Assembly: GCA_003222895.1 (NCBI GenBank)
Contig: QHXI01000058.1
Coordinates: 1-64,000 of the forward strand
Length of the DNA stretch: 64,000 nt
Direction of reading: 5' to 3'
Source: Acidobacteriota bacterium
GTDB lineage: Bacteria; Acidobacteriota; Blastocatellia; Pyrinomonadales; Pyrinomonadaceae
Below are positions 1-64,000 of the stretch, one piece after another (within the stretch, counting starts at the first letter, position 1; every line of letters begins with the position of its first letter). Below the pieces are notes generated by a model. That model was not told where the DNA came from. It did no database searches and was given only the letters and a program-made list of their open reading frames with translations. The translations under genes and the position numbers were made by a program.

Positions 1-1
1 C

Positions 2-271
2 GACCTCAAGCCGGAAGAGCGGACCGAACTTTCGGCGATCCTTCGTAACCGCCGAGCGGAACTCGAATTCGAATTGGGCAAGGCTTATCTGGCGAAGCGC
101 GAATACGCGAACGCGTCCCAATGCTTTCGTAAAGCGAACACGTTGCGAAGAAGTTGGAAGACTGAAATCGCATTTTGGATTTCATATTTTTCTCCCAGGT
201 TGATGCAGGTACTTCTTTCGCGCCGAACACAAGCTAACAATCAAACAGACGAAGGAGGTGCGAGCCGATGA
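2..271 (+). CDS. C-terminal fragment of a polysaccharide-locus protein, possibly a family 2 glycosyltransferase
   Basis: The reading frame is open from the window edge and ends in TGA overlapping the next ATG (ATGA), so the two genes are translationally coupled. About 89 residues are visible. They contain a TPR-like helix pair (LGKAYLAKREYANASQCF) followed by a basic, partly hydrophobic tail. Such tails are found at the C-termini of some family 2 glycosyltransferases in exopolysaccharide loci, but no catalytic region is visible here, so the assignment is tentative. The upstream part lies outside the window. Confidence 0.45.
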   Translation, partial: DLKPEERTELSAILRNRRAELEFELGKAYLAKREYANASQCFRKANTLRRSWKTEIAFWISYFSPRLMQVLLSRRTQANNQTDEGGASR

Positions 272-1239
272 GAAACCTCCGCGAAATTGAATCCACAGGG
301 GTCTTCGGAACCAAGCGCCCACTCGATACGGCGAATGTGGATCGTTTGGCAAATGAGCTTGAACAGACTGGCGTGATTGCGTTGCCCCAGTTGCTGTCGC
401 CCGAACAACTGCGCGGGATGCAACACGCTTTCGCGGCGAAGCTGAAGCGTCTGCGTTGGAATCAGTTCGATGGATATCAGCGCACTGAACCTTACCGTCT
501 GATGGTTGAAGATGTGCTGCTGCTGGACCAGGGTTTTCTTGACCTCGCAGTTCACCCGCTGGTGAAAGAAATTCTCTCAAGGTATCTCGGGCCGAATTAT
601 GAACTGACGGAAGCGAAGGGTTGGAAATCTTTGCCGACGAAAAAAGATTTTCACGGCTGGCATGGCGACATGTGGTACGACCAAACGGTCGAGAACAAAA
701 TTCATCGCGAAATCAAACTTGCGATGTACCTAACAGATGTGCGCAGCGGCGCGTTTAATCTCCTCAAAGGAACGCACTTGCAACAGCATCCTCACAACTT
801 GAAGCGCGCCGAGGTCAAGACTCTGCCGATGTCGCAGCGTATTGAATTGAAGGGTGCGGCCGGAACCGCTTTCTTGTTCGACACGACGGTAATTCATCGG
901 CAGGGCGTGCCGATGCTCGAGCCGCGCCAGGCGATCTTTTACGCTTATCACGATCCGCGCGTCCGGATTCAGGATGAGGATGTTTATTACAATCGTTATC
1001 ACCCACTGTTGCTCAACGCGGCATTTCTTGGTGGATTGTCCCGCGAAGATCAGCGCGTCCTTGGATTCGGCAACAAGACGAATCTTCAGCCGGGATTCAA
1101 TCGCCATGAAAATCCGCCGATGATTTATCGCGCTTACTGCGCGTCGCTGGGAATTTCACTCCGCTGGGAACAATACTGCGAGCGAATGGCTGCGCGCTGG
1201 CGACGAATCCTCGGGAAACAACCAACCAATCGCTACTAG
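268..1239 (+). CDS. Phytanoyl-CoA dioxygenase (PhyH) family protein
   Basis: This 323-residue protein looks like a non-haem Fe(II)/2-oxoglutarate oxygenase of the PhyH family. The metal-binding triad is visible: the HxD pair H132 and D134 in HGWHGDMWYD, and the distal histidine H210 in TVIHRQG. R220 or so (EPRQAIFYAY) would bind 2-oxoglutarate. The start ATG follows GGAGG with good spacing and overlaps the upstream stop. In a polysaccharide locus it may hydroxylate a sugar, lipid or small-molecule substituent, but the substrate cannot be read from sequence. The family call is firm and the role is open. Confidence 0.85.
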   Translation: MRNLREIESTGVFGTKRPLDTANVDRLANELEQTGVIALPQLLSPEQLRGMQHAFAAKLKRLRWNQFDGYQRTEPYRLMVEDVLLLDQGFLDLAVHPLVKEILSRYLGPNYELTEAKGWKSLPTKKDFHGWHGDMWYDQTVENKIHREIKLAMYLTDVRSGAFNLLKGTHLQQHPHNLKRAEVKTLPMSQRIELKGAAGTAFLFDTTVIHRQGVPMLEPRQAIFYAYHDPRVRIQDEDVYYNRYHPLLLNAAFLGGLSREDQRVLGFGNKTNLQPGFNRHENPPMIYRAYCASLGISLRWEQYCERMAARWRRILGKQPTNRY

Positions 1240-1257
1240 TCTCCTCGCATTCTGCTG

Positions 1258-2433
1258 ATGCAAACTCTCGAATCAAACGGTCGAATAAGTCATCGCGCGA
1301 AGACGGTCTTTTCCGTCTTTGGCGTCGAGCCGCGACGCATCGGCGGGACAGAGATGTTTGCGCGCGAGCTTTCAAAGCAACTCGCCGATCGCGGTTGGCA
1401 GAGTGTGCTGTGCTTTCTGTCCGAGCCGAAGGATGAAGTACGCGCGTTTCTAGATCTGCCGAATGTTTCGTTTGAAGCGTTGCCGAATTCGACCAACGGA
1501 AACTTCGCCGCGCGGATGAATCTGATGCGTTTGACGGCTAAAAATCATCCGCAGATTCTGCATCTGCACTACGTCAGTTTCATAAGTTTGTATCCGTGGG
1601 CCGCGCGATTGAGGTCAGTGCCGAAAATCTTCTTCACGGATCATCATTCACGTCCCGAAGGCTATCAACAGTCTGCCGCGGCCATATGGAAGCAGGCCGC
1701 GGCGCGCGTGATCGGCAATCCGTTTACCAAGGTGATCTGCGTGAGCGACTATGGCTATCAATGCATGACATCAGTCGGTCTGTTGCCGCGCGATCGCTAC
1801 CAGATGATTTACAACGGAGTCGATCTATCGCGCGTCGTGACGGATGACAGCGCCGGTCAAAGATTTCGCCAGAGGTTTTCGATTCCGGAAGATCGACAGA
1901 TCGTGACGCAGGTCAGCTGGATGATTCCGGAAAAAGGCATCAGCGATTTCCTGAAGATGGCGCGTTCGGTGGCAAGTCAAAGACAGGACGTGCAATTTGT
2001 TCTGGTCGGCGACGGCGTGCATCGCGAAGAGTACATGAAAGATGCCGAAGCTTTGGGCCTAAGCGATCGGATTACCTGGACCGGCGTGATCGACGATCCA
2101 TTCGCCGAAGGAATATTTCACGGCGCGGATGTCGTCTGTCAATTCTCGCGTTGGGAAGAAGTTTTTGGCTGGATGATTGCCGAAGCGATGGCCCATGCGA
2201 AGCCGGTCGTGGCGACTCGCGTCGGCGGAATTCCGGAACTGATTAGAGATGGAGTGTCCGGCTATTTAGTCGATCGCGGCGACACCCGGGCGATGAGCCG
2301 GCGCGTGCTCGAGCTTTTGGGCGATGGCGATTTGCGTCGTCGCATGGGCGAAGCAGGCCGCGAAACCGTGAGCGAGAAATTCGATCTGCAAACAAACGTG
2401 GCGCAATTGATCGAGTCGTATGGAATCGTGTGA
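1258..2433 (+). CDS. Glycosyltransferase family 4 (GT-B fold)
   Basis: This 391-residue retaining glycosyltransferase is likely to add a sugar from a nucleotide donor to the growing polysaccharide at the cytoplasmic face. The N-terminal half has the GT4 opening (GGTEMFARELSKQLADRG), in which the glycine-rich loop contacts the donor phosphate. The C-terminal half has the EX7E motif, E301 to E309 in EEVFGWMIAEAM, followed by PVVATRVGGIPELI. It lies 18 bp after the dioxygenase on the same strand. Donor and acceptor sugars cannot be predicted. Confidence 0.9.
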   Translation: MQTLESNGRISHRAKTVFSVFGVEPRRIGGTEMFARELSKQLADRGWQSVLCFLSEPKDEVRAFLDLPNVSFEALPNSTNGNFAARMNLMRLTAKNHPQILHLHYVSFISLYPWAARLRSVPKIFFTDHHSRPEGYQQSAAAIWKQAAARVIGNPFTKVICVSDYGYQCMTSVGLLPRDRYQMIYNGVDLSRVVTDDSAGQRFRQRFSIPEDRQIVTQVSWMIPEKGISDFLKMARSVASQRQDVQFVLVGDGVHREEYMKDAEALGLSDRITWTGVIDDPFAEGIFHGADVVCQFSRWEEVFGWMIAEAMAHAKPVVATRVGGIPELIRDGVSGYLVDRGDTRAMSRRVLELLGDGDLRRRMGEAGRETVSEKFDLQTNVAQLIESYGIV

Positions 2434-2586
2434 GCAGCCAGAACGTAGGCCAGGCCTCATGGAAATGAATACGCATTGGATGTTTCAGAATCTCGGAGGA
2501 GAAGCCTTTTACGCCTGCCGCTTGAAAAACTTCAAAAGCTCTCGCCAACGACATTGCCCGTTAGTAGCGAGCCGCGCAACAGCCGA

Positions 2587-3561
2587 ATGAGTGTCATCCC
2601 CCGCAAATTCTATCAACCAATCGCAATCGCTGTTGCGCTGGCGTTTCTGTATTTCACTGTGCTCGTTAAGCTCGGAAACGATTGGTGGCATGACGAAAAT
2701 TATTCGCACGGGCTGTTGATTCCCTTCGTGATCGCATTCATCATTTGGCAGGAACGGAAGCAGATCGGTGGATGGAAAGCGCAGCCGGCAACCTGGTTGG
2801 GAGCGATCGGAATTGCGATTTCGATCTTCGCGCTGTGGATGGGAACGGCAGGCGCTGAACTTTTCGTGCAGAGAGCTTCGCTGGTGCTGATGCTCTTCAG
2901 CCTCATCGTCTACTTTTTCGGATTTCGCTTCATTCGATTCGTCGCGGTGCCGCTGATGCTCCTGGTGCTCGCGATTCCAATTCCGCAGATCATCTTCAAT
3001 CGGATCGCGTTTCCGCTGCAGCTTTTTGCGTCGCGTTGCGCTGTCGCGGCGATGTCGTTTCTCAGCATTCCCGTCCTGCGACAGGGCAATGTGATCGAGT
3101 TGATGCCACTCGGCGCGAGCGAACCAAAGAAGCTCGCCGTCGTCGAAGCGTGCAGTGGAATTCGATCGCTTATGACGCTCGTTACCCTCGCATTGATTTA
3201 TGCGTACTTCACGCGACCGACAGCACCACGGACGAAAGTCTATGCCATTTCACGTTCGATCATTTTGATGTTTGCCGCAGTGCCCATCGCAATTCTGACG
3301 AACGCGCTACGCGTTAGCGGCACCGGCGTGTTGGCGCACTACTACGGAACGCGCGTCGCCGATGGTTTCTTCCATTCGTTCTCGGGTTGGGTGATTTACA
3401 TCGCGGCAGCTCTGCTGCTGTTTGCGACAGGATGGGTGATTGATCGCGTGGCGAAAGTAAGCAAAGACAAAATATTCAGTGCGGGTCTTAGTGTCGAGTC
3501 CGCGGAGCGGACGATCGAAAATAGTCCACCGATTCATCGGTGGGGTACTAGTGGAAATTGA
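2587..3561 (+). CDS. xrtA: Exosortase, XrtA/EpsH type
   Basis: This is a multi-pass membrane transpeptidase of the exosortase/archaeosortase family, which cleaves C-terminal sorting signals and is linked to exopolysaccharide export. About eight hydrophobic segments are present. The catalytic triad is complete: C189 in EACSGIRS, R242 in NALRVSGT and H263 in FFHSFSGW. I chose ATG 2587 because the longer frame (TTG 2476) adds a polar, non-conserved leader. Downstream genes (EpsI, PrsT-like, chain-length determinant, AAA ATPase, autokinase, sugar transferase, exporter) match the XrtA locus. The last 20 or so residues are encoded by a dispersed palindromic repeat, so the native C-terminus may have been replaced. 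No PEP-CTERM substrate was found in this window. Confidence 0.92.
   Translation: MSVIPRKFYQPIAIAVALAFLYFTVLVKLGNDWWHDENYSHGLLIPFVIAFIIWQERKQIGGWKAQPATWLGAIGIAISIFALWMGTAGAELFVQRASLVLMLFSLIVYFFGFRFIRFVAVPLMLLVLAIPIPQIIFNRIAFPLQLFASRCAVAAMSFLSIPVLRQGNVIELMPLGASEPKKLAVVEACSGIRSLMTLVTLALIYAYFTRPTAPRTKVYAISRSIILMFAAVPIAILTNALRVSGTGVLAHYYGTRVADGFFHSFSGWVIYIAAALLLFATGWVIDRVAKVSKDKIFSAGLSVESAERTIENSPPIHRWGTSGN
3494..3548. repeat. Palindromic repeat family A, copy inside the exosortase 3' end
   Basis: The hairpin GTCCGCGGAGCGGAC (3498-3512) is followed by a second stem, CCACCGATTCATCGGTGG. The same two-hairpin arrangement recurs near 3.6-3.7, 14.7 and 18.2-18.4 kb. This copy is read in frame as the exosortase tail. 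Confidence 0.8.
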
Positions 3562-3566
3562 TATTG

Positions 3567-3740
3567 AAGTCCGCAGAGCGGACGACAGAAAGATAGCTGC
3601 ATGCTGAAACTTCGACGACGGACAAAGTTGCTTGGCGAAAAGAATCTGTCGCCCGTTTCACGGGCTTCCTCAAATCTTGTTGTTAGCTTTCCCAGCAGTG
3701 AACTGCTGGGCTATTTCCGATCGTCCGCTTCGCGGACTGA
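3567..3740. repeat. Palindromic repeat family A, inverted pair
   Basis: This intergenic stretch between the exosortase and epsI holds GTCCGCAGAGCGGAC (3569-3583) and the facing hairpin GTCCGCTTCGCGGAC (3723-3737). Two further stems lie between them (GCCCGTTTCACGGGC at 3651-3665 and CCCAGCAGTGAACTGCTGGG at 3691-3710). The outer arms are inverted copies of each other, as in a REPIN or MITE. The shared text TAGCCCAGC or TGGGCTATTT recurs in other copies. Confidence 0.8.
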
Positions 3741-3767
3741 TTCCGTGTGCAATCGGGTTGCTCGGTA

Positions 3768-4418
3768 ATGGTCAATCGATCAAGCTCCATTCGTTTCTGG
3801 CTCGTGCTCGTCGTGCTCCTACTTGGCGGCGGCATCATCAATGAGTGGGAGCGCGCGGGCGAAGCTAGAGTCGCGCGACAGCCACTCAAGAATTTTCCGC
3901 AACGAATCGGATCTTGGCGTCAACGAGGCGACGATGTTCGCTTTGATGACGAGACGGAAAAAGTCTTGCGCGCCGACGATTACGTGTCGCGCAATTTCGA
4001 ATCCAATGATCGCGTCGCATCGCTGTACATCGGTTACTACGCGACACAGCGAAACGGCGCGACATATCACAGCCCGCTGAATTGTCTTCCCGGTTCAGGT
4101 TGGGTGATGAGTGACGGCGGCAGAATTACGATTGCTTCCGCCGGCGCACCCCCGTTCGAAGCCAATCGTTACTTGATTCAGAATGGTAACGATCGCGCGG
4201 TGATGATTTATTGGTACCAGGGTCGCGGCAGCTCCGTCGCCAGTGAGTACTGGGCCAAGTTTTACACTGTGCTCGACAGCGTGCGTCGGCGACGATCGGA
4301 TGGCGCATTGGTTCGGGTAATGACTCCAATCGGAAATTCGCCGGCGGAAGCTGAAAAGACGGCGGTTGATTTGGCGGCGCAGGCCGCAAAGGAGCTCCCC
4401 GCGTTTGTTCCTAACTAG
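3768..4418 (+). CDS. epsI: EpsI family exosortase-associated protein
   Basis: This 216-residue protein has one N-terminal membrane anchor (FWLVLVVLLLGGGI) and an exported domain typical of EpsI, the partner protein encoded next to or fused to exosortases. The family hallmark HSPLNCLPGSGW is present at H101-W112 with C106, and a YWYQGRG motif follows. A GTG at 3747 would extend the frame; I prefer ATG 3768 because it starts just before the basic-hydrophobic anchor. EpsI is needed for exopolysaccharide production in known systems, with an unclear biochemical role. The gene follows the exosortase after a repeat-filled gap. Confidence 0.88.
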   Translation: MVNRSSSIRFWLVLVVLLLGGGIINEWERAGEARVARQPLKNFPQRIGSWRQRGDDVRFDDETEKVLRADDYVSRNFESNDRVASLYIGYYATQRNGATYHSPLNCLPGSGWVMSDGGRITIASAGAPPFEANRYLIQNGNDRAVMIYWYQGRGSSVASEYWAKFYTVLDSVRRRRSDGALVRVMTPIGNSPAEAEKTAVDLAAQAAKELPAFVPN

Positions 4419-4420
4419 TA

Positions 4421-4542
4421 TTCCCTCTCCCTCTGGGGGAGGTTGGGTGAGGGCTTACGGGCGACAAATATTTTATTTTCTTTGTGCGCAGTACGTTTCA
4501 CGCCCTCTCCCCTGGCCCCTCTCCCAGTGAGAGAGGGGGGAA
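4421..4542. repeat. Long palindromic repeat family G; rest of the 4419-4730 gap
   Basis: Arms rich in CCCTCTCCC and GGGAGAGGG bracket an AT-rich centre (ATTTTATTTTC). The same arrangement recurs at 11130-11241 and a single arm is at about 57.7 kb. The remainder of this 312-base gap, 4543-4730, shows only a small hairpin (CCCGATTCATCGGG, about 4697-4710) 20 bases before prsT. I see no convincing promoter there. Confidence 0.75.
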
Positions 4543-4730
4543 ATTCCTGAAGATCACTCCCAATTCACCCTTTCTTACTTATGGATTCGCGGCTGCGCGC
4601 GAGTGACGTTTTTTGACACCTGATTCCTCGTTGACAGTGCTTCGATTGGCTTTGCCCGCCGACGAAGACAACCCGCTGCTAACGAACTAAACCGATCCCG
4701 ATTCATCGGGTTCACGGAGATTTTGCTGTA

Positions 4731-7130
4731 ATGAAAAATCACGAGTGCCGCCGAAAGGTCTCAACCCTTTCTCTACTTTTCATCGCCATCGCTGCCGTTG
4801 CCGTTCTTATCGGTGCCTGCACGACCCCCGAAAAAGCTAAAGCCCTACACGTCGCGCGTGGCCAGGCTCTCCTGAAAGACAAAAAGTCTCAGGAGGCCGC
4901 GCTCGAGTTTCGCAGCGCGCTGCAAATTGACGAGCAACTTGCCGACGCGCATTGGGGATTGGCCCAGGTGTACGAAGGCCTCCAACGTTATCAGGAAGCT
5001 TTCGAAGAGATGAAGACTACGGCAGAGTTGGACCAGAACAACCTCGACGTGCGCGTCAAGCTCGGCAACTACTACTTGATGGGCAGCCAGCAGTCAGCAG
5101 CTGGGGTTTCGGAAGCTGAGCGTCTGGCCAAAGAGATTTTGCAAAAAAATCCGAACCACATCGAAGGTCACATCCTGATGGGCAGCGTGCTGTTCGCGCA
5201 GGATCATAAGAACGAAGCCCTCGCCGAACTTAATCGCGCGATCGAAATCGATCCGAAACGAGTTGAATCGTATCTGAGCCTCGCGCGGTTTTTTGCGTCC
5301 ATGAAAGACCTGGCGAAAGCCGAAGCAACCTTCCAACGCGCGATTTCAGTTAATGGCTCATCGGCGATGGCGTACTACGAGTACGGCAAATTCCTGGTGC
5401 AAACGAATCGCGCCGACGATGCGGAAAAAGAATTTCAGTTGGGCGTCCAGGTCGAACCGAACAATCGCGATGCCCGCTTCGTGCTCGCCAGCTTCTATCT
5501 GGTAAACAAGCGTTACGCGAAAGCGGAGGACGCTTACAAAGCGCTCGCAGAACTCGACAAAGACAAACCTGAAGGCCGCTCAGTGCTCGGCGATTACTAC
5601 GGCGCGACCGGAAGGCTTGATGAAGCCATCGCGATTTACAGAGAAGTCCTCACCAAATCACCTGACTACACGCAAGCTCATTATCGACTGGCGGAACTGA
5701 TGTTGAATCGCGGTGATCTCGCGAACGCGAAGACCGAAGTCGAGAATATTTTGAAGAAGGATGCGAACGATCGACAGGCGATGATCCTGCGCGCGCGCAT
5801 CGAGATGCAGAGTGGCGATTCAAACGACATGAAAGCCGCGATTGCCGACCTACAGGAAGTTCTGAAGCAGGAACCAAACTCGCGCGCAGGCTTGTTCTTC
5901 ATGGCTGAAGCAAATTTCCGCGCCGGTCAAACCGATCAGGCTCGCGTGTTCGCGGGCGATCTCAACCGCAATTATCCGGATTACCTGCCCGCCAAGCTGT
6001 TGCAGGCGCAGATCGATCTCGCTACCGGCGACGCCAAGAGCGCTTCGCAGACTGCTTCGCAGTTGCTCGATCGAATCGCCAAAGAATCATCAGATCGCGA
6101 CATGACGCCGCAGATGCTGGCGGACATTCGCGCCAACGCTTTAGTTGCACACGGCACGGCCGCGATGCAGATGCGCGATACGAAAGCCGCGCGACAGGAT
6201 TTTATGTTGGCGCATGACGCCGCGCCGAACAGCACCGACATTTACGTGAATCTCGCGTCGGTATCGCTCGCCGAAAACAAAGTCGACGAAGCGGTCACCT
6301 TCTACAACACCGCGCTGGGGATCGACGCAGCGAACTTCAATTCATTGCGCGGGCTCATCAACATCTACGCCGCCCGCAATCAAACGGCCCAGGCGCACTC
6401 GCGTGTCGATCAGTCAATAGCCGCGCAACCGAACAACGCCAGTCTGCATTTTCTGAAAGGCCAGATTTACGGATTCGAGAGGAATGCTGCCGGCGCTGAA
6501 AGTGAATTCCGCCGCGCGCTCGATATCGATCCGAATTATCTCGCGGCTTACTCAGCGCTCGGCGCCTTGTTCGTCAACACGAATCAACAGGACCGCGCGA
6601 TTGCTGAATACTCCAAGATCGTCGAAAAGCGTCCTGACAATGCTGCGACTTACACGCTGATCGGCATGCTCGAAATGAATCGTCAGAATATCGACGGGGC
6701 GATCGACAACTATCGAAAAGCTCTGGCGAAGGACGAGAACGCGGTGTTTGCGGCAAACAATCTCGCTTGGCTCTACGCCGAATACAACAAGGGCAACATG
6801 GATGAAGCGGTGCGTCTCGCGCAAGGCGCGGTGCAAGCGAACCCCGGCGTACCAAGTTTTTCTGACACGCTCGGCTGGGTCTACTACAAAAAGGGATTGT
6901 ATGGCGCGGCCGCTGAACAGTTGAAGAAAGCGATCAGCATCGACGAAGAAGCCGCACGACGGAGCCACGTCGCACCGACGCCGAGCTATCGTTTCCATCT
7001 TGGCGTTGCGCTTGAAGCAAAAGGCGACAAGCTCGGCGCGCGCCGTGAAATCGAGACGGCCCTGCGTCTAAGCGAGAAAGCGAATTTTCCCGAAGCCGAC
7101 GAAGCAAAAAAGAGATTGGCGTCGCTGTAA
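4731..7130 (+). CDS. prsT: PrsT-like TPR lipoprotein of the exosortase locus
   Basis: This 799-residue lipoprotein has a signal peptide ending in the lipobox LIGAC (lipidated C30). It is followed by about twenty tetratricopeptide repeats, for example AHWGLAQVYEGLQRYQEAFEEMK and AATYTLIGMLEMNRQNIDGAI in shortened form. This architecture and position match the PEP-CTERM/XrtA-system TPR lipoprotein PrsT, thought to be a periplasmic scaffold in polysaccharide assembly. It is somewhat shorter than the usual family length. The start ATG precedes a basic signal-peptide n-region and is preferred over any internal start. Confidence 0.82.
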   Translation: MKNHECRRKVSTLSLLFIAIAAVAVLIGACTTPEKAKALHVARGQALLKDKKSQEAALEFRSALQIDEQLADAHWGLAQVYEGLQRYQEAFEEMKTTAELDQNNLDVRVKLGNYYLMGSQQSAAGVSEAERLAKEILQKNPNHIEGHILMGSVLFAQDHKNEALAELNRAIEIDPKRVESYLSLARFFASMKDLAKAEATFQRAISVNGSSAMAYYEYGKFLVQTNRADDAEKEFQLGVQVEPNNRDARFVLASFYLVNKRYAKAEDAYKALAELDKDKPEGRSVLGDYYGATGRLDEAIAIYREVLTKSPDYTQAHYRLAELMLNRGDLANAKTEVENILKKDANDRQAMILRARIEMQSGDSNDMKAAIADLQEVLKQEPNSRAGLFFMAEANFRAGQTDQARVFAGDLNRNYPDYLPAKLLQAQIDLATGDAKSASQTASQLLDRIAKESSDRDMTPQMLADIRANALVAHGTAAMQMRDTKAARQDFMLAHDAAPNSTDIYVNLASVSLAENKVDEAVTFYNTALGIDAANFNSLRGLINIYAARNQTAQAHSRVDQSIAAQPNNASLHFLKGQIYGFERNAAGAESEFRRALDIDPNYLAAYSALGALFVNTNQQDRAIAEYSKIVEKRPDNAATYTLIGMLEMNRQNIDGAIDNYRKALAKDENAVFAANNLAWLYAEYNKGNMDEAVRLAQGAVQANPGVPSFSDTLGWVYYKKGLYGAAAEQLKKAISIDEEAARRSHVAPTPSYRFHLGVALEAKGDKLGARREIETALRLSEKANFPEADEAKKRLASL

Positions 7131-7137
7131 GAAATCA

Positions 7138-7214
7138 AGCCACAGATGCACACGGATTCACACAGATCAAATTGTCGTTTTCTTATCAGTGAAAATCCGT
7201 GTCTATCTGTGGCT
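7138..7214. repeat. Palindromic repeat family H between prsT and the chain-length gene
   Basis: AGCCACAGAT at the left and ATCTGTGGCT at the right form perfect outer arms. Inner arms are CACGGATTCACAC and GTGAAAATCCGTG. This is a large imperfect palindrome filling nearly the whole intergenic space. The right arm ends about 20 bases before the chain-length gene ATG, so the folded element could affect its translation. Confidence 0.8.
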
Positions 7215-7233
7215 AACTTTTAGGAGCAATCAA

Positions 7234-8850
7234 ATGAGTGTTGAATTTCGACCACGCAAAGTAAGCGAATACTTTGACATCGTTCGCAAGCGCAAGTGGT
7301 TAATCCTGCTGCCAATGATCGCGGTCGGTTTGGCGATTGCTTATGTCGTGTATCGCCTGCCCGACATTTACGAATCGACCACGCTGATCGTGGTCAAGCC
7401 TTCGACTCTGCCGAACTCAGTCGTGCCGACGATCGAAGAAGAAACACTCACGCGCGAACTGACCAGCATCTCGCAAGTCGTCACCAGCCGCAGCTCGCTG
7501 CAACCGCTGATGGAAAAGTACGACCTGTACAAAGAAGAGCGTCGTCGCGGCGAACCGATGGAACTGTTGATCGACGCGATGCGCAAGCAAATCAAGGTTG
7601 AGGTCAACACCAGTAACCACGAGATCACGAACGGATTCAACATCACTTATCGCGGCCGCGATCCGAAAACGACGCAAGCCGTCGCCGCCGAACTCGCCAG
7701 CAAATACATCGACGAACAGACGAAGAGCACGATCAACGGCGGCGCCTCGGCCAAACAATTTATTGAAGAGCAAGTGCGCCAGGCGAAAGAGGAACTCGAC
7801 ACGATCGATACCGAGCGTCTGAAGTATCTGCAGCAGAACCTGGACCACATTCCGTCACAATCGCAGGCTTTAGTTGGTCGCCTGACGGCTTTGCATGAAG
7901 GACAGAAAGCCTTGATCGCCGAGCAAGGTCGCTCGCGCGATCTCGCGGCAGCTTATCGCAGTCAGCTCGCCGATATCACCAAAAGCTATCAGGAGGAAAT
8001 GGCCCTCTCGGCTGAGAACACCACTGACCCAAAAACGACGGTTGCGTGGGCGAACCTGGTGGCCAAGAAGTCCGAATTGGAAAACGAATTGCAGGGTCTG
8101 CTGTCTCAGTACAAGGAGAAGCATCCCGACGTGGTAGCCAAGAAGCAACAGCTCGAAGCGGTCAAGCGCGATCAGGATCAAATGATCGCGGACTGGAAAG
8201 ATCGGATCGAAGAACGAAAACAAAAGCTTCAGCAATTGAGCGATCCACGAATCCTCAGTCTCAAGACGCAAATCGCAATAATGGACGGCGATACCGAGCG
8301 TCAGCAGAAGTTGCTGAACGAAACCAATCAACAGATCGCCGAACTCGACTCGCGCATCAACGAGATTCCGAATGCGGAAGTTGGTTTGGAAGCAATCGAT
8401 CGCGAATACCAAACGAAGAAAGCCAACTATGACAGCTTGCTGGCCCAGCAACAGAAAGTCGTGATCGGCGCGGATGCCGCGAAGGATCAGCAAAGCAGCG
8501 GCATTCAATTGGTTGACCCGGCAAACCTGCCTGAGCAACCGGTTGCACCGAAGCGATCCACGCTGACGGTTGCGGGTTTTGGGATCGGTCTTGCGATTGG
8601 TTTCCTGCTTGCGATTGCTTTTGAACTGCGCCGGCTGTTCACGATTCAAACCATGGAAGACGCCAAGCACTACACGGGACTTCCGGTGCTCGCTTCAATT
8701 CCCGAGCTGTTGACTGAAGCTGAGTCGCGGGCGATTCCACGCCGCCGAGCCTTCGCTCTGGCCGCAGGAATTTCGTTCGCGATCGTCTCGATCCCGGCGC
8801 TCGCTTTTGTGCTGCGCTCAACGCACTTGTTCGACAAGTTTCTGACTTAG
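7234..8850 (+). CDS. Polysaccharide chain-length determinant (Wzz-like, XrtA-system type)
   Basis: This 538-residue inner-membrane protein controls polymer length in Wzx/Wzy-type polysaccharide systems. It has an N-terminal Wzz segment with a transmembrane helix (LILLPMIAVGLAIAYVV), a long periplasmic coiled coil rich in Gln, Glu and Lys, and a second helix (GFGIGLAIGFLLAIAFEL) after a proline-rich stretch (NLPEQPVAPKRS). A third hydrophobic stretch lies at the C-terminus. ATG 7234 is chosen because AGGAG lies 8 bases upstream; the 15-codon upstream extension would encode part of a repeat. A cytoplasmic tyrosine kinase partner is encoded separately two genes downstream. Confidence 0.88.
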   Translation: MSVEFRPRKVSEYFDIVRKRKWLILLPMIAVGLAIAYVVYRLPDIYESTTLIVVKPSTLPNSVVPTIEEETLTRELTSISQVVTSRSSLQPLMEKYDLYKEERRRGEPMELLIDAMRKQIKVEVNTSNHEITNGFNITYRGRDPKTTQAVAAELASKYIDEQTKSTINGGASAKQFIEEQVRQAKEELDTIDTERLKYLQQNLDHIPSQSQALVGRLTALHEGQKALIAEQGRSRDLAAAYRSQLADITKSYQEEMALSAENTTDPKTTVAWANLVAKKSELENELQGLLSQYKEKHPDVVAKKQQLEAVKRDQDQMIADWKDRIEERKQKLQQLSDPRILSLKTQIAIMDGDTERQQKLLNETNQQIAELDSRINEIPNAEVGLEAIDREYQTKKANYDSLLAQQQKVVIGADAAKDQQSSGIQLVDPANLPEQPVAPKRSTLTVAGFGIGLAIGFLLAIAFELRRLFTIQTMEDAKHYTGLPVLASIPELLTEAESRAIPRRRAFALAAGISFAIVSIPALAFVLRSTHLFDKFLT

Positions 8851-8916
8851 CCCTCGGTACGCAGGGTTCCAGCGTGCAGAAGGCAAGATGCCTGCGTACC
8901 CAAACCGGAGATAATT

Positions 8917-10029
8917 ATGTACATCGAATTTTACGGACTGAAAGAGTTGCCTTTCGCGCTGACCCCCGATCCGCGCTACATCTATTTCACGCCTTCGCAC
9001 ACTGAAGTGATGGCCAACCTTCACTACGGCATTGAAAGCGGCAAAGGCTTGATCGTCGTGACCGGCGAAGTCGGCACCGGCAAGACCACAATGCTGCGTT
9101 GGGTGATGCAGCGCCTCGATCGAACGGTCATGGTTGCTTACATCTTCAATCCTCGCCTGTCGGTGACAGACTTTTATCAACATCTGGCAACCCTCTTCGG
9201 CATTCAGAATTGGGAGACGAAGTCGGATCTGTTGATCGAGCTCGGCAAGGTGCTCGACTCGCGTCACAGCCGAGGTTTGCGGACCGTGCTGATCGTCGAT
9301 GAAGCGCATGGACTTTCGCCGACCGTTTTGGAAGAGATTCGACTGCTCTGCAATTACGAATCGGACACCGCAAAGCAATTGCAGATCGTGCTCACAGGTC
9401 AGCCCGAACTGCGCGAGATTCTCAATTATCCCGAGCTGCGCCAGCTCAAGCAGCGGGTCGCTCTGCGTTGTGAAATCAAGGCGCTGCCGAACGTCGAAGA
9501 GACCGCACAGTACATTCAGTCGCGTTTGAAAATCGCCGGCGCCGCGAACCCGGACATCTTTTCGCCGGGCGCGATCGATTACATCTTCCGCTGCACCGCG
9601 GGAATTCCGCGCGCCATCAACAATCTCTGCGACAACGCGTTATTGAACGGCTTCTCATCCAGCGCATCGATCATCAGTCGCGCAATGATTCAGGAGGTCG
9701 CCGAGACTTTCGACATCCTGCCGCGCATCGCGAAAGTCGAAGAACGCGAAGCACCGGCTCGAATCTTTCCGGCTGCCAGTCGCGCCGAACTCTGGTCGAT
9801 GGGCAACGGAGACAATGGAAACGGAAATGGCAACGGCAATGGAAGTGCTCACTCTTCTTACTCGAGTCACGAATCCGCAGCCGAAGAATTCTCTTTGATC
9901 TCATCCGAGAACGATTCCGACATCGTAGTCAACGAATACATTCGCAGCGAACCAGCGACGATTGAAGAGCTGGGCGCGGCGTTCAGTCGTTCCGGCCTCG
10001 GGAGGGGGAACAATGGGCAGAATCTATGA
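8917..10029 (+). CDS. XrtA-associated AAA ATPase (ExeA-like)
   Basis: This 370-residue P-loop ATPase opens with MYIEFYGLKELPFALTPDPR, shared by ExeA/GspA-like ATPases. It carries a Walker A (TGEVGTGKTT, K56) and a Walker B (LIVDEAHGL, D128-E129). The C-terminal region after residue 290 is low-complexity, with an Asn-Gly run encoded by a GGAAAC-like hexamer tract near 9805-9845. ATPases of this type are constant neighbours of XrtA exosortases and are probably energy or assembly factors. The 3' end overlaps the kinase gene start by 17 bases, indicating coupled expression. Confidence 0.87.
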   Translation: MYIEFYGLKELPFALTPDPRYIYFTPSHTEVMANLHYGIESGKGLIVVTGEVGTGKTTMLRWVMQRLDRTVMVAYIFNPRLSVTDFYQHLATLFGIQNWETKSDLLIELGKVLDSRHSRGLRTVLIVDEAHGLSPTVLEEIRLLCNYESDTAKQLQIVLTGQPELREILNYPELRQLKQRVALRCEIKALPNVEETAQYIQSRLKIAGAANPDIFSPGAIDYIFRCTAGIPRAINNLCDNALLNGFSSSASIISRAMIQEVAETFDILPRIAKVEEREAPARIFPAASRAELWSMGNGDNGNGNGNGNGSAHSSYSSHESAAEEFSLISSENDSDIVVNEYIRSEPATIEELGAAFSRSGLGRGNNGQNL

Positions 10030-11122
10030 TGCGTTGAAGCGCGCGGAATCAAACCAGCGTGACTTCACCTCAACCAACAAATCTTCAGTCAGCCGCAACG
10101 GCAATCCGGATAACGTGTCTTACTTTGTTCAGAAGAATGGACACGAGCACCCCTGGGAGAAAGCTCCTTTCACCGGAATGCCGTCGGCGTTCAGTTCAGC
10201 GTCCACTGCGCACACGGCGGAGGCTACCGGCGGGCCGGCACTCCCCGGCGGACCAGCCTTCCGTGATGCTGGGGCAACCTTGGGCGCTGTTGGATCGGCG
10301 CGCGCCGCTGAGTTCTCTTCGCGAGAAATCTCGGCCGCGCGCGTCGAGCCGCATCTGGTCGCGGTCACTTCTCCACATTCGCCAGAGTGCGAACAGTTTC
10401 GCGCGTTGCGCACACGGTTGCTACAGGCGGGTGAGCGTCAAGGCAAACGCGCGTTCGTGATTACCAGTGCGGGAATGGGCGAAGGCAAGACATTAACAGC
10501 TCTGAACCTTGCCTGGCTGCTGGCTCAAACAGACGGCGTGTCTGCGTTAGTCATCGATGCGGACCTGCGACAGCCATGTGCGGCTGAATATCTCGGCATT
10601 GAAACAGAAGTTGGTTTGTCGGAGGTGCTGACGGGTGAAACAAAGCTTACCGAAGCGATCGTGAAACTTAAACCATCAGGATTGCATCTGCTGCCCGGTG
10701 GCGCCGCGCGTGAAGACGTAGCGGAATTGCTTTCAGGTCCGCGCTTTGGTCGCTTGTTGGAAGAAGCTCGCAGGCTTTTCGACTACATCATCATCGACGC
10801 GCCGCCGCTGGGAGTCTTTACTGATGCGAATCTCTTGATGAATCGCGCGGACGCCGCGCTTTTGGTAGTGAGAGCTTCGGCTACACGATATTCCGTCGTC
10901 GATCGTTTGCTTGAGCAACTGCCGCGCGAGCGAATACTCGGTGTCGTGCTGAATCGTGCCGAAGCAAAACCGGAAGACACGGCTTACTACTATCAGCCGC
11001 GGCATGTGAGATCGGTCGCGGTCCCCGACGCTCCATCAAAGGTGAAGGCGTCAGAAGAAAGATACGAAAGCACGCCTGGCGAACCAGAGATGATCTATAT
11101 CGAGGAGGAAGGCGTGTCTTAG
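10013..11122 (+). CDS. Tyrosine autokinase (BY-kinase / CpsD-like), XrtA-associated
   Basis: This 369-residue cytoplasmic kinase probably regulates the chain-length protein by cyclic autophosphorylation. The ATPase core has Walker A (SAGMGEGKT, K159), Walker A-prime (VIDADLRQP, D182) and Walker B (YIIIDAPPLG). The conserved MGRIYDALKRAE N-terminus is typical of XrtA-locus kinases and fixes the start at ATG 10013, preceded by GGAGGGGG; the upstream in-frame start is rejected. Tyrosines occur in the tail (AYYYQP, and EMIYIEEE at the end) where the autophosphorylation cluster would be, although the cluster is sparse. Confidence 0.88.
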   Translation: MGRIYDALKRAESNQRDFTSTNKSSVSRNGNPDNVSYFVQKNGHEHPWEKAPFTGMPSAFSSASTAHTAEATGGPALPGGPAFRDAGATLGAVGSARAAEFSSREISAARVEPHLVAVTSPHSPECEQFRALRTRLLQAGERQGKRAFVITSAGMGEGKTLTALNLAWLLAQTDGVSALVIDADLRQPCAAEYLGIETEVGLSEVLTGETKLTEAIVKLKPSGLHLLPGGAAREDVAELLSGPRFGRLLEEARRLFDYIIIDAPPLGVFTDANLLMNRADAALLVVRASATRYSVVDRLLEQLPRERILGVVLNRAEAKPEDTAYYYQPRHVRSVAVPDAPSKVKASEERYESTPGEPEMIYIEEEGVS

Positions 11123-11129
11123 GAAACTA

Positions 11130-11241
11130 ACTCTCTCGTTGGGAGAGGGTCGGGGTGAGGGTTTAGGCGGACAAGAAAAATGAATTATTCGTTTCGTTCG
11201 TACTAGACCCTCACCCTAGTCCTCTCCCAAAAGGAGAGGGA
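11130..11241. repeat. Long palindromic repeat family G, second copy
   Basis: The left arm CTCTCGTTGGGAGAGGGT with GGGTGAGGG is matched by a right arm CCCTCACCC with CCTCTCCCAAAAGGAGAGGG, around an AT-rich centre. It occupies the gap between the autokinase and sugar-transferase genes and is clearly related to 4421-4542. Confidence 0.8.
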
Positions 11242-11253
11242 ACAAGGCAATCA

Positions 11254-12639
11254 ATGAAAGCATCCAGATTCAACGCGCGAATGATCTTGCTGCTGCTGGT
11301 TGAAGCAATGCTGCTTTTCGGCGGCCTGATCGTCGCCGTGTATCTGCGTCTGGGTGCAGTCGAGGCCGAGGATGCTCTGATTCTTCGCAATGGATTCTAC
11401 AAAGCGGCGCTGGCGACGGTCTTCTGTCTCGCATCGTTTTATCTTTTCGATCTTTACGACTTCGTGGTGATTCACGATCGGCGTGAACTCGTTTTGCGAC
11501 TTTTCCAGGCGCTGGGGCTCGCGTGGGTTGCGTTGGCGCTGCTGTTCTATGCCGTGCCGCAAGTCATGATTGGCCGCGGCGTGTCGCTGATATCGGTGCC
11601 GGGCGCGCTGCTGCTGATGGTGGGGTGGCGGCTGGCGATTCACTGGGTGCTGGGCCACCCGGACCTCGGCGAACGAATTCTGATCGTCGGCTCTGGGCCG
11701 TTCGCGGTCGAAGTCGCGCGCGAAACACTTAGCCGTCCCGATGCCGGCTTCCGCGTCGTCGGGTTCGTCGATAACGATCCGGCGTTGGTTGGCAAGAGTC
11801 TCATCAATCCGAAAGTCATCGGGCTGACTTCCGAACTGCGATCTTTGGTCAAGAAAGAAAACATCGACCGTCTGGTAGTCGCCATCAGCGATCGGCGTGG
11901 ACAGTTTCCGACTCAAGAACTGCTGCGCTTGAGTTTATCCGGCGATGTTTCGATTGAAGAGAGTGCATCGTTTTATGAAAGGTTAACGGGTCGCGTCTTG
12001 CTCGACATGATTCGGCCCAGCTGGCTGATCTTTTCCAGCCGCGGACGTCGCGTGCGCACGAATGAAGTGATCCGCATCGTGATTCACCGTGCGGTAGCCT
12101 TAATCGGCGCGATTCTCTCGCTGCCAATCGCTACGATCACGGCGATTCTGATCAAGATCGATTCGCGCGGACCGGTGCTCTACAAACAGGAGCGTGTCGG
12201 CAAGAACGGCCGCACCTTCACGCTGATGAAGTTTCGTTCGATGCGAACAGACGCCGAAAAGAACGGTCCCGTCTGGGCCAGCAACGGCGACGATCGCATG
12301 ACGCGGGTGGGACGAGTCATTCGCAAGATTCGCGTCGACGAGATTCCGCAGTTCTGGAACATCCTGCGCGGCGACATGAATTTCGTTGGGCCACGGCCAG
12401 AGCGGCCGCACTTTGTCTCGCAACTCGCCCAGGAAATTGAATACTACGAACAGCGACATTTGATCGCGCCGGGCCTGACAGGCTGGGCGCAAATCAAATA
12501 TGCGTACGGCGCATCGATCGACGATGCAAAGAAGAAACTCGAATATGATCTGTACTACATCAAGAACCAAAGTCTGGCGCTCGACGCCACGATCATGTTC
12601 GAAACGATCAAGACGATTCTGTTTGGAAAGGGAACGTAG
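11254..12639 (+). CDS. Undecaprenyl-phosphate sugar phosphotransferase (priming glycosyltransferase)
   Basis: This 461-residue membrane enzyme starts repeat-unit synthesis by moving a sugar-1-phosphate from a UDP-sugar to undecaprenyl phosphate. The N-terminal half has four hydrophobic helices and a CoA-binding-like Rossmann stretch (ERILIVGSGPFAVEVA). The C-terminal catalytic domain, residues 270-460, has KFRSMRTDAEK, the DE pair in VDEIPQFWNILRGDM, FVGPRPERP and APGLTGWAQI. The length and the split domain order match the family found in XrtA loci. The sugar is probably a hexose, but this is not determinable here. Confidence 0.92.
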   Translation: MKASRFNARMILLLLVEAMLLFGGLIVAVYLRLGAVEAEDALILRNGFYKAALATVFCLASFYLFDLYDFVVIHDRRELVLRLFQALGLAWVALALLFYAVPQVMIGRGVSLISVPGALLLMVGWRLAIHWVLGHPDLGERILIVGSGPFAVEVARETLSRPDAGFRVVGFVDNDPALVGKSLINPKVIGLTSELRSLVKKENIDRLVVAISDRRGQFPTQELLRLSLSGDVSIEESASFYERLTGRVLLDMIRPSWLIFSSRGRRVRTNEVIRIVIHRAVALIGAILSLPIATITAILIKIDSRGPVLYKQERVGKNGRTFTLMKFRSMRTDAEKNGPVWASNGDDRMTRVGRVIRKIRVDEIPQFWNILRGDMNFVGPRPERPHFVSQLAQEIEYYEQRHLIAPGLTGWAQIKYAYGASIDDAKKKLEYDLYYIKNQSLALDATIMFETIKTILFGKGT

Positions 12640-12657
12640 ATTTGCGGAGGTTACATC

Positions 12658-13518
12658 ATGAAGAAGCTTCTAACTCAAACTCTTGTGCTGGCGATTGCGT
12701 TGGGAATTAGCATCAGCACCTTCGCGCAATCGACCAACAACGGGACGCGCCAGCGGCGCACTGCCGCTGACGGCACCCAACAGGACGCGGACAACACCGT
12801 CGCCGCTGCTGACAAAACAACCGATGCGAATGCCGGCAAGGGCAAAGACAACAAGACGGCCGAGGTCACCGCTGACGGCAAGACCAATCGCGTCGATGAT
12901 TCTTCGGAAGAAGCAGCGATCGTTCCGTACTACAACAACTTCTTCATGAATTATCGCCTTGGTCCGGAAGATGTGATTTCGGTCAACGTCTTCAATCAGG
13001 ATCGCTACTCGAAGCAAGGCGTGAAGATTCCGCCCAGCGGCCGAATTTATTTGGCGCTGATTCCTGACGGCATCTTCGTGAACGGCAAGACGCCGGATCA
13101 AGTCGCAGAGCTCGTCAAAAAGCGCTACGACGAATTCATCATCACTCCGCAAGTCTCGGTCTCGCTCGATCAAGCCGGCTCTTATCGCTACAGTGTTGTC
13201 GGCGACGTCGCGCAACCAGGCATTCGGCTGATGACGCGTCGGCTGTCAGTCAGCGAGGCCGTCGCCGAAGCCGGTGGCGTTCTGCAAACCGGCAATCGCA
13301 GGAGGATCGTCGTGCTGCGCAGACAACAAGACGGTACGTTGAAACCGATCCCGGTAAATCTTTCGGCGATCTACAAAGGTCAATCGCCTGATTCGGTTTA
13401 TCTGGTTCCCGGCGATCAAGTGATCGTGCCCGGTAACAAACTGAAGAAGCTGCAGACGATTATGAGCTTCACCCAAGTGCTTACCTTCGCGAATCTGTTT
13501 AGAGGCGGAATTTTTTAA
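12658..13518 (+). CDS. Polysaccharide export outer-membrane protein (Wza-like)
   Basis: This 286-residue secreted protein has a signal peptide (LLTQTLVLAIALGISISTFAQ), a low-complexity charged linker, then a Poly_export domain (YRLGPEDVISVNVFNQDRYS) and an SLBB domain (YSVVGDVAQPGIRLM). It would form the outer-membrane exit channel for the polymer. Unlike classical Wza it has no lipobox cysteine. It follows the sugar transferase after 18 bases with GGAGG before the ATG, and is the last gene of the first polysaccharide block. Confidence 0.9.
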   Translation: MKKLLTQTLVLAIALGISISTFAQSTNNGTRQRRTAADGTQQDADNTVAAADKTTDANAGKGKDNKTAEVTADGKTNRVDDSSEEAAIVPYYNNFFMNYRLGPEDVISVNVFNQDRYSKQGVKIPPSGRIYLALIPDGIFVNGKTPDQVAELVKKRYDEFIITPQVSVSLDQAGSYRYSVVGDVAQPGIRLMTRRLSVSEAVAEAGGVLQTGNRRRIVVLRRQQDGTLKPIPVNLSAIYKGQSPDSVYLVPGDQVIVPGNKLKKLQTIMSFTQVLTFANLFRGGIF

Positions 13519-13543
13519 AGCAGGGTTCGCAATTGGACGTTGA

Positions 13544-13692
13544 GTGCCGTTAGGCACGAAATATTTATAGATTCACGCATCGTTAGATTCTCTATTAGCC
13601 CATTTATGGGCGGCAGAAATTATTTCGCTCCTAAAGGAGCTTGGGCGAGATTTCAATGCTTTGGACTATAAACATTTCGCCGCTACGCGGCG
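13544..13692. repeat. MITE-like repeat family B, first copy
   Basis: The element starts with the hairpin GTGCCGTTAGGCAC followed by GAAATATTTATAG, and ends with CTATAAACATTTCG followed by CCGCTACGCGG. Internal hairpins are GCCCATTTATGGGC and GCTCCTAAAGGAGC. The ends are inverted versions of each other. Related copies lie at 17481-17556 and 22184-22325. The right end overlaps the N-terminus of the next reading frame. Confidence 0.85.
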
Positions 13693-14729
13693 GGTCAGGA
13701 TCAAAGATCTTGTGCGCCTGCGGTGCTCGTCAGTTTCTGCTTTCTGCTTTCTGCCTTCTGCTTTGCGCCTTCTGCTTTCAGCCTTCCGCCTCCGCCACCA
13801 CCTGGACTCGTCAACCATCAGGCACGATGGCCTGGCTCCGCTCAGTTTATTTTCTCGATCAAAATCGCGGCTGGGTTGCGGGCAGCAACGGCACTCTCTT
13901 GCAAACGACGGACGGCGGCGCAACCTGGAAGAAACTGCTGCCGCTGACACGCGACACACTGCAAGACGTTTACTTCGCGAATGAAAGAGTTGGCTGGCTG
14001 GTCGTCGAACGCGATCTGCTAAAGCTAAAAACGAATGATGAACCGCGATCCTATCTGTTGAAGACGGAAGACGGCGGTTTCAGTTGGCGACGCGTTTTTT
14101 TGAGGACGCCTGATGCTAACGTTCGCCTGGTACGCGCGATTTTTGCTGACAGCCAGCGCGGCTGGGTGTTTGGCGAGACTGGAATCGTCTTTGCGACACG
14201 CGATGGTGGCGAACATTGGGAGCGACAAGCTTCGCCAACCAAACATCTGCTGCTGGGCGGCGCATTCGTCGATTACGCGCACGTGTGGCTGGTGGGCGCG
14301 GGAGCAACAATCGTAAATACGAACGACGGCGGATTGACCTGGCAAAATGGAATCGTTCGCGATGACGCTAACGCTCGATTCAACTCGGCGAGCTTCGTCG
14401 GAAACAGCCTGGGATGGGCCGTCGGCGCCGCCGGAAGAATATTCACAACGATCGACGGCGGGCGAACCTGGTCACCGCAAAAATCCAATATCGATTCTGA
14501 TTTGCTCGACGTGAAATTCATTGATGCGAACGAAGGTTGGGTGGCCGGCAACGAAGGCTTGCTGCTTCATACCAACGATGGCGGCGCGCATTGGGCCGTT
14601 CAAACAAATGCAAGTTCACACGCGCTGCAACGCCTCTGCTTCGTAGATCGCGATCATGGTTGGGCCGTTGGTTTCGGCGGAACGATTTTGAAGTATGGCG
14701 TTGCCGAAGCACCAAGATTGAAGAGCTAA
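13656..14729 (+). CDS. YCF48/BNR-like beta-propeller exported protein
   Basis: This protein of about 357 residues consists of YCF48-like blades built around the motif GWAVG..G.I..T.DGG.TW, repeated six or seven times (for example GWVAGSNGTLLQTTDGGATW, and GWAVGFGGTILKYG at the end). YCF48 is a photosystem assembly factor in phototrophs; in other bacteria such propellers are exported proteins of unknown role. The N-terminus is unusual: ATG 13656 lies inside repeat B, and the hydrophobic export-like segment (LLSAFCLLLCAFCF) is encoded by a degenerate heptamer tract. TTG 13710 is an alternative start. It is separated from the export gene by the repeat. Confidence 0.75.
   Translation: MLWTINISPLRGGSGSKILCACGARQFLLSAFCLLLCAFCFQPSASATTWTRQPSGTMAWLRSVYFLDQNRGWVAGSNGTLLQTTDGGATWKKLLPLTRDTLQDVYFANERVGWLVVERDLLKLKTNDEPRSYLLKTEDGGFSWRRVFLRTPDANVRLVRAIFADSQRGWVFGETGIVFATRDGGEHWERQASPTKHLLLGGAFVDYAHVWLVGAGATIVNTNDGGLTWQNGIVRDDANARFNSASFVGNSLGWAVGAAGRIFTTIDGGRTWSPQKSNIDSDLLDVKFIDANEGWVAGNEGLLLHTNDGGAHWAVQTNASSHALQRLCFVDRDHGWAVGFGGTILKYGVAEAPRLKS
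13734..13791. repeat. Degenerate heptamer tract encoding the hydrophobic N-terminal segment
   Basis: Period-7 units TTTCTGC, TTTCTGC, CTTCTGC, TTTGCGC, CTTCTGC, TTTCAGC, CTTCCGC run consecutively inside the YCF48-like reading frame. Similar 7-bp-period tracts with other unit sequences occur about ten times in the window. Confidence 0.85.
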
Positions 14730-14772
14730 GTCCGCAAAGCGGACGAAAGGTAATAGCCCAATCGTGCGGAGG
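14730..14772. repeat. Palindromic repeat family A copy
   Basis: GTCCGCAAAGCGGAC at 14730-14744 is followed by GGTAATAGCCCAATCG, matching the spacing and text of the copy at 18170. It begins directly at the stop codon of the YCF48-like gene. The rest of the gap to 14943 shows no gene. Confidence 0.7.
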
Positions 14773-14943
14773 AACGGCGCTGCCCGCTGCGGTCTGGGCT
14801 AGTAGCGTCTGGGTAAATCGCGGCGGAAAGTGGCAGGCGGCACTTCACCAGGAAACGACGGCGAAATAGTGAGAGAAGCCTGACCGCTAACGAGGGCAAG
14901 CTACGCTTTCGCTGTCACTAGAAAGGCAGTGCGAAACTTTAAA

Positions 14944-14975
14944 GGGCGGATCGATCGATCCGCCCTCATCTTTTT
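14944..14975. terminator. Hairpin terminator between convergent genes
   Basis: The perfect stem GGGCGGATCGATCGATCCGCCC is followed on the + strand by TCATCTTTTT. It lies between the end of the + strand propeller region and the end of the - strand small exported protein, and could serve both. Confidence 0.7.
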
Positions 14976-14984
14976 CAGCACTGG

Positions 14985-15365
14985 CTAATTCGTCGCGGCG
15001 GTAACTTCACTCAGCTTCGTCACCGCAATCGTGTCGCCGGTGACCGTTCCTTCCACGGAGACACGCACACCCTTTTCAGTAGCCGTGCCTTCAAGCAGGT
15101 CGGCCGCCAGCTTGTTACCGGCTTCATCGAGCTTGTAGAGCTTCCCACCGGAATACAGCGCATAGCCGCTCGCTTTGCACGTCGGCATCAGCGCGCAACT
15201 CGTGGTGTGATTCGCAACGCGATCGCCAAAATCCTTATCGTTGACATGATGACTTGCGCAAGCGTTGTCGATCAGGTTGCCCGTGACCGTGACTGATTTG
15301 CCTTGCGCGTAAAGCATCGCGGCGAATGCAAGCGATAAAGTAATTGCTAAGATTTTTCGATTCAT
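14985..15365 (-). CDS. Small exported protein of unknown function
   Basis: This 126-residue protein has a clear signal peptide (ILAITLSLAFAAMLYAQ) and a compact domain with four cysteines in the pattern NACASHH, SCALMPTCKASG. The second half (VSVEGTVTGDTIAVTKLSEV) reads like an OB-fold-type beta barrel. The cysteines could form disulfides or bind metal; His-His neighbours the first one. I do not recognise a named family. The gene is alone, divergent from repeat-rich DNA and followed by a shared terminator. Confidence 0.8.
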   Translation of the reverse strand: MNRKILAITLSLAFAAMLYAQGKSVTVTGNLIDNACASHHVNDKDFGDRVANHTTSCALMPTCKASGYALYSGGKLYKLDEAGNKLAADLLEGTATEKGVRVSVEGTVTGDTIAVTKLSEVTAATN

Positions 15366-15431
15366 TTGCGATCGGTCTCCTCTGTGAGTGAAAGCATCAT
15401 ACGCCGATTATTCCATCCGCGCAGGGTGCGC

Positions 15432-15545
15432 GTCAGTACTCGGAGCGGTAGCGACGGGATCATACACTCAACCAGCGTCATTGATCCGGTCGCTACCGCT
15501 CCCGGTTCTGACACTGCCTTCTGCTTCCTGCCTACTGCCTTCCGA
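15432..15545. repeat. Palindromic repeat family C plus heptamer tract, overlapping the lysS 3' end
   Basis: Arms GTCAGTACTCGGAGCGGTAG (left) and CTACCGCTCCCGGTTCTGAC (right) face each other across 15432-15514. A heptamer tract (CTGCCTT, CTGCTTC, CTGCCTA, CTGCCTT) follows at 15514-15545. The lysS stop codon lies in the loop, so the last residues of LysRS are encoded by the repeat. Confidence 0.85.
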
Positions 15546-17129
15546 TCTTTCCGGGCGCATGTGCGGAAACAGGATCACGTCGCGAATCGAATGCTTGTTC
15601 GCTAACAGCATGACTAGACGATCGATGCCGACGCCGATTCCCGCCGCCGGAGGCATCCCATAAGAAAGCGCCCGAATGTAATCCTCATCCATCACCATCG
15701 CTTCTTCGTCACCACGTTCGCGCTGAACCATTTGATCCTTGAACCGCTGATACTGCTCTTCCGGATCGTTCAGTTCGGAAAAGCCATTGGCTGATTCCAA
15801 CCCGCCCACGAAGTATTCGAAACGCTCGGCGACGGAAGGATCTGATGGGGAAGCTTTCGAGAGTGGTGAAATCGCTTTCGGAAAATCGGTAATGAAGGTC
15901 GGTTGAATCAAGTGCGGTTCAGCGAATTGTTCAAACAGCTCGATGATTCGGACGGGTTCTTCATTGGGATTGACTTCGCTTCCGCGATACCTGGCAATCG
16001 CTTCCTTCATCGTTATCCGCTGAAATGGTTGCGAGAAATCAATCTCGTGCTCGCCGTAACGAATCGTTACTCCACCAGTCGCAACCTCCACGACCGATCG
16101 CATCATCTCTTCGTGCAGATCCATCATGTCGTTCACGTCCGCGTACGCCCAATAGAATTCAAGCATCGTGAATTCAGGATTGTGTTTCGTCGAGATGCCT
16201 TCGTTCCGAAAGTTGCGGTTCAGCTCGTAAACCTTTTCGAAGCCGCCAACAGTCAGACGCTTCAAGTAAAGTTCCGGCGCGATGCGCGCGAAAAGATCGA
16301 TGTCGAGCGCGTTGTGATGCGTCTTGAACGGACGCGCGGCGGCGCCGGTGGCGAGCGGCGTAAGCATCGGCGTCTCGACTTCGATGTAGCCCTGCTCGTC
16401 GAGAAAACGTCGAATCTCTTTAATCACACGCGCGCGAAGCTCAAACGCCTGGCGCGAGTTCAATTCCTTTCGCTCCGGCTCCTGGCTCCCGACTCCTGGC
16501 TCCAGTTTTAGACTTCCGGCGATTAGATCCGCGTAACGCTGACGCTGGCGAATCTCAGGATCGTTGATGCCGTGCATCTTATCCGGCATGGGCAAGAGTG
16601 CTTTTGCGAGGAACTGCAACTTCTCAACGTGCACTGAAAGCTCGCCGGTCTTGGTCACGAAGAGAAAACCTTCGACGCCAATAAAGTCGCCATGATCAAG
16701 CAAGCTAAAAAGTTCCCACCCATTGACTTCGCCGCCGCCCGCATCGTTGCGCACGCCGACGACGTCCTGCCGGCGCACGTAAATCTGCAAGCGCGACCCG
16801 CCGTCGGACAGATGAACGAACGCGGCTTTGCCCATCACCCGCGGCGGCGCGGCGATGCGTCCCGCCAGGCGCACGCGAATTTTGTTCAATTCAGAATTCG
16901 CTAGATCGAGTTCATCTGCAGATGGTTTTTCACCCTCTGCGACTCGCGGCGCAAACTTTTTGAACGCGGCCACAATGGAAGTAATCGTATCTTCGCCGGC
17001 CGGCGTATCGCTCACGTTGCTGCGCTCGAATTTGTTTGGATAGACGTTGCCGACAAGCCCGCGCAGCGCTTCGAGGTGGTCGCGCCGCGCCTCTGTCTGA
17101 TCGTTCTGTTCAATGAAAGGTACGGTCAT
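15468..17129 (-). CDS. lysS: Lysyl-tRNA synthetase, class II
   Basis: This 553-residue enzyme charges tRNA-Lys. An OB-fold anticodon-binding domain (residues about 70-190) precedes the class II catalytic core, with motif 1 in [17 protein letters not shown], motif 2 in [20 protein letters not shown] and motif 3 in GIGIDRL-type sequence ([19 protein letters not shown]). It is longer than the usual 490-510 residues for two visible reasons: a heptamer-encoded insert of about 12 residues around 209-220 ([11 protein letters not shown]) before motif 1, and a C-terminal tail after LFPHMRPE encoded by heptamer and family C repeats. Both keep the frame. Confidence 0.96.
16472..16503. repeat. Heptamer tract inside lysS
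   Basis: Units GGCTCCT, GGCTCCC, GACTCCT, GGCTCC run with a 7-base period within the reading frame. The encoded segment has no counterpart in the usual LysRS sequence between RYADLI and the helix leading to motif 1. Confidence 0.75.
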
Positions 17130-17140
17130 GAATCCGTGAA

Positions 17141-17170
17141 TAGTAAATGGTAAACGGTAAATCGTAAATC
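17141..17170. repeat. Heptamer tract upstream of lysS
   Basis: Units GTAAATG, GTAAACG, GTAAATC, GTAAATC lie just upstream of the lysS start, where its leader or promoter would be. Confidence 0.75.
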
Positions 17171-17219
17171 CACGAGCGCTGACATTTGCTCGTCAGGCTC
17201 ATTTTGATAACATCATCAC

Positions 17220-17450
17220 ATGTCAGCGGCACTCGAAGAAATCACTGAACAAGCCCTGAGGCTTCCTCGGCAACAACGGTTAGCGTTGGCCAACCGACTG
17301 TTGAGCGATGATCAAGATGGGGATCCGGCAATCGAAGCGGTGTGGGAAGAAGAGATAGTCGCGAGGATTCAGGCAATCGATAACGGCAGCGCTATCGGAG
17401 TTCCGTATGAAGAGGTGCTCGGCGCTGCGCGAGATCGTCGTGCGAAATGA
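17220..17450 (+). CDS. Addiction-module antitoxin-like protein
   Basis: This 76-residue protein begins with a helical segment (LEEITEQALRLPRQQRLALA) and has the acidic tail pattern (AIEAVWEEEIVARIQAIDNG, then GVPYEEVL) of the putative addiction-module component family, whose members normally precede a RelE/ParE toxin gene. Its stop overlaps an ATG (ATGA) as expected for such a pair. The expected toxin is missing: only about ten plausible codons follow before a family B repeat. It may be an orphan antitoxin or a decayed module. Confidence 0.75.
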   Translation: MSAALEEITEQALRLPRQQRLALANRLLSDDQDGDPAIEAVWEEEIVARIQAIDNGSAIGVPYEEVLGAARDRRAK

Positions 17451-17536
17451 AGACTACCTTTCTAGCACTCCTCCAAAACAGTGCCGTTAGGCACGAAATA
17501 TTTATAATAATGTATAGGTGTACGCTGGTGCTATAA
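17447..17536 (+). pseudogene. Possible RelE/ParE toxin remnant cut by repeat B
   Basis: The ATG overlaps the antitoxin stop. The first residues MKTTFLALLQ resemble the N-terminus of ParE/RelE toxins that pair with this antitoxin family. The frame then enters repeat B at 17481 and stops after 29 codons. No remaining toxin sequence was seen on the far side of the repeat. Confidence 0.35.
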
Positions 17537-17556
17537 ATATTCCGCCGCTCTGCGGC
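17481..17556. repeat. MITE-like repeat family B, short copy
   Basis: GTGCCGTTAGGCAC at 17481-17494 with AAATATTTATA, and CTATAAATATTCCGCCGCTC ending in TGCGGC at 17531-17556, give inverted ends as in the other copies but with a much shorter centre. This may be the minimal form. Confidence 0.85.
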
Positions 17557-17644
17557 TGACTACGAATTGATTTCCCGGTAAAGCCAAACTCAGGTCGCAC
17601 TCTCACACCTGACGCAGGACGAGTAAACCGATCAATTCTTTCAA

Positions 17645-18124
17645 ATGATGAAGGGCAAGATTCTTTCGATTAATGAGCTCTCGGCTGAACGCGCGCGCCT
17701 GCGCGGCGCGGGGAAGAAACTTGTGTTCACCAACGGCGTCTTTGACATTTTGCACGTCGGCCACGTGCGTTATCTGCAGCAAGCGCGCGAGCTGGGCGAT
17801 GCGTTGATTGTTGCAATTAACAGCGACGCGTCGGCGCGCGAACTGAAAGGTGAGAATCGTCCGCTAACGAAACAAAACGATCGCGCCGAAATTTTGGGGG
17901 CGCTGGCGTGCGTCGATTACGTGAGCGTTTTCGATGAGCTTTCACCGCGTTCATTGATTGCCGAGTTGCTGCCGGATGTCTTAGTGAAGGGCGGCGATTA
18001 CTCGCTCGATCAAATTCACGGCCGCGAAGAAGTTGAAGCTGCGGGCGGACGCGTGGTGAGTTTGCCGTTCGTCGAAAGCGTTTCGACTAGCGCGATTATT
18101 GAGCGAATGGAAAAGAACCAATGA
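17645..18124 (+). CDS. rfaE2: Heptose 1-phosphate adenylyltransferase (RfaE2 / HldE C-terminal domain)
   Basis: This 159-residue nucleotidyltransferase would make ADP-heptose from D-glycero-beta-D-manno-heptose 1-phosphate for lipopolysaccharide core or glycoconjugates. The cytidylyltransferase-like signature is clear: [17 protein letters not shown] (HxGH), then [16 protein letters not shown] and the ISSTxxI-like end ([10 protein letters not shown]). The kinase domain found in bifunctional HldE is absent, so a separate kinase is expected elsewhere. Tandem ATGs at 17645 and 17648 both fit as starts. The gene is isolated between two repeat clusters. Confidence 0.9.
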
Positions 18125-18169
18125 CTTGTGGTCAATCATATGAAGAGAGCTAATAAGTCGTTCAAATGA

Positions 18170-18389
18170 GTCCGCGAAGCGGATGGCCGGCAATAGCCCA
18201 GCGATTTATCGCTGGGAGAAAAGCGTTAATAAGAATTCCAAGTCCGCGAAGCGGACGACAGAAACTCTCGGAATGATTCAACACCGCACCCTCTGTCGCC
18301 CGCTTCGCGCGCTCTCGCTTTTCTTCTCGTCGTACCCCCAGCCCCGATTAGTCGGGACTGGGCTATTTTCGGTCGTCCGCTACGCGGAC
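18170..18389. repeat. Cluster of palindromic repeat family A upstream of mfd
   Basis: Three hairpins are visible: GTCCGCGAAGCGGAT (18170-18184), GTCCGCGAAGCGGAC (18242-18256) and GTCCGCTACGCGGAC (18375-18389, facing the opposite way). A CCCAGCGATTTATCGCTGGG stem and TGGGCTATTTTCGGTCG text match the other copies. The element ends 10 bases before the mfd ATG, so mfd must be expressed through or from this cluster. Confidence 0.85.
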
Positions 18390-18399
18390 TAAGTCAGGA

Positions 18400-21300
18400 A
18401 TGACAGTTTCGACAGAAAACGCATCAATCTTACAAACCACGCTCCAGCCCGTTTTCGACAGCGCGGAATTCCAAAGTGTGCTCGATCAAATTCGGCGCGG
18501 CGCGCGCGTAGTGTCGATCGGCGGATTGGTTGCCGGGCCGGCGCGCGCACTCGCGTTGGCAGCGCTGCAACGCGAGACAGGAAAGCAGTTCGCGCTGGTT
18601 GTTCCGGCGCAGAGAGATCTCGAAAATTGGGAGCGCGATCTTGCGTTTTGGTTCTGCGCGGTTCGCGGCGTTGACGATTGCGGCGACGCAGTCGCGGTTT
18701 TGCCTGCTTCCGAAAGCGATCCTTACGCCGGTGGCTCGCCGCACACGGAAACTTTGGAACGACGCGCGCTCGCGCTGTGGCGGCTGGCGCGACGGCGCAA
18801 TGATTTTCTGCTGTTGACTTCGCGCGCTCTCGCCAGAAGAACTGTCGCCTCTGCTGACATCCTGGGCGCCGGCGCGGTGCTGCGTCGCGACGAAGACACT
18901 GCCCCCGAAGAGTTGGTCGAACGATTAATTGCCGGCGGATACGTGCGCGAAGATCCGGTCGGCGCGGTCGGTGAGCTGTCGATGCGCGGCGGGATCATCG
19001 ATGTCTGGCCGCCGGGACGTGCCGCGCCCGTGCGCGTTGAATTTTTTGGGGACACGGTCGATTCAATTCGCGAATTCGATCCCGAAACACAACGCTCGAC
19101 GACGCAGTTAACTGAGATCGAAATCCCGCCGATGCGCGAGCTGACGGTGGCTGCCCGCGACTTTCGCGAATGGGCGTCGCATGCACGGATGCGCTGGCGC
19201 GACGAACGATTCTCTCGATCGTTGCGCGATCGAACGGTCTTTGCCGATGAAGGCGAAGACTTCCCCGGTTGGGAATGGTTGATTTCACTTATCCACGAAA
19301 GCAGCGCGAGCATCTTCGATTATTTGAATGATGCCGTGCTGGTGATCGATGAACCGGTCGCGGTCGAGAATTTTCTTTCGTCGGCATATCAAACTCTCGA
19401 AGAGCGATTTGCTGAGACTGATGCCGCGGACGATCTCGCGCTGCGGCCTGACGAGCTTTATCTGACCGCAGAAGAGCTGCGCAATGAAATCGACGCGCAG
19501 CAACGAATCGAAATCCGCGCGCTTGGTCGCACGGCCGCGAAGATCGATCAGGAGATTGCGCTCGATGCCGAGCAGCCGAAGATTTCAGTCGGCAAAGAAC
19601 GCGCGAAAAAGCAGCCGCTGTTTTTGTTTCCGAACCTGTCAGTACCCAGAGCGATAGCGACGGGATCAACCAAGTCCTCTGTATCCCATGATCCGCTCGC
19701 TATTGCTCGCAGTACTGACACGGAAGAAATCGATTGGAAAGCGCAATCGGTGATGCGCTATCACGGACGCCTGCCTGATCTCGCCCGCAACGTGATCGAT
19801 CGCCACGCTAACAGCGGAAGCCAGACTCTATTTGCGATGCCGAGCCGTGGTGTCGCCGAACGCGTGACTGAAATCCTGCGCGAATATGAAGTCAACGCAC
19901 GGCTGACTTCATTGAATGACACTTCCGAAGAGTCATCATCCGCCGAGGCCATCGTGACGATTGGAAAACTTTCCGGCGGATTCGAATTGCCTTCGGCGCG
20001 TTTGGTCGTCCATGTCGAAGGCGACCTGTTCGATGAAGCTGCCGAGCCCGCGCTCGAACGACGCGCCACCGCGATCAAGCGCGAAAAGAAACGACGCGCT
20101 CGTGCGGCGGCATTCCTGTCCGACTTTCGCGACCTGAAAGTTAACGATTACGTCGTGCATATCGATCACGGAATCGCGCGGTTCGGTGGATTGGTCACGC
20201 TCGATCTCGGGCCTACTGAGTCGACGGCGCGCGCAGTGATGACACCTACGCCGCGCGGCGAGTTCATGCTGCTTTACTACGCCGACGAAGCGAAGCTCTA
20301 CGTTCCGGTGGAGCGGCTCGATCTGGTGCAGCGTTATTCGAGCGCGGAAGGTCATCAACCGGCGCTCGATCGGCTCGGCGGACTTGGTTGGCTCAAGACG
20401 AAGGCCAAAGCCAAACGCGCGATGCGCGACATGGCCGATGAGCTTCTGCGTCTGTACGCCGAACGAAAGTTGGTCCAGGGTTACTCGTTTCCGCCCGACG
20501 CGCCATGGCAACGCGAGTTCGAAGGAGGCTTCGAATATACATTGACGGCAGATCAGGAAACGGCGATCGAAGACGTCAAGCACGACATGGAAACATCGAC
20601 GCCGATGGACCGTCTGCTGTGCGGCGATGTTGGCTACGGCAAGACGGAAGTTGCGATGCGCGCGGCGTTCAAAGCGGTGATGGATGGAAAGCAGGCCGCG
20701 GTGCTGACGCCAACGACGGTGCTCGCGTATCAGCACTTCGACACATTCCGGCAGCGGTTCGCGCCGTTTCCGGTGAAGGTTGAATTGCTCTCGCGATTTC
20801 GTTCGGCGAAAGAACAGAAGGAGGTGGTCAAGCGAGTCGAGGGCGGCGAAGTTGACATCGTGATCGGCACGCATCGAATGCTTTCGAAAGATGTGGGCTT
20901 CAAAGATCTCGGATTGGTGGTCGTTGATGAAGAGCAGCGATTCGGCGTCGCGCACAAAGAACGTTTGAAGCAATTGAAGAAACGCGTCGATGTGCTGACG
21001 CTGTCCGCGACTCCGATTCCGCGCACCCTGAATATGTCGCTCAGCGGGTTGCGCGACATGTCTCTGATCGAGACGCCACCCAGCGATCGGCTTGCGATTC
21101 AAACTCAAGTTGTGCAGTCGTCGGATGTGGTGATCAAGTCGGCAATCGATCTCGAACTCGCGCGCGGCGGCCAGGTATTCTTTATTCACAACCGCGTCGA
21201 ATCAATCGAAACGATCGCGGGGTTGGTCAAACGACTAGTTCCGCAAGCGCGGATCGCCGTGGGTCACGGCAAGATGAACGAGAAGGAGATGGAGCGCGTC

Positions 21301-22164
21301 ATGCTCGATTTTATTGGGTATAAGTACGACGTGCTGGTCGCGACCACGATTATCGAAAACGGAATAGACATCCCGCGCGCGAACACGATCATCATAAATC
21401 GCGCCGATAATTACGGTCTTTCTCAACTCTATCAATTGCGCGGGCGCGTGGGCCGCTCGAATCGACGCGCTTACGCTTACCTGCTGATTCCGGCCGAGCA
21501 GGAATTGTCGCCAATTGCGCGAAGACGGCTTGCGGCCATCAGAGAGTTCTCAGATTTAGGCGCAGGTTTTCGCATCGCGGCGCTCGATTTGGAATTGCGC
21601 GGCGCGGGCAACTTCCTGGGCGGCGAGCAGTCGGGTCACATGGACGCGCTCGGTTTCGATCTTTACACGCAGATGCTCGAGCGCACCGTTGCTGAACTTC
21701 GTGGCGAGCAAGTCGAAGACGAAACGACTGTGTCGATCAATCTGAATGTCGACGTGGCGATTCCCGAGAGCTACATCAGCGACATGGGCCAGCGGCTGCG
21801 GACTTACAAACGAGTTTCTTCGGCGCGCGATGAAGAGGCGCTTGCGGCAATCGCCGCCGAAACCGAAGATCGCTACGGACGGATTCCGGAACCTGTTGAA
21901 GACTTGTTCAATTACGCGCGGCTGCGGCAGGCAGCCGAGGATGTTGGCGTTATTTCGATCGATCGGATTCGCGACGGAATCGCTATTAAACTGACGGAAA
22001 AAGCACGAGTGGCGCCCGAGAAACTGATGGAATTGATTCGCGCGCGGGAAGGCGCTAACTTTGCGCCAAGCGGCGTTTTGCGGCTGACGCTCAGCGACGA
22101 AGAGAAGGACGAAATTTTGGCTGTGGCTCGCCGCGTGTTGCTGCAAATCAAGGCCGACAGTTAG
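18400..22164 (+). CDS. mfd: Transcription-repair coupling factor Mfd
   Basis: This 1254-residue DNA translocase removes stalled RNA polymerase and recruits UvrA to lesions. Visible domains in order: UvrB-homology region (residues 1-350), a linker, the RNA-polymerase-interaction/CarD-like domain (VNDYVVHIDHGIARFGG), the RecG-like helicase core with Walker A GDVGYGKTE (K748) and DEEQRFG (D843), motif VI region QLRGRVGRS, and the C-terminal TRCF domain. An in-frame family C repeat (19638-19721, residues about 414-441) inserts about 28 residues in the linker before the RNA-polymerase-interaction domain. Otherwise the length and motifs are normal and the gene should be functional. Confidence 0.97.
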   Translation: MTVSTENASILQTTLQPVFDSAEFQSVLDQIRRGARVVSIGGLVAGPARALALAALQRETGKQFALVVPAQRDLENWERDLAFWFCAVRGVDDCGDAVAVLPASESDPYAGGSPHTETLERRALALWRLARRRNDFLLLTSRALARRTVASADILGAGAVLRRDEDTAPEELVERLIAGGYVREDPVGAVGELSMRGGIIDVWPPGRAAPVRVEFFGDTVDSIREFDPETQRSTTQLTEIEIPPMRELTVAARDFREWASHARMRWRDERFSRSLRDRTVFADEGEDFPGWEWLISLIHESSASIFDYLNDAVLVIDEPVAVENFLSSAYQTLEERFAETDAADDLALRPDELYLTAEELRNEIDAQQRIEIRALGRTAAKIDQEIALDAEQPKISVGKERAKKQPLFLFPNLSVPRAIATGSTKSSVSHDPLAIARSTDTEEIDWKAQSVMRYHGRLPDLARNVIDRHANSGSQTLFAMPSRGVAERVTEILREYEVNARLTSLNDTSEESSSAEAIVTIGKLSGGFELPSARLVVHVEGDLFDEAAEPALERRATAIKREKKRRARAAAFLSDFRDLKVNDYVVHIDHGIARFGGLVTLDLGPTESTARAVMTPTPRGEFMLLYYADEAKLYVPVERLDLVQRYSSAEGHQPALDRLGGLGWLKTKAKAKRAMRDMADELLRLYAERKLVQGYSFPPDAPWQREFEGGFEYTLTADQETAIEDVKHDMETSTPMDRLLCGDVGYGKTEVAMRAAFKAVMDGKQAAVLTPTTVLAYQHFDTFRQRFAPFPVKVELLSRFRSAKEQKEVVKRVEGGEVDIVIGTHRMLSKDVGFKDLGLVVVDEEQRFGVAHKERLKQLKKRVDVLTLSATPIPRTLNMSLSGLRDMSLIETPPSDRLAIQTQVVQSSDVVIKSAIDLELARGGQVFFIHNRVESIETIAGLVKRLVPQARIAVGHGKMNEKEMERVMLDFIGYKYDVLVATTIIENGIDIPRANTIIINRADNYGLSQLYQLRGRVGRSNRRAYAYLLIPAEQELSPIARRRLAAIREFSDLGAGFRIAALDLELRGAGNFLGGEQSGHMDALGFDLYTQMLERTVAELRGEQVEDETTVSINLNVDVAIPESYISDMGQRLRTYKRVSSARDEEALAAIAAETEDRYGRIPEPVEDLFNYARLRQAAEDVGVISIDRIRDGIAIKLTEKARVAPEKLMELIRAREGANFAPSGVLRLTLSDEEKDEILAVARRVLLQIKADS
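19638..19721. repeat. Palindromic repeat family C inserted in frame in mfd
   Basis: Left arm GTCAGTACCCAGAGCGATAG and right arm CTATTGCTCGCAGTACTGAC are inverted copies with a short centre. It is read as SVPRAIATGST...DPLAIARSTDT. The same peptide style, SVPGAVATG, appears in the toroid gene at 58.5 kb. Confidence 0.9.
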
Positions 22165-22183
22165 AATTAGGCAGTCGAACACA

Positions 22184-22325
22184 GCACCGTTAGGTGCATC
22201 ATGTTTATAGCTCCGAATTACAGTATTCACACGAGCTCCTTTAGGAGCTAAATATCACGCTCCTAAAGGAGCTTAATCATAAAAGGCAAGAACTTGGGAC
22301 TATAAACATTTCGCTCCTCCGGAGC
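22184..22325. repeat. MITE-like repeat family B, third copy
   Basis: GCACCGTTAGGTGC (22184-22197) with ATGTTTATAG opens the element, and CTATAAACATTTCG with CTCCTCCGGAGC closes it (22300-22325). Internal hairpins are GAGCTCCTTTAGGAGCT and GCTCCTAAAGGAGC. It fills the mfd to surA-like gap and ends about 8 bases before that gene's ribosome-binding site. Confidence 0.88.
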
Positions 22326-22348
22326 TTCTGATAAAGGAGTTACAAATC

Positions 22349-23461
22349 TTGAAATTCAAAGTAGCAATCGCCACGCTATTCGCAATTGGCGCCCTTGTAA
22401 TTTCGCCCTCGCTTGCGCGCGCGCAGGAAGGCGAACCTGTCGTCGTCGATGAGGTCATCGCTCAGGTTGATGACGGCATCGTCACGTTGTTGCAGCTGAA
22501 GCGCGAAATGAAAGAGCGCGTCGACACGCTGAAGCAAAACGGCATGTCCGAACAGCAGGCCAACGCGGAAGTTGAGAAGCACAAACCCGAGCTGATTGCG
22601 ACGCTCATCAACGAGCAGTTGCTCCTGCAGAAAGGCAAGGAACTCGAACTAACCCAGCGCGTTGAAGACGAAGTCAACAAGCGCATGCTCGCGGTGGCGA
22701 AAGAAAACAGCATCAAATCGATGGACCAGTTGTGCCAGGCGATGAAGCAAGCAGGATTGGATTGCGAGGACACGCGACGAACCATGCGTATCGAGATCAT
22801 GAAGCAGGCCGTAATGGAAAGCGAAGTCGATTCGAAACTTTTCTACGGTTTCAGCATGGTCGAACTGCACCAATATTTCGATGCGCACAAAGACAAATTT
22901 CTCAGGCCCGAATCTGTCGAACTCTCTGAAATCTTTCTTGGGTTGGCAGGTAAACCAGAGACCGACGTCAAAGCGCACGCCGATGAGTTGGTGAAACAGG
23001 TGCGCGGCGGCGCCGACTTCTGCACGCTGGCGGCGGCGTATTCAGAGCGACCGGCGGCCAATGGCCAGAAGCCTTGTAAGGTCGGATTGTTTCGCGTACC
23101 TGACCTGCGACCGGACATCGCCGGCGCAATCAAGAACGTAAAAACCGGCAGCATCAGCGATCCACTGAAAACCGATGAGGGTTATCAAATTCTGCGTGTC
23201 GATGTGCGCACGGCGGGCGCCAACACGCCGACGTTCAATGAGAACGATGTCCGCGGCGCGATGACCGAAGAGCGCTCAGGAAAGGCGCGCGAGGATTATC
23301 TGCAAGGCCTGCGCAACGAAGCCTACCTGAAGATCGCTGACAACTATAAAGATGCGGTCGAGCCGCTGCTGAAGATCGTGCCGCCTGCAGCCGCGACCAA
23401 GAAACCGCCAAAGCAGGACAAAGGCAAAGGCAAGATTCTCGGGATATTCCCGAAGCCGTGA
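22349..23461 (+). CDS. SurA/PpiC-type peptidyl-prolyl isomerase, exported
   Basis: This 370-residue periplasmic chaperone has a signal peptide (ATLFAIGALVISPSLARAQ), a SurA-like N-terminal helical domain (VVVDEVIAQVDDGIVTLLQL onward) and a parvulin domain at about residues 185-290 (VELSEIFLG, ADFCTLAAAYSERPAA, GLFRVPDLRPDI, GYQILRVD). It likely assists outer-membrane protein folding. The start is TTG 22349, chosen because AAAGGAG sits 9 bases upstream and the signal peptide begins there. It follows mfd and precedes an RqcP-like gene. Confidence 0.88.
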   Translation: MKFKVAIATLFAIGALVISPSLARAQEGEPVVVDEVIAQVDDGIVTLLQLKREMKERVDTLKQNGMSEQQANAEVEKHKPELIATLINEQLLLQKGKELELTQRVEDEVNKRMLAVAKENSIKSMDQLCQAMKQAGLDCEDTRRTMRIEIMKQAVMESEVDSKLFYGFSMVELHQYFDAHKDKFLRPESVELSEIFLGLAGKPETDVKAHADELVKQVRGGADFCTLAAAYSERPAANGQKPCKVGLFRVPDLRPDIAGAIKNVKTGSISDPLKTDEGYQILRVDVRTAGANTPTFNENDVRGAMTEERSGKAREDYLQGLRNEAYLKIADNYKDAVEPLLKIVPPAAATKKPPKQDKGKGKILGIFPKP

Positions 23462-23466
23462 AGAAG

Positions 23467-23520
23467 TAATGAGTCATGAGTGATGAGTATTGAGTATTGG
23501 CTCATCACTCATTACTTACG
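23467..23520. repeat. Heptamer tract with inverted half, before the S4 gene
   Basis: Units ATGAGTC, ATGAGTG, ATGAGTA, TTGAGTA are followed by ATCACTC, ATTACTT, so the tract is both tandem and partly palindromic. It ends directly at the ATG of the S4-domain gene. Confidence 0.85.
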
Positions 23521-23793
23521 ATGCGTCTCGATCTCTTTCTCAAACTCAGCCGGCTTTGCCCGCGTCGGTCAATAGCTCAGAAGCTTTGTGACGCGGGTTT
23601 TGTTTTGCTCAATGGGCGGCGGGCGAAATCTGCGCACGCCGTTAAATCTGAAGACGAAATCGTCATCCGACTGCGCAATCGCGAAACAACAGTTCGCGTG
23701 TTGACGGTGCCAGAAGGCCGCCACGTCGCGCGTCGTGAGGCAAGTTCTTTGATTGAAGTTATTAGTGAGCGGGAACTGCAAACGGATAATTGA
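23521..23793 (+). CDS. rqcP: S4 RNA-binding protein, RqcP-like
   Basis: This 90-residue protein is essentially one S4 domain: MRLDLFLKLSRLCPRRSIAQ, GFVLLNGRRAKSAHAVKSED, then EIVIRLRNRETTVRVL. Length and motif match RqcP (YabO), which stabilises RqcH and tRNA on stalled 50S subunits in ribosome quality control; Hsp15 is the alternative. The frame is open 8 codons further upstream, but those codons come from the heptamer tract, so ATG 23521 is chosen. A mfd-to-RqcP gene neighbourhood is also seen in Firmicutes. Confidence 0.8.
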   Translation: MRLDLFLKLSRLCPRRSIAQKLCDAGFVLLNGRRAKSAHAVKSEDEIVIRLRNRETTVRVLTVPEGRHVARREASSLIEVISERELQTDN

Positions 23794-23856
23794 CGTCAAT
23801 GGTGGCGCGGTCGTAATCAAGTCGGCGGAGCCGATTGAAACTCATTCAGGACAACT

Positions 23857-24453
23857 GTGAAGCCAACATTCTTCTTTGGGCTACTGCTGGTTCTGTTTGG
23901 CTGGATTAACTTGTCGGCGCCGTCTGTCACCAGGCGCAATCAAACCGTCACTGCGGGCGCATCGCAAACCAACCCTCTCAAACTACCACTCGTCTCACCA
24001 CGAATTATCGTAAAGAAAGCCGAACGCAAATTGTTTCTCTATTCAGGCGGAAAGATCGTGCGCTCGTATCACGTCGGACTCGGGCTGAGTCCGATAGGCG
24101 ACAAAGTTCGCCAGGGAGATCGCCGTACGCCGGAAGGCGATTTTTACATCTTCACGAAGAATGACAAGAGCGCGTTCTATCTTTCGCTCGGCATTAGCTA
24201 TCCGAACGCGCGTCATGCAGAACGTGGTCTGCGCGATGGCTTAATCACCAAGGCTCAATACGACTCGATCACGCGCGCGTTGCAAGCGAAGAAAACACCA
24301 CCGCAAAACACCGCGCTCGGCGGCGACATCTACATCCACGGTAACGGCGCCGGCAGTGATTGGACTTGGGGTTGCGTCGCGCTCGAGAACGAAGATGTGC
24401 GCGAATTATTCAACGCAGTTCCGTTGGGCACGCCGGTGACGATCCAACGTTAG
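23857..24453 (+). CDS. L,D-transpeptidase (YkuD family), short
   Basis: This 198-residue exported enzyme would make or edit 3-3 peptidoglycan cross-links, or attach proteins to the wall. It has an N-terminal hydrophobic signal/anchor (FFFGLLLVLFGWINL) and a YkuD domain with the catalytic signature H161GNGAGSDWTWGC173. The domain start (RIIVKKAERKLFLY) is typical. The start is GTG 23857; no ATG lies nearby in frame. It precedes an MreB-like gene, a second wall-linked function. Confidence 0.88.
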   Translation: MKPTFFFGLLLVLFGWINLSAPSVTRRNQTVTAGASQTNPLKLPLVSPRIIVKKAERKLFLYSGGKIVRSYHVGLGLSPIGDKVRQGDRRTPEGDFYIFTKNDKSAFYLSLGISYPNARHAERGLRDGLITKAQYDSITRALQAKKTPPQNTALGGDIYIHGNGAGSDWTWGCVALENEDVRELFNAVPLGTPVTIQR

Positions 24454-24670
24454 ACAATGTAATCGTTGCTTTCGCCGTTCGGTTATCGGGCGGTCGAATA
24501 TCGCATCAAAACTCGACCGGTCACTTTGCATTCGGGGCGCACTCAAAAAATTCACATTAATCAGCCAAATTTGAAGCGCGGCTCCGTCTCGCTGAGTTGG
24601 CACATTGGTTGCTCTGGCTCCATCCAGTTTCGAACGTTGACGTGTTTGCGAGCAAGCGAGGTAATCAATC

Positions 24671-25750
24671 ATGAATATTTTGAGCGGTTTTTTCAGTGAA
24701 GACCTGGCGATCGATCTGGGCACGGTCAATACGATCGTATATACGCCAACCGAAGGCGTCGTTCTGAACGAGCCGTCAGTCCTGGCCATCAACAAGTACA
24801 GCCGGGAAGTTCTTTCGGTTGGTGCGCAGGCCCTGAAGCTGCTCGGGCGGGAACCAAACGACACCGAAGTTCGTCGACCGATTCGCCGCGGCACGATCGA
24901 CGACTTTGAAATCTCGCAGCAGTTTCTGCGCACGCTGATAAGCCGTGTTCAGCACCACGATCATCCGAAGCGAAGTCATCTGGTGATCGGCGTGCCCGGA
25001 TCGTCGACGCCACTGGAAAGACGGTCGGTGAAAGACGCTGCGCGGGATGCGAAAGCCGGACGAGTTGACTTGATCGACGAGGGATTGGCGGCGGGGCTCG
25101 GCGCCGGCTTGGACTTCGACTACGAGCAGGCGCGCATGGTCGTCGACATTGGCGGCGGCACGACAAACATCGCGATCCTGGCCTCGGGTGGAGTGATCAG
25201 TTCGATGAGCTTGCACGCGGCCGGCAACGCGATGGACGATGCAATTCGCGATTACTTGCGGCTGCGTTATGCAGTGCATTTTGGCGAGCGAACGATCGAG
25301 CGAGTGAAGTGCGAACTGGGCTCGGCCTGCACCGATAATTTTGACGCGCGATTCGATAAACAACTCGAGATCGTCGGTAAGCAACTCGCAAACGGCGCGG
25401 CGTTACCGATCGTAGTGAACGCGCGCGAAGTCCGTTCAGCAATCGAACCGGTGTTAGCGGAAATCCTAGCGGCGGTTCGACGCGTGATTGAAGATGCATC
25501 GCCCGAAGTTACCGCGGACATTCATTACTCCGGATTGATCTTGACGGGCGGCGGCGCATTGCTCCATGGCATGGCCGGTCGTCTACAGAGCGATCTCAAT
25601 CTGCAGGTGACGGTTCCCGAGGATCCGTTAACCACGGTTGCCCTGGGCGCCGGTCGGTTGCTTTCCGATCCTGAGCGATTACAGCGCGCATCGTTGCGTC
25701 TTGACGTCCCTGCCTGGGAACAATCTGAAAAATTGGTCGTCAACTGGTAA
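24671..25750 (+). CDS. MreB-like actin-family protein, divergent
   Basis: This 359-residue protein has the actin-family nucleotide-binding motifs of MreB: phosphate 1 (LAIDLGTVNTIVYTP), phosphate 2 (VVDIGGGTTNIAIL) and the adenosine motif (LILTGGGALLHGM). It keeps the MreB pattern LNEPSVLAI and RRPIRRGTIDDFE. It is divergent: canonical MreB has VYV and GRTPGNI-like stretches that are not obvious here. No mreC, mreD or rodA lies next to it, so it is probably a paralogue or an MreB-like cytoskeletal protein. An L,D-transpeptidase gene upstream suggests a cell-envelope role. Confidence 0.82.
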   Translation: MNILSGFFSEDLAIDLGTVNTIVYTPTEGVVLNEPSVLAINKYSREVLSVGAQALKLLGREPNDTEVRRPIRRGTIDDFEISQQFLRTLISRVQHHDHPKRSHLVIGVPGSSTPLERRSVKDAARDAKAGRVDLIDEGLAAGLGAGLDFDYEQARMVVDIGGGTTNIAILASGGVISSMSLHAAGNAMDDAIRDYLRLRYAVHFGERTIERVKCELGSACTDNFDARFDKQLEIVGKQLANGAALPIVVNAREVRSAIEPVLAEILAAVRRVIEDASPEVTADIHYSGLILTGGGALLHGMAGRLQSDLNLQVTVPEDPLTTVALGAGRLLSDPERLQRASLRLDVPAWEQSEKLVVNW

Positions 25751-25833
25751 TCGCATTCGGAGCTTAGAGTCGGGCTACTTTCCGACCCAGCGCGAGGTAA
25801 CCCGCTGCTAAACATGGGCGAGAGGCGAGTCGC

Positions 25834-25867
25834 AGCCACATGAGGTAAAATCTCGTGTGGCTTTTTT
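25834..25867 (+). terminator. Intrinsic terminator ending at the dusB start codon
   Basis: An 11-bp stem, AGCCACATGAG with CTCGTGTGGCT (one G-T pair), loop GTAAAAT, is followed by six T. The T-run ends one base before the dusB ATG at 25868. Besides ending the MreB-like transcript it would occlude any ribosome-binding site, so dusB may be attenuated or leaderless. Confidence 0.75.
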
Positions 25868-26938
25868 ATGAGCGTGATCAAGCCTTTCAAGATTCGCGAT
25901 ATCGAAATCAATCCGCCGCTGGTGCTGTCGCCGATGGCGGGCGTGACCGATATTTCTTTTCGTCGCCTGGTGAAGCAGCGCGGCGGCGTTGGGCTGACCG
26001 TTTCTGAATTCATTTCTGTCGAAGGACTGACGCGTAACAATCCAAAATCGAAACGGCAGATGCGCTTCTACCAAAACGAGCGGCCGTTCGCGGTTCAGAT
26101 TTTTGGCGGGCAGCCCGAGCGCATGCGCATGGCGGCAGAGATGGCCCAGGAAGTTGGCGCGGATATTCTCGACGTTAACTGTGGGTGTCCGGCTCCGAAA
26201 GTTGTGAAGCATGGCGGCGGATCGGGTCTCTTGAAGGACTATCCCAGACTGGAAACGATCCTGACGGAGATCAAGAAGGCGATCACGATTCCGATGACGA
26301 TTAAGATTCGCGCCGGCTTTTACGATCACGACATCAATGCAGTCGAGACGGCGAAGCTCGCCGAGGCTTGCGGCGCGGAACACATCGCGCTGCACGGCCG
26401 CACGAAAGAACAAGGGTATCGCGGGCTCGCGAATTGGGATTTAGTAAAACAAATCAAGCAAGTCGTCAGCGTTCCAGTTTCCGGCAGCGGCGACGTTAAT
26501 ACGATCCAGCAAGCGTTCGATCGCTTTCGCGAAACCGGCTGCGACGGAGTTTTGATCGGACGTGGCGCGATGGCTAACCCGTGGATCTTTCGTCAGATTG
26601 AGGATGCGATGCATGACCGCGAACCCTTCCAGCCGACGCTGGAGGACAAGCGAGCGCTGCTGCTGGAGTATTTCGACATGTTGCGTGAAGACATGCCGCA
26701 GTTGGCCGCGATTGGAAGAATGAAACAACTCGCGGGACAATTCACGCGCGGATTGCGGGGCGGCGCACTGTTTCGCACCGCCCTTTATCATTCGCACTCA
26801 GTGGCCGAAATTCTCGATCGAATCTCGGAATACTTCGAAACAATCACTGCGGGGAAGCAATACTTCGGGGAGGCTGGACCATCTCTGGAGTTGGTTGAAG
26901 CGCCGGTGTTGGATTCCTGCGACGCGGCTTCAATATAG
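25868..26938 (+). CDS. dusB: tRNA-dihydrouridine synthase, DusB type
   Basis: This 356-residue flavoenzyme reduces uridines in tRNA. The TIM-barrel FMN motifs are present: LSPMAGVTDISFRRL at the start, the catalytic loop DVNCGCPAPKVV with C107, ALHGRTKEQGYRG, and the phosphate-binding region GVLIGRGAMANPWIF. The C-terminal helical domain follows. The ATG directly abuts a terminator T-run, with no visible Shine-Dalgarno sequence. The 3' end overlaps the convergent L,D-transpeptidase gene by 95 bases. Confidence 0.95.
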   Translation: MSVIKPFKIRDIEINPPLVLSPMAGVTDISFRRLVKQRGGVGLTVSEFISVEGLTRNNPKSKRQMRFYQNERPFAVQIFGGQPERMRMAAEMAQEVGADILDVNCGCPAPKVVKHGGGSGLLKDYPRLETILTEIKKAITIPMTIKIRAGFYDHDINAVETAKLAEACGAEHIALHGRTKEQGYRGLANWDLVKQIKQVVSVPVSGSGDVNTIQQAFDRFRETGCDGVLIGRGAMANPWIFRQIEDAMHDREPFQPTLEDKRALLLEYFDMLREDMPQLAAIGRMKQLAGQFTRGLRGGALFRTALYHSHSVAEILDRISEYFETITAGKQYFGEAGPSLELVEAPVLDSCDAASI

Positions 26939-27995
26939 GCGTTCCCGCATTACTGTCTATGCTTCCCTCGCCAGAATGTAAATCCTTCGGCGACGGATAG
27001 CCTTTGCCGCTCAATGATGCAACCTCAATAACAATCTCTTTCTGATTACGCAGTTCTAGCTGCCGTTCTGCGTCAGCTTTCCGCGCGGCTGCCTTTTCTT
27101 CGCGAGTCTGATTAGCAACGGGAGTCGGTGCAGGCGTCGGCTGCTTCTTCGGATGAAGCGACATCGTGTTCAACGCGTCCAGGGCTTGCGTCTTTTCTTC
27201 TTCAGTCAGCTTGTCAAAGCTCATGCTGTTCGCATCGAAGACCGCCCGCAAATTCTCTTCCGTATTCGTGTTCTTATTGTAAACGTCGCGGTAGATATGG
27301 AGCTGTCCCTCCTGAATGACGATGGTTTCGTAACGCAGCTCGACCGGCATGATGGCGCCCAGCTTGACGACTTGTGTTCTGGTTCGGTGCTGTAGAAACC
27401 CGGTCATCGTTTCTTCCTTCAGCTCAGTGTTAGAAGCCTCAGCCAGAATTTTGGTGAAATCCCTGACTTCATCGTTCGTCAATCCCACGCAACCGTGCGA
27501 GGCGAACGTTCCGATCTTTGCGAGCGATTTTCCGCCGTGGATCAAGTTGGCGCCGCCGATGGGTACCTTGATTGGCCCAAGGGGATTCCCGCCGGCGCCT
27601 GCCGGAACGATTTCGCCGGGATTCGAAGCCCATGATTCATTCGGCTGCGTCCAGGTCGGATTGAAAATGATCATTTCAGCCTTACGAAAACCGGTGGGCA
27701 GCGGAAACTGTTGATAGCCGATTCCGATCTTGTACGACTTCAACAAACTGCCGTCATGAAAGACGTCCATGCGAAACGCCGGGATATTCACGACGATCCG
27801 CGAGTCTTTGGGAATGGCGTTGGGGCCTTTCAGCTGGATCAGTTCTTGATTCGCGGCGTCCGGCTTGTTGACCTCAATCGAAGGCGAAGGAAATGGTTGT
27901 GCGGTGCTGGCCGTCTGTGCCGATTCCTTTGTGCAACTTGAAAGTACGAGCGCGAGCGAAATGATCGCGACGCACAGGGGGATTTTGTGTCTCAT
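26844..27995 (-). CDS. L,D-transpeptidase lipoprotein with extended C-terminus
   Basis: This 383-residue protein has a lipobox (LVLSSC, lipidated C21) and a YkuD domain at about residues 60-220 with the catalytic motif SHGCVGL (C169) and LIHGGKSLAKIG before it. The C-terminal 150 residues form a Lys/Glu-rich helix and a Pro-rich tail (RRRNPTPALQPTPEM) with no known domain. Its last 95 bases overlap dusB on the other strand. It is likely anchored to a membrane and acts on peptidoglycan. Together with the shorter YkuD protein it flanks the MreB-like/dusB pair. Confidence 0.88.
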   Translation of the reverse strand: MRHKIPLCVAIISLALVLSSCTKESAQTASTAQPFPSPSIEVNKPDAANQELIQLKGPNAIPKDSRIVVNIPAFRMDVFHDGSLLKSYKIGIGYQQFPLPTGFRKAEMIIFNPTWTQPNESWASNPGEIVPAGAGGNPLGPIKVPIGGANLIHGGKSLAKIGTFASHGCVGLTNDEVRDFTKILAEASNTELKEETMTGFLQHRTRTQVVKLGAIMPVELRYETIVIQEGQLHIYRDVYNKNTNTEENLRAVFDANSMSFDKLTEEEKTQALDALNTMSLHPKKQPTPAPTPVANQTREEKAAARKADAERQLELRNQKEIVIEVASLSGKGYPSPKDLHSGEGSIDSNAGTPILKPRRRNPTPALQPTPEMVQPPRSIASPQ

Positions 27996-28120
27996 TCTTC
28001 GGATTCAACTCCGATACCATATTACTCGCAATGCGGTTCTCCACGCATCAATCTTGTGTAAAACCACAGAACGCGGCCGCCTTTGCCTCAATACATCCTC
28101 CGTCAAAGTTTGAAAAACGC

Positions 28121-28148
28121 TCGACAGAACCAGGCATTTAAGTATAAT
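28121..28148 (+). promoter_or_regulatory. Candidate sigma-70-type promoter for the first permease
   Basis: TCGACA and TATAAT are separated by 16 bases, about 90 bases before the permease ATG in a divergent 239-base intergenic region that otherwise holds no visible gene. The -10 box is a perfect consensus match. Confidence 0.55.
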
Positions 28149-28234
28149 TGCGGCTCGCGTTCCAATCTCTCCCAGAGCAGTTCTAATTCGGACCAGCATT
28201 TAAACAGAGTCAGCTCGAGAAGCCGGAGAAACGA

Positions 28235-29701
28235 ATGGCAGAAGCTGCCGCAGTCACGCAAACGAAAGCAACCGGGTTTATTCGCGGTCTGGGCCTGCTC
28301 GATTCGACGATGATTGTCGCCGGATCCATGATCGGGTCCGGCATTTTTATTGTCTCCGGAGGAATTTCAAAACAAGTTGGCGCGCCCGGATGGCTTCTGG
28401 TGGTTTGGATCGTGACCGGGTTGCTAACGATCATGGCCGCGCTCAGCTATGGCGAGCTGGCGGCAATGATGCCCAAAGCCGGTGGTCAATACGTCTATCT
28501 GCGTGAAGCCTTTTCGCCGATGTGGGGTTTTCTTTACGGTTGGACGCTCTTCCTCGTGATTCAAACCGGAACGATCGCTGCGGTCGCGGTTGGATTCGCT
28601 CGTTATTTGGGCGTTCTCGTTCCGGCAGTCGGCGAAGACAAATACTTGATCGCTCCCAAACATGTCTTTGGCAACTACGCGATCTCGCTTTCGACAGCGC
28701 AGTTGGTTGGCGTGCTCTTAATCGTTCTGCTGACGTTCATGAACACGCGCGGATTGAAGCTGGGCAAACTCGTTCAGAATACTTTCACGACCGCGAAGCT
28801 GGCAGCGTTATTTGGTCTGATTGTGCTGGGAATTTTCGTGGGGTGGAACTCGGGAGTCGTGCACGCGAACTTTGGCAATCTCTGGTCGGTGCGCGGAACA
28901 CTCGACGATTTCGGCGGCGGCTTGACGGCGGCCACCGCATTCGGATTGTTCGTCGGAGTCTGCGTAGCACAAACCGGCTCGTTGTTCTCGGCCGATGCGT
29001 GGAACAACATCACTTTCACCGCGGGCGAGGTAAAGGATCTGACGACGTTGCCGTTTGAAAAAATTCAAGGCGCCGATCGCGTGGCGACAGATACGATGAA
29101 TGTGATCTTCTCTGGCCGGGGCGCGACCGTCATGGCCGTGGCAATCATGGTTTCGACCTTCGGTTGCAATAACGGCCTGATTCTCGCTGGCGCGCGAGCT
29201 TACTACGCGATGGCTCGTGATGGATTGTTCTTCAAATCTTCGGGACGGCTAAACGATAAACATGTGCCGGCGTGGGGACTCGTGATTCAGGGCATCTGGG
29301 CCGCCGTCTTGGTTCTGCCTCGCACGATCAAACATGATGCGGCCGGCCACATTACGGGTTATGGGAATCTCTACGGCAACCTGCTCGACTATGTAATTTC
29401 AGCGGCCCTGATTTTTTATATTCTTACCATCGCCGGCATCTTTCGTTTGCGGCAGACTCGGCCGAATGCTGAACGTCCATACAAGGCTTTCGGTTATCCG
29501 TTGGTGCCGTTTCTTTACATCATCGGAGCTGCGGTGATTCTGATCGTGCTGTTCGTCTACCAGACGGCGACGACGTGGCCCGGCTTGATCATCGTTCTCA
29601 CCGGCATCCCGGTTTATTTTGTCTGGAAGAAACTTGGTACGCCGATGCCGGAAGAAGGATCGATTTCAGAAGCCGCGGCCCAAGCCAAAGGCGAATATTA
29701 G
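28235..29701 (+). CDS. APC-family amino-acid permease
   Basis: This 488-residue protein has about 12 hydrophobic segments and the APC opening GSMIGSGIFIVSGGIS in helix 1, which binds the substrate backbone. The segment SYGELAAMMPKAGGQYVYL in helix 3 region and the C-terminal RPYKAFGYPLVPFLY are also typical of the LAT/amino-acid transporter branch. Substrate cannot be assigned. ATG 28235 is preceded by GGAG. A second, distinct APC permease follows, which may be co-expressed. Confidence 0.9.
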   Translation: MAEAAAVTQTKATGFIRGLGLLDSTMIVAGSMIGSGIFIVSGGISKQVGAPGWLLVVWIVTGLLTIMAALSYGELAAMMPKAGGQYVYLREAFSPMWGFLYGWTLFLVIQTGTIAAVAVGFARYLGVLVPAVGEDKYLIAPKHVFGNYAISLSTAQLVGVLLIVLLTFMNTRGLKLGKLVQNTFTTAKLAALFGLIVLGIFVGWNSGVVHANFGNLWSVRGTLDDFGGGLTAATAFGLFVGVCVAQTGSLFSADAWNNITFTAGEVKDLTTLPFEKIQGADRVATDTMNVIFSGRGATVMAVAIMVSTFGCNNGLILAGARAYYAMARDGLFFKSSGRLNDKHVPAWGLVIQGIWAAVLVLPRTIKHDAAGHITGYGNLYGNLLDYVISAALIFYILTIAGIFRLRQTRPNAERPYKAFGYPLVPFLYIIGAAVILIVLFVYQTATTWPGLIIVLTGIPVYFVWKKLGTPMPEEGSISEAAAQAKGEY

Positions 29702-29711
29702 AAACACAACG

Positions 29712-29787
29712 ATGAACGCGGAATGATGAACGGTGATTTAGATCAACGGCACTTAGCTCATCATTCATCGTTCCTCGTTCATCATTG
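29712..29787. repeat. Heptamer/palindrome tract between the two permease genes
   Basis: Units such as GATGAAC, GATGAAC on the left face CTCATCA, TTCATCG, TTCCTCG, TTCATCA on the right. The period is 7 bases and the halves are inverted copies, giving a long imperfect hairpin. Confidence 0.75.
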
Positions 29788-29804
29788 CTCTCGGAGGTTC
29801 ACTG

Positions 29805-31415
29805 ATGGCTAATCAATTTTTCAGGACGAAACCGCTCTCAATGCTCCTTGATGAGATGAAGGGCGAGAATCGCCTGCGCCGCGTTCTCGGCCCGGTGCAG
29901 CTTACCGCGCTCGGCGTCGGTGCGATCATCGGCACCGGCATTTTTATTTTGACGGGCGTCGCTGCACACGATCGCACCGGCCCGGCGCTGATGCTTTCGT
30001 TTGTGCTCGCGGGTTTGGCGTGCGTATTCGCAGCGCTGTGCTACGCAGAGTTCGCCTCAATGGTGCCGGTCGCGGGTTCCGCTTACACCTACGCGTACGC
30101 GACGCTGGGTGAGTTGTTCGCTTGGATCATTGGTTGGGACTTAATCCTTGAATACGCAGTTGGATCGGCGACGGTGGCGCACGGTTGGTCGGCGCACTTT
30201 CAGGAATTCACTCCGCTATTCCACTTCCAGGTTCCAAGAATTGTGCACACCGCGCCGATTAATTTCTGCGTCAGTGTCGGCGCGGGCTGCCCACACACTG
30301 GATTCGTGGCAACGGGATCGTATTTCGATCTGCCGGCGATTTTAATTACGTTCGCACTGACGATAATTTTGGTAAAGGGAATTAAGGAGAGCGCGTCCTT
30401 TAACGCGTTCATGGTGGCCATTAAGTTGGTCATCGTGCTGATGGTGATCGGCATCGGCGTCTTCTTCATTAACAGCGCCAACTGGCATCCGTTCGCTCCC
30501 TACGGCTATACGGGCATCAGCTTTTTCGGTAACACCGTTATGGGTCAGCACGCGGCTGGAGGAGAGCCGCTGGGAATGTTTGCCGGCGCGGCGATAATCT
30601 TTTTCGCTTACATCGGATTCGACTCGGTTTCAGTGCACTCAGAAGAGGCACGCGATCCGGCCAAAGATGTGCCAAAGGGCATTATTTGGTCGTTGATTAT
30701 TTGCACCATCTTGTATATCGCAGTCTCGGCCGTGTTGACTGGAATGGTTCCTTACAAAGACATCAACATCGACGCGCCGGTCGTGGACGCTTTCAGACGG
30801 GCCGGCTTGACCTGGATGCAATATCTGGTCGCCGCCGGCGCAATGACAGGAATAACGTCAGTCCTGCTGGTCATGATGTTGAGCCAGCCACGCGTGATGT
30901 TGGCCCTGGGCCGAGACGGATTGGTCCCCAACAGTTTCTTCGGCGATATCCATCCGAAGTTCCGCACACCCTGGAAGTCGACAATCCTCACCGGATTCTT
31001 CGTCGCCGCGATGGCCGGATTCCTGCCGCTGAGTCTTTTAGCAGAGATGACCAGCATCGGAACCCTGTTCGCATTCGTGATTGTTTGCGGCGCTGTTCTC
31101 GTTATGCGCAGGACGAATCCCAACGCGAATCGTCCGTTCCGTGCACCGTTTGTTCCGCTGGTTCCGATCCTCGGAATTGGTACATGCTTGCTCTTGATGT
31201 TCTCGCTGCCTGCGGAGAATTGGTATCGGTTAATCGGGTGGCTGGTTATCGGCCTGGTGATTTACCTTTTTTATGGCCGGAGGCACAGCGTTATGGCCCG
31301 GCATACTGAACACGAAATCAAGTCGCACGGACTTTCACCGGCCGGTCAAGCCGTTGGCGATCCCGACGCACCACCAAGCAGTCCAGCGGCTGACGTCGAT
31401 TCTCGCGTTCCTTAA
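29805..31415 (+). CDS. APC-family permease, cationic amino-acid transporter type
   Basis: This 536-residue membrane protein has the CAT-branch N-terminus (LRRVLGPVQLTALGVGAIIG) and the helix 1 motif GTGIFILTGVAAHDRTGPA. The region FIGFDSVS-like (YIGFDSVSVHSEEARDPAKD) is diagnostic of CAT/YfnA proteins, and RPFRAPFVPLVPILG lies near the C-terminus. A cytoplasmic Pro/Ser-rich tail of about 40 residues ends the protein. GGAGG precedes the ATG. Paralogous to the upstream permease only at family level. Confidence 0.92.
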   Translation: MANQFFRTKPLSMLLDEMKGENRLRRVLGPVQLTALGVGAIIGTGIFILTGVAAHDRTGPALMLSFVLAGLACVFAALCYAEFASMVPVAGSAYTYAYATLGELFAWIIGWDLILEYAVGSATVAHGWSAHFQEFTPLFHFQVPRIVHTAPINFCVSVGAGCPHTGFVATGSYFDLPAILITFALTIILVKGIKESASFNAFMVAIKLVIVLMVIGIGVFFINSANWHPFAPYGYTGISFFGNTVMGQHAAGGEPLGMFAGAAIIFFAYIGFDSVSVHSEEARDPAKDVPKGIIWSLIICTILYIAVSAVLTGMVPYKDINIDAPVVDAFRRAGLTWMQYLVAAGAMTGITSVLLVMMLSQPRVMLALGRDGLVPNSFFGDIHPKFRTPWKSTILTGFFVAAMAGFLPLSLLAEMTSIGTLFAFVIVCGAVLVMRRTNPNANRPFRAPFVPLVPILGIGTCLLLMFSLPAENWYRLIGWLVIGLVIYLFYGRRHSVMARHTEHEIKSHGLSPAGQAVGDPDAPPSSPAADVDSRVP

Positions 31416-31436
31416 TTCTAGGGACAGATCAACTTC

Positions 31437-31476
31437 AAAGGCTGAGCGTTCGTCTGAATCGCTCAGCCTTTCTCTT
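31437..31476 (+). terminator. Intrinsic terminator after the second permease
   Basis: AAAGGCTGAGCG and CGCTCAGCCTTT form a 12-bp stem followed by CTCTTTT, 22 bases after the permease stop. It also marks the 3' side of the opposing tRNA gene. Confidence 0.85.
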
Positions 31477-31497
31477 TTCTCAATTGGTAGTCGGATG

Positions 31498-31584
31498 TGG
31501 TGCCGGAGGAGAGACTCGAACTCTCATGAGTGTGACCTCGCCAGATTTTGAATCTGGTGCGTATACCAATTTCGCCACTCCGGC
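31498..31584 (-). tRNA. tRNA-Leu (anticodon CAA)
   Basis: On the - strand the acceptor stem GCCGGAG pairs with CTCCGGC, followed by A and an encoded CCA end. The anticodon arm CCAGATTCAAAATCTGG gives anticodon CAA, reading UUG codons. A variable arm (GCGAGGTCACACTCATGAGA) and T arm GTTCGAGTC are present. The long variable arm fits a class II leucine tRNA. Confidence 0.97.
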
Positions 31585-31690
31585 AGGTGTGCGCGTCGAG
31601 GCCATATTAGAGCAGCGCCCGCCGGGCGGTCAAATGGAAACCAACCAAAACCTTAGCATTTCCGCCCAAACTCGCTCAGTAAAATAGTGT

Positions 31691-31719
31691 TTGCCAACGT
31701 AGTGGCAGCGTTGTACAAT
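31691..31719 (+). promoter_or_regulatory. Candidate sigma-70-type promoter for the HD-GYP regulator
   Basis: TTGCCA and TACAAT are separated by 17 bases and lie about 100 bases before the regulator ATG. The rest of the region 31585-31817 shows only a GC-rich stem (GCCCGCCGGGCGG) near 31620 and no gene. Confidence 0.6.
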
Positions 31720-31817
31720 GATTTCGCCGGTGAAAACCCGGCTGTCCGTTCCCTCGTCCCTCCCGCAGTCTCGGTCCGAACAGATCTTAGAGTCCGCAAG
31801 ATTTCAGTTAACCGAAC

Positions 31818-32948
31818 ATGACCGAATCCATTGCCAAGCCACGACTCCTAATTGTCGATGACGAAGCCGAAGTGCGCGGCGTGCTGCACGATCTGCTTTC
31901 GTTTTCATATGCATGCGGTGAGGCTGCATCGGCCGAAGATGCGCTCGCGCAGCTTCGCTCGGACGAGTACCAGTTGGTGATCAGCGACATCACGATGAGC
32001 GGCATGAGCGGTCTGGAAATGATTCCTCAAGTCAAAGTCATTTCGCCTGATACAGTGATCGTGATGATTAGCGGAATGCAGACCATCGAGAGCGCAATCA
32101 ATGCGCTGAGATTGGGAGCTTTCGATTACTTGATGAAACCGTTCGATCTCCGGCAAGCTGAAGCCGCCGTGGAACGCGCATTGGAGCATCACGAATTGAT
32201 CGTCGCGAAGCGACGATACGAAAATCATCTCGAGGAGCTGGTCAGTCAGCGTACTGCTGAACTTGATGATGCGTTAGGTTCTCTTGAGAATGCTTACCGA
32301 TCAACGTTGAAGGCGTTGACTGCCGCGCTTGAAACTCGCGACGCGGAAACTCACGGCCATTCAGAGCGTGTCGTGACTTTCAGTCTGCGGCTTGGTAGCG
32401 AATACGGATTGAGTGGGGCGGAAATGAAATCGCTCGAGTTCGGTTCGTTGCTTCACGACATTGGCAAGATCGGTGTTCCCGATGCGATCTTGCGCAAGCC
32501 GGCCAAGCTAACGGATGAAGAATGGGTTCGCATGCGCGAACATCCAGTGCACGGGCAGCAAATCTTGCGTGGCATAAAATTTCTTGAGGGCGCAGCGCGT
32601 GTTGTAGCGCAGCACCATGAAAAATGGGATGGCTCAGGTTACCCGCTGGGATTGAAAAGCGAAGAGATCGACATCTGCGCCCGCATCTTTTCGGTCGCGG
32701 ACGCGTTCGATGCAATCACGAGCGATCGTGTATACCGCCAGGGACGATCGTACGAAGCGGCCGCTCAAGAATTAGACGAGTGGTCCAACCGGCAGTTCGA
32801 CCCTAAAGTCGTCGAAGCCTTTCATCGCGTGCCGCCTGAGGATTGGGAAGCATTGCGACGCAAGTCACTCGAGCGAAAACCGAATGAATCTGACTGGCAA
32901 CCAGTGGCTCACAACAGCGAGCCGCAACTGAATGCGTTGGCAAGTTAG
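31818..32948 (+). CDS. Response regulator with HD-GYP domain (RpfG-like)
   Basis: This 376-residue regulator joins an N-terminal receiver domain (LLIVDDEAEVRGVL, phosphoacceptor D57 in ISDITMSGMSG, K in YLMKPFD) through a short coiled coil to an HD-GYP phosphodiesterase domain. The latter has H213-D214 in LLHDIGKIGVPD, HPVHGQQIL, HHEKWDGSGYP and VADAFDAITSDR. It would degrade cyclic di-GMP to GMP after phosphorylation by an unlinked histidine kinase. It stands alone behind its own promoter candidate. Cyclic di-GMP often controls exopolysaccharide, which would fit this window, but no direct link is shown. Confidence 0.95.
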   Translation: MTESIAKPRLLIVDDEAEVRGVLHDLLSFSYACGEAASAEDALAQLRSDEYQLVISDITMSGMSGLEMIPQVKVISPDTVIVMISGMQTIESAINALRLGAFDYLMKPFDLRQAEAAVERALEHHELIVAKRRYENHLEELVSQRTAELDDALGSLENAYRSTLKALTAALETRDAETHGHSERVVTFSLRLGSEYGLSGAEMKSLEFGSLLHDIGKIGVPDAILRKPAKLTDEEWVRMREHPVHGQQILRGIKFLEGAARVVAQHHEKWDGSGYPLGLKSEEIDICARIFSVADAFDAITSDRVYRQGRSYEAAAQELDEWSNRQFDPKVVEAFHRVPPEDWEALRRKSLERKPNESDWQPVAHNSEPQLNALAS

Positions 32949-33005
32949 GGCCTTAGAGTTCAGGCTTTACGATATCGGCAAACTGAAGTTTGAACTCTGA
33001 ATCTG

Positions 33006-34118
33006 CTAAGGCACAACGTAACCGTGACGGCTTCGTAAGTACAACCCGACACGTCGCGCAGCCACTTCAACTCTCCTGTATTCACCAGACTTTGCGGCCG
33101 CCAGTGGGCGCGTCGGCCGATACGTTACGACGTATTGCGATCCGATGTCGCGAGAAATCGTTTCCGCCTGCGCAAGCACGTCACTCGCCGATGCTGGGAT
33201 TAGGATCTGACCGCCGCTTTCTTCCGCAATCGCAGTCAAGTTTTTCTCGCTATCAACCGTTGCGCGCTCGTATTCTTTTCGCTTGCGGCGCATCGCGACG
33301 TCGGTATCGATTGATCCGATTTTGAAGCTTGGCGTCCTCGTCGTTCCCGGCGGCAATGTCGGATCGCCATTCGCAACGGGATTGCTTCCGGGATTTCCAT
33401 CGCGCTGCACGCCGTCGCCGGGCCGGGTGATCTTTCCCTGGCCCTGCAAGGCCCTTCGCGCTAGCAACGTATAGCTAATGATGTGCACGCTCGCCTGAAT
33501 CGAATTCAATTGCTTGAGCGCTTTTATCATCGTCACTTTCCCGCCCGGCGCTTCGACGCCATCGGTAATGATCACCAGATGACGCGTTCCGGGCGGCGTG
33601 TCTTTGAACTGATCCGATGCCGCGGCCAGCGCATCTGACAGTCGACTGCTCTTTCCCGAATTCAGTTTTGTCTTGAGCACCTTCGCAATCGCGGTTTTGT
33701 CAGTGGTCCAACTTTGCAGCAGTTCCGGCTTGGTTGCGAACTGCATCACCGCGATGCGGTTCCCCGCATAGAGATTTGAAACCACGCGCATCGCCACGTC
33801 GCGCGTCAAGTTCGTGTCTTTCAATCCAAGCTGATTGCCCACGTCAAGCAACAGCAGCACGTTCGTCGGCAAGTGCTGAATGCTTCTAATCTGCTGCGGC
33901 CGGCCATCTTCCAGCACCAACACATCATCGATGTTGAGCGTCGGATCGTAATGCCCGAAAGTGTCGGTTGCGGCAACCGGCAAGCGGACTTCTTCGGTGA
34001 AAACGCGCACCGGCGGCTCTTGCTCTTCTTTCGGCGTAGGCGAGGGTTTCGGGTTAACTTGCGCAGCAGTAACCGCTGAAAAGACGCACAGGAACAGGAT
34101 TAATAAGAGAGCGCGCAA
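33006..34118 (-). CDS. Exported VWFA-domain protein, acidobacterial type
   Basis: This 370-residue protein has a signal peptide (LLLILFLCVFSAVTAAQ) and the layout of the VWFA-related family abundant in Acidobacteria: a beta-rich N-terminal region (VRLPVAATDTFG, DVLVLEDGRPQQI) and a von Willebrand A domain (LLLLDVGNQLGL, LVIITDGVEAPGG). The MIDAS motif is atypical, DVGNQ rather than DxSxS, so metal binding may be altered. Function is unknown. A larger relative is at 44.5-46.6 kb. Confidence 0.85.
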   Translation of the reverse strand: MRALLLILFLCVFSAVTAAQVNPKPSPTPKEEQEPPVRVFTEEVRLPVAATDTFGHYDPTLNIDDVLVLEDGRPQQIRSIQHLPTNVLLLLDVGNQLGLKDTNLTRDVAMRVVSNLYAGNRIAVMQFATKPELLQSWTTDKTAIAKVLKTKLNSGKSSRLSDALAAASDQFKDTPPGTRHLVIITDGVEAPGGKVTMIKALKQLNSIQASVHIISYTLLARRALQGQGKITRPGDGVQRDGNPGSNPVANGDPTLPPGTTRTPSFKIGSIDTDVAMRRKRKEYERATVDSEKNLTAIAEESGGQILIPASASDVLAQAETISRDIGSQYVVTYRPTRPLAAAKSGEYRRVEVAARRVGLYLRSRHGYVVP

Positions 34119-34208
34119 ACTGATTACTCCAGCGATTTATTAGTGCACGGCAGGTTTGATGCCGAGAGTTGCACATTGACGTTGCCCGCGAAGTAATAAC
34201 TTCGTGGA

Positions 34209-35204
34209 TTATCGCGCGGCTTTGCGCGCCTGGGCCTGGACTGACGTGATTGCAATCGCGTCGACGATGTCTTCCGCTTTGCAGCCACGCGAGAGATCGT
34301 TAGCTGGTCGATCGAGACCTTGCAGGATCGGGCCGATGGCGGTCGCGCCCGCAAGTCTCTCGGTCAATTTGTAAGCGATGTTTCCGGATTGCAGATCGGG
34401 AAAGATCAGCACATTCGACCGGCCGTCGACTGGAGAGCCTGGAGCTTTCGATTGGGCAATTGCCGGAACCAGCGCCGCATCGGCTTGCAACTCGCCGTCG
34501 ATTTCAATCTCAGGCGCGCGGGCGCGAACGGTCTTTGTCGCCTCGACGACTTTGTCGATCAGACGATGCTTCGCGGATCCTTTGGTCGAGAACGAAAGCA
34601 TCGCGACGCGCGGCTCTGCGCTCAGCAACGCGCGACATGAATCAGCAGAGGCGATTGCTATCTCAGCAAGCTCAGCCGCGCTGGGTTCGATCACAACGCC
34701 GCAATCGGCAAAGATCAGCGCGCCGTTCTGACCAAGGTTCGGATCGCGCAGCGCCATCAAAAAGAAACTCGAGACTAGTTTGAATCCCGGCCGCACTCCG
34801 ATGCAGTGAAGCGCTGCGCGCACAGTGTGCGAAGTTGTGTTCGTCGCTCCGGCGACCGATCCATCGGCACGTCCGTCGCGCACCATCATGTTTCCGTAGT
34901 AGAGCGGATCTCGCAGCGCGGTTCGCGCTTCATCCATCGTCATGCCCTTCGCGCGCCGCGCTTCATAAAGCAGTGAAACCATCTTCTCGAAATCGTTAGC
35001 GCGCTTGTGATCGATCAGTTCGACTCCACCAAGATCGGCGCCCGCCTCGCGCGCGGCTGATCGAACTTTCTCCTCGTCGCCGAGCACGGTGATGCGCGCG
35101 AGTCGTTGACGCACGGCGTTGCTTGCGGCTACCACGGTGCGCGGATCTTCACCTTCGGGAAGAACAATGTGCTGCGGATTCGCAGCGGCGCGTTGGCTCG
35201 GCAT
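34209..35204 (-). CDS. pta: Phosphate acetyltransferase (PTA/PTB family)
   Basis: This protein of 331 residues would interconvert acetyl-CoA and acetyl phosphate. Family motifs are visible: [12 protein letters not shown] at the start, [52 protein letters not shown] and [16 protein letters not shown]. No acetate kinase gene lies next to it. The frame is open to 35267, giving 21 extra basic residues; ATG 35204 is preferred but the start is uncertain. It is divergent from the YkvA-family gene across a heptamer tract. Confidence 0.9.
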
Positions 35205-35266
35205 TGCGCTGCTCGTATAGACTCTACGAAAAGCAAGACGAAAACCGGAACGCGAGCATATCTGCA

Positions 35267-35295
35267 ACTGACAACGGACAACTGACTACTGACAA
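35267..35295. repeat. Heptamer tract between pta and the YkvA-like gene
   Basis: Units AACTGAC, AACGGAC, AACTGAC, TACTGAC repeat with a 7-base period and end immediately at the ATG of the + strand gene. Confidence 0.8.
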
Positions 35296-35841
35296 ATGAC
35301 CAGGAAATCGAAAGTCGAACTCAAGAGCCGCATGAAGAACCTGCTCATGTTCTTTCCGAACATGGTGATTCTTACGGCGCGCTTGATGGTCGATTCGCGC
35401 GTGCCGCGAACCGAGCGCGCGCTCTTTGCCGCCGCCCTGATTTACGCGATCATTCCGTTCGATTTCATTCCGGACATGATCCCGTTTGTGGGACAGATTG
35501 ACGATCTGTTTCTGATTTCGCTAACCGTACTTCGATTGATCGATCGCACCGACGACACCATCGTGCGCGAACATTGGCGCGGTGGCGGCGATATCGTGGC
35601 GCTCGTCGAATCTGCCGCGACTGTCGCGCCGCTGTTGATTCCGCGCCGTATCAGCCGTGTGCTGATTTCGAAAGTAAGGCCCACCGCGGAAGGCACTGGC
35701 CTCCTCGTGAACGCTTCGAAGTTTGAACCGTTGATGGTTGAGGTTCCGGAAAAAGGATCGGGCGAGGGTCAGCGCGATCGACTCAAAGACCTCAGCGAAG
35801 CCGGAAGGCGAGCCTCACGCGCCCGCCGTAAGAAAGCATAG
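35296..35841 (+). CDS. YkvA-family membrane protein (DUF1232)
   Basis: This 181-residue protein carries the DUF1232 core AALIYAIIPFDFIPDMIPF followed by VGQIDDLFLISLTVLRLI, the diagnostic motif of the YkvA family. One or two membrane-associated helices are likely. The function of the family is not established. The C-terminal region is basic and polar (RRASRARRKKA). It starts directly at the end of a heptamer tract with no clear ribosome-binding site other than the repeat itself. Confidence 0.85.
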   Translation: MTRKSKVELKSRMKNLLMFFPNMVILTARLMVDSRVPRTERALFAAALIYAIIPFDFIPDMIPFVGQIDDLFLISLTVLRLIDRTDDTIVREHWRGGGDIVALVESAATVAPLLIPRRISRVLISKVRPTAEGTGLLVNASKFEPLMVEVPEKGSGEGQRDRLKDLSEAGRRASRARRKKA

Positions 35842-35846
35842 TGCGA

Positions 35847-36989
35847 TCACGCCACTGAGAGAACTTTCAATTCTCGATTAGCACTCGGTTCGACAGGTTC
35901 TTCCCGCCGCTCACGATTCACAGTCCGGTACAAAATATCTCTCTGCTGCGGAATGAATCCTGCTTCGCTGATTAGATAGCGCAGCGTTTCTTCCGACGCA
36001 CGATTGTGAGCGCCGGCGGCTGAGACGACGTTTTCTTCGATCATGATTGAGCCCATGTCGTTCGCGCCACACCGCAAAGCGATCTGGCCGAGACGCAACC
36101 CCTGGGTCAGCCATGACGATTGAATGTTGTCGATGTTGTCCATGTAAAGACGCGAGACGGACAACATCTTCAAGTAATCCATCCCCGTTGGTTCGGTTTT
36201 GATCTTGCGGCCGAGCGCGGTGTTCTCTCGCTGAAATGTCCAGGGAATGAAAGCAAAGAATCCGCCCGTTTCATCCTGAAGATCGCGAATGCGCTGCAGA
36301 TGTCGCACGCGATGCTCGACGCGGTCGCCGATGCCGAACATCATCGTAGCGCTCGACTTCAAACCGACTTTATGCACCGCCCGCATTACGGCAAGCCATT
36401 CATCAGTCGTGCATTTCGTAGCTACGCGTTTGCGCACTTCGTCGTCGAGAATCTCTGCGCCGCCGCCGGGCAGACTGTAGAGTCCGGCGTCTTTCAAGCG
36501 CTGCATGATTGTTTCGTAATCGAGACCGGAAATCAGATGGATGTTGTGAATCTCAGGCGGAGAGAAACAATGAAGCTGAAACTCGGGATACTTCGCGCTC
36601 AAGTTGCGCAGAAGATCTTCGTACCACTCGATGCCAAAGTCGGGATGCAGCCCGCCCTGCATCAGCACGCCAGTGCCGCCCAGCGCGATCGTCTCGTCAA
36701 TCTTTTCGCAAATTTCATCGAGCGTGCGAACGTAAGTGTCGGGTGCGCCGGGCCGCCGATAGAATGCGCAGAAAGTGCAGACAACATTGCAGACGTTCGT
36801 ATAGTTGATGTTTCGATCGATAATGTAGGTGACGACGTTATCCGGATGGCGACGCTGGCGAATTTCATCCGCGGCCGCGCCGATCGCCGCCACATCGAAT
36901 GATTCAAGCAGCGTCGTGCAGTCGCGCGAACTCAGGCGTTCGCCGGCCAGCGTCTTATCGAGAATCTTTTGAACTTGTCCGTCAGGCAT
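35847..36989 (-). CDS. mqnC: Cyclic dehypoxanthinyl futalosine synthase (MqnC)
   Basis: This 380-residue radical SAM enzyme cyclises dehypoxanthine futalosine in the futalosine route to menaquinone. The iron-sulfur cysteines are in CNVVCTFCAFYR (CxxxCxxC). Family motifs include GVLMQGGLHPDFGIEWYEDL, SLPGGGAEIL, SATMMFGIGD and NDMGSIMIEENVVSAAG. The frame is open to a TTG at 37025, but ATG 36989 gives the usual family start. No other mqn gene is adjacent. It implies menaquinone made by the futalosine pathway. Confidence 0.95.
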   Translation of the reverse strand: MPDGQVQKILDKTLAGERLSSRDCTTLLESFDVAAIGAAADEIRQRRHPDNVVTYIIDRNINYTNVCNVVCTFCAFYRRPGAPDTYVRTLDEICEKIDETIALGGTGVLMQGGLHPDFGIEWYEDLLRNLSAKYPEFQLHCFSPPEIHNIHLISGLDYETIMQRLKDAGLYSLPGGGAEILDDEVRKRVATKCTTDEWLAVMRAVHKVGLKSSATMMFGIGDRVEHRVRHLQRIRDLQDETGGFFAFIPWTFQRENTALGRKIKTEPTGMDYLKMLSVSRLYMDNIDNIQSSWLTQGLRLGQIALRCGANDMGSIMIEENVVSAAGAHNRASEETLRYLISEAGFIPQQRDILYRTVNRERREEPVEPSANRELKVLSVA

Positions 36990-37240
36990 CGGCTTTAGTC
37001 TATTGATTTGCGGAACAATACTCAAAGTCTGGCGTCAAAGATCAAAGCAAGAATTCTTTTGGCCCCCGACGCGGCAAACGCGCGCGGCCTGTAATGCTTC
37101 AAACAGGTGCAAATCGGAACTAGAATAGCGAACTAAATCGGGTCGTCAATCCGCAATCGAGCGACCGGACAAATGATGGCGCGAACCGCGATGGTTCGCT
37201 TCACTTCCCAGCGAACGACCTCTTTAGAAAGGACGTAGCC

Positions 37241-39028
37241 ATGAACCGCCCACTGATGTTGCTCCTCTTGGCGACTGCTGTGTTGACTGCTTCAGCTCGA
37301 TGCCAGGCTCAACTGGTAGAGCTGCCGGATTTCAGTGCGAAACCGAACATGTCCCCGGCCAGGGTCGATCCGGTCATCGAGAAGAAAGCGCTCGATCTCC
37401 TCGATTCGTTAACCGATCAAGTGTTGAATCTTCATGCGCCGGCGAATCGCATGCGCGCGGAAATCGCCGTCGGCGATCTGCTTTGGTCGCGTGACGAGAA
37501 GCGCGCGCGAACTTTGTTCACAGCGGCGCTGGCCCAACTGACAGCGCGGATCGCTGATCTGGATTATGGCGATCAGGATGTGTATGCAGAGATCACGCGT
37601 GTAAGTCAGTCAAGGCAGGAACTCGTGATGCGGATCGCCGGGCACGATCCCGATCTGGCGATTGCGGCGCTCAAGCAAACTCGTTTGCCTGACAACAATG
37701 CGCGGGGACGCAACACTTGGACCTTCCAAAACGAAGCGAATTTGGAAGTGACTCTGGCAAACGTGATCGCGCCAAAAGATCCGGTAGCGGCGCTCAAGCT
37801 GGCACGCTCGAGTCTGTCGCGCGGAATTAGTTGGAACGTGATCGCTTTTCTGAATCCGCTCTATCAGAAAGACGCGTCCGCGGCGCAAAGCTTCTATCAG
37901 GAGATCGTGGCGAAGATCAAAGATGAAAATATCGGCCGCAATCCTGACCTCGCCAACAATGCGTGGAATCTCTTGAACTCGTTTCAACCTCCGCAGGCCG
38001 ACGAAGATACCTATCGCGACCTTTTGAATTCGACCCTCGGCTATGTGCTGACCGCCAATCGTGAAACCCAAACCGGCATGACGATGGCGCAGAATTTCTA
38101 TTATCAACTCGAACGGATAAAGCCGCTGGTGGAAAAGTACGCGCCGGCCCGGGCCGCTGAACTGCGCGATTGGTCACGAGGAGTTGAGCGCACGCTCGAT
38201 CCGCAGGTGAAGATGTATCAGGACCTTCGCAAAGTCAGCGAGAACGGAACGGTCGATGACATGCTGGCGCTGGCAGCGAAATATCCGCCTGAGTTTCAGA
38301 ACCTGCTTTATCAGAATGCGGCGTGGAAAGCGTTGAACAACGGCGATGCCGCCAAAGCGAAAGAGATAATTGAGATGGTGCCCGATCCGGTGCAGCGCCG
38401 CCAGATGCTCGAACAGCTCGAGAATCAGGCCGCGAATGCTTTGGAGGGCAACAACAAGATCGTCGAGGCGCGCCGGCTGGCTGACAAAGCAAAAACGATC
38501 GATCGGAAAATTGAAATCCTCATTCGAACGGCTGGCGAACTAGCGGCGAGCGGAGACAAGAAGGGCAGCTTGGATTTGCTGAACGAAGCAAAAGCGCTCG
38601 TCGCTTCAACTCCGCAGTCTGCCACCCAGATGAATGCGCAGTTGCGCCTGGCGCAGGCGTTCATCAAGGCTGATCCCGATCAAAGTTTCGCGTTGTTGCA
38701 GCCGTTGGTCATGAAAGTGAATGAGCTTGTCTCGGCGGCAGTGCTTCTCGATGGCATTGATTTTCAGTATTTGAAAGACGGCGAATGGCAGATGCCGGGG
38801 ACGGGCAATCTTGGCGGCCTGGTCTATTCGTTGGACCAGGCGGTCGCGACGCTGGCACAAACAGATTTCGATCGTGCGCGAACGCTCGCCGATCAGATTG
38901 AGCGGCCAGAGATGCGCGTGCTGATGGAAATCGATCTGGCTCAGACCGCGCTGGGAGTTAAGCCAATGAACCCAGGGCCGTTCGGCGGTCGCATAATTGA
39001 TGGACGGGTAATGATGATAAATCAGTAG
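37241..39028 (+). CDS. Exported helical-repeat protein of unknown function
   Basis: This 595-residue protein has a signal peptide (LMLLLLATAVLTASARCQA) and is otherwise almost wholly alpha-helical. Many segments resemble degenerate TPR or armadillo-like helix pairs (MRAEIAVGDLLWSRDEKRAR, EARRLADKAKTIDRKIEILI, ATLAQTDFDRARTLADQIER). No catalytic motif is seen. It may be a periplasmic scaffold. It precedes an amidohydrolase gene by 15 bases on the same strand, so the two are probably co-transcribed. I do not recognise a named family. Confidence 0.8.
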   Translation: MNRPLMLLLLATAVLTASARCQAQLVELPDFSAKPNMSPARVDPVIEKKALDLLDSLTDQVLNLHAPANRMRAEIAVGDLLWSRDEKRARTLFTAALAQLTARIADLDYGDQDVYAEITRVSQSRQELVMRIAGHDPDLAIAALKQTRLPDNNARGRNTWTFQNEANLEVTLANVIAPKDPVAALKLARSSLSRGISWNVIAFLNPLYQKDASAAQSFYQEIVAKIKDENIGRNPDLANNAWNLLNSFQPPQADEDTYRDLLNSTLGYVLTANRETQTGMTMAQNFYYQLERIKPLVEKYAPARAAELRDWSRGVERTLDPQVKMYQDLRKVSENGTVDDMLALAAKYPPEFQNLLYQNAAWKALNNGDAAKAKEIIEMVPDPVQRRQMLEQLENQAANALEGNNKIVEARRLADKAKTIDRKIEILIRTAGELAASGDKKGSLDLLNEAKALVASTPQSATQMNAQLRLAQAFIKADPDQSFALLQPLVMKVNELVSAAVLLDGIDFQYLKDGEWQMPGTGNLGGLVYSLDQAVATLAQTDFDRARTLADQIERPEMRVLMEIDLAQTALGVKPMNPGPFGGRIIDGRVMMINQ

Positions 39029-39043
39029 ACCTCGTTTCTGACC

Positions 39044-40033
39044 ATGAACCGCAAATTCGATCTGCACACGCACTATTACCCGCCCGTTTATTTCGATAAG
39101 ATTCGCGACCTTCCGTCCGAATTTTCTTTCGATAAGAGTCCTTCGGGACAAACGATCATTACCTATCGCGGCGCCCGTTTCTTTGACGTGACGCCGCCGA
39201 TGACTGATGTCGCGAAGCGGATCGAAGACATGGATCGCGTCGGCATTGATGTGGAAGTCGTTTCGCTTTCGACGCCGAATGTTTTTTTTGCCGATGCTCA
39301 GCATCAACCGGAAATTGCGCGAATGGTGAACGATGCTTACGCTGAATTGGTGGCGCGGCATCCGGCGCGCTTCAAAGCTTTTGCTTCGATCCCAATGGAT
39401 TCTCCGGATCAAGCATTGAAAGAACTTCATCGCGCGATCGATGAATTGAAGATGAATGGCGTCATTCTGTTGAGTAACATCGGCGGAAAGGCTCTGACCT
39501 CAACTGAATATCGTTCGTTCTTTGCCGAAGCAAACCGGATGAAGCTCTGCATCCTGCTGCATCCAATGCTGCCGGCGAATACAGATCCGTTTCGCGAATA
39601 TGTGCTTGGTCCAATCGTCGGTTTCATGTTCGACACGACGCTCGCCGTCGCGCGCATGTGTTACGACGGAATGTTCAAGGACTTTCCAAACATTCGCTGG
39701 ATTGTCGCGCATCTCGGCGGCGCGGTGCCTTACCTGATGGAACGAATGGATAACGGCTGGCGCGATTTTGTGGAATGCCGCGCGAAGATCGACGAGCTGC
39801 CCAACATTTATCTAAAGCGGCTCTACTACGACACCGTGAATTTCAATCCGCACATGTTGACGATGGTGAGAAACATGATGGGCGCGGATCACTTGGTGAT
39901 GGGCAGCGACTATCCGCATCTGCTCGGCTCGATCGATCGAGCGGTCTCATCGATTGAAGGTTTGGATATTGCTGACGAAGAGAAACAAAAGATATTTGAA
40001 GGTACGGCCTTGTCCATTCTGAATAACGTTTGA
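39044..40033 (+). CDS. Amidohydrolase family 2 protein (ACMSD-like decarboxylase/hydrolase)
   Basis: This 329-residue TIM-barrel metalloenzyme resembles the aminocarboxymuconate-semialdehyde decarboxylase branch. Metal ligands are visible: HTHYYPP at the N-terminus, a middle histidine in WIVAHLGGAVPY, a LHPMLP stretch, and the late aspartate in VMGSDYPHLLG. These enzymes act on small aromatic or diacid substrates; the substrate here is unknown. It follows the helical-repeat gene closely and is convergent with the kinase gene (6 bases between stops). Confidence 0.88.
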   Translation: MNRKFDLHTHYYPPVYFDKIRDLPSEFSFDKSPSGQTIITYRGARFFDVTPPMTDVAKRIEDMDRVGIDVEVVSLSTPNVFFADAQHQPEIARMVNDAYAELVARHPARFKAFASIPMDSPDQALKELHRAIDELKMNGVILLSNIGGKALTSTEYRSFFAEANRMKLCILLHPMLPANTDPFREYVLGPIVGFMFDTTLAVARMCYDGMFKDFPNIRWIVAHLGGAVPYLMERMDNGWRDFVECRAKIDELPNIYLKRLYYDTVNFNPHMLTMVRNMMGADHLVMGSDYPHLLGSIDRAVSSIEGLDIADEEKQKIFEGTALSILNNV

Positions 40034-40039
40034 GATGAT

Positions 40040-43036
40040 TCAATTCGTTTCGCTGATAATCACTGCATCGCGATTGAAAATCCCTCGCGCGCAAGCGAGC
40101 TGTTTGCCGTCACGCGAGTACGCGAACCCCGTCATAAAACTGTCTTTGAAATCGGTCACTTGCCGCGGCGCGCTGCCATCGAGTGGCTGACTCCAAACAT
40201 TGGTTACACTGTTTGCGTTCGTATTGTACAGAATAGATTTTGCGTCCGCGGACCATTGCAGGTACATCTGGACCGTGCCCGGCGGTTGGCAGCTAAAGGT
40301 CTTGACCGGCTCGCCGCCATCGAGGGGAATGATCGCTATCTTGTTCGGCGACACTAGCGGATCCGGGCTCTCGGTATAAAGGTATGCGATGAACCTTCCG
40401 TCAGGCGAAATCGTCGGCGTAGTTGAAACTTTGTGAGTGATTTCCGTTGGTTCCCCGCCATCAATTGAAACTTTCCAGATTGTTGGCCGCGTTGTTCCGA
40501 GAGCTGTATAGACCACCCAGCGTCCATCAGGTGAAACAACAGGCACCGATTCAGCAACGCCCTGTGTCAGTTGCTTTGAACTGGCGCCGTCGATATTCAT
40601 TCGCCAAATATTTTGCCGGCCACTCCGCGTAGAACTGAACACCACGTAGCGGCCGTCGGGTGAAATCGTTGGTCCGATATTCCGTCCGAGGTTCGAAGTC
40701 AGTTGCTGACGGTTTGTGCCGTCGGCGTTCATGATCCAAAGATTTACTTCGTTGCCTTCCGCGGATGAGAAGACAATCCTCCCGTCCGGAGTCCACCCGA
40801 CGCTGTTTCCGTAGCCCGTGCCGATCCCGATGTTGCCCGTTGGCAATTGAATCGCGCGGCTCGCATCTCCATCGGGCGCGACGAAAACGCTGATGACGCC
40901 ACTGCCGACGACGTTAACGAATCTTGATCCGTCAGACGTTAGACCAATCGTGCGATGTTGATCCAGATCGTTTGTGATCTGTCGTTTTTCACCCGACGGA
41001 TAAGACAGAAACCAAAGCTGCGCTCCCGTGCTCGGGTTGGTTCCGGCAACTACTAAAAGTCCGCTCATATCTGGCAGCCATTGCACTTGTCCACTAAAGG
41101 GCCATGGATCGGGAGTCAAATTGATCTCTTTGGTCCCATTCACGGGAAACGCAACGACCCGGCTCAATCCGCCCATTGTAAGAACACTGGCGGCGATCAG
41201 TTTTCCATCCGGTGACCATGATGGCCCGGTAAAGAAAATTGGCGCGAACCGCTCTGGCTTACGTCGCGTAACGAATGCCTGCTCTGAAGATCCGTCGATG
41301 CTGGCAATCATTAGCGCACTTTGATCCTCGGCTGGGAAATTTGCTCGCACAAAGGCCATCTGTTTGCCGTTTGGCGAGAATGTGACCGGACAATCTATCT
41401 TCTCGAGGATTTTTGTCGGCGTTCCGCCCAGCACGGGAATTCGATACAAAGTGCCGGCGTCGTAGTTTGCTTTGATCACATAATAAATCTCTCGATCGTC
41501 CGGCGAGAACGTGAATCCAAAGAACCCGACAGATGCGGGCGGCACGATGACTTTGTCATTCGCAGTGCTGACTTGCCTGAGCCACAGACTTTGCTTCCCC
41601 GCGTCACTCAGGCAATAAAGCAAATATGTTCCGTCGCGCGACAAACGCGCGTCGATCACTTTCCCGGAATTTGTAATCCGCGCGATCGTCGAAGACTGGA
41701 AGTGAGTGCGACGCGGTGTACGATTGAGCAGCGTGTACAAACCAACGCCGCCTGCAATCAGAACAAGCGCGACGATCGCCAGCGAAACAATCAGACGGGT
41801 TGGATGCCGCTTTAGTTCGACGCTTAACGCCTGACTAATCGTCGTCACCGCGCCCTGAGGCTCGACCGTATTCTGGGCCATGACGGGCCGAGCTACCGGC
41901 GCCGCGATGCCCGCCGCGCCGGCGGCGGAAGCGGCAGACTGCTCGAGGCGCGCTTGAAATTCCAGGTCCTGCGCGAGGCTCTTCATATCGATCAGCAAAT
42001 CTTTGACGACCTGGTAACGCTCTTCGCGGTTTTTGCGCAGTGCCTTGTCGATGATCCGGATCAATTCGGGCGGCGCCTCGGGAAGGAACTGCGAAACTCG
42101 TGGCGGATCAGTTCTCAGAATTGAAGCGAGCACATCGCTCGGAGTTTCGCCGTCGAATGGCTTATGTCCCGTCACCATTTCATAGAGGACCGCGCCCAAA
42201 CTGAAGGTGTCTGAACGCGCATCGACGGACTTGCCGCGCGCTTGTTCCGGCGACATGTAGCCGGCTGTGCCGATCACCACGCCCGAGCCCGTGCGCACCT
42301 GCTTGGTCAGCGCCTCCTCAGCGGGCACCGACGCTGGTTGCTCTGTGAGTTTAGCCAAACCAAAGTCGAGCACCTTCACGTAACCATCCGGCCTGAGCAT
42401 AATATTCTCGGGCTTGATGTCCCGGTGAACTATGCCTACTTTGTGCGCCGCGGAAAGCGCGTCGGCGACTTGCATCGCGATGTTCAGAGATTCCGAAACG
42501 CTCAACGCGAAATGCGAAAGTCGTTGCCGCAGAGTCTCGCCCTCGACGAACTCAGCCGCAATCAAGTGACTAGAGTCCGCTTTCAGAATTTCGAAAATGG
42601 TGATGATGTTTGGGTGATTCAGAGCCGACGCCGCGCGCGCTTCCTGCTCAAAACGTCGTAGGCGTTCATCGTCTTTCGTGAACGCGGCCGGCAAAAGTTT
42701 CAAAGCGACCTGGCGGCTCAGTCGGCGATCAACAGCGAGGTAGACCTCGCCCATACCGCCGCGACTAATGAATGAGACGATCTCGTACGGCCCAACCGTT
42801 AGTCCGGGTCTCAATTCCGATTTGGGATCGACGATCATTTCCGCCGCGGCTTCGTACGCCGGAGAATCTAAAAATGTCCCCGACCGCCCATCGGAAGAGA
42901 TGAGAGCTTCGACTTCTTTCCGCAGTTCCTCGTCGCCGTGGCAGGCGTCTGAAACGAACGCGGACCTGTCGGCGGGCGAGCGATCGAGAGCTGCGTGAAA
43001 GATCTCCTTAACCTTGTGCCAGCGATCGGGTTTCAT
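40040..43036 (-). CDS. Ser/Thr protein kinase with C-terminal TolB/WD40-like propeller
   Basis: This 998-residue transmembrane receptor-like kinase has a Pkn2-type kinase domain at residues 80-345. It shows the glycine loop (ISRGGMGEVYLA), the lysine in VALKLLPAAF, the catalytic loop HRDIKPEN (D206), DFGLAKL and APE-equivalent GYMSPEQARGKS. A single transmembrane helix (LIVSLAIVALVLIAGGVGL) follows at about residue 415. The exported C-terminal half has repeated blades of the form I..DG..IVFSS.R.G..NIW.MN.DG, typical of TolB/PD40 propellers. It probably senses an extracellular ligand. The sigma-factor gene upstream is on the same strand, 61 bases away. Confidence 0.95.
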   Translation of the reverse strand: MKPDRWHKVKEIFHAALDRSPADRSAFVSDACHGDEELRKEVEALISSDGRSGTFLDSPAYEAAAEMIVDPKSELRPGLTVGPYEIVSFISRGGMGEVYLAVDRRLSRQVALKLLPAAFTKDDERLRRFEQEARAASALNHPNIITIFEILKADSSHLIAAEFVEGETLRQRLSHFALSVSESLNIAMQVADALSAAHKVGIVHRDIKPENIMLRPDGYVKVLDFGLAKLTEQPASVPAEEALTKQVRTGSGVVIGTAGYMSPEQARGKSVDARSDTFSLGAVLYEMVTGHKPFDGETPSDVLASILRTDPPRVSQFLPEAPPELIRIIDKALRKNREERYQVVKDLLIDMKSLAQDLEFQARLEQSAASAAGAAGIAAPVARPVMAQNTVEPQGAVTTISQALSVELKRHPTRLIVSLAIVALVLIAGGVGLYTLLNRTPRRTHFQSSTIARITNSGKVIDARLSRDGTYLLYCLSDAGKQSLWLRQVSTANDKVIVPPASVGFFGFTFSPDDREIYYVIKANYDAGTLYRIPVLGGTPTKILEKIDCPVTFSPNGKQMAFVRANFPAEDQSALMIASIDGSSEQAFVTRRKPERFAPIFFTGPSWSPDGKLIAASVLTMGGLSRVVAFPVNGTKEINLTPDPWPFSGQVQWLPDMSGLLVVAGTNPSTGAQLWFLSYPSGEKRQITNDLDQHRTIGLTSDGSRFVNVVGSGVISVFVAPDGDASRAIQLPTGNIGIGTGYGNSVGWTPDGRIVFSSAEGNEVNLWIMNADGTNRQQLTSNLGRNIGPTISPDGRYVVFSSTRSGRQNIWRMNIDGASSKQLTQGVAESVPVVSPDGRWVVYTALGTTRPTIWKVSIDGGEPTEITHKVSTTPTISPDGRFIAYLYTESPDPLVSPNKIAIIPLDGGEPVKTFSCQPPGTVQMYLQWSADAKSILYNTNANSVTNVWSQPLDGSAPRQVTDFKDSFMTGFAYSRDGKQLACARGIFNRDAVIISETN

Positions 43037-43097
43037 TGACTTCTCCGTGTTTCCATCAACTAACGCGCAGCGGACAGACGGACTCCCTCAAAAAAAA

Positions 43098-43664
43098 CTA
43101 GTCCAACTTTCGTCGCAACCAGGCGCGGGCCATCTTCCAATCACGCTCGACGGTGGCGTGGCCGACGCCCATGACTTCGGCCGTTTCTTCGATCGAAAGT
43201 CCGCCAAAAAATTTCAATTCGATGACTCGCTCCTGCTGCGGATCGAAGGTCTTGAGCTCCTCTAGAGCTTCATGCAACGCGAGCAGATCGAGATCGGGTT
43301 TTTCTCCCGCCTCTCCAGCGCTGGTGATTGAAAGCCGTTGCCGCTCAGAACCTCCGCGCTTCGCTGCCTTGTTCTGGCGCGCGTGATCGACCAGGATGCG
43401 ACGCATCATTTGTGCAGCTACGCCGTAAAAGTGCGCGCGATTCTGCCACCGCGCGTTCTTCTGATCGATTAACTTCAGATATGCCTCATTTACCAGCGCG
43501 GTCGGCTGCAAAGTATGGTTCTGCCGTTCGCGCCGCAGGTAATTCCTCGCCAACCGGCGCAGTTCGCTGTAGACGAGGGGCATCAGTTTTTCGAGCGCCG
43601 CGCTATCGCCCTCGCCCCATTTCACCAAAAGTTGAGTCACGTTTTCAGAGGAACTTAGGGACAT
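43098..43664 (-). CDS. ECF-type RNA polymerase sigma factor, kinase-linked
   Basis: This 188-residue sigma factor has region 2 (LVYSELRRLARNYLRRERQ, ALVNEAYLKL) and region 4 (ERVIELKFFGGLSIEETAEV, GVGHATVERDWKMARAWL) separated by a short linker, matching the acidobacterial/planctomycete ECF group that lacks an anti-sigma factor and is encoded beside Ser/Thr kinases. Phosphorylation by the kinase directly downstream is a reasonable inference. ATG 43664 is preferred: the upstream extension to 43718 runs through a REPIN element. The - strand promoter must lie in or beyond that element. Confidence 0.93.
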   Translation of the reverse strand: MSLSSSENVTQLLVKWGEGDSAALEKLMPLVYSELRRLARNYLRRERQNHTLQPTALVNEAYLKLIDQKNARWQNRAHFYGVAAQMMRRILVDHARQNKAAKRGGSERQRLSITSAGEAGEKPDLDLLALHEALEELKTFDPQQERVIELKFFGGLSIEETAEVMGVGHATVERDWKMARAWLRRKLD

Positions 43665-43672
43665 GAAAACCA

Positions 43673-43733
43673 GTTTAGAGGCGGGACTTGTCCCGCAAGA
43701 CTCGGAAAAGGCGGACAAGTCCGCCGTCTAAAC
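43673..43733. repeat. REPIN-like repeat family E, upstream of the sigma factor
   Basis: GTTTAGAGGCGGGACTTGTC with a CCCGC arm on the left faces GGCGGACAAGTCCGCCGTCTA and AAC on the right. Each half is itself a hairpin (GCGGGACTTGTCCCGC; GGCGGACAAGTCCGCC), so this is two REPs in inverted order. A related copy is at 50693-50746. Confidence 0.88.
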
Positions 43734-43950
43734 GTTCGTCAGGACGAGGCGCGGCGTGATTCTACAACAAAAAGTTACCGCGGGTGAGGGAGTTTCGTCC
43801 GCGCTTACGCGTTATCAGATGTAAGGCAAAAGTGGTGAAGCAATTGGTCGAAAGACACCCACGAACAAGGGCCGCCGGTCGCTTCAACCGCCACGGCAGT
43901 TAGAAATTAGCCGAACTATGGGGACGGCTCATCAAACAGGAGAAACTAAG

Positions 43951-44391
43951 ATGAAAAAGGCTTACACAATGATCGCGTTAGCAGTTTTGGTTGGTTCCAT
44001 GGCCGTGGCGGCCAACGCTCAAAATAGTGGCCGCAGGCTTCTGGTCGCGAATATTCCGTTTCAGTTCAACGTCGGCGACACAACCCTGCCCGCAGGCGAA
44101 TACACAATCTCGCAAACCAATCCGGCTTCTGATTGCGCCGTCCTGCAAATCAAAATGAAAAATGGCGGCCACAGCATGCTGGTGCAAATGAGTTCGATCG
44201 TCGGCAAGACTGCTGATGCTTCAACTCTGATCTTTAATCGCTATGGCAACAAGTATTTCTTCGCCCAGGCGTGGATCGACGGCGATAGCGAGGGCTTGAA
44301 TGCGCCAGGTTCACGCGCAGAACGCGCGACCAGAAAGGAAATGGCCGCGCTGGGAGTACGGCGCGAGACGGTTGCACTGAGTAGCCGCTAG
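43951..44391 (+). CDS. Small exported beta-rich protein of unknown function
   Basis: This 146-residue protein has a signal peptide (MIALAVLVGSMAVAANAQ) and a beta-rich body (FQFNVGDTTLPAGEYTISQ). A family of exported acidobacterial proteins with the core VPFEFxVGxxxLPAGxY is suggested by this motif, but I cannot give a function. ATG 43951 is preceded by AGGAG; the upstream 11-codon extension is rejected. The body ends in a charged tail (GSRAERATRKEMAALG). It sits behind a 200-base region containing only a REPIN and no other gene, and ends before a strong terminator. Confidence 0.82.
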   Translation: MKKAYTMIALAVLVGSMAVAANAQNSGRRLLVANIPFQFNVGDTTLPAGEYTISQTNPASDCAVLQIKMKNGGHSMLVQMSSIVGKTADASTLIFNRYGNKYFFAQAWIDGDSEGLNAPGSRAERATRKEMAALGVRRETVALSSR

Positions 44392-44448
44392 CATCGATTA
44401 CAATTCAGCCGCAGCAGACCGGAGAACTCCGCTGTAAGCTGACCACGG

Positions 44449-44486
44449 TCACCCGAAGTCGAACAGGCTCCGGGTGATTGTTTTTT
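44449..44486 (+). terminator. Intrinsic terminator
   Basis: TCACCCG and CGGGTGA form a stem around a 15-base loop and are followed by TTGTTTTTT. It lies 60 bases after the small exported gene and before the convergent VWFA gene. Confidence 0.75.
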
Positions 44487-44492
44487 CGGAAG

Positions 44493-46631
44493 TCACTTAA
44501 CGATTTCAAAATCGATCCATTGCGAGGTGACGCGCTCTTGCTGATTCGCATCCGTTACGATGATCTGAGCAACATAATTACCGGGCGGAAACTGCGAACT
44601 CAACTCAAGCTTCAACGCACTTGTCAGCCTTTGTAAATCAGTCTGTCCGCCAAACGTCAAAGGAATGTTTCCCGTAAACACGATTTTTCCGTCGCGAATG
44701 ATGCGCAACTGCGAACTCAACCGTGCAGGCTGCCCCTGCGAACTCGCATTGTAGATCTCGTAAGCCAGGCTGACAGTCGAGCCCTGACGAAACTGTCGCA
44801 CGGCGGGGCCGGTCGCAACCGTTTGCGGATCTCCGGCCGTTTCGGGAGCCATCGCGCGCGCGACGATTCCCGATAACGCCAGCTCGCCCTTGCGCAAATT
44901 AGGTACTTCGAGAAATTGCCCCGCCGATCCAATCTTTGCGGTGTTGGCGTCGCGCACCGCCACGCGAAACTGAAAAGCGCCCCGCCGCTTAACGGGCACA
45001 TCAAAGCTGTAGGTTATGCCTTCACGCGACGCCCGCTCGTATCCATTGCCGCGAAAACGCAGCCGGCCGTTGCGATCTTCCTTCGAAACGATCCGGCCGT
45101 TGTCGCCAAACACAACGCTCGTAATGTCGAGGTTAGTCGAATGCCAACCATCCGCCTCAGTGAAGCTGAGATCATGCGGATCGAGATAGAGAAACGAGCG
45201 CACGACGGGCCCTTGCTGCGGGTCGTCCACAAAGAAAGAAGTCAGCCGCAAAGTAATGTCCTGGACGCCGAATGGAGAAATCAGTGCCTTGTTCACTTCA
45301 TCGCTCACCGACAATTGCTTCGGCCGGGCTTCATCATCCGTGAAGCCATAGAAACCGGCACGCGTGCGCACCGTCAAGCCTCCCCGCTTCAACTTAATTT
45401 TGATGTGATGGAAATTCCGGTTAAAAGTTTCTTCAGCGGGTCGAAAGCCGATCAAATAGTAGCCCTGCTGATCCTTCATAATCTCCTTGAGGCCAAAATC
45501 ATTCGAGTCGCGAACTAGAAATCCGCCGGTCTGTTTGGCGATCAATTCCGATCCCTCGCGCCCACGCAAGAGTTGCGCGGAGCGCTGGTTGATTATGCTG
45601 CGCAAAGCATCATTCGGGTTGCCCTGACGCGACTGAAATGTAATTTGATCAGCGGCTGTCAAGCCGGTGGTTTGCAGGCCTCGTGTGTCGACTCCATAAA
45701 TGACGACGGACGTCCGGATCGCGATCTCGGCAATGCGTTGCAGTTGAGAATAGTAGCTGATGCCGGAATCGGGAATGCTCTGATCGTCTGAATTGCTTTG
45801 CGAACCATCGAGCGGCTGTCTGGTTTCGTCGTAGACCGACGGTTGCTGATCTTGGATTGGCAGATAATCGGAGAAGAGCACAATAGACTTTCGACCGGGC
45901 AGGTACCTCATGCCCTGGACAATGAAACTTAACGCTTTCAGCGTGCCATAGGTGACTTGCTCCGAACACAATCCCCTATTCGATCCTTGAATCGAGCCGG
46001 CCGGTTCAAACACATGAATGCCCGCGCGGCTGCACGGATTCCAGCGCAGATGGTCCCAAGCGCTTTGCAACACACGCTTGTCGTTCGTGAATTGTTGTAG
46101 GGACCCAACGTCGCCACCCGTACGGATAATCGCAATCAAATCATTGGGAGATGCTTGATCGATAAACTTCCTTACCTGCGCCCGAATCTGGGCCATGCTT
46201 TCCCAGGATATGCCCAAATCGTCGATGACCAATGCGACTATTCTCCGTTGATCGTTTAGATTGATTTTGGCTGGGGGTATGGGCGGTGCAGTCTTGTCCG
46301 CGGACTTTGCCGGGGCGGTCGGCGCGGCTCCCGATGGCAGGTTCGAGACATAAGAGAAGTTCGTTATTGTTTGCGGCTTTCCGTCTTCAAAGATTTCGAA
46401 ATCTTCTGGCAGCAAATCGCTAACGACTTTCTCATTCTTAGTGACAACGGCATCCACCTGCACGAGGTTCGTGGTGATGCGCACCACATCCTGCGAATCG
46501 ACTTCAGGCGAAGTCGTTTGTTGCGCAGTCGCGGGCTTTTGCGGTTCAGGCGAGGACCGCGGCTGTTGCGCCCTGGCCGGAAGCAGAAACGAAGTTACCA
46601 AGCCGAAGGAGAGAAGGATTCGTGGAATCAT
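44493..46631 (-). CDS. Large exported VWFA-domain protein, acidobacterial type
   Basis: This 712-residue protein has a signal peptide (ILLSFGLVTSFLLPARAQ), the N-terminal beta region typical of this acidobacterial family (VVRITTNLVQVDAVVTKNEK, DFEIFEDGKPQTIT) and a von Willebrand A domain (IVALVIDDLGISWESMAQIR; VVIYGVDTRGL). Residues 420-712 form a beta-rich C-terminal region (RGAFQFRVAVRDANTAKIGS). The MIDAS DxSxS motif is replaced by DDLGIS. ATG 46631 is chosen because AGGAGG lies 9 bases upstream; the longer frame ATG/TTG at 46655 is rejected. Function unknown. Confidence 0.88.
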   Translation of the reverse strand: MIPRILLSFGLVTSFLLPARAQQPRSSPEPQKPATAQQTTSPEVDSQDVVRITTNLVQVDAVVTKNEKVVSDLLPEDFEIFEDGKPQTITNFSYVSNLPSGAAPTAPAKSADKTAPPIPPAKINLNDQRRIVALVIDDLGISWESMAQIRAQVRKFIDQASPNDLIAIIRTGGDVGSLQQFTNDKRVLQSAWDHLRWNPCSRAGIHVFEPAGSIQGSNRGLCSEQVTYGTLKALSFIVQGMRYLPGRKSIVLFSDYLPIQDQQPSVYDETRQPLDGSQSNSDDQSIPDSGISYYSQLQRIAEIAIRTSVVIYGVDTRGLQTTGLTAADQITFQSRQGNPNDALRSIINQRSAQLLRGREGSELIAKQTGGFLVRDSNDFGLKEIMKDQQGYYLIGFRPAEETFNRNFHHIKIKLKRGGLTVRTRAGFYGFTDDEARPKQLSVSDEVNKALISPFGVQDITLRLTSFFVDDPQQGPVVRSFLYLDPHDLSFTEADGWHSTNLDITSVVFGDNGRIVSKEDRNGRLRFRGNGYERASREGITYSFDVPVKRRGAFQFRVAVRDANTAKIGSAGQFLEVPNLRKGELALSGIVARAMAPETAGDPQTVATGPAVRQFRQGSTVSLAYEIYNASSQGQPARLSSQLRIIRDGKIVFTGNIPLTFGGQTDLQRLTSALKLELSSQFPPGNYVAQIIVTDANQQERVTSQWIDFEIVK

Positions 46632-46768
46632 TAGACTGATCCTCCTAATGAGCAATCAAAGCTTATGACTTTCACTATGAAAAGTCACTGAATTGAAAGG
46701 CGAAGCGGGCGTAGTTACGATGATTTCCCTCAGGCCGACATGGTGATATCCTCGTCATCTTTAGACAC

Positions 46769-47443
46769 GTGAGACATCCCCTAATCATTGCCATCGATGG
46801 ACCATCGGGCTCAGGCAAATCGACGCTGGGTCGAATGCTGGCGCGCAAACTCGGATTGCTCTACATCGACACCGGATCGATGTATCGCGCGGTCGCGCTG
46901 GCGGTAATCGAATCAACTGTGAACGAGAGCGATGACACGGCCGTTGGGTCGCTCGCGGAAAGAATCGACATCGATCTTGGCGGCGATCCTGATTCGCTGT
47001 ATGTGTCTTTGAACGGCCGCGACGTGAGCGATCGCATTCGCGATGAAGATGTCACCAACATTTCTTCGATCATCTCGACAATTCCCGCGGTCCGTCGCGC
47101 CATGGTCAAACGGCAACGCGAATTGGGCCAACGCGGCGCAGTGATGAACGGACGTGATATTGGCACCATCGTTTTTCCTAATGCTGACGTGAAGTTCTTT
47201 CTGGATGCAGCAATTGCCGAAAGAGCAGAACGACGCCTGACTGAAGAGCGTGAACATAATCCGGCGGCAACGTACGAACAGACGTTGGCAGACATCACGG
47301 AACGCGACCGGCGCGATACGACGCGAGCAGATTCGCCTTTGGTTGCCGCCGACGATGCTGTCCGCATCGATTCGACGGGAATGTCGATTGACGACGTGTT
47401 TGAAAAGATGTCGATGATCGTTCGGGAAAGAAGCGACGCATGA
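46769..47443 (+). CDS. cmk: Cytidylate kinase
   Basis: This 224-residue enzyme phosphorylates CMP and dCMP. It has the P-loop IAIDGPSGSGKST at the start, then RKLGLLYIDTGSMYRAVA, MVKRQRELGQRGAVMNGRD, IGTIVFPNADVKFFL and the lid/CMP motif ERAERRL. The start is GTG 46769. The stop TGA overlaps the ATG of a small membrane protein gene (ATGA). It is followed by riboflavin genes. Confidence 0.96.
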   Translation: MRHPLIIAIDGPSGSGKSTLGRMLARKLGLLYIDTGSMYRAVALAVIESTVNESDDTAVGSLAERIDIDLGGDPDSLYVSLNGRDVSDRIRDEDVTNISSIISTIPAVRRAMVKRQRELGQRGAVMNGRDIGTIVFPNADVKFFLDAAIAERAERRLTEEREHNPAATYEQTLADITERDRRDTTRADSPLVAADDAVRIDSTGMSIDDVFEKMSMIVRERSDA

Positions 47444-47562
47444 GAATTCTCAGATTTACATTTAAGAATGAAGCCATGTGGATATTGATCTTTTCGCTGG
47501 GGCTATTAGCCGTTGGCGCGCTCTTCTTGTTGGTGGTTTTTTTCTTGCGTTCGTTGCGTTGA
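47440..47562 (+). CDS. Small single-pass membrane protein (40 residues)
   Basis: The reading frame starts at an ATG overlapping the cmk stop (ATGA) and encodes 40 residues: a basic N-terminus (MRILRFTFKNEAMW), one transmembrane helix (ILIFSLGLLAVGALFLLVVF) and a basic end (FLRSLR). The overlap suggests translational coupling to cmk. Its small size and composition fit a regulatory or structural membrane miniprotein. It has no recognised family and could be non-functional, but the hydrophobic stretch and coupling support it. Confidence 0.5.
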   Translation: MRILRFTFKNEAMWILIFSLGLLAVGALFLLVVFFLRSLR

Positions 47563-47564
47563 CA

Positions 47565-47590
47565 AATCGGCAATCAGCAATCGGCAATCG
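47565..47590. repeat. Heptamer tract before ribE
   Basis: Units AATCGGC, AATCAGC, AATCGGC, AATCG repeat with a 7-base period and end 12 bases before the ribE ATG. Confidence 0.75.
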
Positions 47591-47601
47591 AAAATGAATT
47601 A

Positions 47602-48201
47602 ATGTTCACTGGAATCATCGAAGAGCTTGGTCGCGTGCGTTCGGTCGAGAAGCGCGGCGACGATGCGCGCATTGTTATCGCAGCGCACACGGTTACGGAA
47701 GGATCGCACAATGGCGATTCGATTTCAGTTAATGGCGTGTGCCTGACGGCGCTGGATGTGAAACCGGATTCGTTTGCTGCGGACGTTTCCAAAGAGACGC
47801 TCTTTCGATCGACGCTGGGCTCGTTGAAAGAAAGTTCACCGGTGAATCTCGAGCGCGCGGTGACGCCAGCGACACGGCTCGGCGGACACATCGTGCAAGG
47901 TCACGTCGATGCGCGGGGAAAGTTTCTCGGCTCGGAGGATCACGGCGAATCGTGGACCTTTCGCTTCGCTTATCCGAAAGAGATCGCGCGCTACCTGGTC
48001 TTCAAAGGCTCAGTCGCAGTCGAAGGCATCAGCCTGACAATCGCGAACCTGACTGACGACTATTTCGAGATCGCCATCATTCCCAGGACTTTCGAAGTGA
48101 CTAATTTTTCTCAGCTAAAACCGGACGATGACGTTAATTTGGAAGTCGATGTGATTGCGAAATATGTTGAGCGAATTCTCATTGATCAGAACCGTCAATA
48201 G
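47602..48201 (+). CDS. ribE: Riboflavin synthase, alpha subunit
   Basis: This 199-residue enzyme dismutates 6,7-dimethyl-8-ribityllumazine to riboflavin. The two homologous lumazine-binding barrels are visible: MFTGIIEELGRV with SISVNGVCLTAL in the first, and HIVQGHVDARGKF with SVAVEGISLTIAN in the second. It is complete and normal in length. A RibBA-like gene lies 600 bases downstream with a toxin-antitoxin-like pair between. I saw no FMN riboswitch. Confidence 0.95.
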   Translation: MFTGIIEELGRVRSVEKRGDDARIVIAAHTVTEGSHNGDSISVNGVCLTALDVKPDSFAADVSKETLFRSTLGSLKESSPVNLERAVTPATRLGGHIVQGHVDARGKFLGSEDHGESWTFRFAYPKEIARYLVFKGSVAVEGISLTIANLTDDYFEIAIIPRTFEVTNFSQLKPDDDVNLEVDVIAKYVERILIDQNRQ

Positions 48202-48262
48202 AAATTCGCTGAAAGGTGAGCTATAAGTACAGAGGCGACATCGGAAGTTAAGGGCCCCAAAC

Positions 48263-48454
48263 ATGAAGGAAATCGACGTTAATTATGTGACCAATAAAGC
48301 TGGTGACAAAACAGCCGTTATTCTTCCGATCGACGCCTTTGAGGAGCTAATGGAGAATCTCGAAGACCTTGCTGCTGTAGCTGATCGGCGCAAAGAGCCG
48401 ACAATCTCACATGAGCAATTGCTTGCCGAGCTGAAGAGAGACGGACTCCTATAG
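48263..48454 (+). CDS. Antitoxin-like protein of a RelBE-type pair
   Basis: This 63-residue protein (VTNKAGDKTAVILPIDAFEE, LMENLEDLAAVADRRKEP, ELLAELKRDGLL-like end) resembles Phd/YefM/RelB-type antitoxins: a short N-terminal strand-helix and an acidic helical tail that wraps the toxin. The following frame encodes a RelE-like toxin without an ATG, GTG or TTG. Its stop at 48452-48454 lies inside the 5' end of that frame, as expected for overlapping genes. Confidence 0.75.
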   Translation: MKEIDVNYVTNKAGDKTAVILPIDAFEELMENLEDLAAVADRRKEPTISHEQLLAELKRDGLL

Positions 48455-48704
48455 AATTGAATGGAAGAGTTCAGCAATCCGAGAACTCAAGAGCCTACCG
48501 AAAGAAGTTGTTCCCAAAATCACGCAAATAGTTGGCGACCTATCAGCAAATCCGTACCCGCATGGAGTGAAGAAGCTCAGCGGATCCGAGCATACGTTTC
48601 GAATCAGAGAAGGCTCGTACAGAGTCGTTTACCGGATCACGAAGTCAAGTTCCTTAATTGAAATCACACGGATCGGCCATCGAAAAGATGTTTATGTGCG
48701 GTAA
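48435..48704 (+). pseudogene. RelE-like toxin frame without a standard start codon
   Basis: An open frame from 48435 reads DSYRIEWKSSAIRELKSLPK, then about 45 residues containing NPYPHGVKKLSG, FRIREGSYRVVYRI and [13 protein letters not shown] before TAA at 48702. This is a near-complete RelE/ParE-type mRNA interferase; known members start MxYRIEW. The codon in the start position is not ATG, GTG or TTG. The only near-start is ATT at 48456. Either the start has been lost, silencing the toxin, or ATT is used at a very low rate. The antitoxin gene is intact. Confidence 0.7.
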
Positions 48705-48794
48705 CCCCGAGGCCAATCGTCAAATAGCATCCCTCGCGGTAAGATAGTCCTAACCTGGACTCCAGATTCAGTTTTAGGATTCGAGATTCCAAAC

Positions 48795-49985
48795 ATGCCA
48801 TTCGCTTCCATTCCTGACGCCGCTGCCGACATTCGTGAGGGACGAATGATCATCATTGTCGATGACGAAGATCGCGAGAACGAAGGCGATCTGGTTTGCG
48901 CCGCAGAAAAAGTCACACCTGAAATAATCAATTTCATGGCGCGTCATGCGCGTGGCCTGATTTGTTTGCCGTTGACCGAAGAGCGTTGCGATGAATTGCA
49001 TCTGCCGCCGCAAGTCGCCGACAACACTTCGCGTCTCGGCACTGCGTTCACAGTCTCGATCGAAGCGCGGCGCGGCGTGACCACCGGAATTTCTGCGGCC
49101 GATCGCGCGACCACGGTTCTGACCGCAGTCGATTCGCGGACGAAACCGCAGGATCTCGCTCGCCCTGGTCACATCTTTCCGCTGCGAGCAAAGAAAGGCG
49201 GCGTCCTGGTGCGTCCCGGCCAAACCGAAGCCGCGGTGGACATCGCGCGCATCGCGGGGCTTTATCCCGCCGGCGTGATTTGCGAAATCATGAATGAAGA
49301 CGGCACGATGGCGCGCCTGCCGCAACTGCGCGAGTTCGCCAGCATCCACGGACTGAAGATCATTAGCGTTGCCGATCTCGTCCGTTATCGAATTACCAAA
49401 GAAGTCCTCGTCCGCCGCGCCGTCGAAACTGATCTGCCGACTGTCTATGGAAAGTTCCGCGCCATCGCGTTCGAGAACACGGTTAATGGCGACGTGCATC
49501 TCGCGATGGTGATGGGCGACGTGCGCACGAGCGATCCGGTGATGGTGCGCGTGCACAGCGAGAACGTCACATGCGACATGTTCGGCTCGACGATCGATGA
49601 TACCGGTTATCAACTTCGCCGCGCGCTGGAAAACATTTCCGACGCAGGCCAGGGTGTCGTGCTCTATCTTCGTCAAAGCGAGCACGGCCTCGATCTAATT
49701 CACCAGCTCAAAACGTATGCGCTGATGCAGGAGCGTGGTATCACTAAGCGCGAAGCCAGCGCCGAGACAGGTTATGGTTTGAATCGAGATTACGGCGTGG
49801 GCGCGCAGATTCTTCACGAACTCGGGCTGCGCCGCATCCTGCTTTTGACGAATCACCCACCAAAGGTGACGGCGATCGAAGGCTTTGAACTGGAAGTTGT
49901 CGGCAACGTGCCGCTTGGTTCGCCAGCGGATGAGCCTACAGGGGCCGCGCTTGAAGAAACTTCGCAAGCGATCGTGCGCAACTGA
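48795..49985 (+). CDS. ribB: RibBA-type protein: DHBP synthase with degenerate GTP cyclohydrolase II domain
   Basis: The N-terminal domain (residues 1-200) makes 3,4-dihydroxy-2-butanone 4-phosphate for riboflavin; it has the acidic loop [22 protein letters not shown] and [17 protein letters not shown]. In the conserved GHTEA metal-ligand loop this protein has GQTEA, so its metal site may differ. The C-terminal domain aligns with GTP cyclohydrolase II but the three zinc cysteines of the usual C..GDxFGSxxCDCG motif are gone: here the sequence is [19 protein letters not shown]. The RQEGRG loop is RQSEHG. It is therefore probably a RibBX-like protein, with RibB activity but no GTP cyclohydrolase activity. 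Confidence 0.85.
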
Positions 49986-50023
49986 ACTCGCCTTTGCGCA
50001 ACATACCCTCGCGACAGCAAAAG

Positions 50024-50635
50024 TTAATGATCGGATTTCAAATGAAGAGTTGTGTGTTCAGTGACTGAGCCGGCCGGCTGCACCAGATTCGAGGTTGTCT
50101 GGGATCGAAGTTGCGGCGGCGCATAACCGGCATCAAGCGCATTCTGGGCGCTCGCATCAGCGGATTGATCGGTTAGAGACTTGCGCGGGCGCGTAAACAA
50201 CAAGGCATTAATCAGCAGTCCCAGACCGATGAAGAATGTGACAATGCCCGCACCGCCGCCCGCCAGGAATCCTTCAACATCATTTGGACGGGCGAAGGAT
50301 CCCATCAACATCATGAAAATCGTGACGCCTAATCCGATGCACGAAATCACTACCCCGGCGCGCATTCGCCGCAGGCGTTTTTCTTCCGGCGACTCAAGAA
50401 ATTTTTCAATCTTGGGAAGGACATCTTCAGCGACCTGCTTAAGTTCGCGCGCGTCCTCCACCTCGCGAATTTTCTGAGCCACGGCGCGGCCGATCTCTTC
50501 GCGAGCAGTAGCCGCTGACGCCGTCACCGAGTCAGGCTGTTCGAGACTGACGCGCACGGATCGTAAGTCAGTACCACAAGCGCGGCAGAATTGACTCGCT
50601 TTACTATCTTCAGATCCGCAACTGGGACAGAACAT
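50024..50635 (-). CDS. Zinc-ribbon membrane protein of unknown function
   Basis: This 203-residue protein starts with a double CxxC zinc ribbon (MFCPSCGSEDSKASQFCRAC), then an Ala/Glu-rich helix, two transmembrane helices (VVISCIGLGVTIFMMLMG and GAGIVTFFIGLGLLINALL) and a polar C-terminal tail. Such zinc-ribbon/TM proteins are common and generally uncharacterised. It is convergent with the RibBA-like gene and the gap is short. The function is unknown. Confidence 0.82.
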   Translation of the reverse strand: MFCPSCGSEDSKASQFCRACGTDLRSVRVSLEQPDSVTASAATAREEIGRAVAQKIREVEDARELKQVAEDVLPKIEKFLESPEEKRLRRMRAGVVISCIGLGVTIFMMLMGSFARPNDVEGFLAGGGAGIVTFFIGLGLLINALLFTRPRKSLTDQSADASAQNALDAGYAPPQLRSQTTSNLVQPAGSVTEHTTLHLKSDH

Positions 50636-50692
50636 GATTGCCCGTTAATACGATCAGGGTTCCTGGTCAGTTCAGAAAGAATGCTCCGATTC

Positions 50693-50746
50693 GTTTAGAA
50701 GCGGGACTGGTCCCGCGCCTGCGTCGGGCAAGTCCGCCGTCTAAAC
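50693..50746. repeat. REPIN-like repeat family E, second copy, supplying a stop codon
   Basis: GTTTAGAAGCGGGACTGGTC (left) faces GGGCAAGTCCGCCGTCTAAAC (right), as in the element at 43673-43733. On the - strand the right end reads GTTTAG, and this TAG is the stop codon of the MoaD-like gene. Confidence 0.88.
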
Positions 50747-51040
50747 GGGAATAAGAAGTAAATAACCGCCGCTCACGGCCGGCATGATGCAAATATCAGC
50801 GCTGCCATCAATCGCAGTCTGCAAAACCCGATCGCGCTGCACGACGTCGCTGTTCACAAATACATTGACGTGTGGCCGCACCTCGCCCTGCTCAGTCAGC
50901 ACGCGATCGCGCAAACCGGTATGCGTCTTCCAAAGTTCATTTAACGCGTCCCCGACTGACAACGCCTCACGATCGATTTTGATCTCGGCGCGCCCGCCGG
51001 TGAATTCCGTCAAGTATCCTGCGATTTGAAATGTGAGCAT
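50741..51040 (-). CDS. MoaD/ThiS-like small sulfur-carrier protein with C-terminal extension
   Basis: This 99-residue protein has the ubiquitin-like fold pattern of MoaD/ThiS proteins: MLTFQIAGYLTEFTGGRAEI, the middle VGDALNELWKTHTGLRDRVL, HVNVFVNSDVV and the end IMPAVSGG. Carriers of this type normally end in Gly-Gly, whose carboxyl is activated by adenylation. Here the GG (about residues 91-92) is followed by seven residues, YLLLIPV, and the stop codon comes from a REPIN element. The carrier would need trimming, or is inactive. ATG 51040 is preferred over a long upstream frame. Confidence 0.75.
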   Translation of the reverse strand: MLTFQIAGYLTEFTGGRAEIKIDREALSVGDALNELWKTHTGLRDRVLTEQGEVRPHVNVFVNSDVVQRDRVLQTAIDGSADICIMPAVSGGYLLLIPV

Positions 51041-51134
51041 AAAAGTGCGAGCAAGATGCTTGCGAACCTCAGGCACGGATGCCTGCGCTCCGCCTTTCAG
51101 TCTATACTGATAACCTAAGCGCTTGCCACTTTCC

Positions 51135-52046
51135 ATGTCGCATCCAAAACCGAAATCGATTGTTGAAGATACGGAATTGAAGCAACGCGTCCGTGAATTC
51201 TGGCAGAAACATCCTTGTGGCTCAAAATTCAGCGACGCCGAAATCGGCACCCGTGAATTCTTCGATCGGGTCGAGCAGCATCGTTTCGAGAAGGAATGGC
51301 ACATCCCGCTGGCTGCTGATTTTGTCGCTGCAAAAGGGTTGCGGGTTTTGGAGATAGGCTGCGGAGTTGGAACTGATGGTCTGCAGTTTGCTCGCGCCGG
51401 CGCAATCTACACAGGTGTCGATTTGACTGACGCGGCAATCGAGTTGGCACGAAAAAACTTTGTTTCAGCCGCAATGCGCGGAGAGTTTCGCGTTGCCGAC
51501 GCCGAGCATCTTGATTTTCCGGACGAGGTTTTCGATCTGGCTTACTCGCATGGTGTGTTGCATCACACGCCGGACATTCAAGCGGCGGTGCGCGAAATTC
51601 ATCGCGTTTTGAAACCGGGCGGCCGCGCGATCGTGATGTTGTATCATCGCGGCAGTTACAACTATCGCGTCGGCATTCGCGTGCTGCGACGCGCCGGCGC
51701 AGGATTGTTAAGAACGGAAGGTGGAATAAGAATCGTAAACCGTTTGACGGGAGAGCCAGTGGAATCGCTGCGAGAACATGCCGCGTCGCTGCGAAACGCG
51801 AACCGACCGTTCTCTTCCGCTGAACTGCTAAACCAAAGCACTGACGGCGCGGGCAATCCTCTGGCGCGCGTTTATTCGCGACGCGAGGCGCGCGAACTCT
51901 TCAAAGATTTTCGTGAAGTCGAACTGCGCGCGTATTTTCTCAACAAGCGTTTCATTCCATTGCTTGGTAATCTGCTGCCGCGTTCGATCGAGTCGGCGCT
52001 GGCATCGCGCTGGGGCTGGCATTTGTGGATTTATGCGAGGAAGTAG
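51135..52046 (+). CDS. Class I SAM-dependent methyltransferase
   Basis: This 303-residue enzyme has motif I in LRVLEIGCGVGTDGLQFARA and the following motifs YTGVDLTDAAIELARKNF, DFPDEVFDLAYSHGVLHHTP and VLKPGGRAIVMLYH. It belongs to the methyltransferase 11/25 group, common in polysaccharide clusters. The first ATG in frame, 51135, is used. It is the first gene of the second polysaccharide block and is divergent from the MoaD-like gene. Its substrate is unknown. Confidence 0.88.
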   Translation: MSHPKPKSIVEDTELKQRVREFWQKHPCGSKFSDAEIGTREFFDRVEQHRFEKEWHIPLAADFVAAKGLRVLEIGCGVGTDGLQFARAGAIYTGVDLTDAAIELARKNFVSAAMRGEFRVADAEHLDFPDEVFDLAYSHGVLHHTPDIQAAVREIHRVLKPGGRAIVMLYHRGSYNYRVGIRVLRRAGAGLLRTEGGIRIVNRLTGEPVESLREHAASLRNANRPFSSAELLNQSTDGAGNPLARVYSRREARELFKDFREVELRAYFLNKRFIPLLGNLLPRSIESALASRWGWHLWIYARK

Positions 52047-52126
52047 CTATCAGCATTCAGCTATCAGCGTTCAGCAAGTATTTGCTGGGCGCCTTTGCTG
52101 AAAGCTGAGAACTGAAAGCTCACGGC
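52047..52126. repeat. Heptamer tract before the epimerase gene
   Basis: Units TATCAGC, ATTCAGC, TATCAGC, GTTCAGC at the left, then units such as TGAAAGC and TGAAAGC facing them on the right, give a 7-base period with inverted halves. It ends 4 bases before the epimerase ATG. Confidence 0.8.
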
Positions 52127-52130
52127 TCTT

Positions 52131-53099
52131 ATGCGAAGCATCCTTATCACCGGCGGCGCCGGATTCATCGGCTCGCATCTCGTCAATCGCATCTTAAGTG
52201 AAGGCGATTGGCGAGTCTTCGCGGTCGACGACTTCAACGATTTTTACGAGCCAAAGATCAAGCATGCAAACATCGCCACACATCAATCAAATCCGAATTT
52301 CAAACTGATCGAAGCGGACATTCGAAATTACGACGCCCTATCACGCGCGTTCGATCAAACGGATTTTGATTGCATCGTGCATCTCGCGGCGCGCGCGGGC
52401 GTGCGTCCTTCATTGGCTGAGCCGCGGCTTTATGTCGAGACGAACGTCAACGGTACGGTGAATCTGCTTGAGTTGGCGCGCGCGCACGGAATCAAACAGT
52501 TCGTGTTTGGATCGTCTTCATCCGTTTATGGCGAAAACGAAAAGGTTCCCTTCAACGAAGCCGATCCGATCTCCAAACCAATATCGCCTTATGCCGCGAC
52601 CAAGGCCGCCGGAGAATTGATCTGTCACACTTATTCGCACCTGCACGACATGCGCATCATCTGCCTGCGCTTCTTCACTGTCTATGGCGCGCGTCAACGG
52701 CCTGATTTGGCGATTCACAAATTCGCGAAGCTGATCAGTGCCGGCGCGCCCGTTCCCGTTTTTGGTGACGGCACCACGCGGCGCGACTACACTTACATCG
52801 ACGACATCATCAGCGGCGTGCGCGCAGCAATTGATTACGACCAGAGCAATTACGAAGTTATCAACCTCGGTGAATCGCGCACAGTCGAACTTCGCGAATT
52901 AATTTCATTGCTCGAAAACGCCCTCGGCAAACGTGCTGAAATCGATCGACAGCCGACGCAGCCGGGCGACGTGCCGCAAACATTCGCCGACATCACGAAA
53001 GCTCAACGTCTGCTCGGCTACAATCCGCAGATGCAGATCGAGGAAGGCATTAAGAAATTCGTTGAGTGGTTTGAGGCGAAGCCGGACGCGCCAAGATGA
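52131..53099 (+). CDS. NAD-dependent sugar epimerase/dehydratase (SDR extended)
   Basis: This 322-residue enzyme has the Rossmann dinucleotide motif [13 protein letters not shown], the catalytic YxxxK (YAATKAAGE) with an upstream [11 protein letters not shown], and the substrate-binding region [15 protein letters not shown]. It resembles UDP-glucuronate 4-epimerase or UDP-glucose 4-epimerase ([14 protein letters not shown]). It would supply a nucleotide sugar for the polymer. Its stop overlaps the next start (ATGA). Confidence 0.9.
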
Positions 53100-53356
53100 A
53101 ACAAGTAACCTCGAAACGCTGGCTAGTAATGCCAATGACAGTTCTGCTTTGGTATCTCGGCATTGGAATCTACGGTTATTTGTGGGTTAATAACGTTTTG
53201 GCGACCGAGACACTTTACGGATATGAACGTTCCCGCCTGCTAATTTCAAGTGCGTTCGTGATCTACCGGATTCCTTATCTTCTAATAGCTCTGCTAGTAG
53301 TTCTTGTCTTAGAATTGTTTGTGATTCCGAGATCTAATCGTAAGTTAACGTCGTAA
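53096..53356 (+). CDS. Small two-helix membrane protein of unknown function
   Basis: This 86-residue protein has two hydrophobic helices ([19 protein letters not shown] and [17 protein letters not shown]) separated by a short loop. Codon use is visibly more AT-rich than its neighbours. The start overlaps the epimerase stop and its own stop is immediately followed by the next gene's ATG, so it is part of the operon. No family is recognised. Confidence 0.65.
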
Positions 53357-54133
53357 ATGGCCACCGTTGTAAACACCGACTCGCTGCCTCGCGAAATGCA
53401 GCAGCACACCTACTCGATCATGTACGAGGTCGAGGAGAAGCATTGGTGGTTTTACGGACGACGCAAAATCATCGAAAGCTTCGTCGAAAAAATTTGTCAT
53501 GGCATTGCCAAGCACCCGCCACGCATCCTCGATGTCGGTTGCGGGACGGGCGCGAATCTGCAGATGCTTTCGCAATTCGGCGCCGCCGAAGGTGTCGATG
53601 TCTCGAGCGAAGCATTGGAATTCTGTCGCGCGCGTGGCCTGGCGGAAGTAAAGCAGGGCGCGGCGGAAACTCTGCCGTACGAAGACGCGTCGTTTGATCT
53701 CGTCACCGGGCTTGATGTAGTCGAACATCTCGACGATGACTTGTCTGGCTTGCGCGAAATGCGTCGAGTGTTGCGGCCCGGCGGTCGCGCGCTTTTGTTC
53801 GTGCCGGCGTTCATGTTTCTTTGGGGAGTGCAGGATGACATTAGTCATCACCGGCGCCGCTATACGCTGCGAGAACTGAAACAGCGAGTTACTGATGCGG
53901 GATTGTCGATCGAGCGCGCCACCTATGCGAACATAAGTTTCTTTCTGCCGATCTTAATCGGGAGACTCTTGATGCGCGTAACGCGAATTCGCCCGTCGTC
54001 CGAAAACAACATTACGATTGGCGCGGTGAATGGTTTGCTGGGAAGAATTCTCGGCGCCGAAGGCTGGTGGTTACAGCGAATGAACTTTCCATTCGGTGTT
54101 TCGATTGTTTGTGTGGCGAGAAGAGACAACTGA
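53357..54133 (+). CDS. Class I SAM-dependent methyltransferase
   Basis: This 258-residue methyltransferase has motif I in RILDVGCGTGANLQML and the downstream motifs GVDVSSEALEFCRARGL, YEDASFDLVTGLDVVEHLDDD and VLRPGGRALLFVPAFMFLWG. It starts at the first base after the previous stop and overlaps the next gene by one base (TGATG). Together with the flanking genes it is likely to modify a polysaccharide precursor or lipid-linked intermediate. Confidence 0.9.
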   Translation: MATVVNTDSLPREMQQHTYSIMYEVEEKHWWFYGRRKIIESFVEKICHGIAKHPPRILDVGCGTGANLQMLSQFGAAEGVDVSSEALEFCRARGLAEVKQGAAETLPYEDASFDLVTGLDVVEHLDDDLSGLREMRRVLRPGGRALLFVPAFMFLWGVQDDISHHRRRYTLRELKQRVTDAGLSIERATYANISFFLPILIGRLLMRVTRIRPSSENNITIGAVNGLLGRILGAEGWWLQRMNFPFGVSIVCVARRDN

Positions 54134-55152
54134 TGAAACTCTACGACGAGACACAACTCACTCTGCATAACGAACCGGCGGCGCGCGTTCAAACGCCTGA
54201 AATCTCGGTTTTTCTGCCGGTTTTCAACGAAGAGCCGAATCTGCGGCCGCTGCATAAAAAGTTAACTCAGGCGCTGGTTCAACTCGGGCGCAGCGCGGAA
54301 ATAATTTATGTCGATGACGGGTCGAGCGATCGCAGTCTGGACATTCTGCGCGAGATCGCGGCGAACGATCCGCACGTGAAGGTGATCGCCTTGCGAAGAA
54401 ATTACGGTCAAACGCCCGCAATGGCCGCGGGCATTCATGCCGCGAGAGGAAAAGTTTTGATTCCGATGGACGCCGATCTGCAAAACGATCCGGCGGACAT
54501 TGGGCGGCTGCTGGACAAGCTCGACGAAGGTTACGACGTAGTTTCCGGTTGGCGAAAGAACCGACAGGACAAACTGATCACCCGGAAGATTCCGTCGATG
54601 ATTGCGAACCGGATGATTTCGTGGATCGGCGGCGTGCCGCTGCACGATTATGGTTGTTCGCTGAAAGCTTATCGCCGCGAATCCCTGGCAGACGTGCAGC
54701 TCTACGGTGAGATGCATCGTTTCATTCCGATTTACGCATCGTGGTCCGGCGCGCGCGTTACCGAAATTCCCGTCGAGCATCACGCCCGCACGATGGGCAA
54801 ATCGAAATACGGATTGTCGCGCACGATCAAAGTCATCTTCGATCTAATGACGATCAAGTTCATGGCGTCGTATCAGACAAAGCCGCTTTACATGTTCGGC
54901 TTTGCGGGACTGACGACGTTCGCGATTTCGCTGCTGTGCGCGGCGTTTGCGTTCCTGATGAAGTTCGCCAACTGGCCACACCATGCCGACTTTATTCAGA
55001 CGCCGCTGCCGGTGTTGACGATGGTCCTGCTCGTTTTGGGCGTCCAGTTTTTCTTCATGGGTTTGCTGGCAGAGATGCTGGTGCGGACTTACCACGAGTC
55101 GCAGTCAAAACCGATTTATGCGGTCCGCGAAAAGATCGGTTTCGAGAAATAA
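54133..55152 (+). CDS. Family 2 glycosyltransferase, membrane-anchored (GtrB/DPM1-like)
   Basis: This 339-residue enzyme transfers a sugar to a polyprenyl phosphate or membrane acceptor. It has the GT-A catalytic domain: SVFLPVFNEEPNLRPLHKKL, VDDGSSDRS, IPMDADLQNDPADIG (DxD-type metal site) and VSGWRKNRQDKLITRKIPS. Two transmembrane helices follow in the C-terminal part (FAGLTTFAISLLCAAFAFL and VLTMVLLVLGVQFFFMGLL), as in ArnC/GtrB proteins. The start overlaps the methyltransferase stop; the upstream in-frame extension is rejected. Confidence 0.93.
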   Translation: MKLYDETQLTLHNEPAARVQTPEISVFLPVFNEEPNLRPLHKKLTQALVQLGRSAEIIYVDDGSSDRSLDILREIAANDPHVKVIALRRNYGQTPAMAAGIHAARGKVLIPMDADLQNDPADIGRLLDKLDEGYDVVSGWRKNRQDKLITRKIPSMIANRMISWIGGVPLHDYGCSLKAYRRESLADVQLYGEMHRFIPIYASWSGARVTEIPVEHHARTMGKSKYGLSRTIKVIFDLMTIKFMASYQTKPLYMFGFAGLTTFAISLLCAAFAFLMKFANWPHHADFIQTPLPVLTMVLLVLGVQFFFMGLLAEMLVRTYHESQSKPIYAVREKIGFEK

Positions 55153-55153
55153 C

Positions 55154-55719
55154 TGTAGGGGCAGGGCTTGTCCCTGCCCGTTCATGCATCAATGACTTTC
55201 GACAAAGAGACCCACACACGTCGAAACAGCCTGCGGCTAAGGGGCTTTGACTACTCATGGCCTCGCATCTATTTCGTTACAATCAATGCCGCAAACCGTC
55301 GCTCGATCTTTAATGACTCTCGCGTTGCTTTGGCGACCATTGATTGCTTGAAGCAGTTACGAGGAACACTGGGATTTACTGTTTATGTGTTTTGCCTGAT
55401 GCCAGACCACTTCCATGCACTAATAGGGCCGGGTGCTTCAAACCAATCGCTCGGACAAATTTGCGGAAGCTTCAAGAGCATTTCGACTCGCCGTTTTTGG
55501 CGCTGGTACGACGGCAAACTGTGGCACCGACAATTCTACGATCACATTATTCGCAATCGCGAGGATTTTGATGAAACGCTCGCTTACATTCGGATGAATC
55601 CCGTGCGACGCGGATTGGTTACCCGACTGGAAGGCTGGCCGTATACAGAGCGACTCGATTATTTGCACTTACTGCAGGCGGCGATGGAAGCGCGGGCAGG
55701 GACAAGCCCTGCCCCTACA
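55154..55719. mobile_element. RAYT element bounded by inverted REP copies
   Basis: The REPs at 55154-55180 and 55693-55719 are identical over 27 bases in inverted orientation. Each is itself a hairpin with the core GGGCAGGGCTTGTCCCTGCCC. Between them lies a Y1-type REP-associated tyrosine transposase gene. The right REP is inside the 3' end of that gene, so the last residues (RAGTSPAPTE) are encoded by the repeat. The element sits between two genes of the second polysaccharide block, immediately before asnB. Confidence 0.92.
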
Positions 55720-55725
55720 GAATAA
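55192..55725 (+). CDS. REP-associated tyrosine transposase (RAYT)
   Basis: This 177-residue single-strand DNA transposase has the HUH motif H73FH75 in MPDHFHAL and the catalytic tyrosine Y132 in YIRMNPVRRGL, within the conserved RAYT region WHRQFYDHIIRNREDF. It is related to IS200/IS605 TnpA. ATG 55192 is chosen; an earlier TTG start lies in the left REP. The gene is on the same strand as its neighbours and read with them. It could mobilise the REP elements that flank it; whether it also moves the other families in this window is unknown. Confidence 0.93.
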   Translation: MTFDKETHTRRNSLRLRGFDYSWPRIYFVTINAANRRSIFNDSRVALATIDCLKQLRGTLGFTVYVFCLMPDHFHALIGPGASNQSLGQICGSFKSISTRRFWRWYDGKLWHRQFYDHIIRNREDFDETLAYIRMNPVRRGLVTRLEGWPYTERLDYLHLLQAAMEARAGTSPAPTE

Positions 55726-55729
55726 GTGT

Positions 55730-57661
55730 ATGTGTGGAATAACCGGTTGGGCCAATCTCGATCCGCGCACGTCGCCGCCTGAAGGCGCTGAAGAACTCCT
55801 GCGTTCGATGTGCGACCGCATGACTCATCGCGGGCCTGACTCGGAAGGTTATCTGCTCAACAATGGAATCGCACTCGGCATGAGGCGTCTGGCGATTATC
55901 GATCTACTGACCGGCGAGCAACCAACTTTCAACGAAGATCACAGCGTCGCCGTGGTCCTGAACGGCGAGATCTATAATTATCGCGAGTTGCGCGCCGACC
56001 TCGAAACTCGCGGCCATTCATTTCGCAGCGAATCAGACACAGAAGTTCTTCCGCATCTATACGAAGAACATGGCCGCGACATGGTCGACCGTCTGAACGG
56101 CATGTTTGCGTTCGCCCTATGGGATAAACGCAACCGCCGTCTGTTCATCGCACGCGATCGCTTCGGCGAGAAGCCTCTTTATTGGGGCGTGTTCGATAAC
56201 ACTCTGCTGTTTGCTTCCGAGCCGAAGGTCTTACTAGCGCATCCAGCCGTGCGGCCCAATCTCAATCTGAACGCGCTGCGGCAGTATCTCTCGTTCGATT
56301 ATGTGCCCGCGCCGCTTTCGATCTACGAAGGCATCAGCAAACTTCCAGCCGCGCATACGCTCACGCTGGAAGACGGGAAAATCAAAGTCGAGCGCTATTG
56401 GAAGCTGAGTTACCAGACGCGCCAACCAGTGCCCAGCGTGTCGGAAGCCGCGGAACAACTGCGCGAGTTGCTCGCTGATTCTGTCCGCATGCGCCTGGTA
56501 TCTGACGTGCCGCTGGGAGTTTTGCTTTCGGGTGGAATTGACTCGTCGCTGGTGACCGCGCTCGCGGTGCGCGCGTCAACCGAAACGGTCAAGACGTTTT
56601 CGATCTCATTTGCGGAAAGCTCGTTCGATGAATCGCAATACGCGCGCGCGGTTGCGAAGTTTCTCGGCACCGATCATCACGAAGAAAGATTCAGCGCAAG
56701 TTTAGCTGCGAATCTCGTGGGCGAAATCGGCGCGTGGATGGACGAGCCGATCAGCGATCCTTCGGTCGTGCCGACTTATCTCTTGTCACGCTTCACGCGG
56801 AAACATGTAACGGTTGCGCTCGGCGGCGATGGCGGCGACGAAATCTTTGCCGGCTATCCGATGTACTTTGGTCATCACATGGCGCGCGCGTATCTGCGCG
56901 TCCCTAAGTTTCTACGTCGCGGGATCGTCGAACCAATGGTTAACCTCTTGCCGGTCAAGACGAAGAATCTTTCTTTCGATTATCGCGCGCGGCGTTTCAT
57001 CAGCGCTTCGCATTACGACGAAGTCGCGCGGCATCATGTCTGGTTTGGATCATTCACGCCCAATGATACCGAGCAGTTACTTACTGAAGATGTGAAGCGC
57101 GCCAGCGAGTCCGACATTTATCGCGACGCGCGGCGACTGTTTGCCGAGTGCGATTCGACCAACCTGATCGAGTGCATGCAAAGTCTCGATACGCAGTTCT
57201 ATCTCGCTGAAGACATCCTGACGAAAGTCGATCGCGCCAGCATGGCCGTGAGTTTGGAAGTGCGCGCCCCCTATCTCGATCCGCGCGTGGCCGAATTCGC
57301 GGCGTCGCTGCCATCGTGGTACAAGCTGCATGGTTACACTTCGAAATATATTTTGAAGAAGGCCGCGAAAGGATTGGTGCCGCCGTTTGTTTGGCGTCGA
57401 GGCAAGAAAGGTTTCGGTGTTCCGTTCGCGAAATGGTTGAAGAATGAACTGCGTCCGCTCGCGCATGATCTGCTTTCCCGCGAGCGTCTGCGCCGCAGTG
57501 GAATTTTCGATCCAGCCTATGTCGCTGGTCTGCAGGATGAGCACGAGCGCGGCATCGCGAATCATCGCAAGCTGCTTTGGACCCTTCTTTCATTTGAGCT
57601 CTGGCGTGAAAGCTTTGTCGAGACCCCGAAGCGAATCGAGACCTCGGTTACGGCGAGTTGA
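55730..57661 (+). CDS. asnB: Asparagine synthase (glutamine-hydrolysing), polysaccharide-locus type
   Basis: This 643-residue enzyme has an N-terminal glutaminase domain with the catalytic C2 (MCGITGWAN) and RGPDSEGY, GEIYNYRELR, and a C-terminal synthetase domain with LLSGGIDSSLVTALAVRAST. It follows a pattern seen in exosortase-linked polysaccharide loci (amidotransferase 1 type), where such a protein may amidate sugar acids rather than make free asparagine. It begins 5 bases after the RAYT stop, so the transposon insertion is close to its start. Confidence 0.9.
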   Translation: MCGITGWANLDPRTSPPEGAEELLRSMCDRMTHRGPDSEGYLLNNGIALGMRRLAIIDLLTGEQPTFNEDHSVAVVLNGEIYNYRELRADLETRGHSFRSESDTEVLPHLYEEHGRDMVDRLNGMFAFALWDKRNRRLFIARDRFGEKPLYWGVFDNTLLFASEPKVLLAHPAVRPNLNLNALRQYLSFDYVPAPLSIYEGISKLPAAHTLTLEDGKIKVERYWKLSYQTRQPVPSVSEAAEQLRELLADSVRMRLVSDVPLGVLLSGGIDSSLVTALAVRASTETVKTFSISFAESSFDESQYARAVAKFLGTDHHEERFSASLAANLVGEIGAWMDEPISDPSVVPTYLLSRFTRKHVTVALGGDGGDEIFAGYPMYFGHHMARAYLRVPKFLRRGIVEPMVNLLPVKTKNLSFDYRARRFISASHYDEVARHHVWFGSFTPNDTEQLLTEDVKRASESDIYRDARRLFAECDSTNLIECMQSLDTQFYLAEDILTKVDRASMAVSLEVRAPYLDPRVAEFAASLPSWYKLHGYTSKYILKKAAKGLVPPFVWRRGKKGFGVPFAKWLKNELRPLAHDLLSRERLRRSGIFDPAYVAGLQDEHERGIANHRKLLWTLLSFELWRESFVETPKRIETSVTAS

Positions 57662-57719
57662 TTTGGAGTGCGGTCGCTTGACGCCGCTTGGTGTGGTTCC
57701 CTCTCCCTCTGGGAGAGGG
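57660..57719. repeat. Repeat family I hairpin plus family G arm, after asnB
   Basis: GATTTGGAGTGCGGTCGCTT with GACGCCGCTTGG (57660-57694) overlaps the asnB stop. It is followed by CCCTCTCCCTCTGGGAGAGGG (57699-57719) with GTTTTTC, which may also act as a terminator. A relative of the first part lies in frame inside the ArgE-like gene at 63427. Confidence 0.65.
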
Positions 57720-57734
57720 AGTTTTTCTTAAAGC

Positions 57735-58952
57735 ATGCCAATCAATCTCATCACTGCCCACCGCGAGCTTTGGAAATACTGCCGCGGCCAGGGCTTCGCT
57801 GGTTACGACCCTTACGACGGCCTGAACAGCCGGCTATTTCAAGCCACGCCTCTCAAAGACTCTCGCGCCGCCCGTCTGGCGTGGACGCAATTTCACAAGC
57901 GCTCGCCGGTTAATTTTCGATCTCTGGTCGGAATTCCGCGCGAGCGAAATGCAAAAGCTATCGCGCTGTTTGCGCTCGCCGCGCTGGCCGATTTTCGGCG
58001 CCAGCCAACTACGGAAAACGAAATAGCAGCGCGCGAGTTGCTGGACGATTTGATTTGGACCAGCCTGAAAGGCTTCAGCGGCGCGTGTTGGGGCTACAAC
58101 TTTGACTGGCAATCGCGTTCGTTCTTTGCACCGCGCGGCACACCCACGATTGTGCCGACCGCCTTTGCCGCGCGCGCTTTGTGCGAAGCCGCCGAAGTTT
58201 TGTCGCGCGATGAATATCTGCCGTTTGCCCGGACGATTTGCGATTTCATCCTTAACGATTTGAATCGATCAGAAGAAACGAACGACGAAGTTTGCTTCGG
58301 CTATTCGCCTTTGGATCGTACGCGCGTTTTCAATGCGAGTTTGTTCGCCGGTGAAACTCTAGCAACGGTTGGCAAGCTGACGGGCGAGCAAAGTTTGATC
58401 GATTGGGCCAATCGCGCCGCGATTTATGTCGTCAGACGTCAAGGCGCGGACGGCTCTTGGGGTTACGGCGCCGATTCACATCAATCGTGGGCAGACAATT
58501 TTCACACGGCTTATATTTTGACGAGTCTGTCTCGGATCAACGCCGTGTCAGTACCGGGAGCGGTAGCGACCGGATCGATGTCAGTACCGGGAGCGGTAGC
58601 GACCGGGTTAGACTTCGATAATGCACTTCGCCGCGGCTACGAATTCTGGACCGAGCGATTCTTTCTCGCTAACGGCTGGCCCAAATATTTTCCCGATCGT
58701 CTTTACCCTGCGGACATTCATTCGGCCGCATCGGCAATCGTGACTCTGGTTGAATTGCGCGGACGCATTTCATCAACGTTATTGCTCGCGCAAAAGATCG
58801 CCGATTGGGCTAATACTAATCTTCGCGACCCGCGGGGTTTCTTCTATTATCAACGGCGCCGCTTCAATACGGTTCACATTCCTTATATGCGCTGGTCGGA
58901 TGCGTGGATGATGTATGCGTTGGCACGTTGGCGCGAAGCTGCTGAAAAATAA
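57735..58952 (+). CDS. Alpha/alpha-toroid protein of the polysaccharide locus
   Basis: This 405-residue protein is all-alpha with repeated aromatic-rich helices (AKAIALFALAALADF, GACWGYNFDWQSRSFF, GSWGYGADSHQSWADNFHTA) typical of six-hairpin (alpha/alpha)6-toroid enzymes such as glycosidases, cyclases or polysaccharide lyases. No signal peptide is seen. Its catalytic residues cannot be assigned. An in-frame tandem of family C repeats (58547-58607) inserts about 20 residues in the second half. It is likely a polysaccharide-modifying or biosynthetic enzyme. Confidence is for it being a gene; the function is open. Confidence 0.8.
   Translation: MPINLITAHRELWKYCRGQGFAGYDPYDGLNSRLFQATPLKDSRAARLAWTQFHKRSPVNFRSLVGIPRERNAKAIALFALAALADFRRQPTTENEIAARELLDDLIWTSLKGFSGACWGYNFDWQSRSFFAPRGTPTIVPTAFAARALCEAAEVLSRDEYLPFARTICDFILNDLNRSEETNDEVCFGYSPLDRTRVFNASLFAGETLATVGKLTGEQSLIDWANRAAIYVVRRQGADGSWGYGADSHQSWADNFHTAYILTSLSRINAVSVPGAVATGSMSVPGAVATGLDFDNALRRGYEFWTERFFLANGWPKYFPDRLYPADIHSAASAIVTLVELRGRISSTLLLAQKIADWANTNLRDPRGFFYYQRRRFNTVHIPYMRWSDAWMMYALARWREAAEK
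58547..58607. repeat. Family C repeat, tandem copies in frame in the toroid gene
   Basis: GTCAGTACCGGGAGCGGTAG with CGACCGG occurs twice in direct orientation, 58547-58576 and 58579-58607. It is read as [20 protein letters not shown], 10 residues per copy. Other family C copies are inverted pairs. Confidence 0.9.
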
Positions 58953-58989
58953 AAAGGCGCGTTCATGAGACCTAAGGTAAACTTGGCCG

Positions 58990-59253
58990 ATGATCTACGA
59001 GTGGGACCCGAAAAAGGCAAAAGCAAACTTGCGCCAACATCGAGTCTCGTTCGAGGAAGCCGCGACTTTATTCCTCGATCCACTCGCGGTCACTTATCCC
59101 GACCCAGATCATTCCGGCGATGAAATCAGAGAAATTACGGTTGGCCATTCAGCCAGGCACAGAGTAATCTTCATTTATCACACTCAACGACGGGATCGCA
59201 TCCGAATCATCGGTGCGCGAAAAGCAACTGCGCGAGAGCGCAAACAAATATGA
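58990..59253 (+). CDS. brnT: BrnT-family toxin
   Basis: This 87-residue protein has the BrnT signature: EWDPKKAKANLRQHRVSFEE, ATLFLDPLAVTYPDPDHS, REITVGHSARHRVIFIYH and IRIIGARKATARERK. BrnT is a RelE-fold mRNA-cleaving toxin. Its stop overlaps the antitoxin start (ATGA), toxin first as usual for brnTA. The module is complete. It sits between the polysaccharide block and a HEPN-like gene. Confidence 0.93.
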   Translation: MIYEWDPKKAKANLRQHRVSFEEAATLFLDPLAVTYPDPDHSGDEIREITVGHSARHRVIFIYHTQRRDRIRIIGARKATARERKQI

Positions 59254-59510
59254 AGAAAGCATCAACGAAGAAGAATAGCGACGTGTTAAGACCCGAATAT
59301 GATCTCTCGAAGTTGAAGGGAGGCGTTCGGGGCAAGTACTACCGCAGGGCTACTGCGGGCACCAACCTCGTGCTAATCGACCCGGAACTTGCCGAGGTCT
59401 TTCCAGATACTGAGTCGGTGAATCATGCGCTGAGACTTCTAGTTGATGCCGCAGAGTCCGCCAGCCGCCGAGGTAAGGCCACGCACAAGCAAATCAAGCG
59501 CAGCGCTTGA
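59250..59510 (+). CDS. BrnA-like antitoxin
   Basis: This 86-residue protein has the acidic-basic pattern of BrnT partners: DVLRPEYDLSKLKGGVRGKY followed by AGTNLVLIDPELAEVFPDTE and SVNHALRLLVDAAESA, the C-terminal ribbon-helix-helix-like dimerisation part. It would bind BrnT and repress the promoter. Its stop overlaps the start of the next gene frame by four bases. Confidence 0.88.
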   Translation: MKKASTKKNSDVLRPEYDLSKLKGGVRGKYYRRATAGTNLVLIDPELAEVFPDTESVNHALRLLVDAAESASRRGKATHKQIKRSA

Positions 59511-60498
59511 AGGACGGTTTCGTCTCAAGTCCTTCTTTTTCCGATTACGAAATGCGAATTGAAGTTTCCGCCCTGGTCCACCTGCAATGGTGGCATGAGC
59601 AACCAGTAGAGAACGGTCACATTGGAAGTGGGGTCTTCATCAGGCGCTTAGATTCAGAGTGGCTAGATGTAGTCAAATCTCAATGCCCAAAGGTCGAAGC
59701 GCGTGAACAAATTGAGTTTCTGTCACCCTACACCTATCGGTTTTTCTATGAGTTTGACGGCGAAGAGCAACAATCAGTGGACTTGAACCTGGCAACACAT
59801 CAAGATAAACAACCGATCTTAAGAGCGATTATTTTGTCGAGAATTGTAAAGCCAACTTCGATTGGTTATGACAGCGTTTGGATCAAGTCCTTTTATCGAA
59901 CTACTGCAATAGCACAGCACTATCACGATCAAGTGATAAATAATCTCAATCTGGCTTTTCTAATTGAAGGGGATGAAGATTGGAACACTATAACCGACAA
60001 CGATGTTGCAGTAATGACCGAGCTCTGGGACTCGCTCCAATTCTTCCTTGATGATGCCAACGAACCGAAGTATCGAAGAATTGTACGCGCTATCAAGTTC
60101 AATGAGTGGGCGTACGCGATCTATTTTCCCGAGCTCAGTCACCCGATCATACACGCTGCGTTGGAATCTATGATTTGTACCGGCAGCCGTCATAATAAAG
60201 CACAAATTATTCAGCGTCTTCCTCAAGTTGTTTCCTTCATAAGCAAAGAGCAAGCCGAGGATATTTACCGTACGTGCTGTGGCTTCAAACACAGGCAATG
60301 CTGCAGGAGGCACGAGACAGCGCCGAAGCATTGACATCGAGCGATCAAAGAAGAGTGAACTCGGTTATTCTCTTGCGACGAGCGATAAGACATCTATTGA
60401 TGAAATCTTTGCAAGAACGATCATTCGCGGACATCTTGGCCGACCGAGAATTGGTGAGACAACACTATCCAGTTTATAAGGACGGCAATCTCATTTAA
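59507..60498 (+). pseudogene. HEPN-like protein of unknown function, frameshifted near the C-terminus
   Basis: The first frame (59507-60334) encodes about 260 residues, then loses sense after TCCGFKH. A second frame (through 60498) continues with AMLQEARDSAEALTSSDQRR and ILLRRAIRHLLMKSLQERSF. Together they form a HEPN-like C-terminal domain with an RxxxxH motif in RRAIRH. A one-base deletion near 60290, or a natural frameshift, would join them. The DNA is more AT-rich than the surroundings, and the gene overlaps the antitoxin stop, which suggests a transferred defence-like patch. ApeA-like or other HEPN abortive-infection proteins are the closest analogy. Confidence 0.6.
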
Positions 60499-60544
60499 GC
60501 GCCAACGCCGATAGATCGCTAAGGACCACAGTCTCGAGGATTAT

Positions 60545-60574
60545 TGCCTTTATTGGGTGTGCATTGACATAATC
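60545..60574 (+). promoter_or_regulatory. Candidate promoter before the gamma-carbonic-anhydrase gene
   Basis: TTGCCT and CATAAT are 18 bases apart, and TG precedes the -10 box by one base (extended -10). It lies 10 bases upstream of the ATG, so the leader is very short. Confidence 0.45.
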
Positions 60575-60584
60575 CCGCGCAACC

Positions 60585-61103
60585 ATGATTCGACCATTCC
60601 GGGGTGTTCATCCACAGATCCACGAGACAGCATTCATCGCCGAGACAGCGCAGATTATCGGTGACGTGCACGTTGGCCACCAGGCGTCCGTCTGGTACGG
60701 CACCGTTGTGCGCGGCGACATGTTCTATATTCGCATCGGCGATCGCACGAATGTGCAGGACAATTGTGTGCTGCACACGCGCACCGGCGAGAAGCCGACG
60801 ATTCTGGAAGAAGAAGTCACCATCGGTCACAGCGTGACGCTGCACGGCTGTTACATCGAACGCAAATCTCTAATCGGGATCGGATCGATCGTACTCGACG
60901 ATGTGCGCGTAGGAGCGCAATGTTTGGTCGCGGCGGGTTCGCTAATTTCGCCAGGCACGATTATTCCCGCGCGCTCTTTGGTGATGGGAATGCCCGCGCG
61001 GATAAAGCGCCCGTTGACCGATGAAGAAATCGCGAGCCTTGATCGCTACTGGCAGAACTATGTTGATTATTCGGCGATTTATCTTCGAGAATCGACGCGC
61101 TGA
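60585..61103 (+). CDS. Gamma-carbonic-anhydrase-like hexapeptide protein
   Basis: This 172-residue protein is a left-handed beta-helix of hexapeptide repeats: AQIIGDVHVGHQASVWYGTV, VRGDMFYIRIGDRTNVQD, NCVLHTRTG, VTIGHSVTLHGCYIERKSLI. The zinc histidines H in LHT, GHS and LHGC are present. It resembles YrdA/PaaY-type proteins. Enzyme activity is not certain; many act as scaffolds or acyltransferase-like proteins. It precedes an SRPBCC-domain gene on the same strand. Confidence 0.88.
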   Translation: MIRPFRGVHPQIHETAFIAETAQIIGDVHVGHQASVWYGTVVRGDMFYIRIGDRTNVQDNCVLHTRTGEKPTILEEEVTIGHSVTLHGCYIERKSLIGIGSIVLDDVRVGAQCLVAAGSLISPGTIIPARSLVMGMPARIKRPLTDEEIASLDRYWQNYVDYSAIYLRESTR

Positions 61104-61138
61104 AGACTCATCGTTCAGACGCGATTGCCTTTTGAGCC

Positions 61139-61690
61139 ATGGCCGATAACGCTTATCACTTCGTCGATCGTTGGCGCGTCCAAGCCGACGTGAAAGAAGT
61201 CGCCGACATTTTGGAGGACGCGCTCGCCCTGCCGCGTTGGTGGGGTTCAGTTTACTTCGACGTGAAAGAAGTCGAGCCGGGCGTTAAGCACGGCATCGGC
61301 AAATTGATTAGTTTGCGCGCAGGCGGTTGGCTGCCTTACACGCTGCGCATAAATTTTCGAACCGTCGAATCGAATTATCCTAACGGATTTGCGATGGATG
61401 CGACCGGCGATTTAGAAGGCCATGGCGTCTGGACTTTCGAACAGGACGGCGAGTTCGTCAACGTCACTTACGACTGGACCATCAAAGCGAACAAACCAAT
61501 CATCGAGAAGCTTTCGTTTCTGCTGAAACCGATCTTTCGTTCCAACCACAATTGGACCATGCGGCGCGGCGAAGAAAGCCTGAGGCTCGAGTTGCTGCGC
61601 CGTCGCGCGAAATCTGAGGGAGAATCGGCAAGCATCCCAATGCCTCCGCTGCCTTCACTCGTGGTGCGAGTTCTGGGTCTCGACCGCTGA
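61139..61690 (+). CDS. SRPBCC-superfamily protein
   Basis: This 183-residue protein matches the START/SRPBCC fold, with a helix-grip pattern (HFVDRWRVQADVKEVADILED) and a central DLEGHGVWTFEQDGEFVNVT. These proteins bind hydrophobic ligands or act as cyclases; some are regulatory. Substrate unknown. It ends two bases before the HutF-like gene, so both are probably in one operon. Confidence 0.82.
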   Translation: MADNAYHFVDRWRVQADVKEVADILEDALALPRWWGSVYFDVKEVEPGVKHGIGKLISLRAGGWLPYTLRINFRTVESNYPNGFAMDATGDLEGHGVWTFEQDGEFVNVTYDWTIKANKPIIEKLSFLLKPIFRSNHNWTMRRGEESLRLELLRRRAKSEGESASIPMPPLPSLVVRVLGLDR

Positions 61691-61692
61691 AT

Positions 61693-63141
61693 ATGATCGC
61701 CTGGATTCCCGATCTTTTTTACCTCAACCGCCGTTTCGAAGGCGGCGTCGCGCTCGTTTGTGATGAAGCTGGCACGATCGCGAGGGTCGCGCCGGTTGAA
61801 GAATTACGAGACGAAAAAAAAATAAATCTGCCGCGCCGCGCGATTCTTCCGGGTATGGTAAACGCGCACTCGCATGTCTTTCAACGAGTCATTCGCGGAA
61901 AGACTGAGCATCGGACTTCCCAGCGAGATAGTTTTTGGAGCTGGCGCGAGATGATGTATTCGGCGGCCACGCGCCTGAAACCCGAAGACATTTATGACGT
62001 GTCGCGCATGGCCTTTCTCGAAATGGCTTTGAGTGGAATCACCGCGGTCGGCGAGTTTCACTATCTGCATCACGCTCCCGACGGAAAACCTTACGACGAT
62101 CCAAATCTGCTCGCGAAGGAAGTCATCCGCGCGGCAGGCGATATGGGATTAAGGATTGCGCTGCTGAGAGTGGCGTACGCACGATCAGGCTTTGAGACTG
62201 AAGCGAATCCGAAGCAGTTTCGGTTTATTGAAGCTGATTCTGAAATTTATTTACGGAACCTGGAAACGCTGGCGAAGAGTGTCAGAAGCCCGACCGTGAG
62301 GGAGGGCAAGCTAACGAATCAGGCCCTCGCTGACGCACGGGCTTCTGACACAGTTTGGATCGGCATCGCTCCGCACAGCATCCGCGCCGTTCCGTTGCCT
62401 TACTCAAAGGAAGTCGTCGCGTACGCAGACGAACACGATTTGAAAGTTCACATGCACGTCGCCGAACAGCCGGCGGAAGTCTCAGCCTGCATCGAAGAAC
62501 ACGGGCGCACGCCGGTTGCTTTGCTCGTAACAGAAGGTTTGCTGAGCGAACGATTCACCGCGGTGCACGCGATTCACGTCACGCCGAAAGCTATTCCGTC
62601 ATTCGCAAGGACGGGCGCGATGGTTTGTGCCTGTCCGACGACTGAGCGGAATCTCGGCGATGGCGTCGTGCCCGCAGAGGAATATCTGAAGAACGGCGTC
62701 GCGATTTGTCTGGGCACCGACAGCCACACCCAAATCGATCTTCTGGAAGACGCGCGCGAGCTTGAATATCACTTGCGCTTGCAGAAGCTGGAGCGCGCGG
62801 TGCTCGATCACCAGTCTCAAGTCTCAAGTCTCAAGTCTCAAGCGTTGGCTTCGCTTCTCTTTGATTGCGCGACTGTCAACGGCGCGCGCAGCATCGGCGC
62901 ACCGAGCGGATCGCTGGAAGCCGGCAAACCGGCAGATTTCTTTACTCTCGATCTCGACGATCCGTCCGTTGCGGGCGCATCAACTGATGATTTACTGCCG
63001 GCGATTGTTTTTTCGTCATCACGCGCGGCCATGCGCGAAGTCGTGGTGAGCGGAAAGCCGATCGTTTCTGAAGGGCAGCATCTGATTCAGGAAGAAGTCG
63101 TCGAGAGGTTTACCGAGTTGCAGAAAAGGTTGTGGAGTTGA
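61693..63141 (+). CDS. hutF: Formimidoylglutamate deiminase (HutF-like) amidohydrolase
   Basis: This 482-residue TIM-barrel amidohydrolase has metal-binding H59xH61 in VNAHSHVFQRVIRGKTEH, the FWSWREMMY signature, VHMHVAEQPAEV, and the late LGTDSHTQIDLLED. This fits HutF, which deaminates N-formimidoyl-L-glutamate in histidine degradation. Two in-frame repeats add peptide: a family D palindrome at residues 197-220 (VRSPTVREGKLTNQALADAR) and a heptamer tract at residues 374-384 (QSQVSSLKSQA). The catalytic motifs are kept, so activity is possible. Confidence 0.85.
   Translation: MIAWIPDLFYLNRRFEGGVALVCDEAGTIARVAPVEELRDEKKINLPRRAILPGMVNAHSHVFQRVIRGKTEHRTSQRDSFWSWREMMYSAATRLKPEDIYDVSRMAFLEMALSGITAVGEFHYLHHAPDGKPYDDPNLLAKEVIRAAGDMGLRIALLRVAYARSGFETEANPKQFRFIEADSEIYLRNLETLAKSVRSPTVREGKLTNQALADARASDTVWIGIAPHSIRAVPLPYSKEVVAYADEHDLKVHMHVAEQPAEVSACIEEHGRTPVALLVTEGLLSERFTAVHAIHVTPKAIPSFARTGAMVCACPTTERNLGDGVVPAEEYLKNGVAICLGTDSHTQIDLLEDARELEYHLRLQKLERAVLDHQSQVSSLKSQALASLLFDCATVNGARSIGAPSGSLEAGKPADFFTLDLDDPSVAGASTDDLLPAIVFSSSRAAMREVVVSGKPIVSEGQHLIQEEVVERFTELQKRLWS
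62281..62351. repeat. Palindromic repeat family D inserted in frame in the HutF-like gene
   Basis: GTCAGAAGCCCGACCGTGAG faces GACGCACGGGCTTCTGACAC. It is 71 bases and does not disrupt the reading frame. A close copy is located intergenically at 63145-63216. Confidence 0.92.
62813..62841. repeat. Perfect heptamer tract inside the HutF-like gene
   Basis: AGTCTCA is repeated four times in tandem with one partial unit. It encodes QSQVSSLKSQ. It is the least degenerate of the heptamer tracts seen. Confidence 0.92.
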
Positions 63142-63144
63142 GTT

Positions 63145-63216
63145 GTGTCAGAAGCCCGACCGTTAGGGAGGGCCGGTCGCGTAAATTGCCCTCCCTGACG
63201 GTCGGGCTTCTGACAC
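63145..63216. repeat. Palindromic repeat family D, intergenic copy
   Basis: GTGTCAGAAGCCCGACCGTT (left) faces CCTGACGGTCGGGCTTCTGA and CAC (right). It fills the space between the HutF-like gene and argE, and could also act as a terminator hairpin. Confidence 0.92.
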
Positions 63217-63234
63217 GATCTTCGAGAAGCATTA

Positions 63235-64000
63235 ATGACCGTCGAACAAACACTCGCAGATCTTGTCGCGATCGATTCCATCTCGTCGCGATCGAACGCG
63301 GAGATCATTTCGTATCTCGCAACGCGTTGTGAAAAGCTTGGTTTCGAAACCAAAACTCTTTCTCATATCGAAACAAACGGAATCGAGAAAATAAATCTCG
63401 TTGCATTTGCCTCAGCCCAAGAATCAAAAGCGCCGTCGCCGCTAAGCTCTGCCGGCGCACTCCAAATCGAACTCGCGCTGGTTGGTCATACCGATACAGT
63501 TCCTTACGATCCCAACTGGACGGATGCACTCACCCTGACTGAGACAGATGGAAACTTGTTTGGCCGTGGCGCGTGCGATACCAAAGCTTTCATCGCGGCT
63601 GCGCTGACGGCAATTGGATCTGTCGATCTGGCGCGATTGAAAAAACCACTCGCGCTCGTTTTCACTTCGGATGAAGAGATTGGTTGTCTCGGCGCAAAGC
63701 GATTAGCTGATGCGAAACCGTTCACCGTGCGGCACGCAATCGTCGGCGAGCCAACCTCACTACAGCCGATGCGCGCCGGCAAGGGTTATTGTCTCGCCGA
63801 ATTCACCGTGCGCGGTCGTGAAGCTCATAGCGCCTATCCGCAGCTCGGCGCGTCGGCAATTTTTCGCACGGCCCGGTTGATCGAACGAATCGAAAGAATC
63901 GCGGACACACTCAAAGCAGAACGGAGTGAAAGCTTCGAGCCGCCTTACACGACTCTGAACGTCGGTATGATTAAAGGCGGCACGGCGAAGAACATCGTGG
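63235..64000 (+). CDS. argE: Acetylornithine deacetylase/ArgE-like M20 metallopeptidase, partial
   Basis: The gene starts at ATG 63235 and runs off the window end at 64000. The M20 metal motifs are visible: the HxD in LVGHTDTVPYD, the bridging aspartate in GRGACDTKAF, the EE pair in VFTSDEEIGCLGA, and the VGEPTSL domain. ArgE/DapE-type enzymes hydrolyse N-acyl amino acids in arginine or lysine biosynthesis. A short palindromic insert (63427-63469) lies in frame in a loop before the HxD motif. The substrate cannot be fixed from the visible part. Confidence 0.88.
   Translation, partial: MTVEQTLADLVAIDSISSRSNAEIISYLATRCEKLGFETKTLSHIETNGIEKINLVAFASAQESKAPSPLSSAGALQIELALVGHTDTVPYDPNWTDALTLTETDGNLFGRGACDTKAFIAAALTAIGSVDLARLKKPLALVFTSDEEIGCLGAKRLADAKPFTVRHAIVGEPTSLQPMRAGKGYCLAEFTVRGREAHSAYPQLGASAIFRTARLIERIERIADTLKAERSESFEPPYTTLNVGMIKGGTAKNIV
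63427..63469. repeat. Repeat family I copy in frame in argE
   Basis: On the - strand this reads GATTTGGAGTGCG, then a stem-loop ending in GGCGCTTTTG, sharing its first 13 bases with 57660-57694. The encoded segment (KAPSPLSSAGALQ) sits in a loop of the enzyme before LVGHTD. The match is short, so this is the weakest of the in-frame cases. Confidence 0.5.

Follow-up and report, generated by a model that had tools for sequence, protein, structure and literature searches.

A REP-bounded RAYT gene between a GT2 glycosyltransferase gene and asnB in a Pyrinomonadaceae genome: a probable unit insertion

Results and Discussion

The locus

The DNA analysed here, called the window below, is a stretch of 64,000 nucleotides from an Acidobacteriota bacterium of the family Pyrinomonadaceae (assembly GCA_003222895.1, contig QHXI01000058.1, positions 1 to 64,000). 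Between a GT2 glycosyltransferase gene and an asparagine synthase gene, asnB, the window contains a unit at 55153-55720 that consists of a RAYT (REP-associated tyrosine transposase) gene within an inverted pair of GTAG-tagged REPs with exact arms of 28 nt. The features of the locus are:

54067..55152, + strand: GT2 glycosyltransferase gene, intact; its stop codon TAA (55150-55152) lies directly before the unit
55153..55180, + strand: left REP, with CT dinucleotide, GTAG tag (55155-55158), 8-bp stem and 5-nt loop
55168..55725, + strand: RAYT gene (Pfam Y1_Tnp, NCBIfam NF047646, PDB 4er8)
55408..55416, + strand: HUH motif H-F-H (H81-F-H83; codons CAC TTC CAT), from alignments with 4er8 and sister RAYTs
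55585..55587, + strand: codon of the predicted catalytic tyrosine (Y140 in the 185-aa ORF), which aligns with Tyr115 of 4er8
55693..55720, - strand: right REP, exact reverse complement of the left REP, inside the 3' end of the RAYT ORF
55730..57661, + strand: asnB, asparagine synthase gene, intact; its ATG lies 10 nt after the last base of the unit and 4 nt behind the RAYT stop

The left arm, CTGTAGGGGCAGGGCTTGTCCCTGCCCG, at 55153-55180 returned as its exact reverse complement at 55693-55720, which agrees with an earlier note on this DNA that had described a RAYT with inverted REPs on both sides and extends the arm given there (55154-55180) by one base. The 24-mer core of the REP matched twice in the window and not once in 100 shuffles. 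Both arms fold into a GTAG tag followed by an 8-bp perfect stem with a 5-nt loop, which is the published form of a REP (PMC2817692, PMC3733652), and CTGTAG is read at both ends of the unit, each on its own strand. The gene therefore has the two flanking inverted GTAG/GTGG-tagged REPs by which membership of the class is recognised.

The RAYT ORF encodes 185 aa from a TTG at 55168 that sits within the left REP, or 178 aa from an ATG at 55189, and stops at TAA 55723-55725. As the same note had observed, the right REP lies within the 3' end of the gene, because this copy reads past the stop point of its sister RAYTs; the REP encodes the tail ARAGTSPAPT, which is not conserved. The protein scored 109.5 bits against the NCBIfam model REP_Tyr_transpos (NF047646; cut-off 80) and 21.6 bits against TnpA_IS200 (NF033573; cut-off 55), its Pfam match was Y1_Tnp, and its nearest PDB relative was TnpA_REP (4er8, E 4e-10). 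The HUH motif and the catalytic tyrosine are intact by alignment and are kept in the sister RAYTs. Third-position GC was 55% in the RAYT gene and 64-67% in its neighbours. The gene is single copy, with the next match in the genome only 38% identical, and elsewhere the genome has two REP_Tyr_transpos-like genes (one above the cut-off, the other slightly below it) and an IS200-like gene. Based on these sequence features, we concluded that the gene is a RAYT and that the unit is, by every testable feature, a REPtron.

The insertion site

Both neighbours were full length by Pfam and by orthologue alignment, and the earlier statement that the unit breaks neither gene thus stands. The gaps between the 28-nt arms and the genes are 0 nt on the GT2 side and 9 nt on the asnB side, and since the unit fills the space from the GT2 stop to 9 nt before the asnB ATG, the inserted segment runs from REP to REP within the available resolution. 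The three genes are co-directional and the RAYT stop falls 4 nt before the asnB ATG, so that the RAYT is probably transcribed with the operon and the operon left continuous.

Synteny of GT2 and asnB is kept across the host family. Wherever the gap was readable, which was the case for the five congeners that have a GT2 orthologue and for about a dozen genera besides, neither a RAYT nor a REP was found between the two genes, and a search for the empty site in relatives, proposed in the earlier note, thus returned GT2-asnB without the unit. The spacing in relatives was mostly 15-160 bp, with four cases of 300-970 bp of other DNA, and these spacers were too diverged for an exact pre-insertion site to be read from them. 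The insertion at GT2-asnB is common to no sampled relative.

Cognate REPINs and REPs without a RAYT

The same REP was found at only two further places in the 4.77-Mb draft genome, both of them REPINs, one of 69 bp between lpd and a pdhA-like gene (C138) and one of 73 bp between acpP and fabF (C151). The cognate REPs are therefore dispersed in the genome, as the earlier note had asked to be checked, but they are rare, with two REPINs and not tens to hundreds of copies. Both pairs are inverted REPs about 70 bp from end to end with a short spacer, which is the definition of a REPIN, and their length and arm symmetry agree with REPINs of the host family and with published ones (PMC3116915). The idea that REPIN spacers are captured target DNA was dropped, since further copies within a genome show related spacers and since spacers that vary in sequence but are set in length have already been described (PMC3116915).

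The two REPIN sites could also be compared among relatives. The acpP-fabF REPIN of the present genome (G000:C151:36411-36485; L010, L212) has a counterpart in the congener G003 (L080, L214) at the equal position with matching flanks, and the inverted alignment of the two scored 44 versus 30.5 for the direct one; judging from these alignments, the REPIN was apparently inverted in place between the congeners. In the lpd-pdhA gap, a REPIN of the same family occurs in two genera (G000:C138:15327-15397, L003, L242; G008:C264:4451-4520, L196, L252) in the same orientation and with similar spacers, representing either an old retained insertion or a hot spot. Longer REPINs of 127-135 bp were seen in G008:C120, G009:C88, and G048:C46 (L064, L060, L069), with a second small hairpin at their inner ends that resembles the inner ends of REPtron L016, and these may be internally deleted REPtrons.

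Some relatives carry the REPs with no cognate RAYT detected. Genome G011 (89% complete) has 56 REPs and no REP_Tyr_transpos match, G025 (91% complete) has 51 REPs and a single weak match far below the cut-off, and G008 (74% complete) has 61 REPs and likewise no RAYT over the cut-off. These three carry orphan REP populations; genome incompleteness could hide one RAYT, but is less likely to hide all three.

Sister REPtrons in the host family

Sister RAYTs, 45-62% identical to this one, were present in nine others of the 119 family genomes, each with a single copy, and sit at unrelated sites. Exact inverted arms of 15-37 nt surrounded six of the nine, as compared with a control of GT2 genes in 29 other genomes in which such arms were never longer than 14 nt. 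In G030, G048, G028, G018, G043, and G010 the RAYT lies between inverted GTAGGGGC REPs, and no clear exact inverted pair was found around the RAYTs of G022, G098, and G099. Stops flagged in the sister genes fall mostly at or after the gene end, and only the G010 copy looks broken. Beyond the RAYT itself, no neighbouring gene was common to any two of the ten REPtron loci, the residual cross-matches being 25-33% identical. The RAYT tree contradicts host taxonomy, with RAYTs of genus g17 grouping with those of other genera, and monophyly of three of the g17 RAYTs was rejected (AU p 4.2e-5).

The REPtrons of G030 and G048 end in the same REP 25-mer as the one described here, with identical arms, around RAYTs that are 62% and 56% identical to it. 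Identical ends therefore do not date an insertion, and the argument of the earlier note from identical ends to a recent element was not borne out. From these comparisons, the REP ends are kept identical by something other than youth.

Hairpins in the three intra-operon gaps

In relatives, the GT2-asnB, acpP-fabF, and lpd-pdhA gaps often hold another strong hairpin. A fold z of about -3 or lower was reached in roughly 10 of 16, 20 of 30, and 14 of 21 of these gaps, respectively, and in 8 of 44 generic co-directional gaps of 50-200 bp from the window and family contigs, counts that come from three loci in phylogenetically linked genomes with rough gene calls and two slightly different null models, and that include this genome's own REPIN for acpP-fabF and lpd-pdhA. 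The hairpins are of several kinds (REPIN, REPtron, other REP types, and heptad-periodic hairpins), and a lag-7 period was seen in about half of the gaps in relatives; in the window, there were five lag-7 clusters as against none expected, and no clusters at other lags. The plain reading is that intra-operon gaps tolerate hairpins. A tentative and rather doubtful extension is that these three gaps are intra-operon hairpin slots. Most species of the family would then have a strong hairpin at these positions, of different and unrelated make in each, and the REPtron would be one of several exchangeable occupants, retained or targeted because the position calls for or favours a hairpin. Such shared hairpin gaps could be used to examine whether selection in bacteria acts on the presence of a hairpin at a given position, whatever its sequence.

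Other repeats were seen alongside these. Heptad-periodic repeats occur in the window at 23461-23517, 29707-29787, and 52045-52127, and also at 13730-13772, 17135-17171, 35264-35302, and 62803-62849, as well as in relatives (L090, L094, L095, L097, L100, L102, L217, L223, L259). Many form long hairpins, and the heptamer varies by locus and species. They are possibly akin to the TAACTGA heptamer repeats (PMC4679880), but differ in having no one fixed heptamer and in being often inverted. The acpP-fabF gap of G005 (L213) holds a different REP-like hairpin, TGCGCACGCCTCCGGCGTGC, which is similar to the inverted repeats that flank a second type of RAYT in congeners (L035, L039). At 62279-62351 and 63145-63216 the window also has two 29-bp inverted repeats, GTGTCAGAAGCCCGACCGTNAGGGAGGGC, that are nearly identical and lie about 870 bp from each other; they belong to another dispersed hairpin family.

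Origin of the unit

The empty sites, together with a RAYT tree in conflict with the hosts, favour insertion of the REPtron as a unit, and we consider it probable that a single-copy RAYT and its cognate inverted REPs inserted as one REP-to-REP segment between GT2 and asnB in the lineage of this species. Neither a second copy of the unit in this genome nor an identical unit at two sites in any searched genome was found, and unit movement is for this reason deduced from absence elsewhere; the data favour movement or transfer of the REPtron, with no event observed directly. TnpA_REP recognises single-stranded GTAG-hairpins and cuts at the adjacent CT (PMC8266576). The RAYT described here has an HUH motif and a single tyrosine. 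It would likewise recognise the GTAG-hairpin of a single DNA strand, cleave beside it by way of a 5'-phosphotyrosine link at the CT that stands next to GTAG at both ends, and religate the DNA, and could in this way mobilise its own unit and the short REP pairs (REPINs), with the whole unit moving from REP to REP.

A possible but unlikely route is that the unit was acquired horizontally and recombined in between REPs or between flanking sequences, so that the gene was not transposed by the RAYT at all. It would fit the patchy distribution of RAYTs and their host-incongruent tree, as well as the published position that a REPtron does not relocate as a whole (PMC6006769), and the lower GC3 of the RAYT means that entry by horizontal transfer and homologous recombination could have taken the place of transposition. 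However, on either side the limit of the insertion lies no more than a few bases from the REP end, which a REP-to-REP event would predict, and there is no foreign flanking DNA; plasmids contained no related stretch, and viral contigs contained no exact copy of the REP. A broader contig scan with the RAYT returned only remote RAYTs of other phyla.

Far less probable is an ancestral REPtron, vertically inherited in the family and lost from GT2-asnB in the other species. The usual description of RAYTs is of stable, domesticated genes in single copy (PMC6006769), and there is one copy per genome here also, but such a history would require the unit to have been lost cleanly and independently from every congener and from the other genera, and it has to contend with REPtrons at different loci without common neighbours and with the conflict between the RAYT tree and the host genera. 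We find it scarcely credible that the gene is an ordinary IS200/IS605-type insertion sequence that landed among REPs, since, although it belongs to the same Y1 superfamily (Pfam Y1_Tnp), only the RAYT model scored above its cut-off, the gene is single copy where multiple near-identical copies would be expected, no tnpB is adjacent, and the ends are the REP itself.

Comparison with known systems

The unit shares with known REPtrons (PMC2817692, PMC3733652, PMC6006769) an HUH/Y1 transposase, inverted GTAG-tagged perfect-stem REPs on both sides, one gene per genome, and dispersed cognate REPs. It differs from them in a host family outside the well-studied Proteobacteria cases, in having only two extra REPINs in the genome, and in its position at a site that relatives have without the unit. 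This last difference is relevant to whether a REPtron can move as a whole. IS200/IS605 elements have a like catalytic domain and single-strand hairpin recognition, but the protein falls well below the cut-off of their model, has no tnpB, is not multicopy, and ends in REPs.

The REPINs of Pseudomonas fluorescens SBW25 (PMC3116915) are likewise inverted REPs of about 70 bp (69-74 bp here, 71 bp between the invariant 16-mers of GI REPINs there), with conserved arms and a less conserved spacer of near-constant length. In contrast to SBW25, the REP sequence is different, the copy number is very low, and RAYT-less relatives carry orphan REPIN populations. With E. coli TnpA_REP (PDB 4er8; PMC8266576) the RAYT shares the aligned HUH motif and tyrosine, a GTAG-tagged REP, and the CT beside the tag, whereas the E. 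coli REP stem has a bulge and the REP here has a perfect stem, as do the group 3 Stenotrophomonas REPs.

These comparisons bear on whether REPtrons ever move as units and on how REPs outlive their transposase, and the host family is a tractable case for both: it has a REPtron where relatives have an empty site, sister REPtrons that share one REP sequence and are incongruent with their hosts, and genomes rich in REPs that yielded no cognate RAYT. The kind of REPtron is already known and the host lineage is new, and what is notable is mainly that this one appears to have moved in as a unit.
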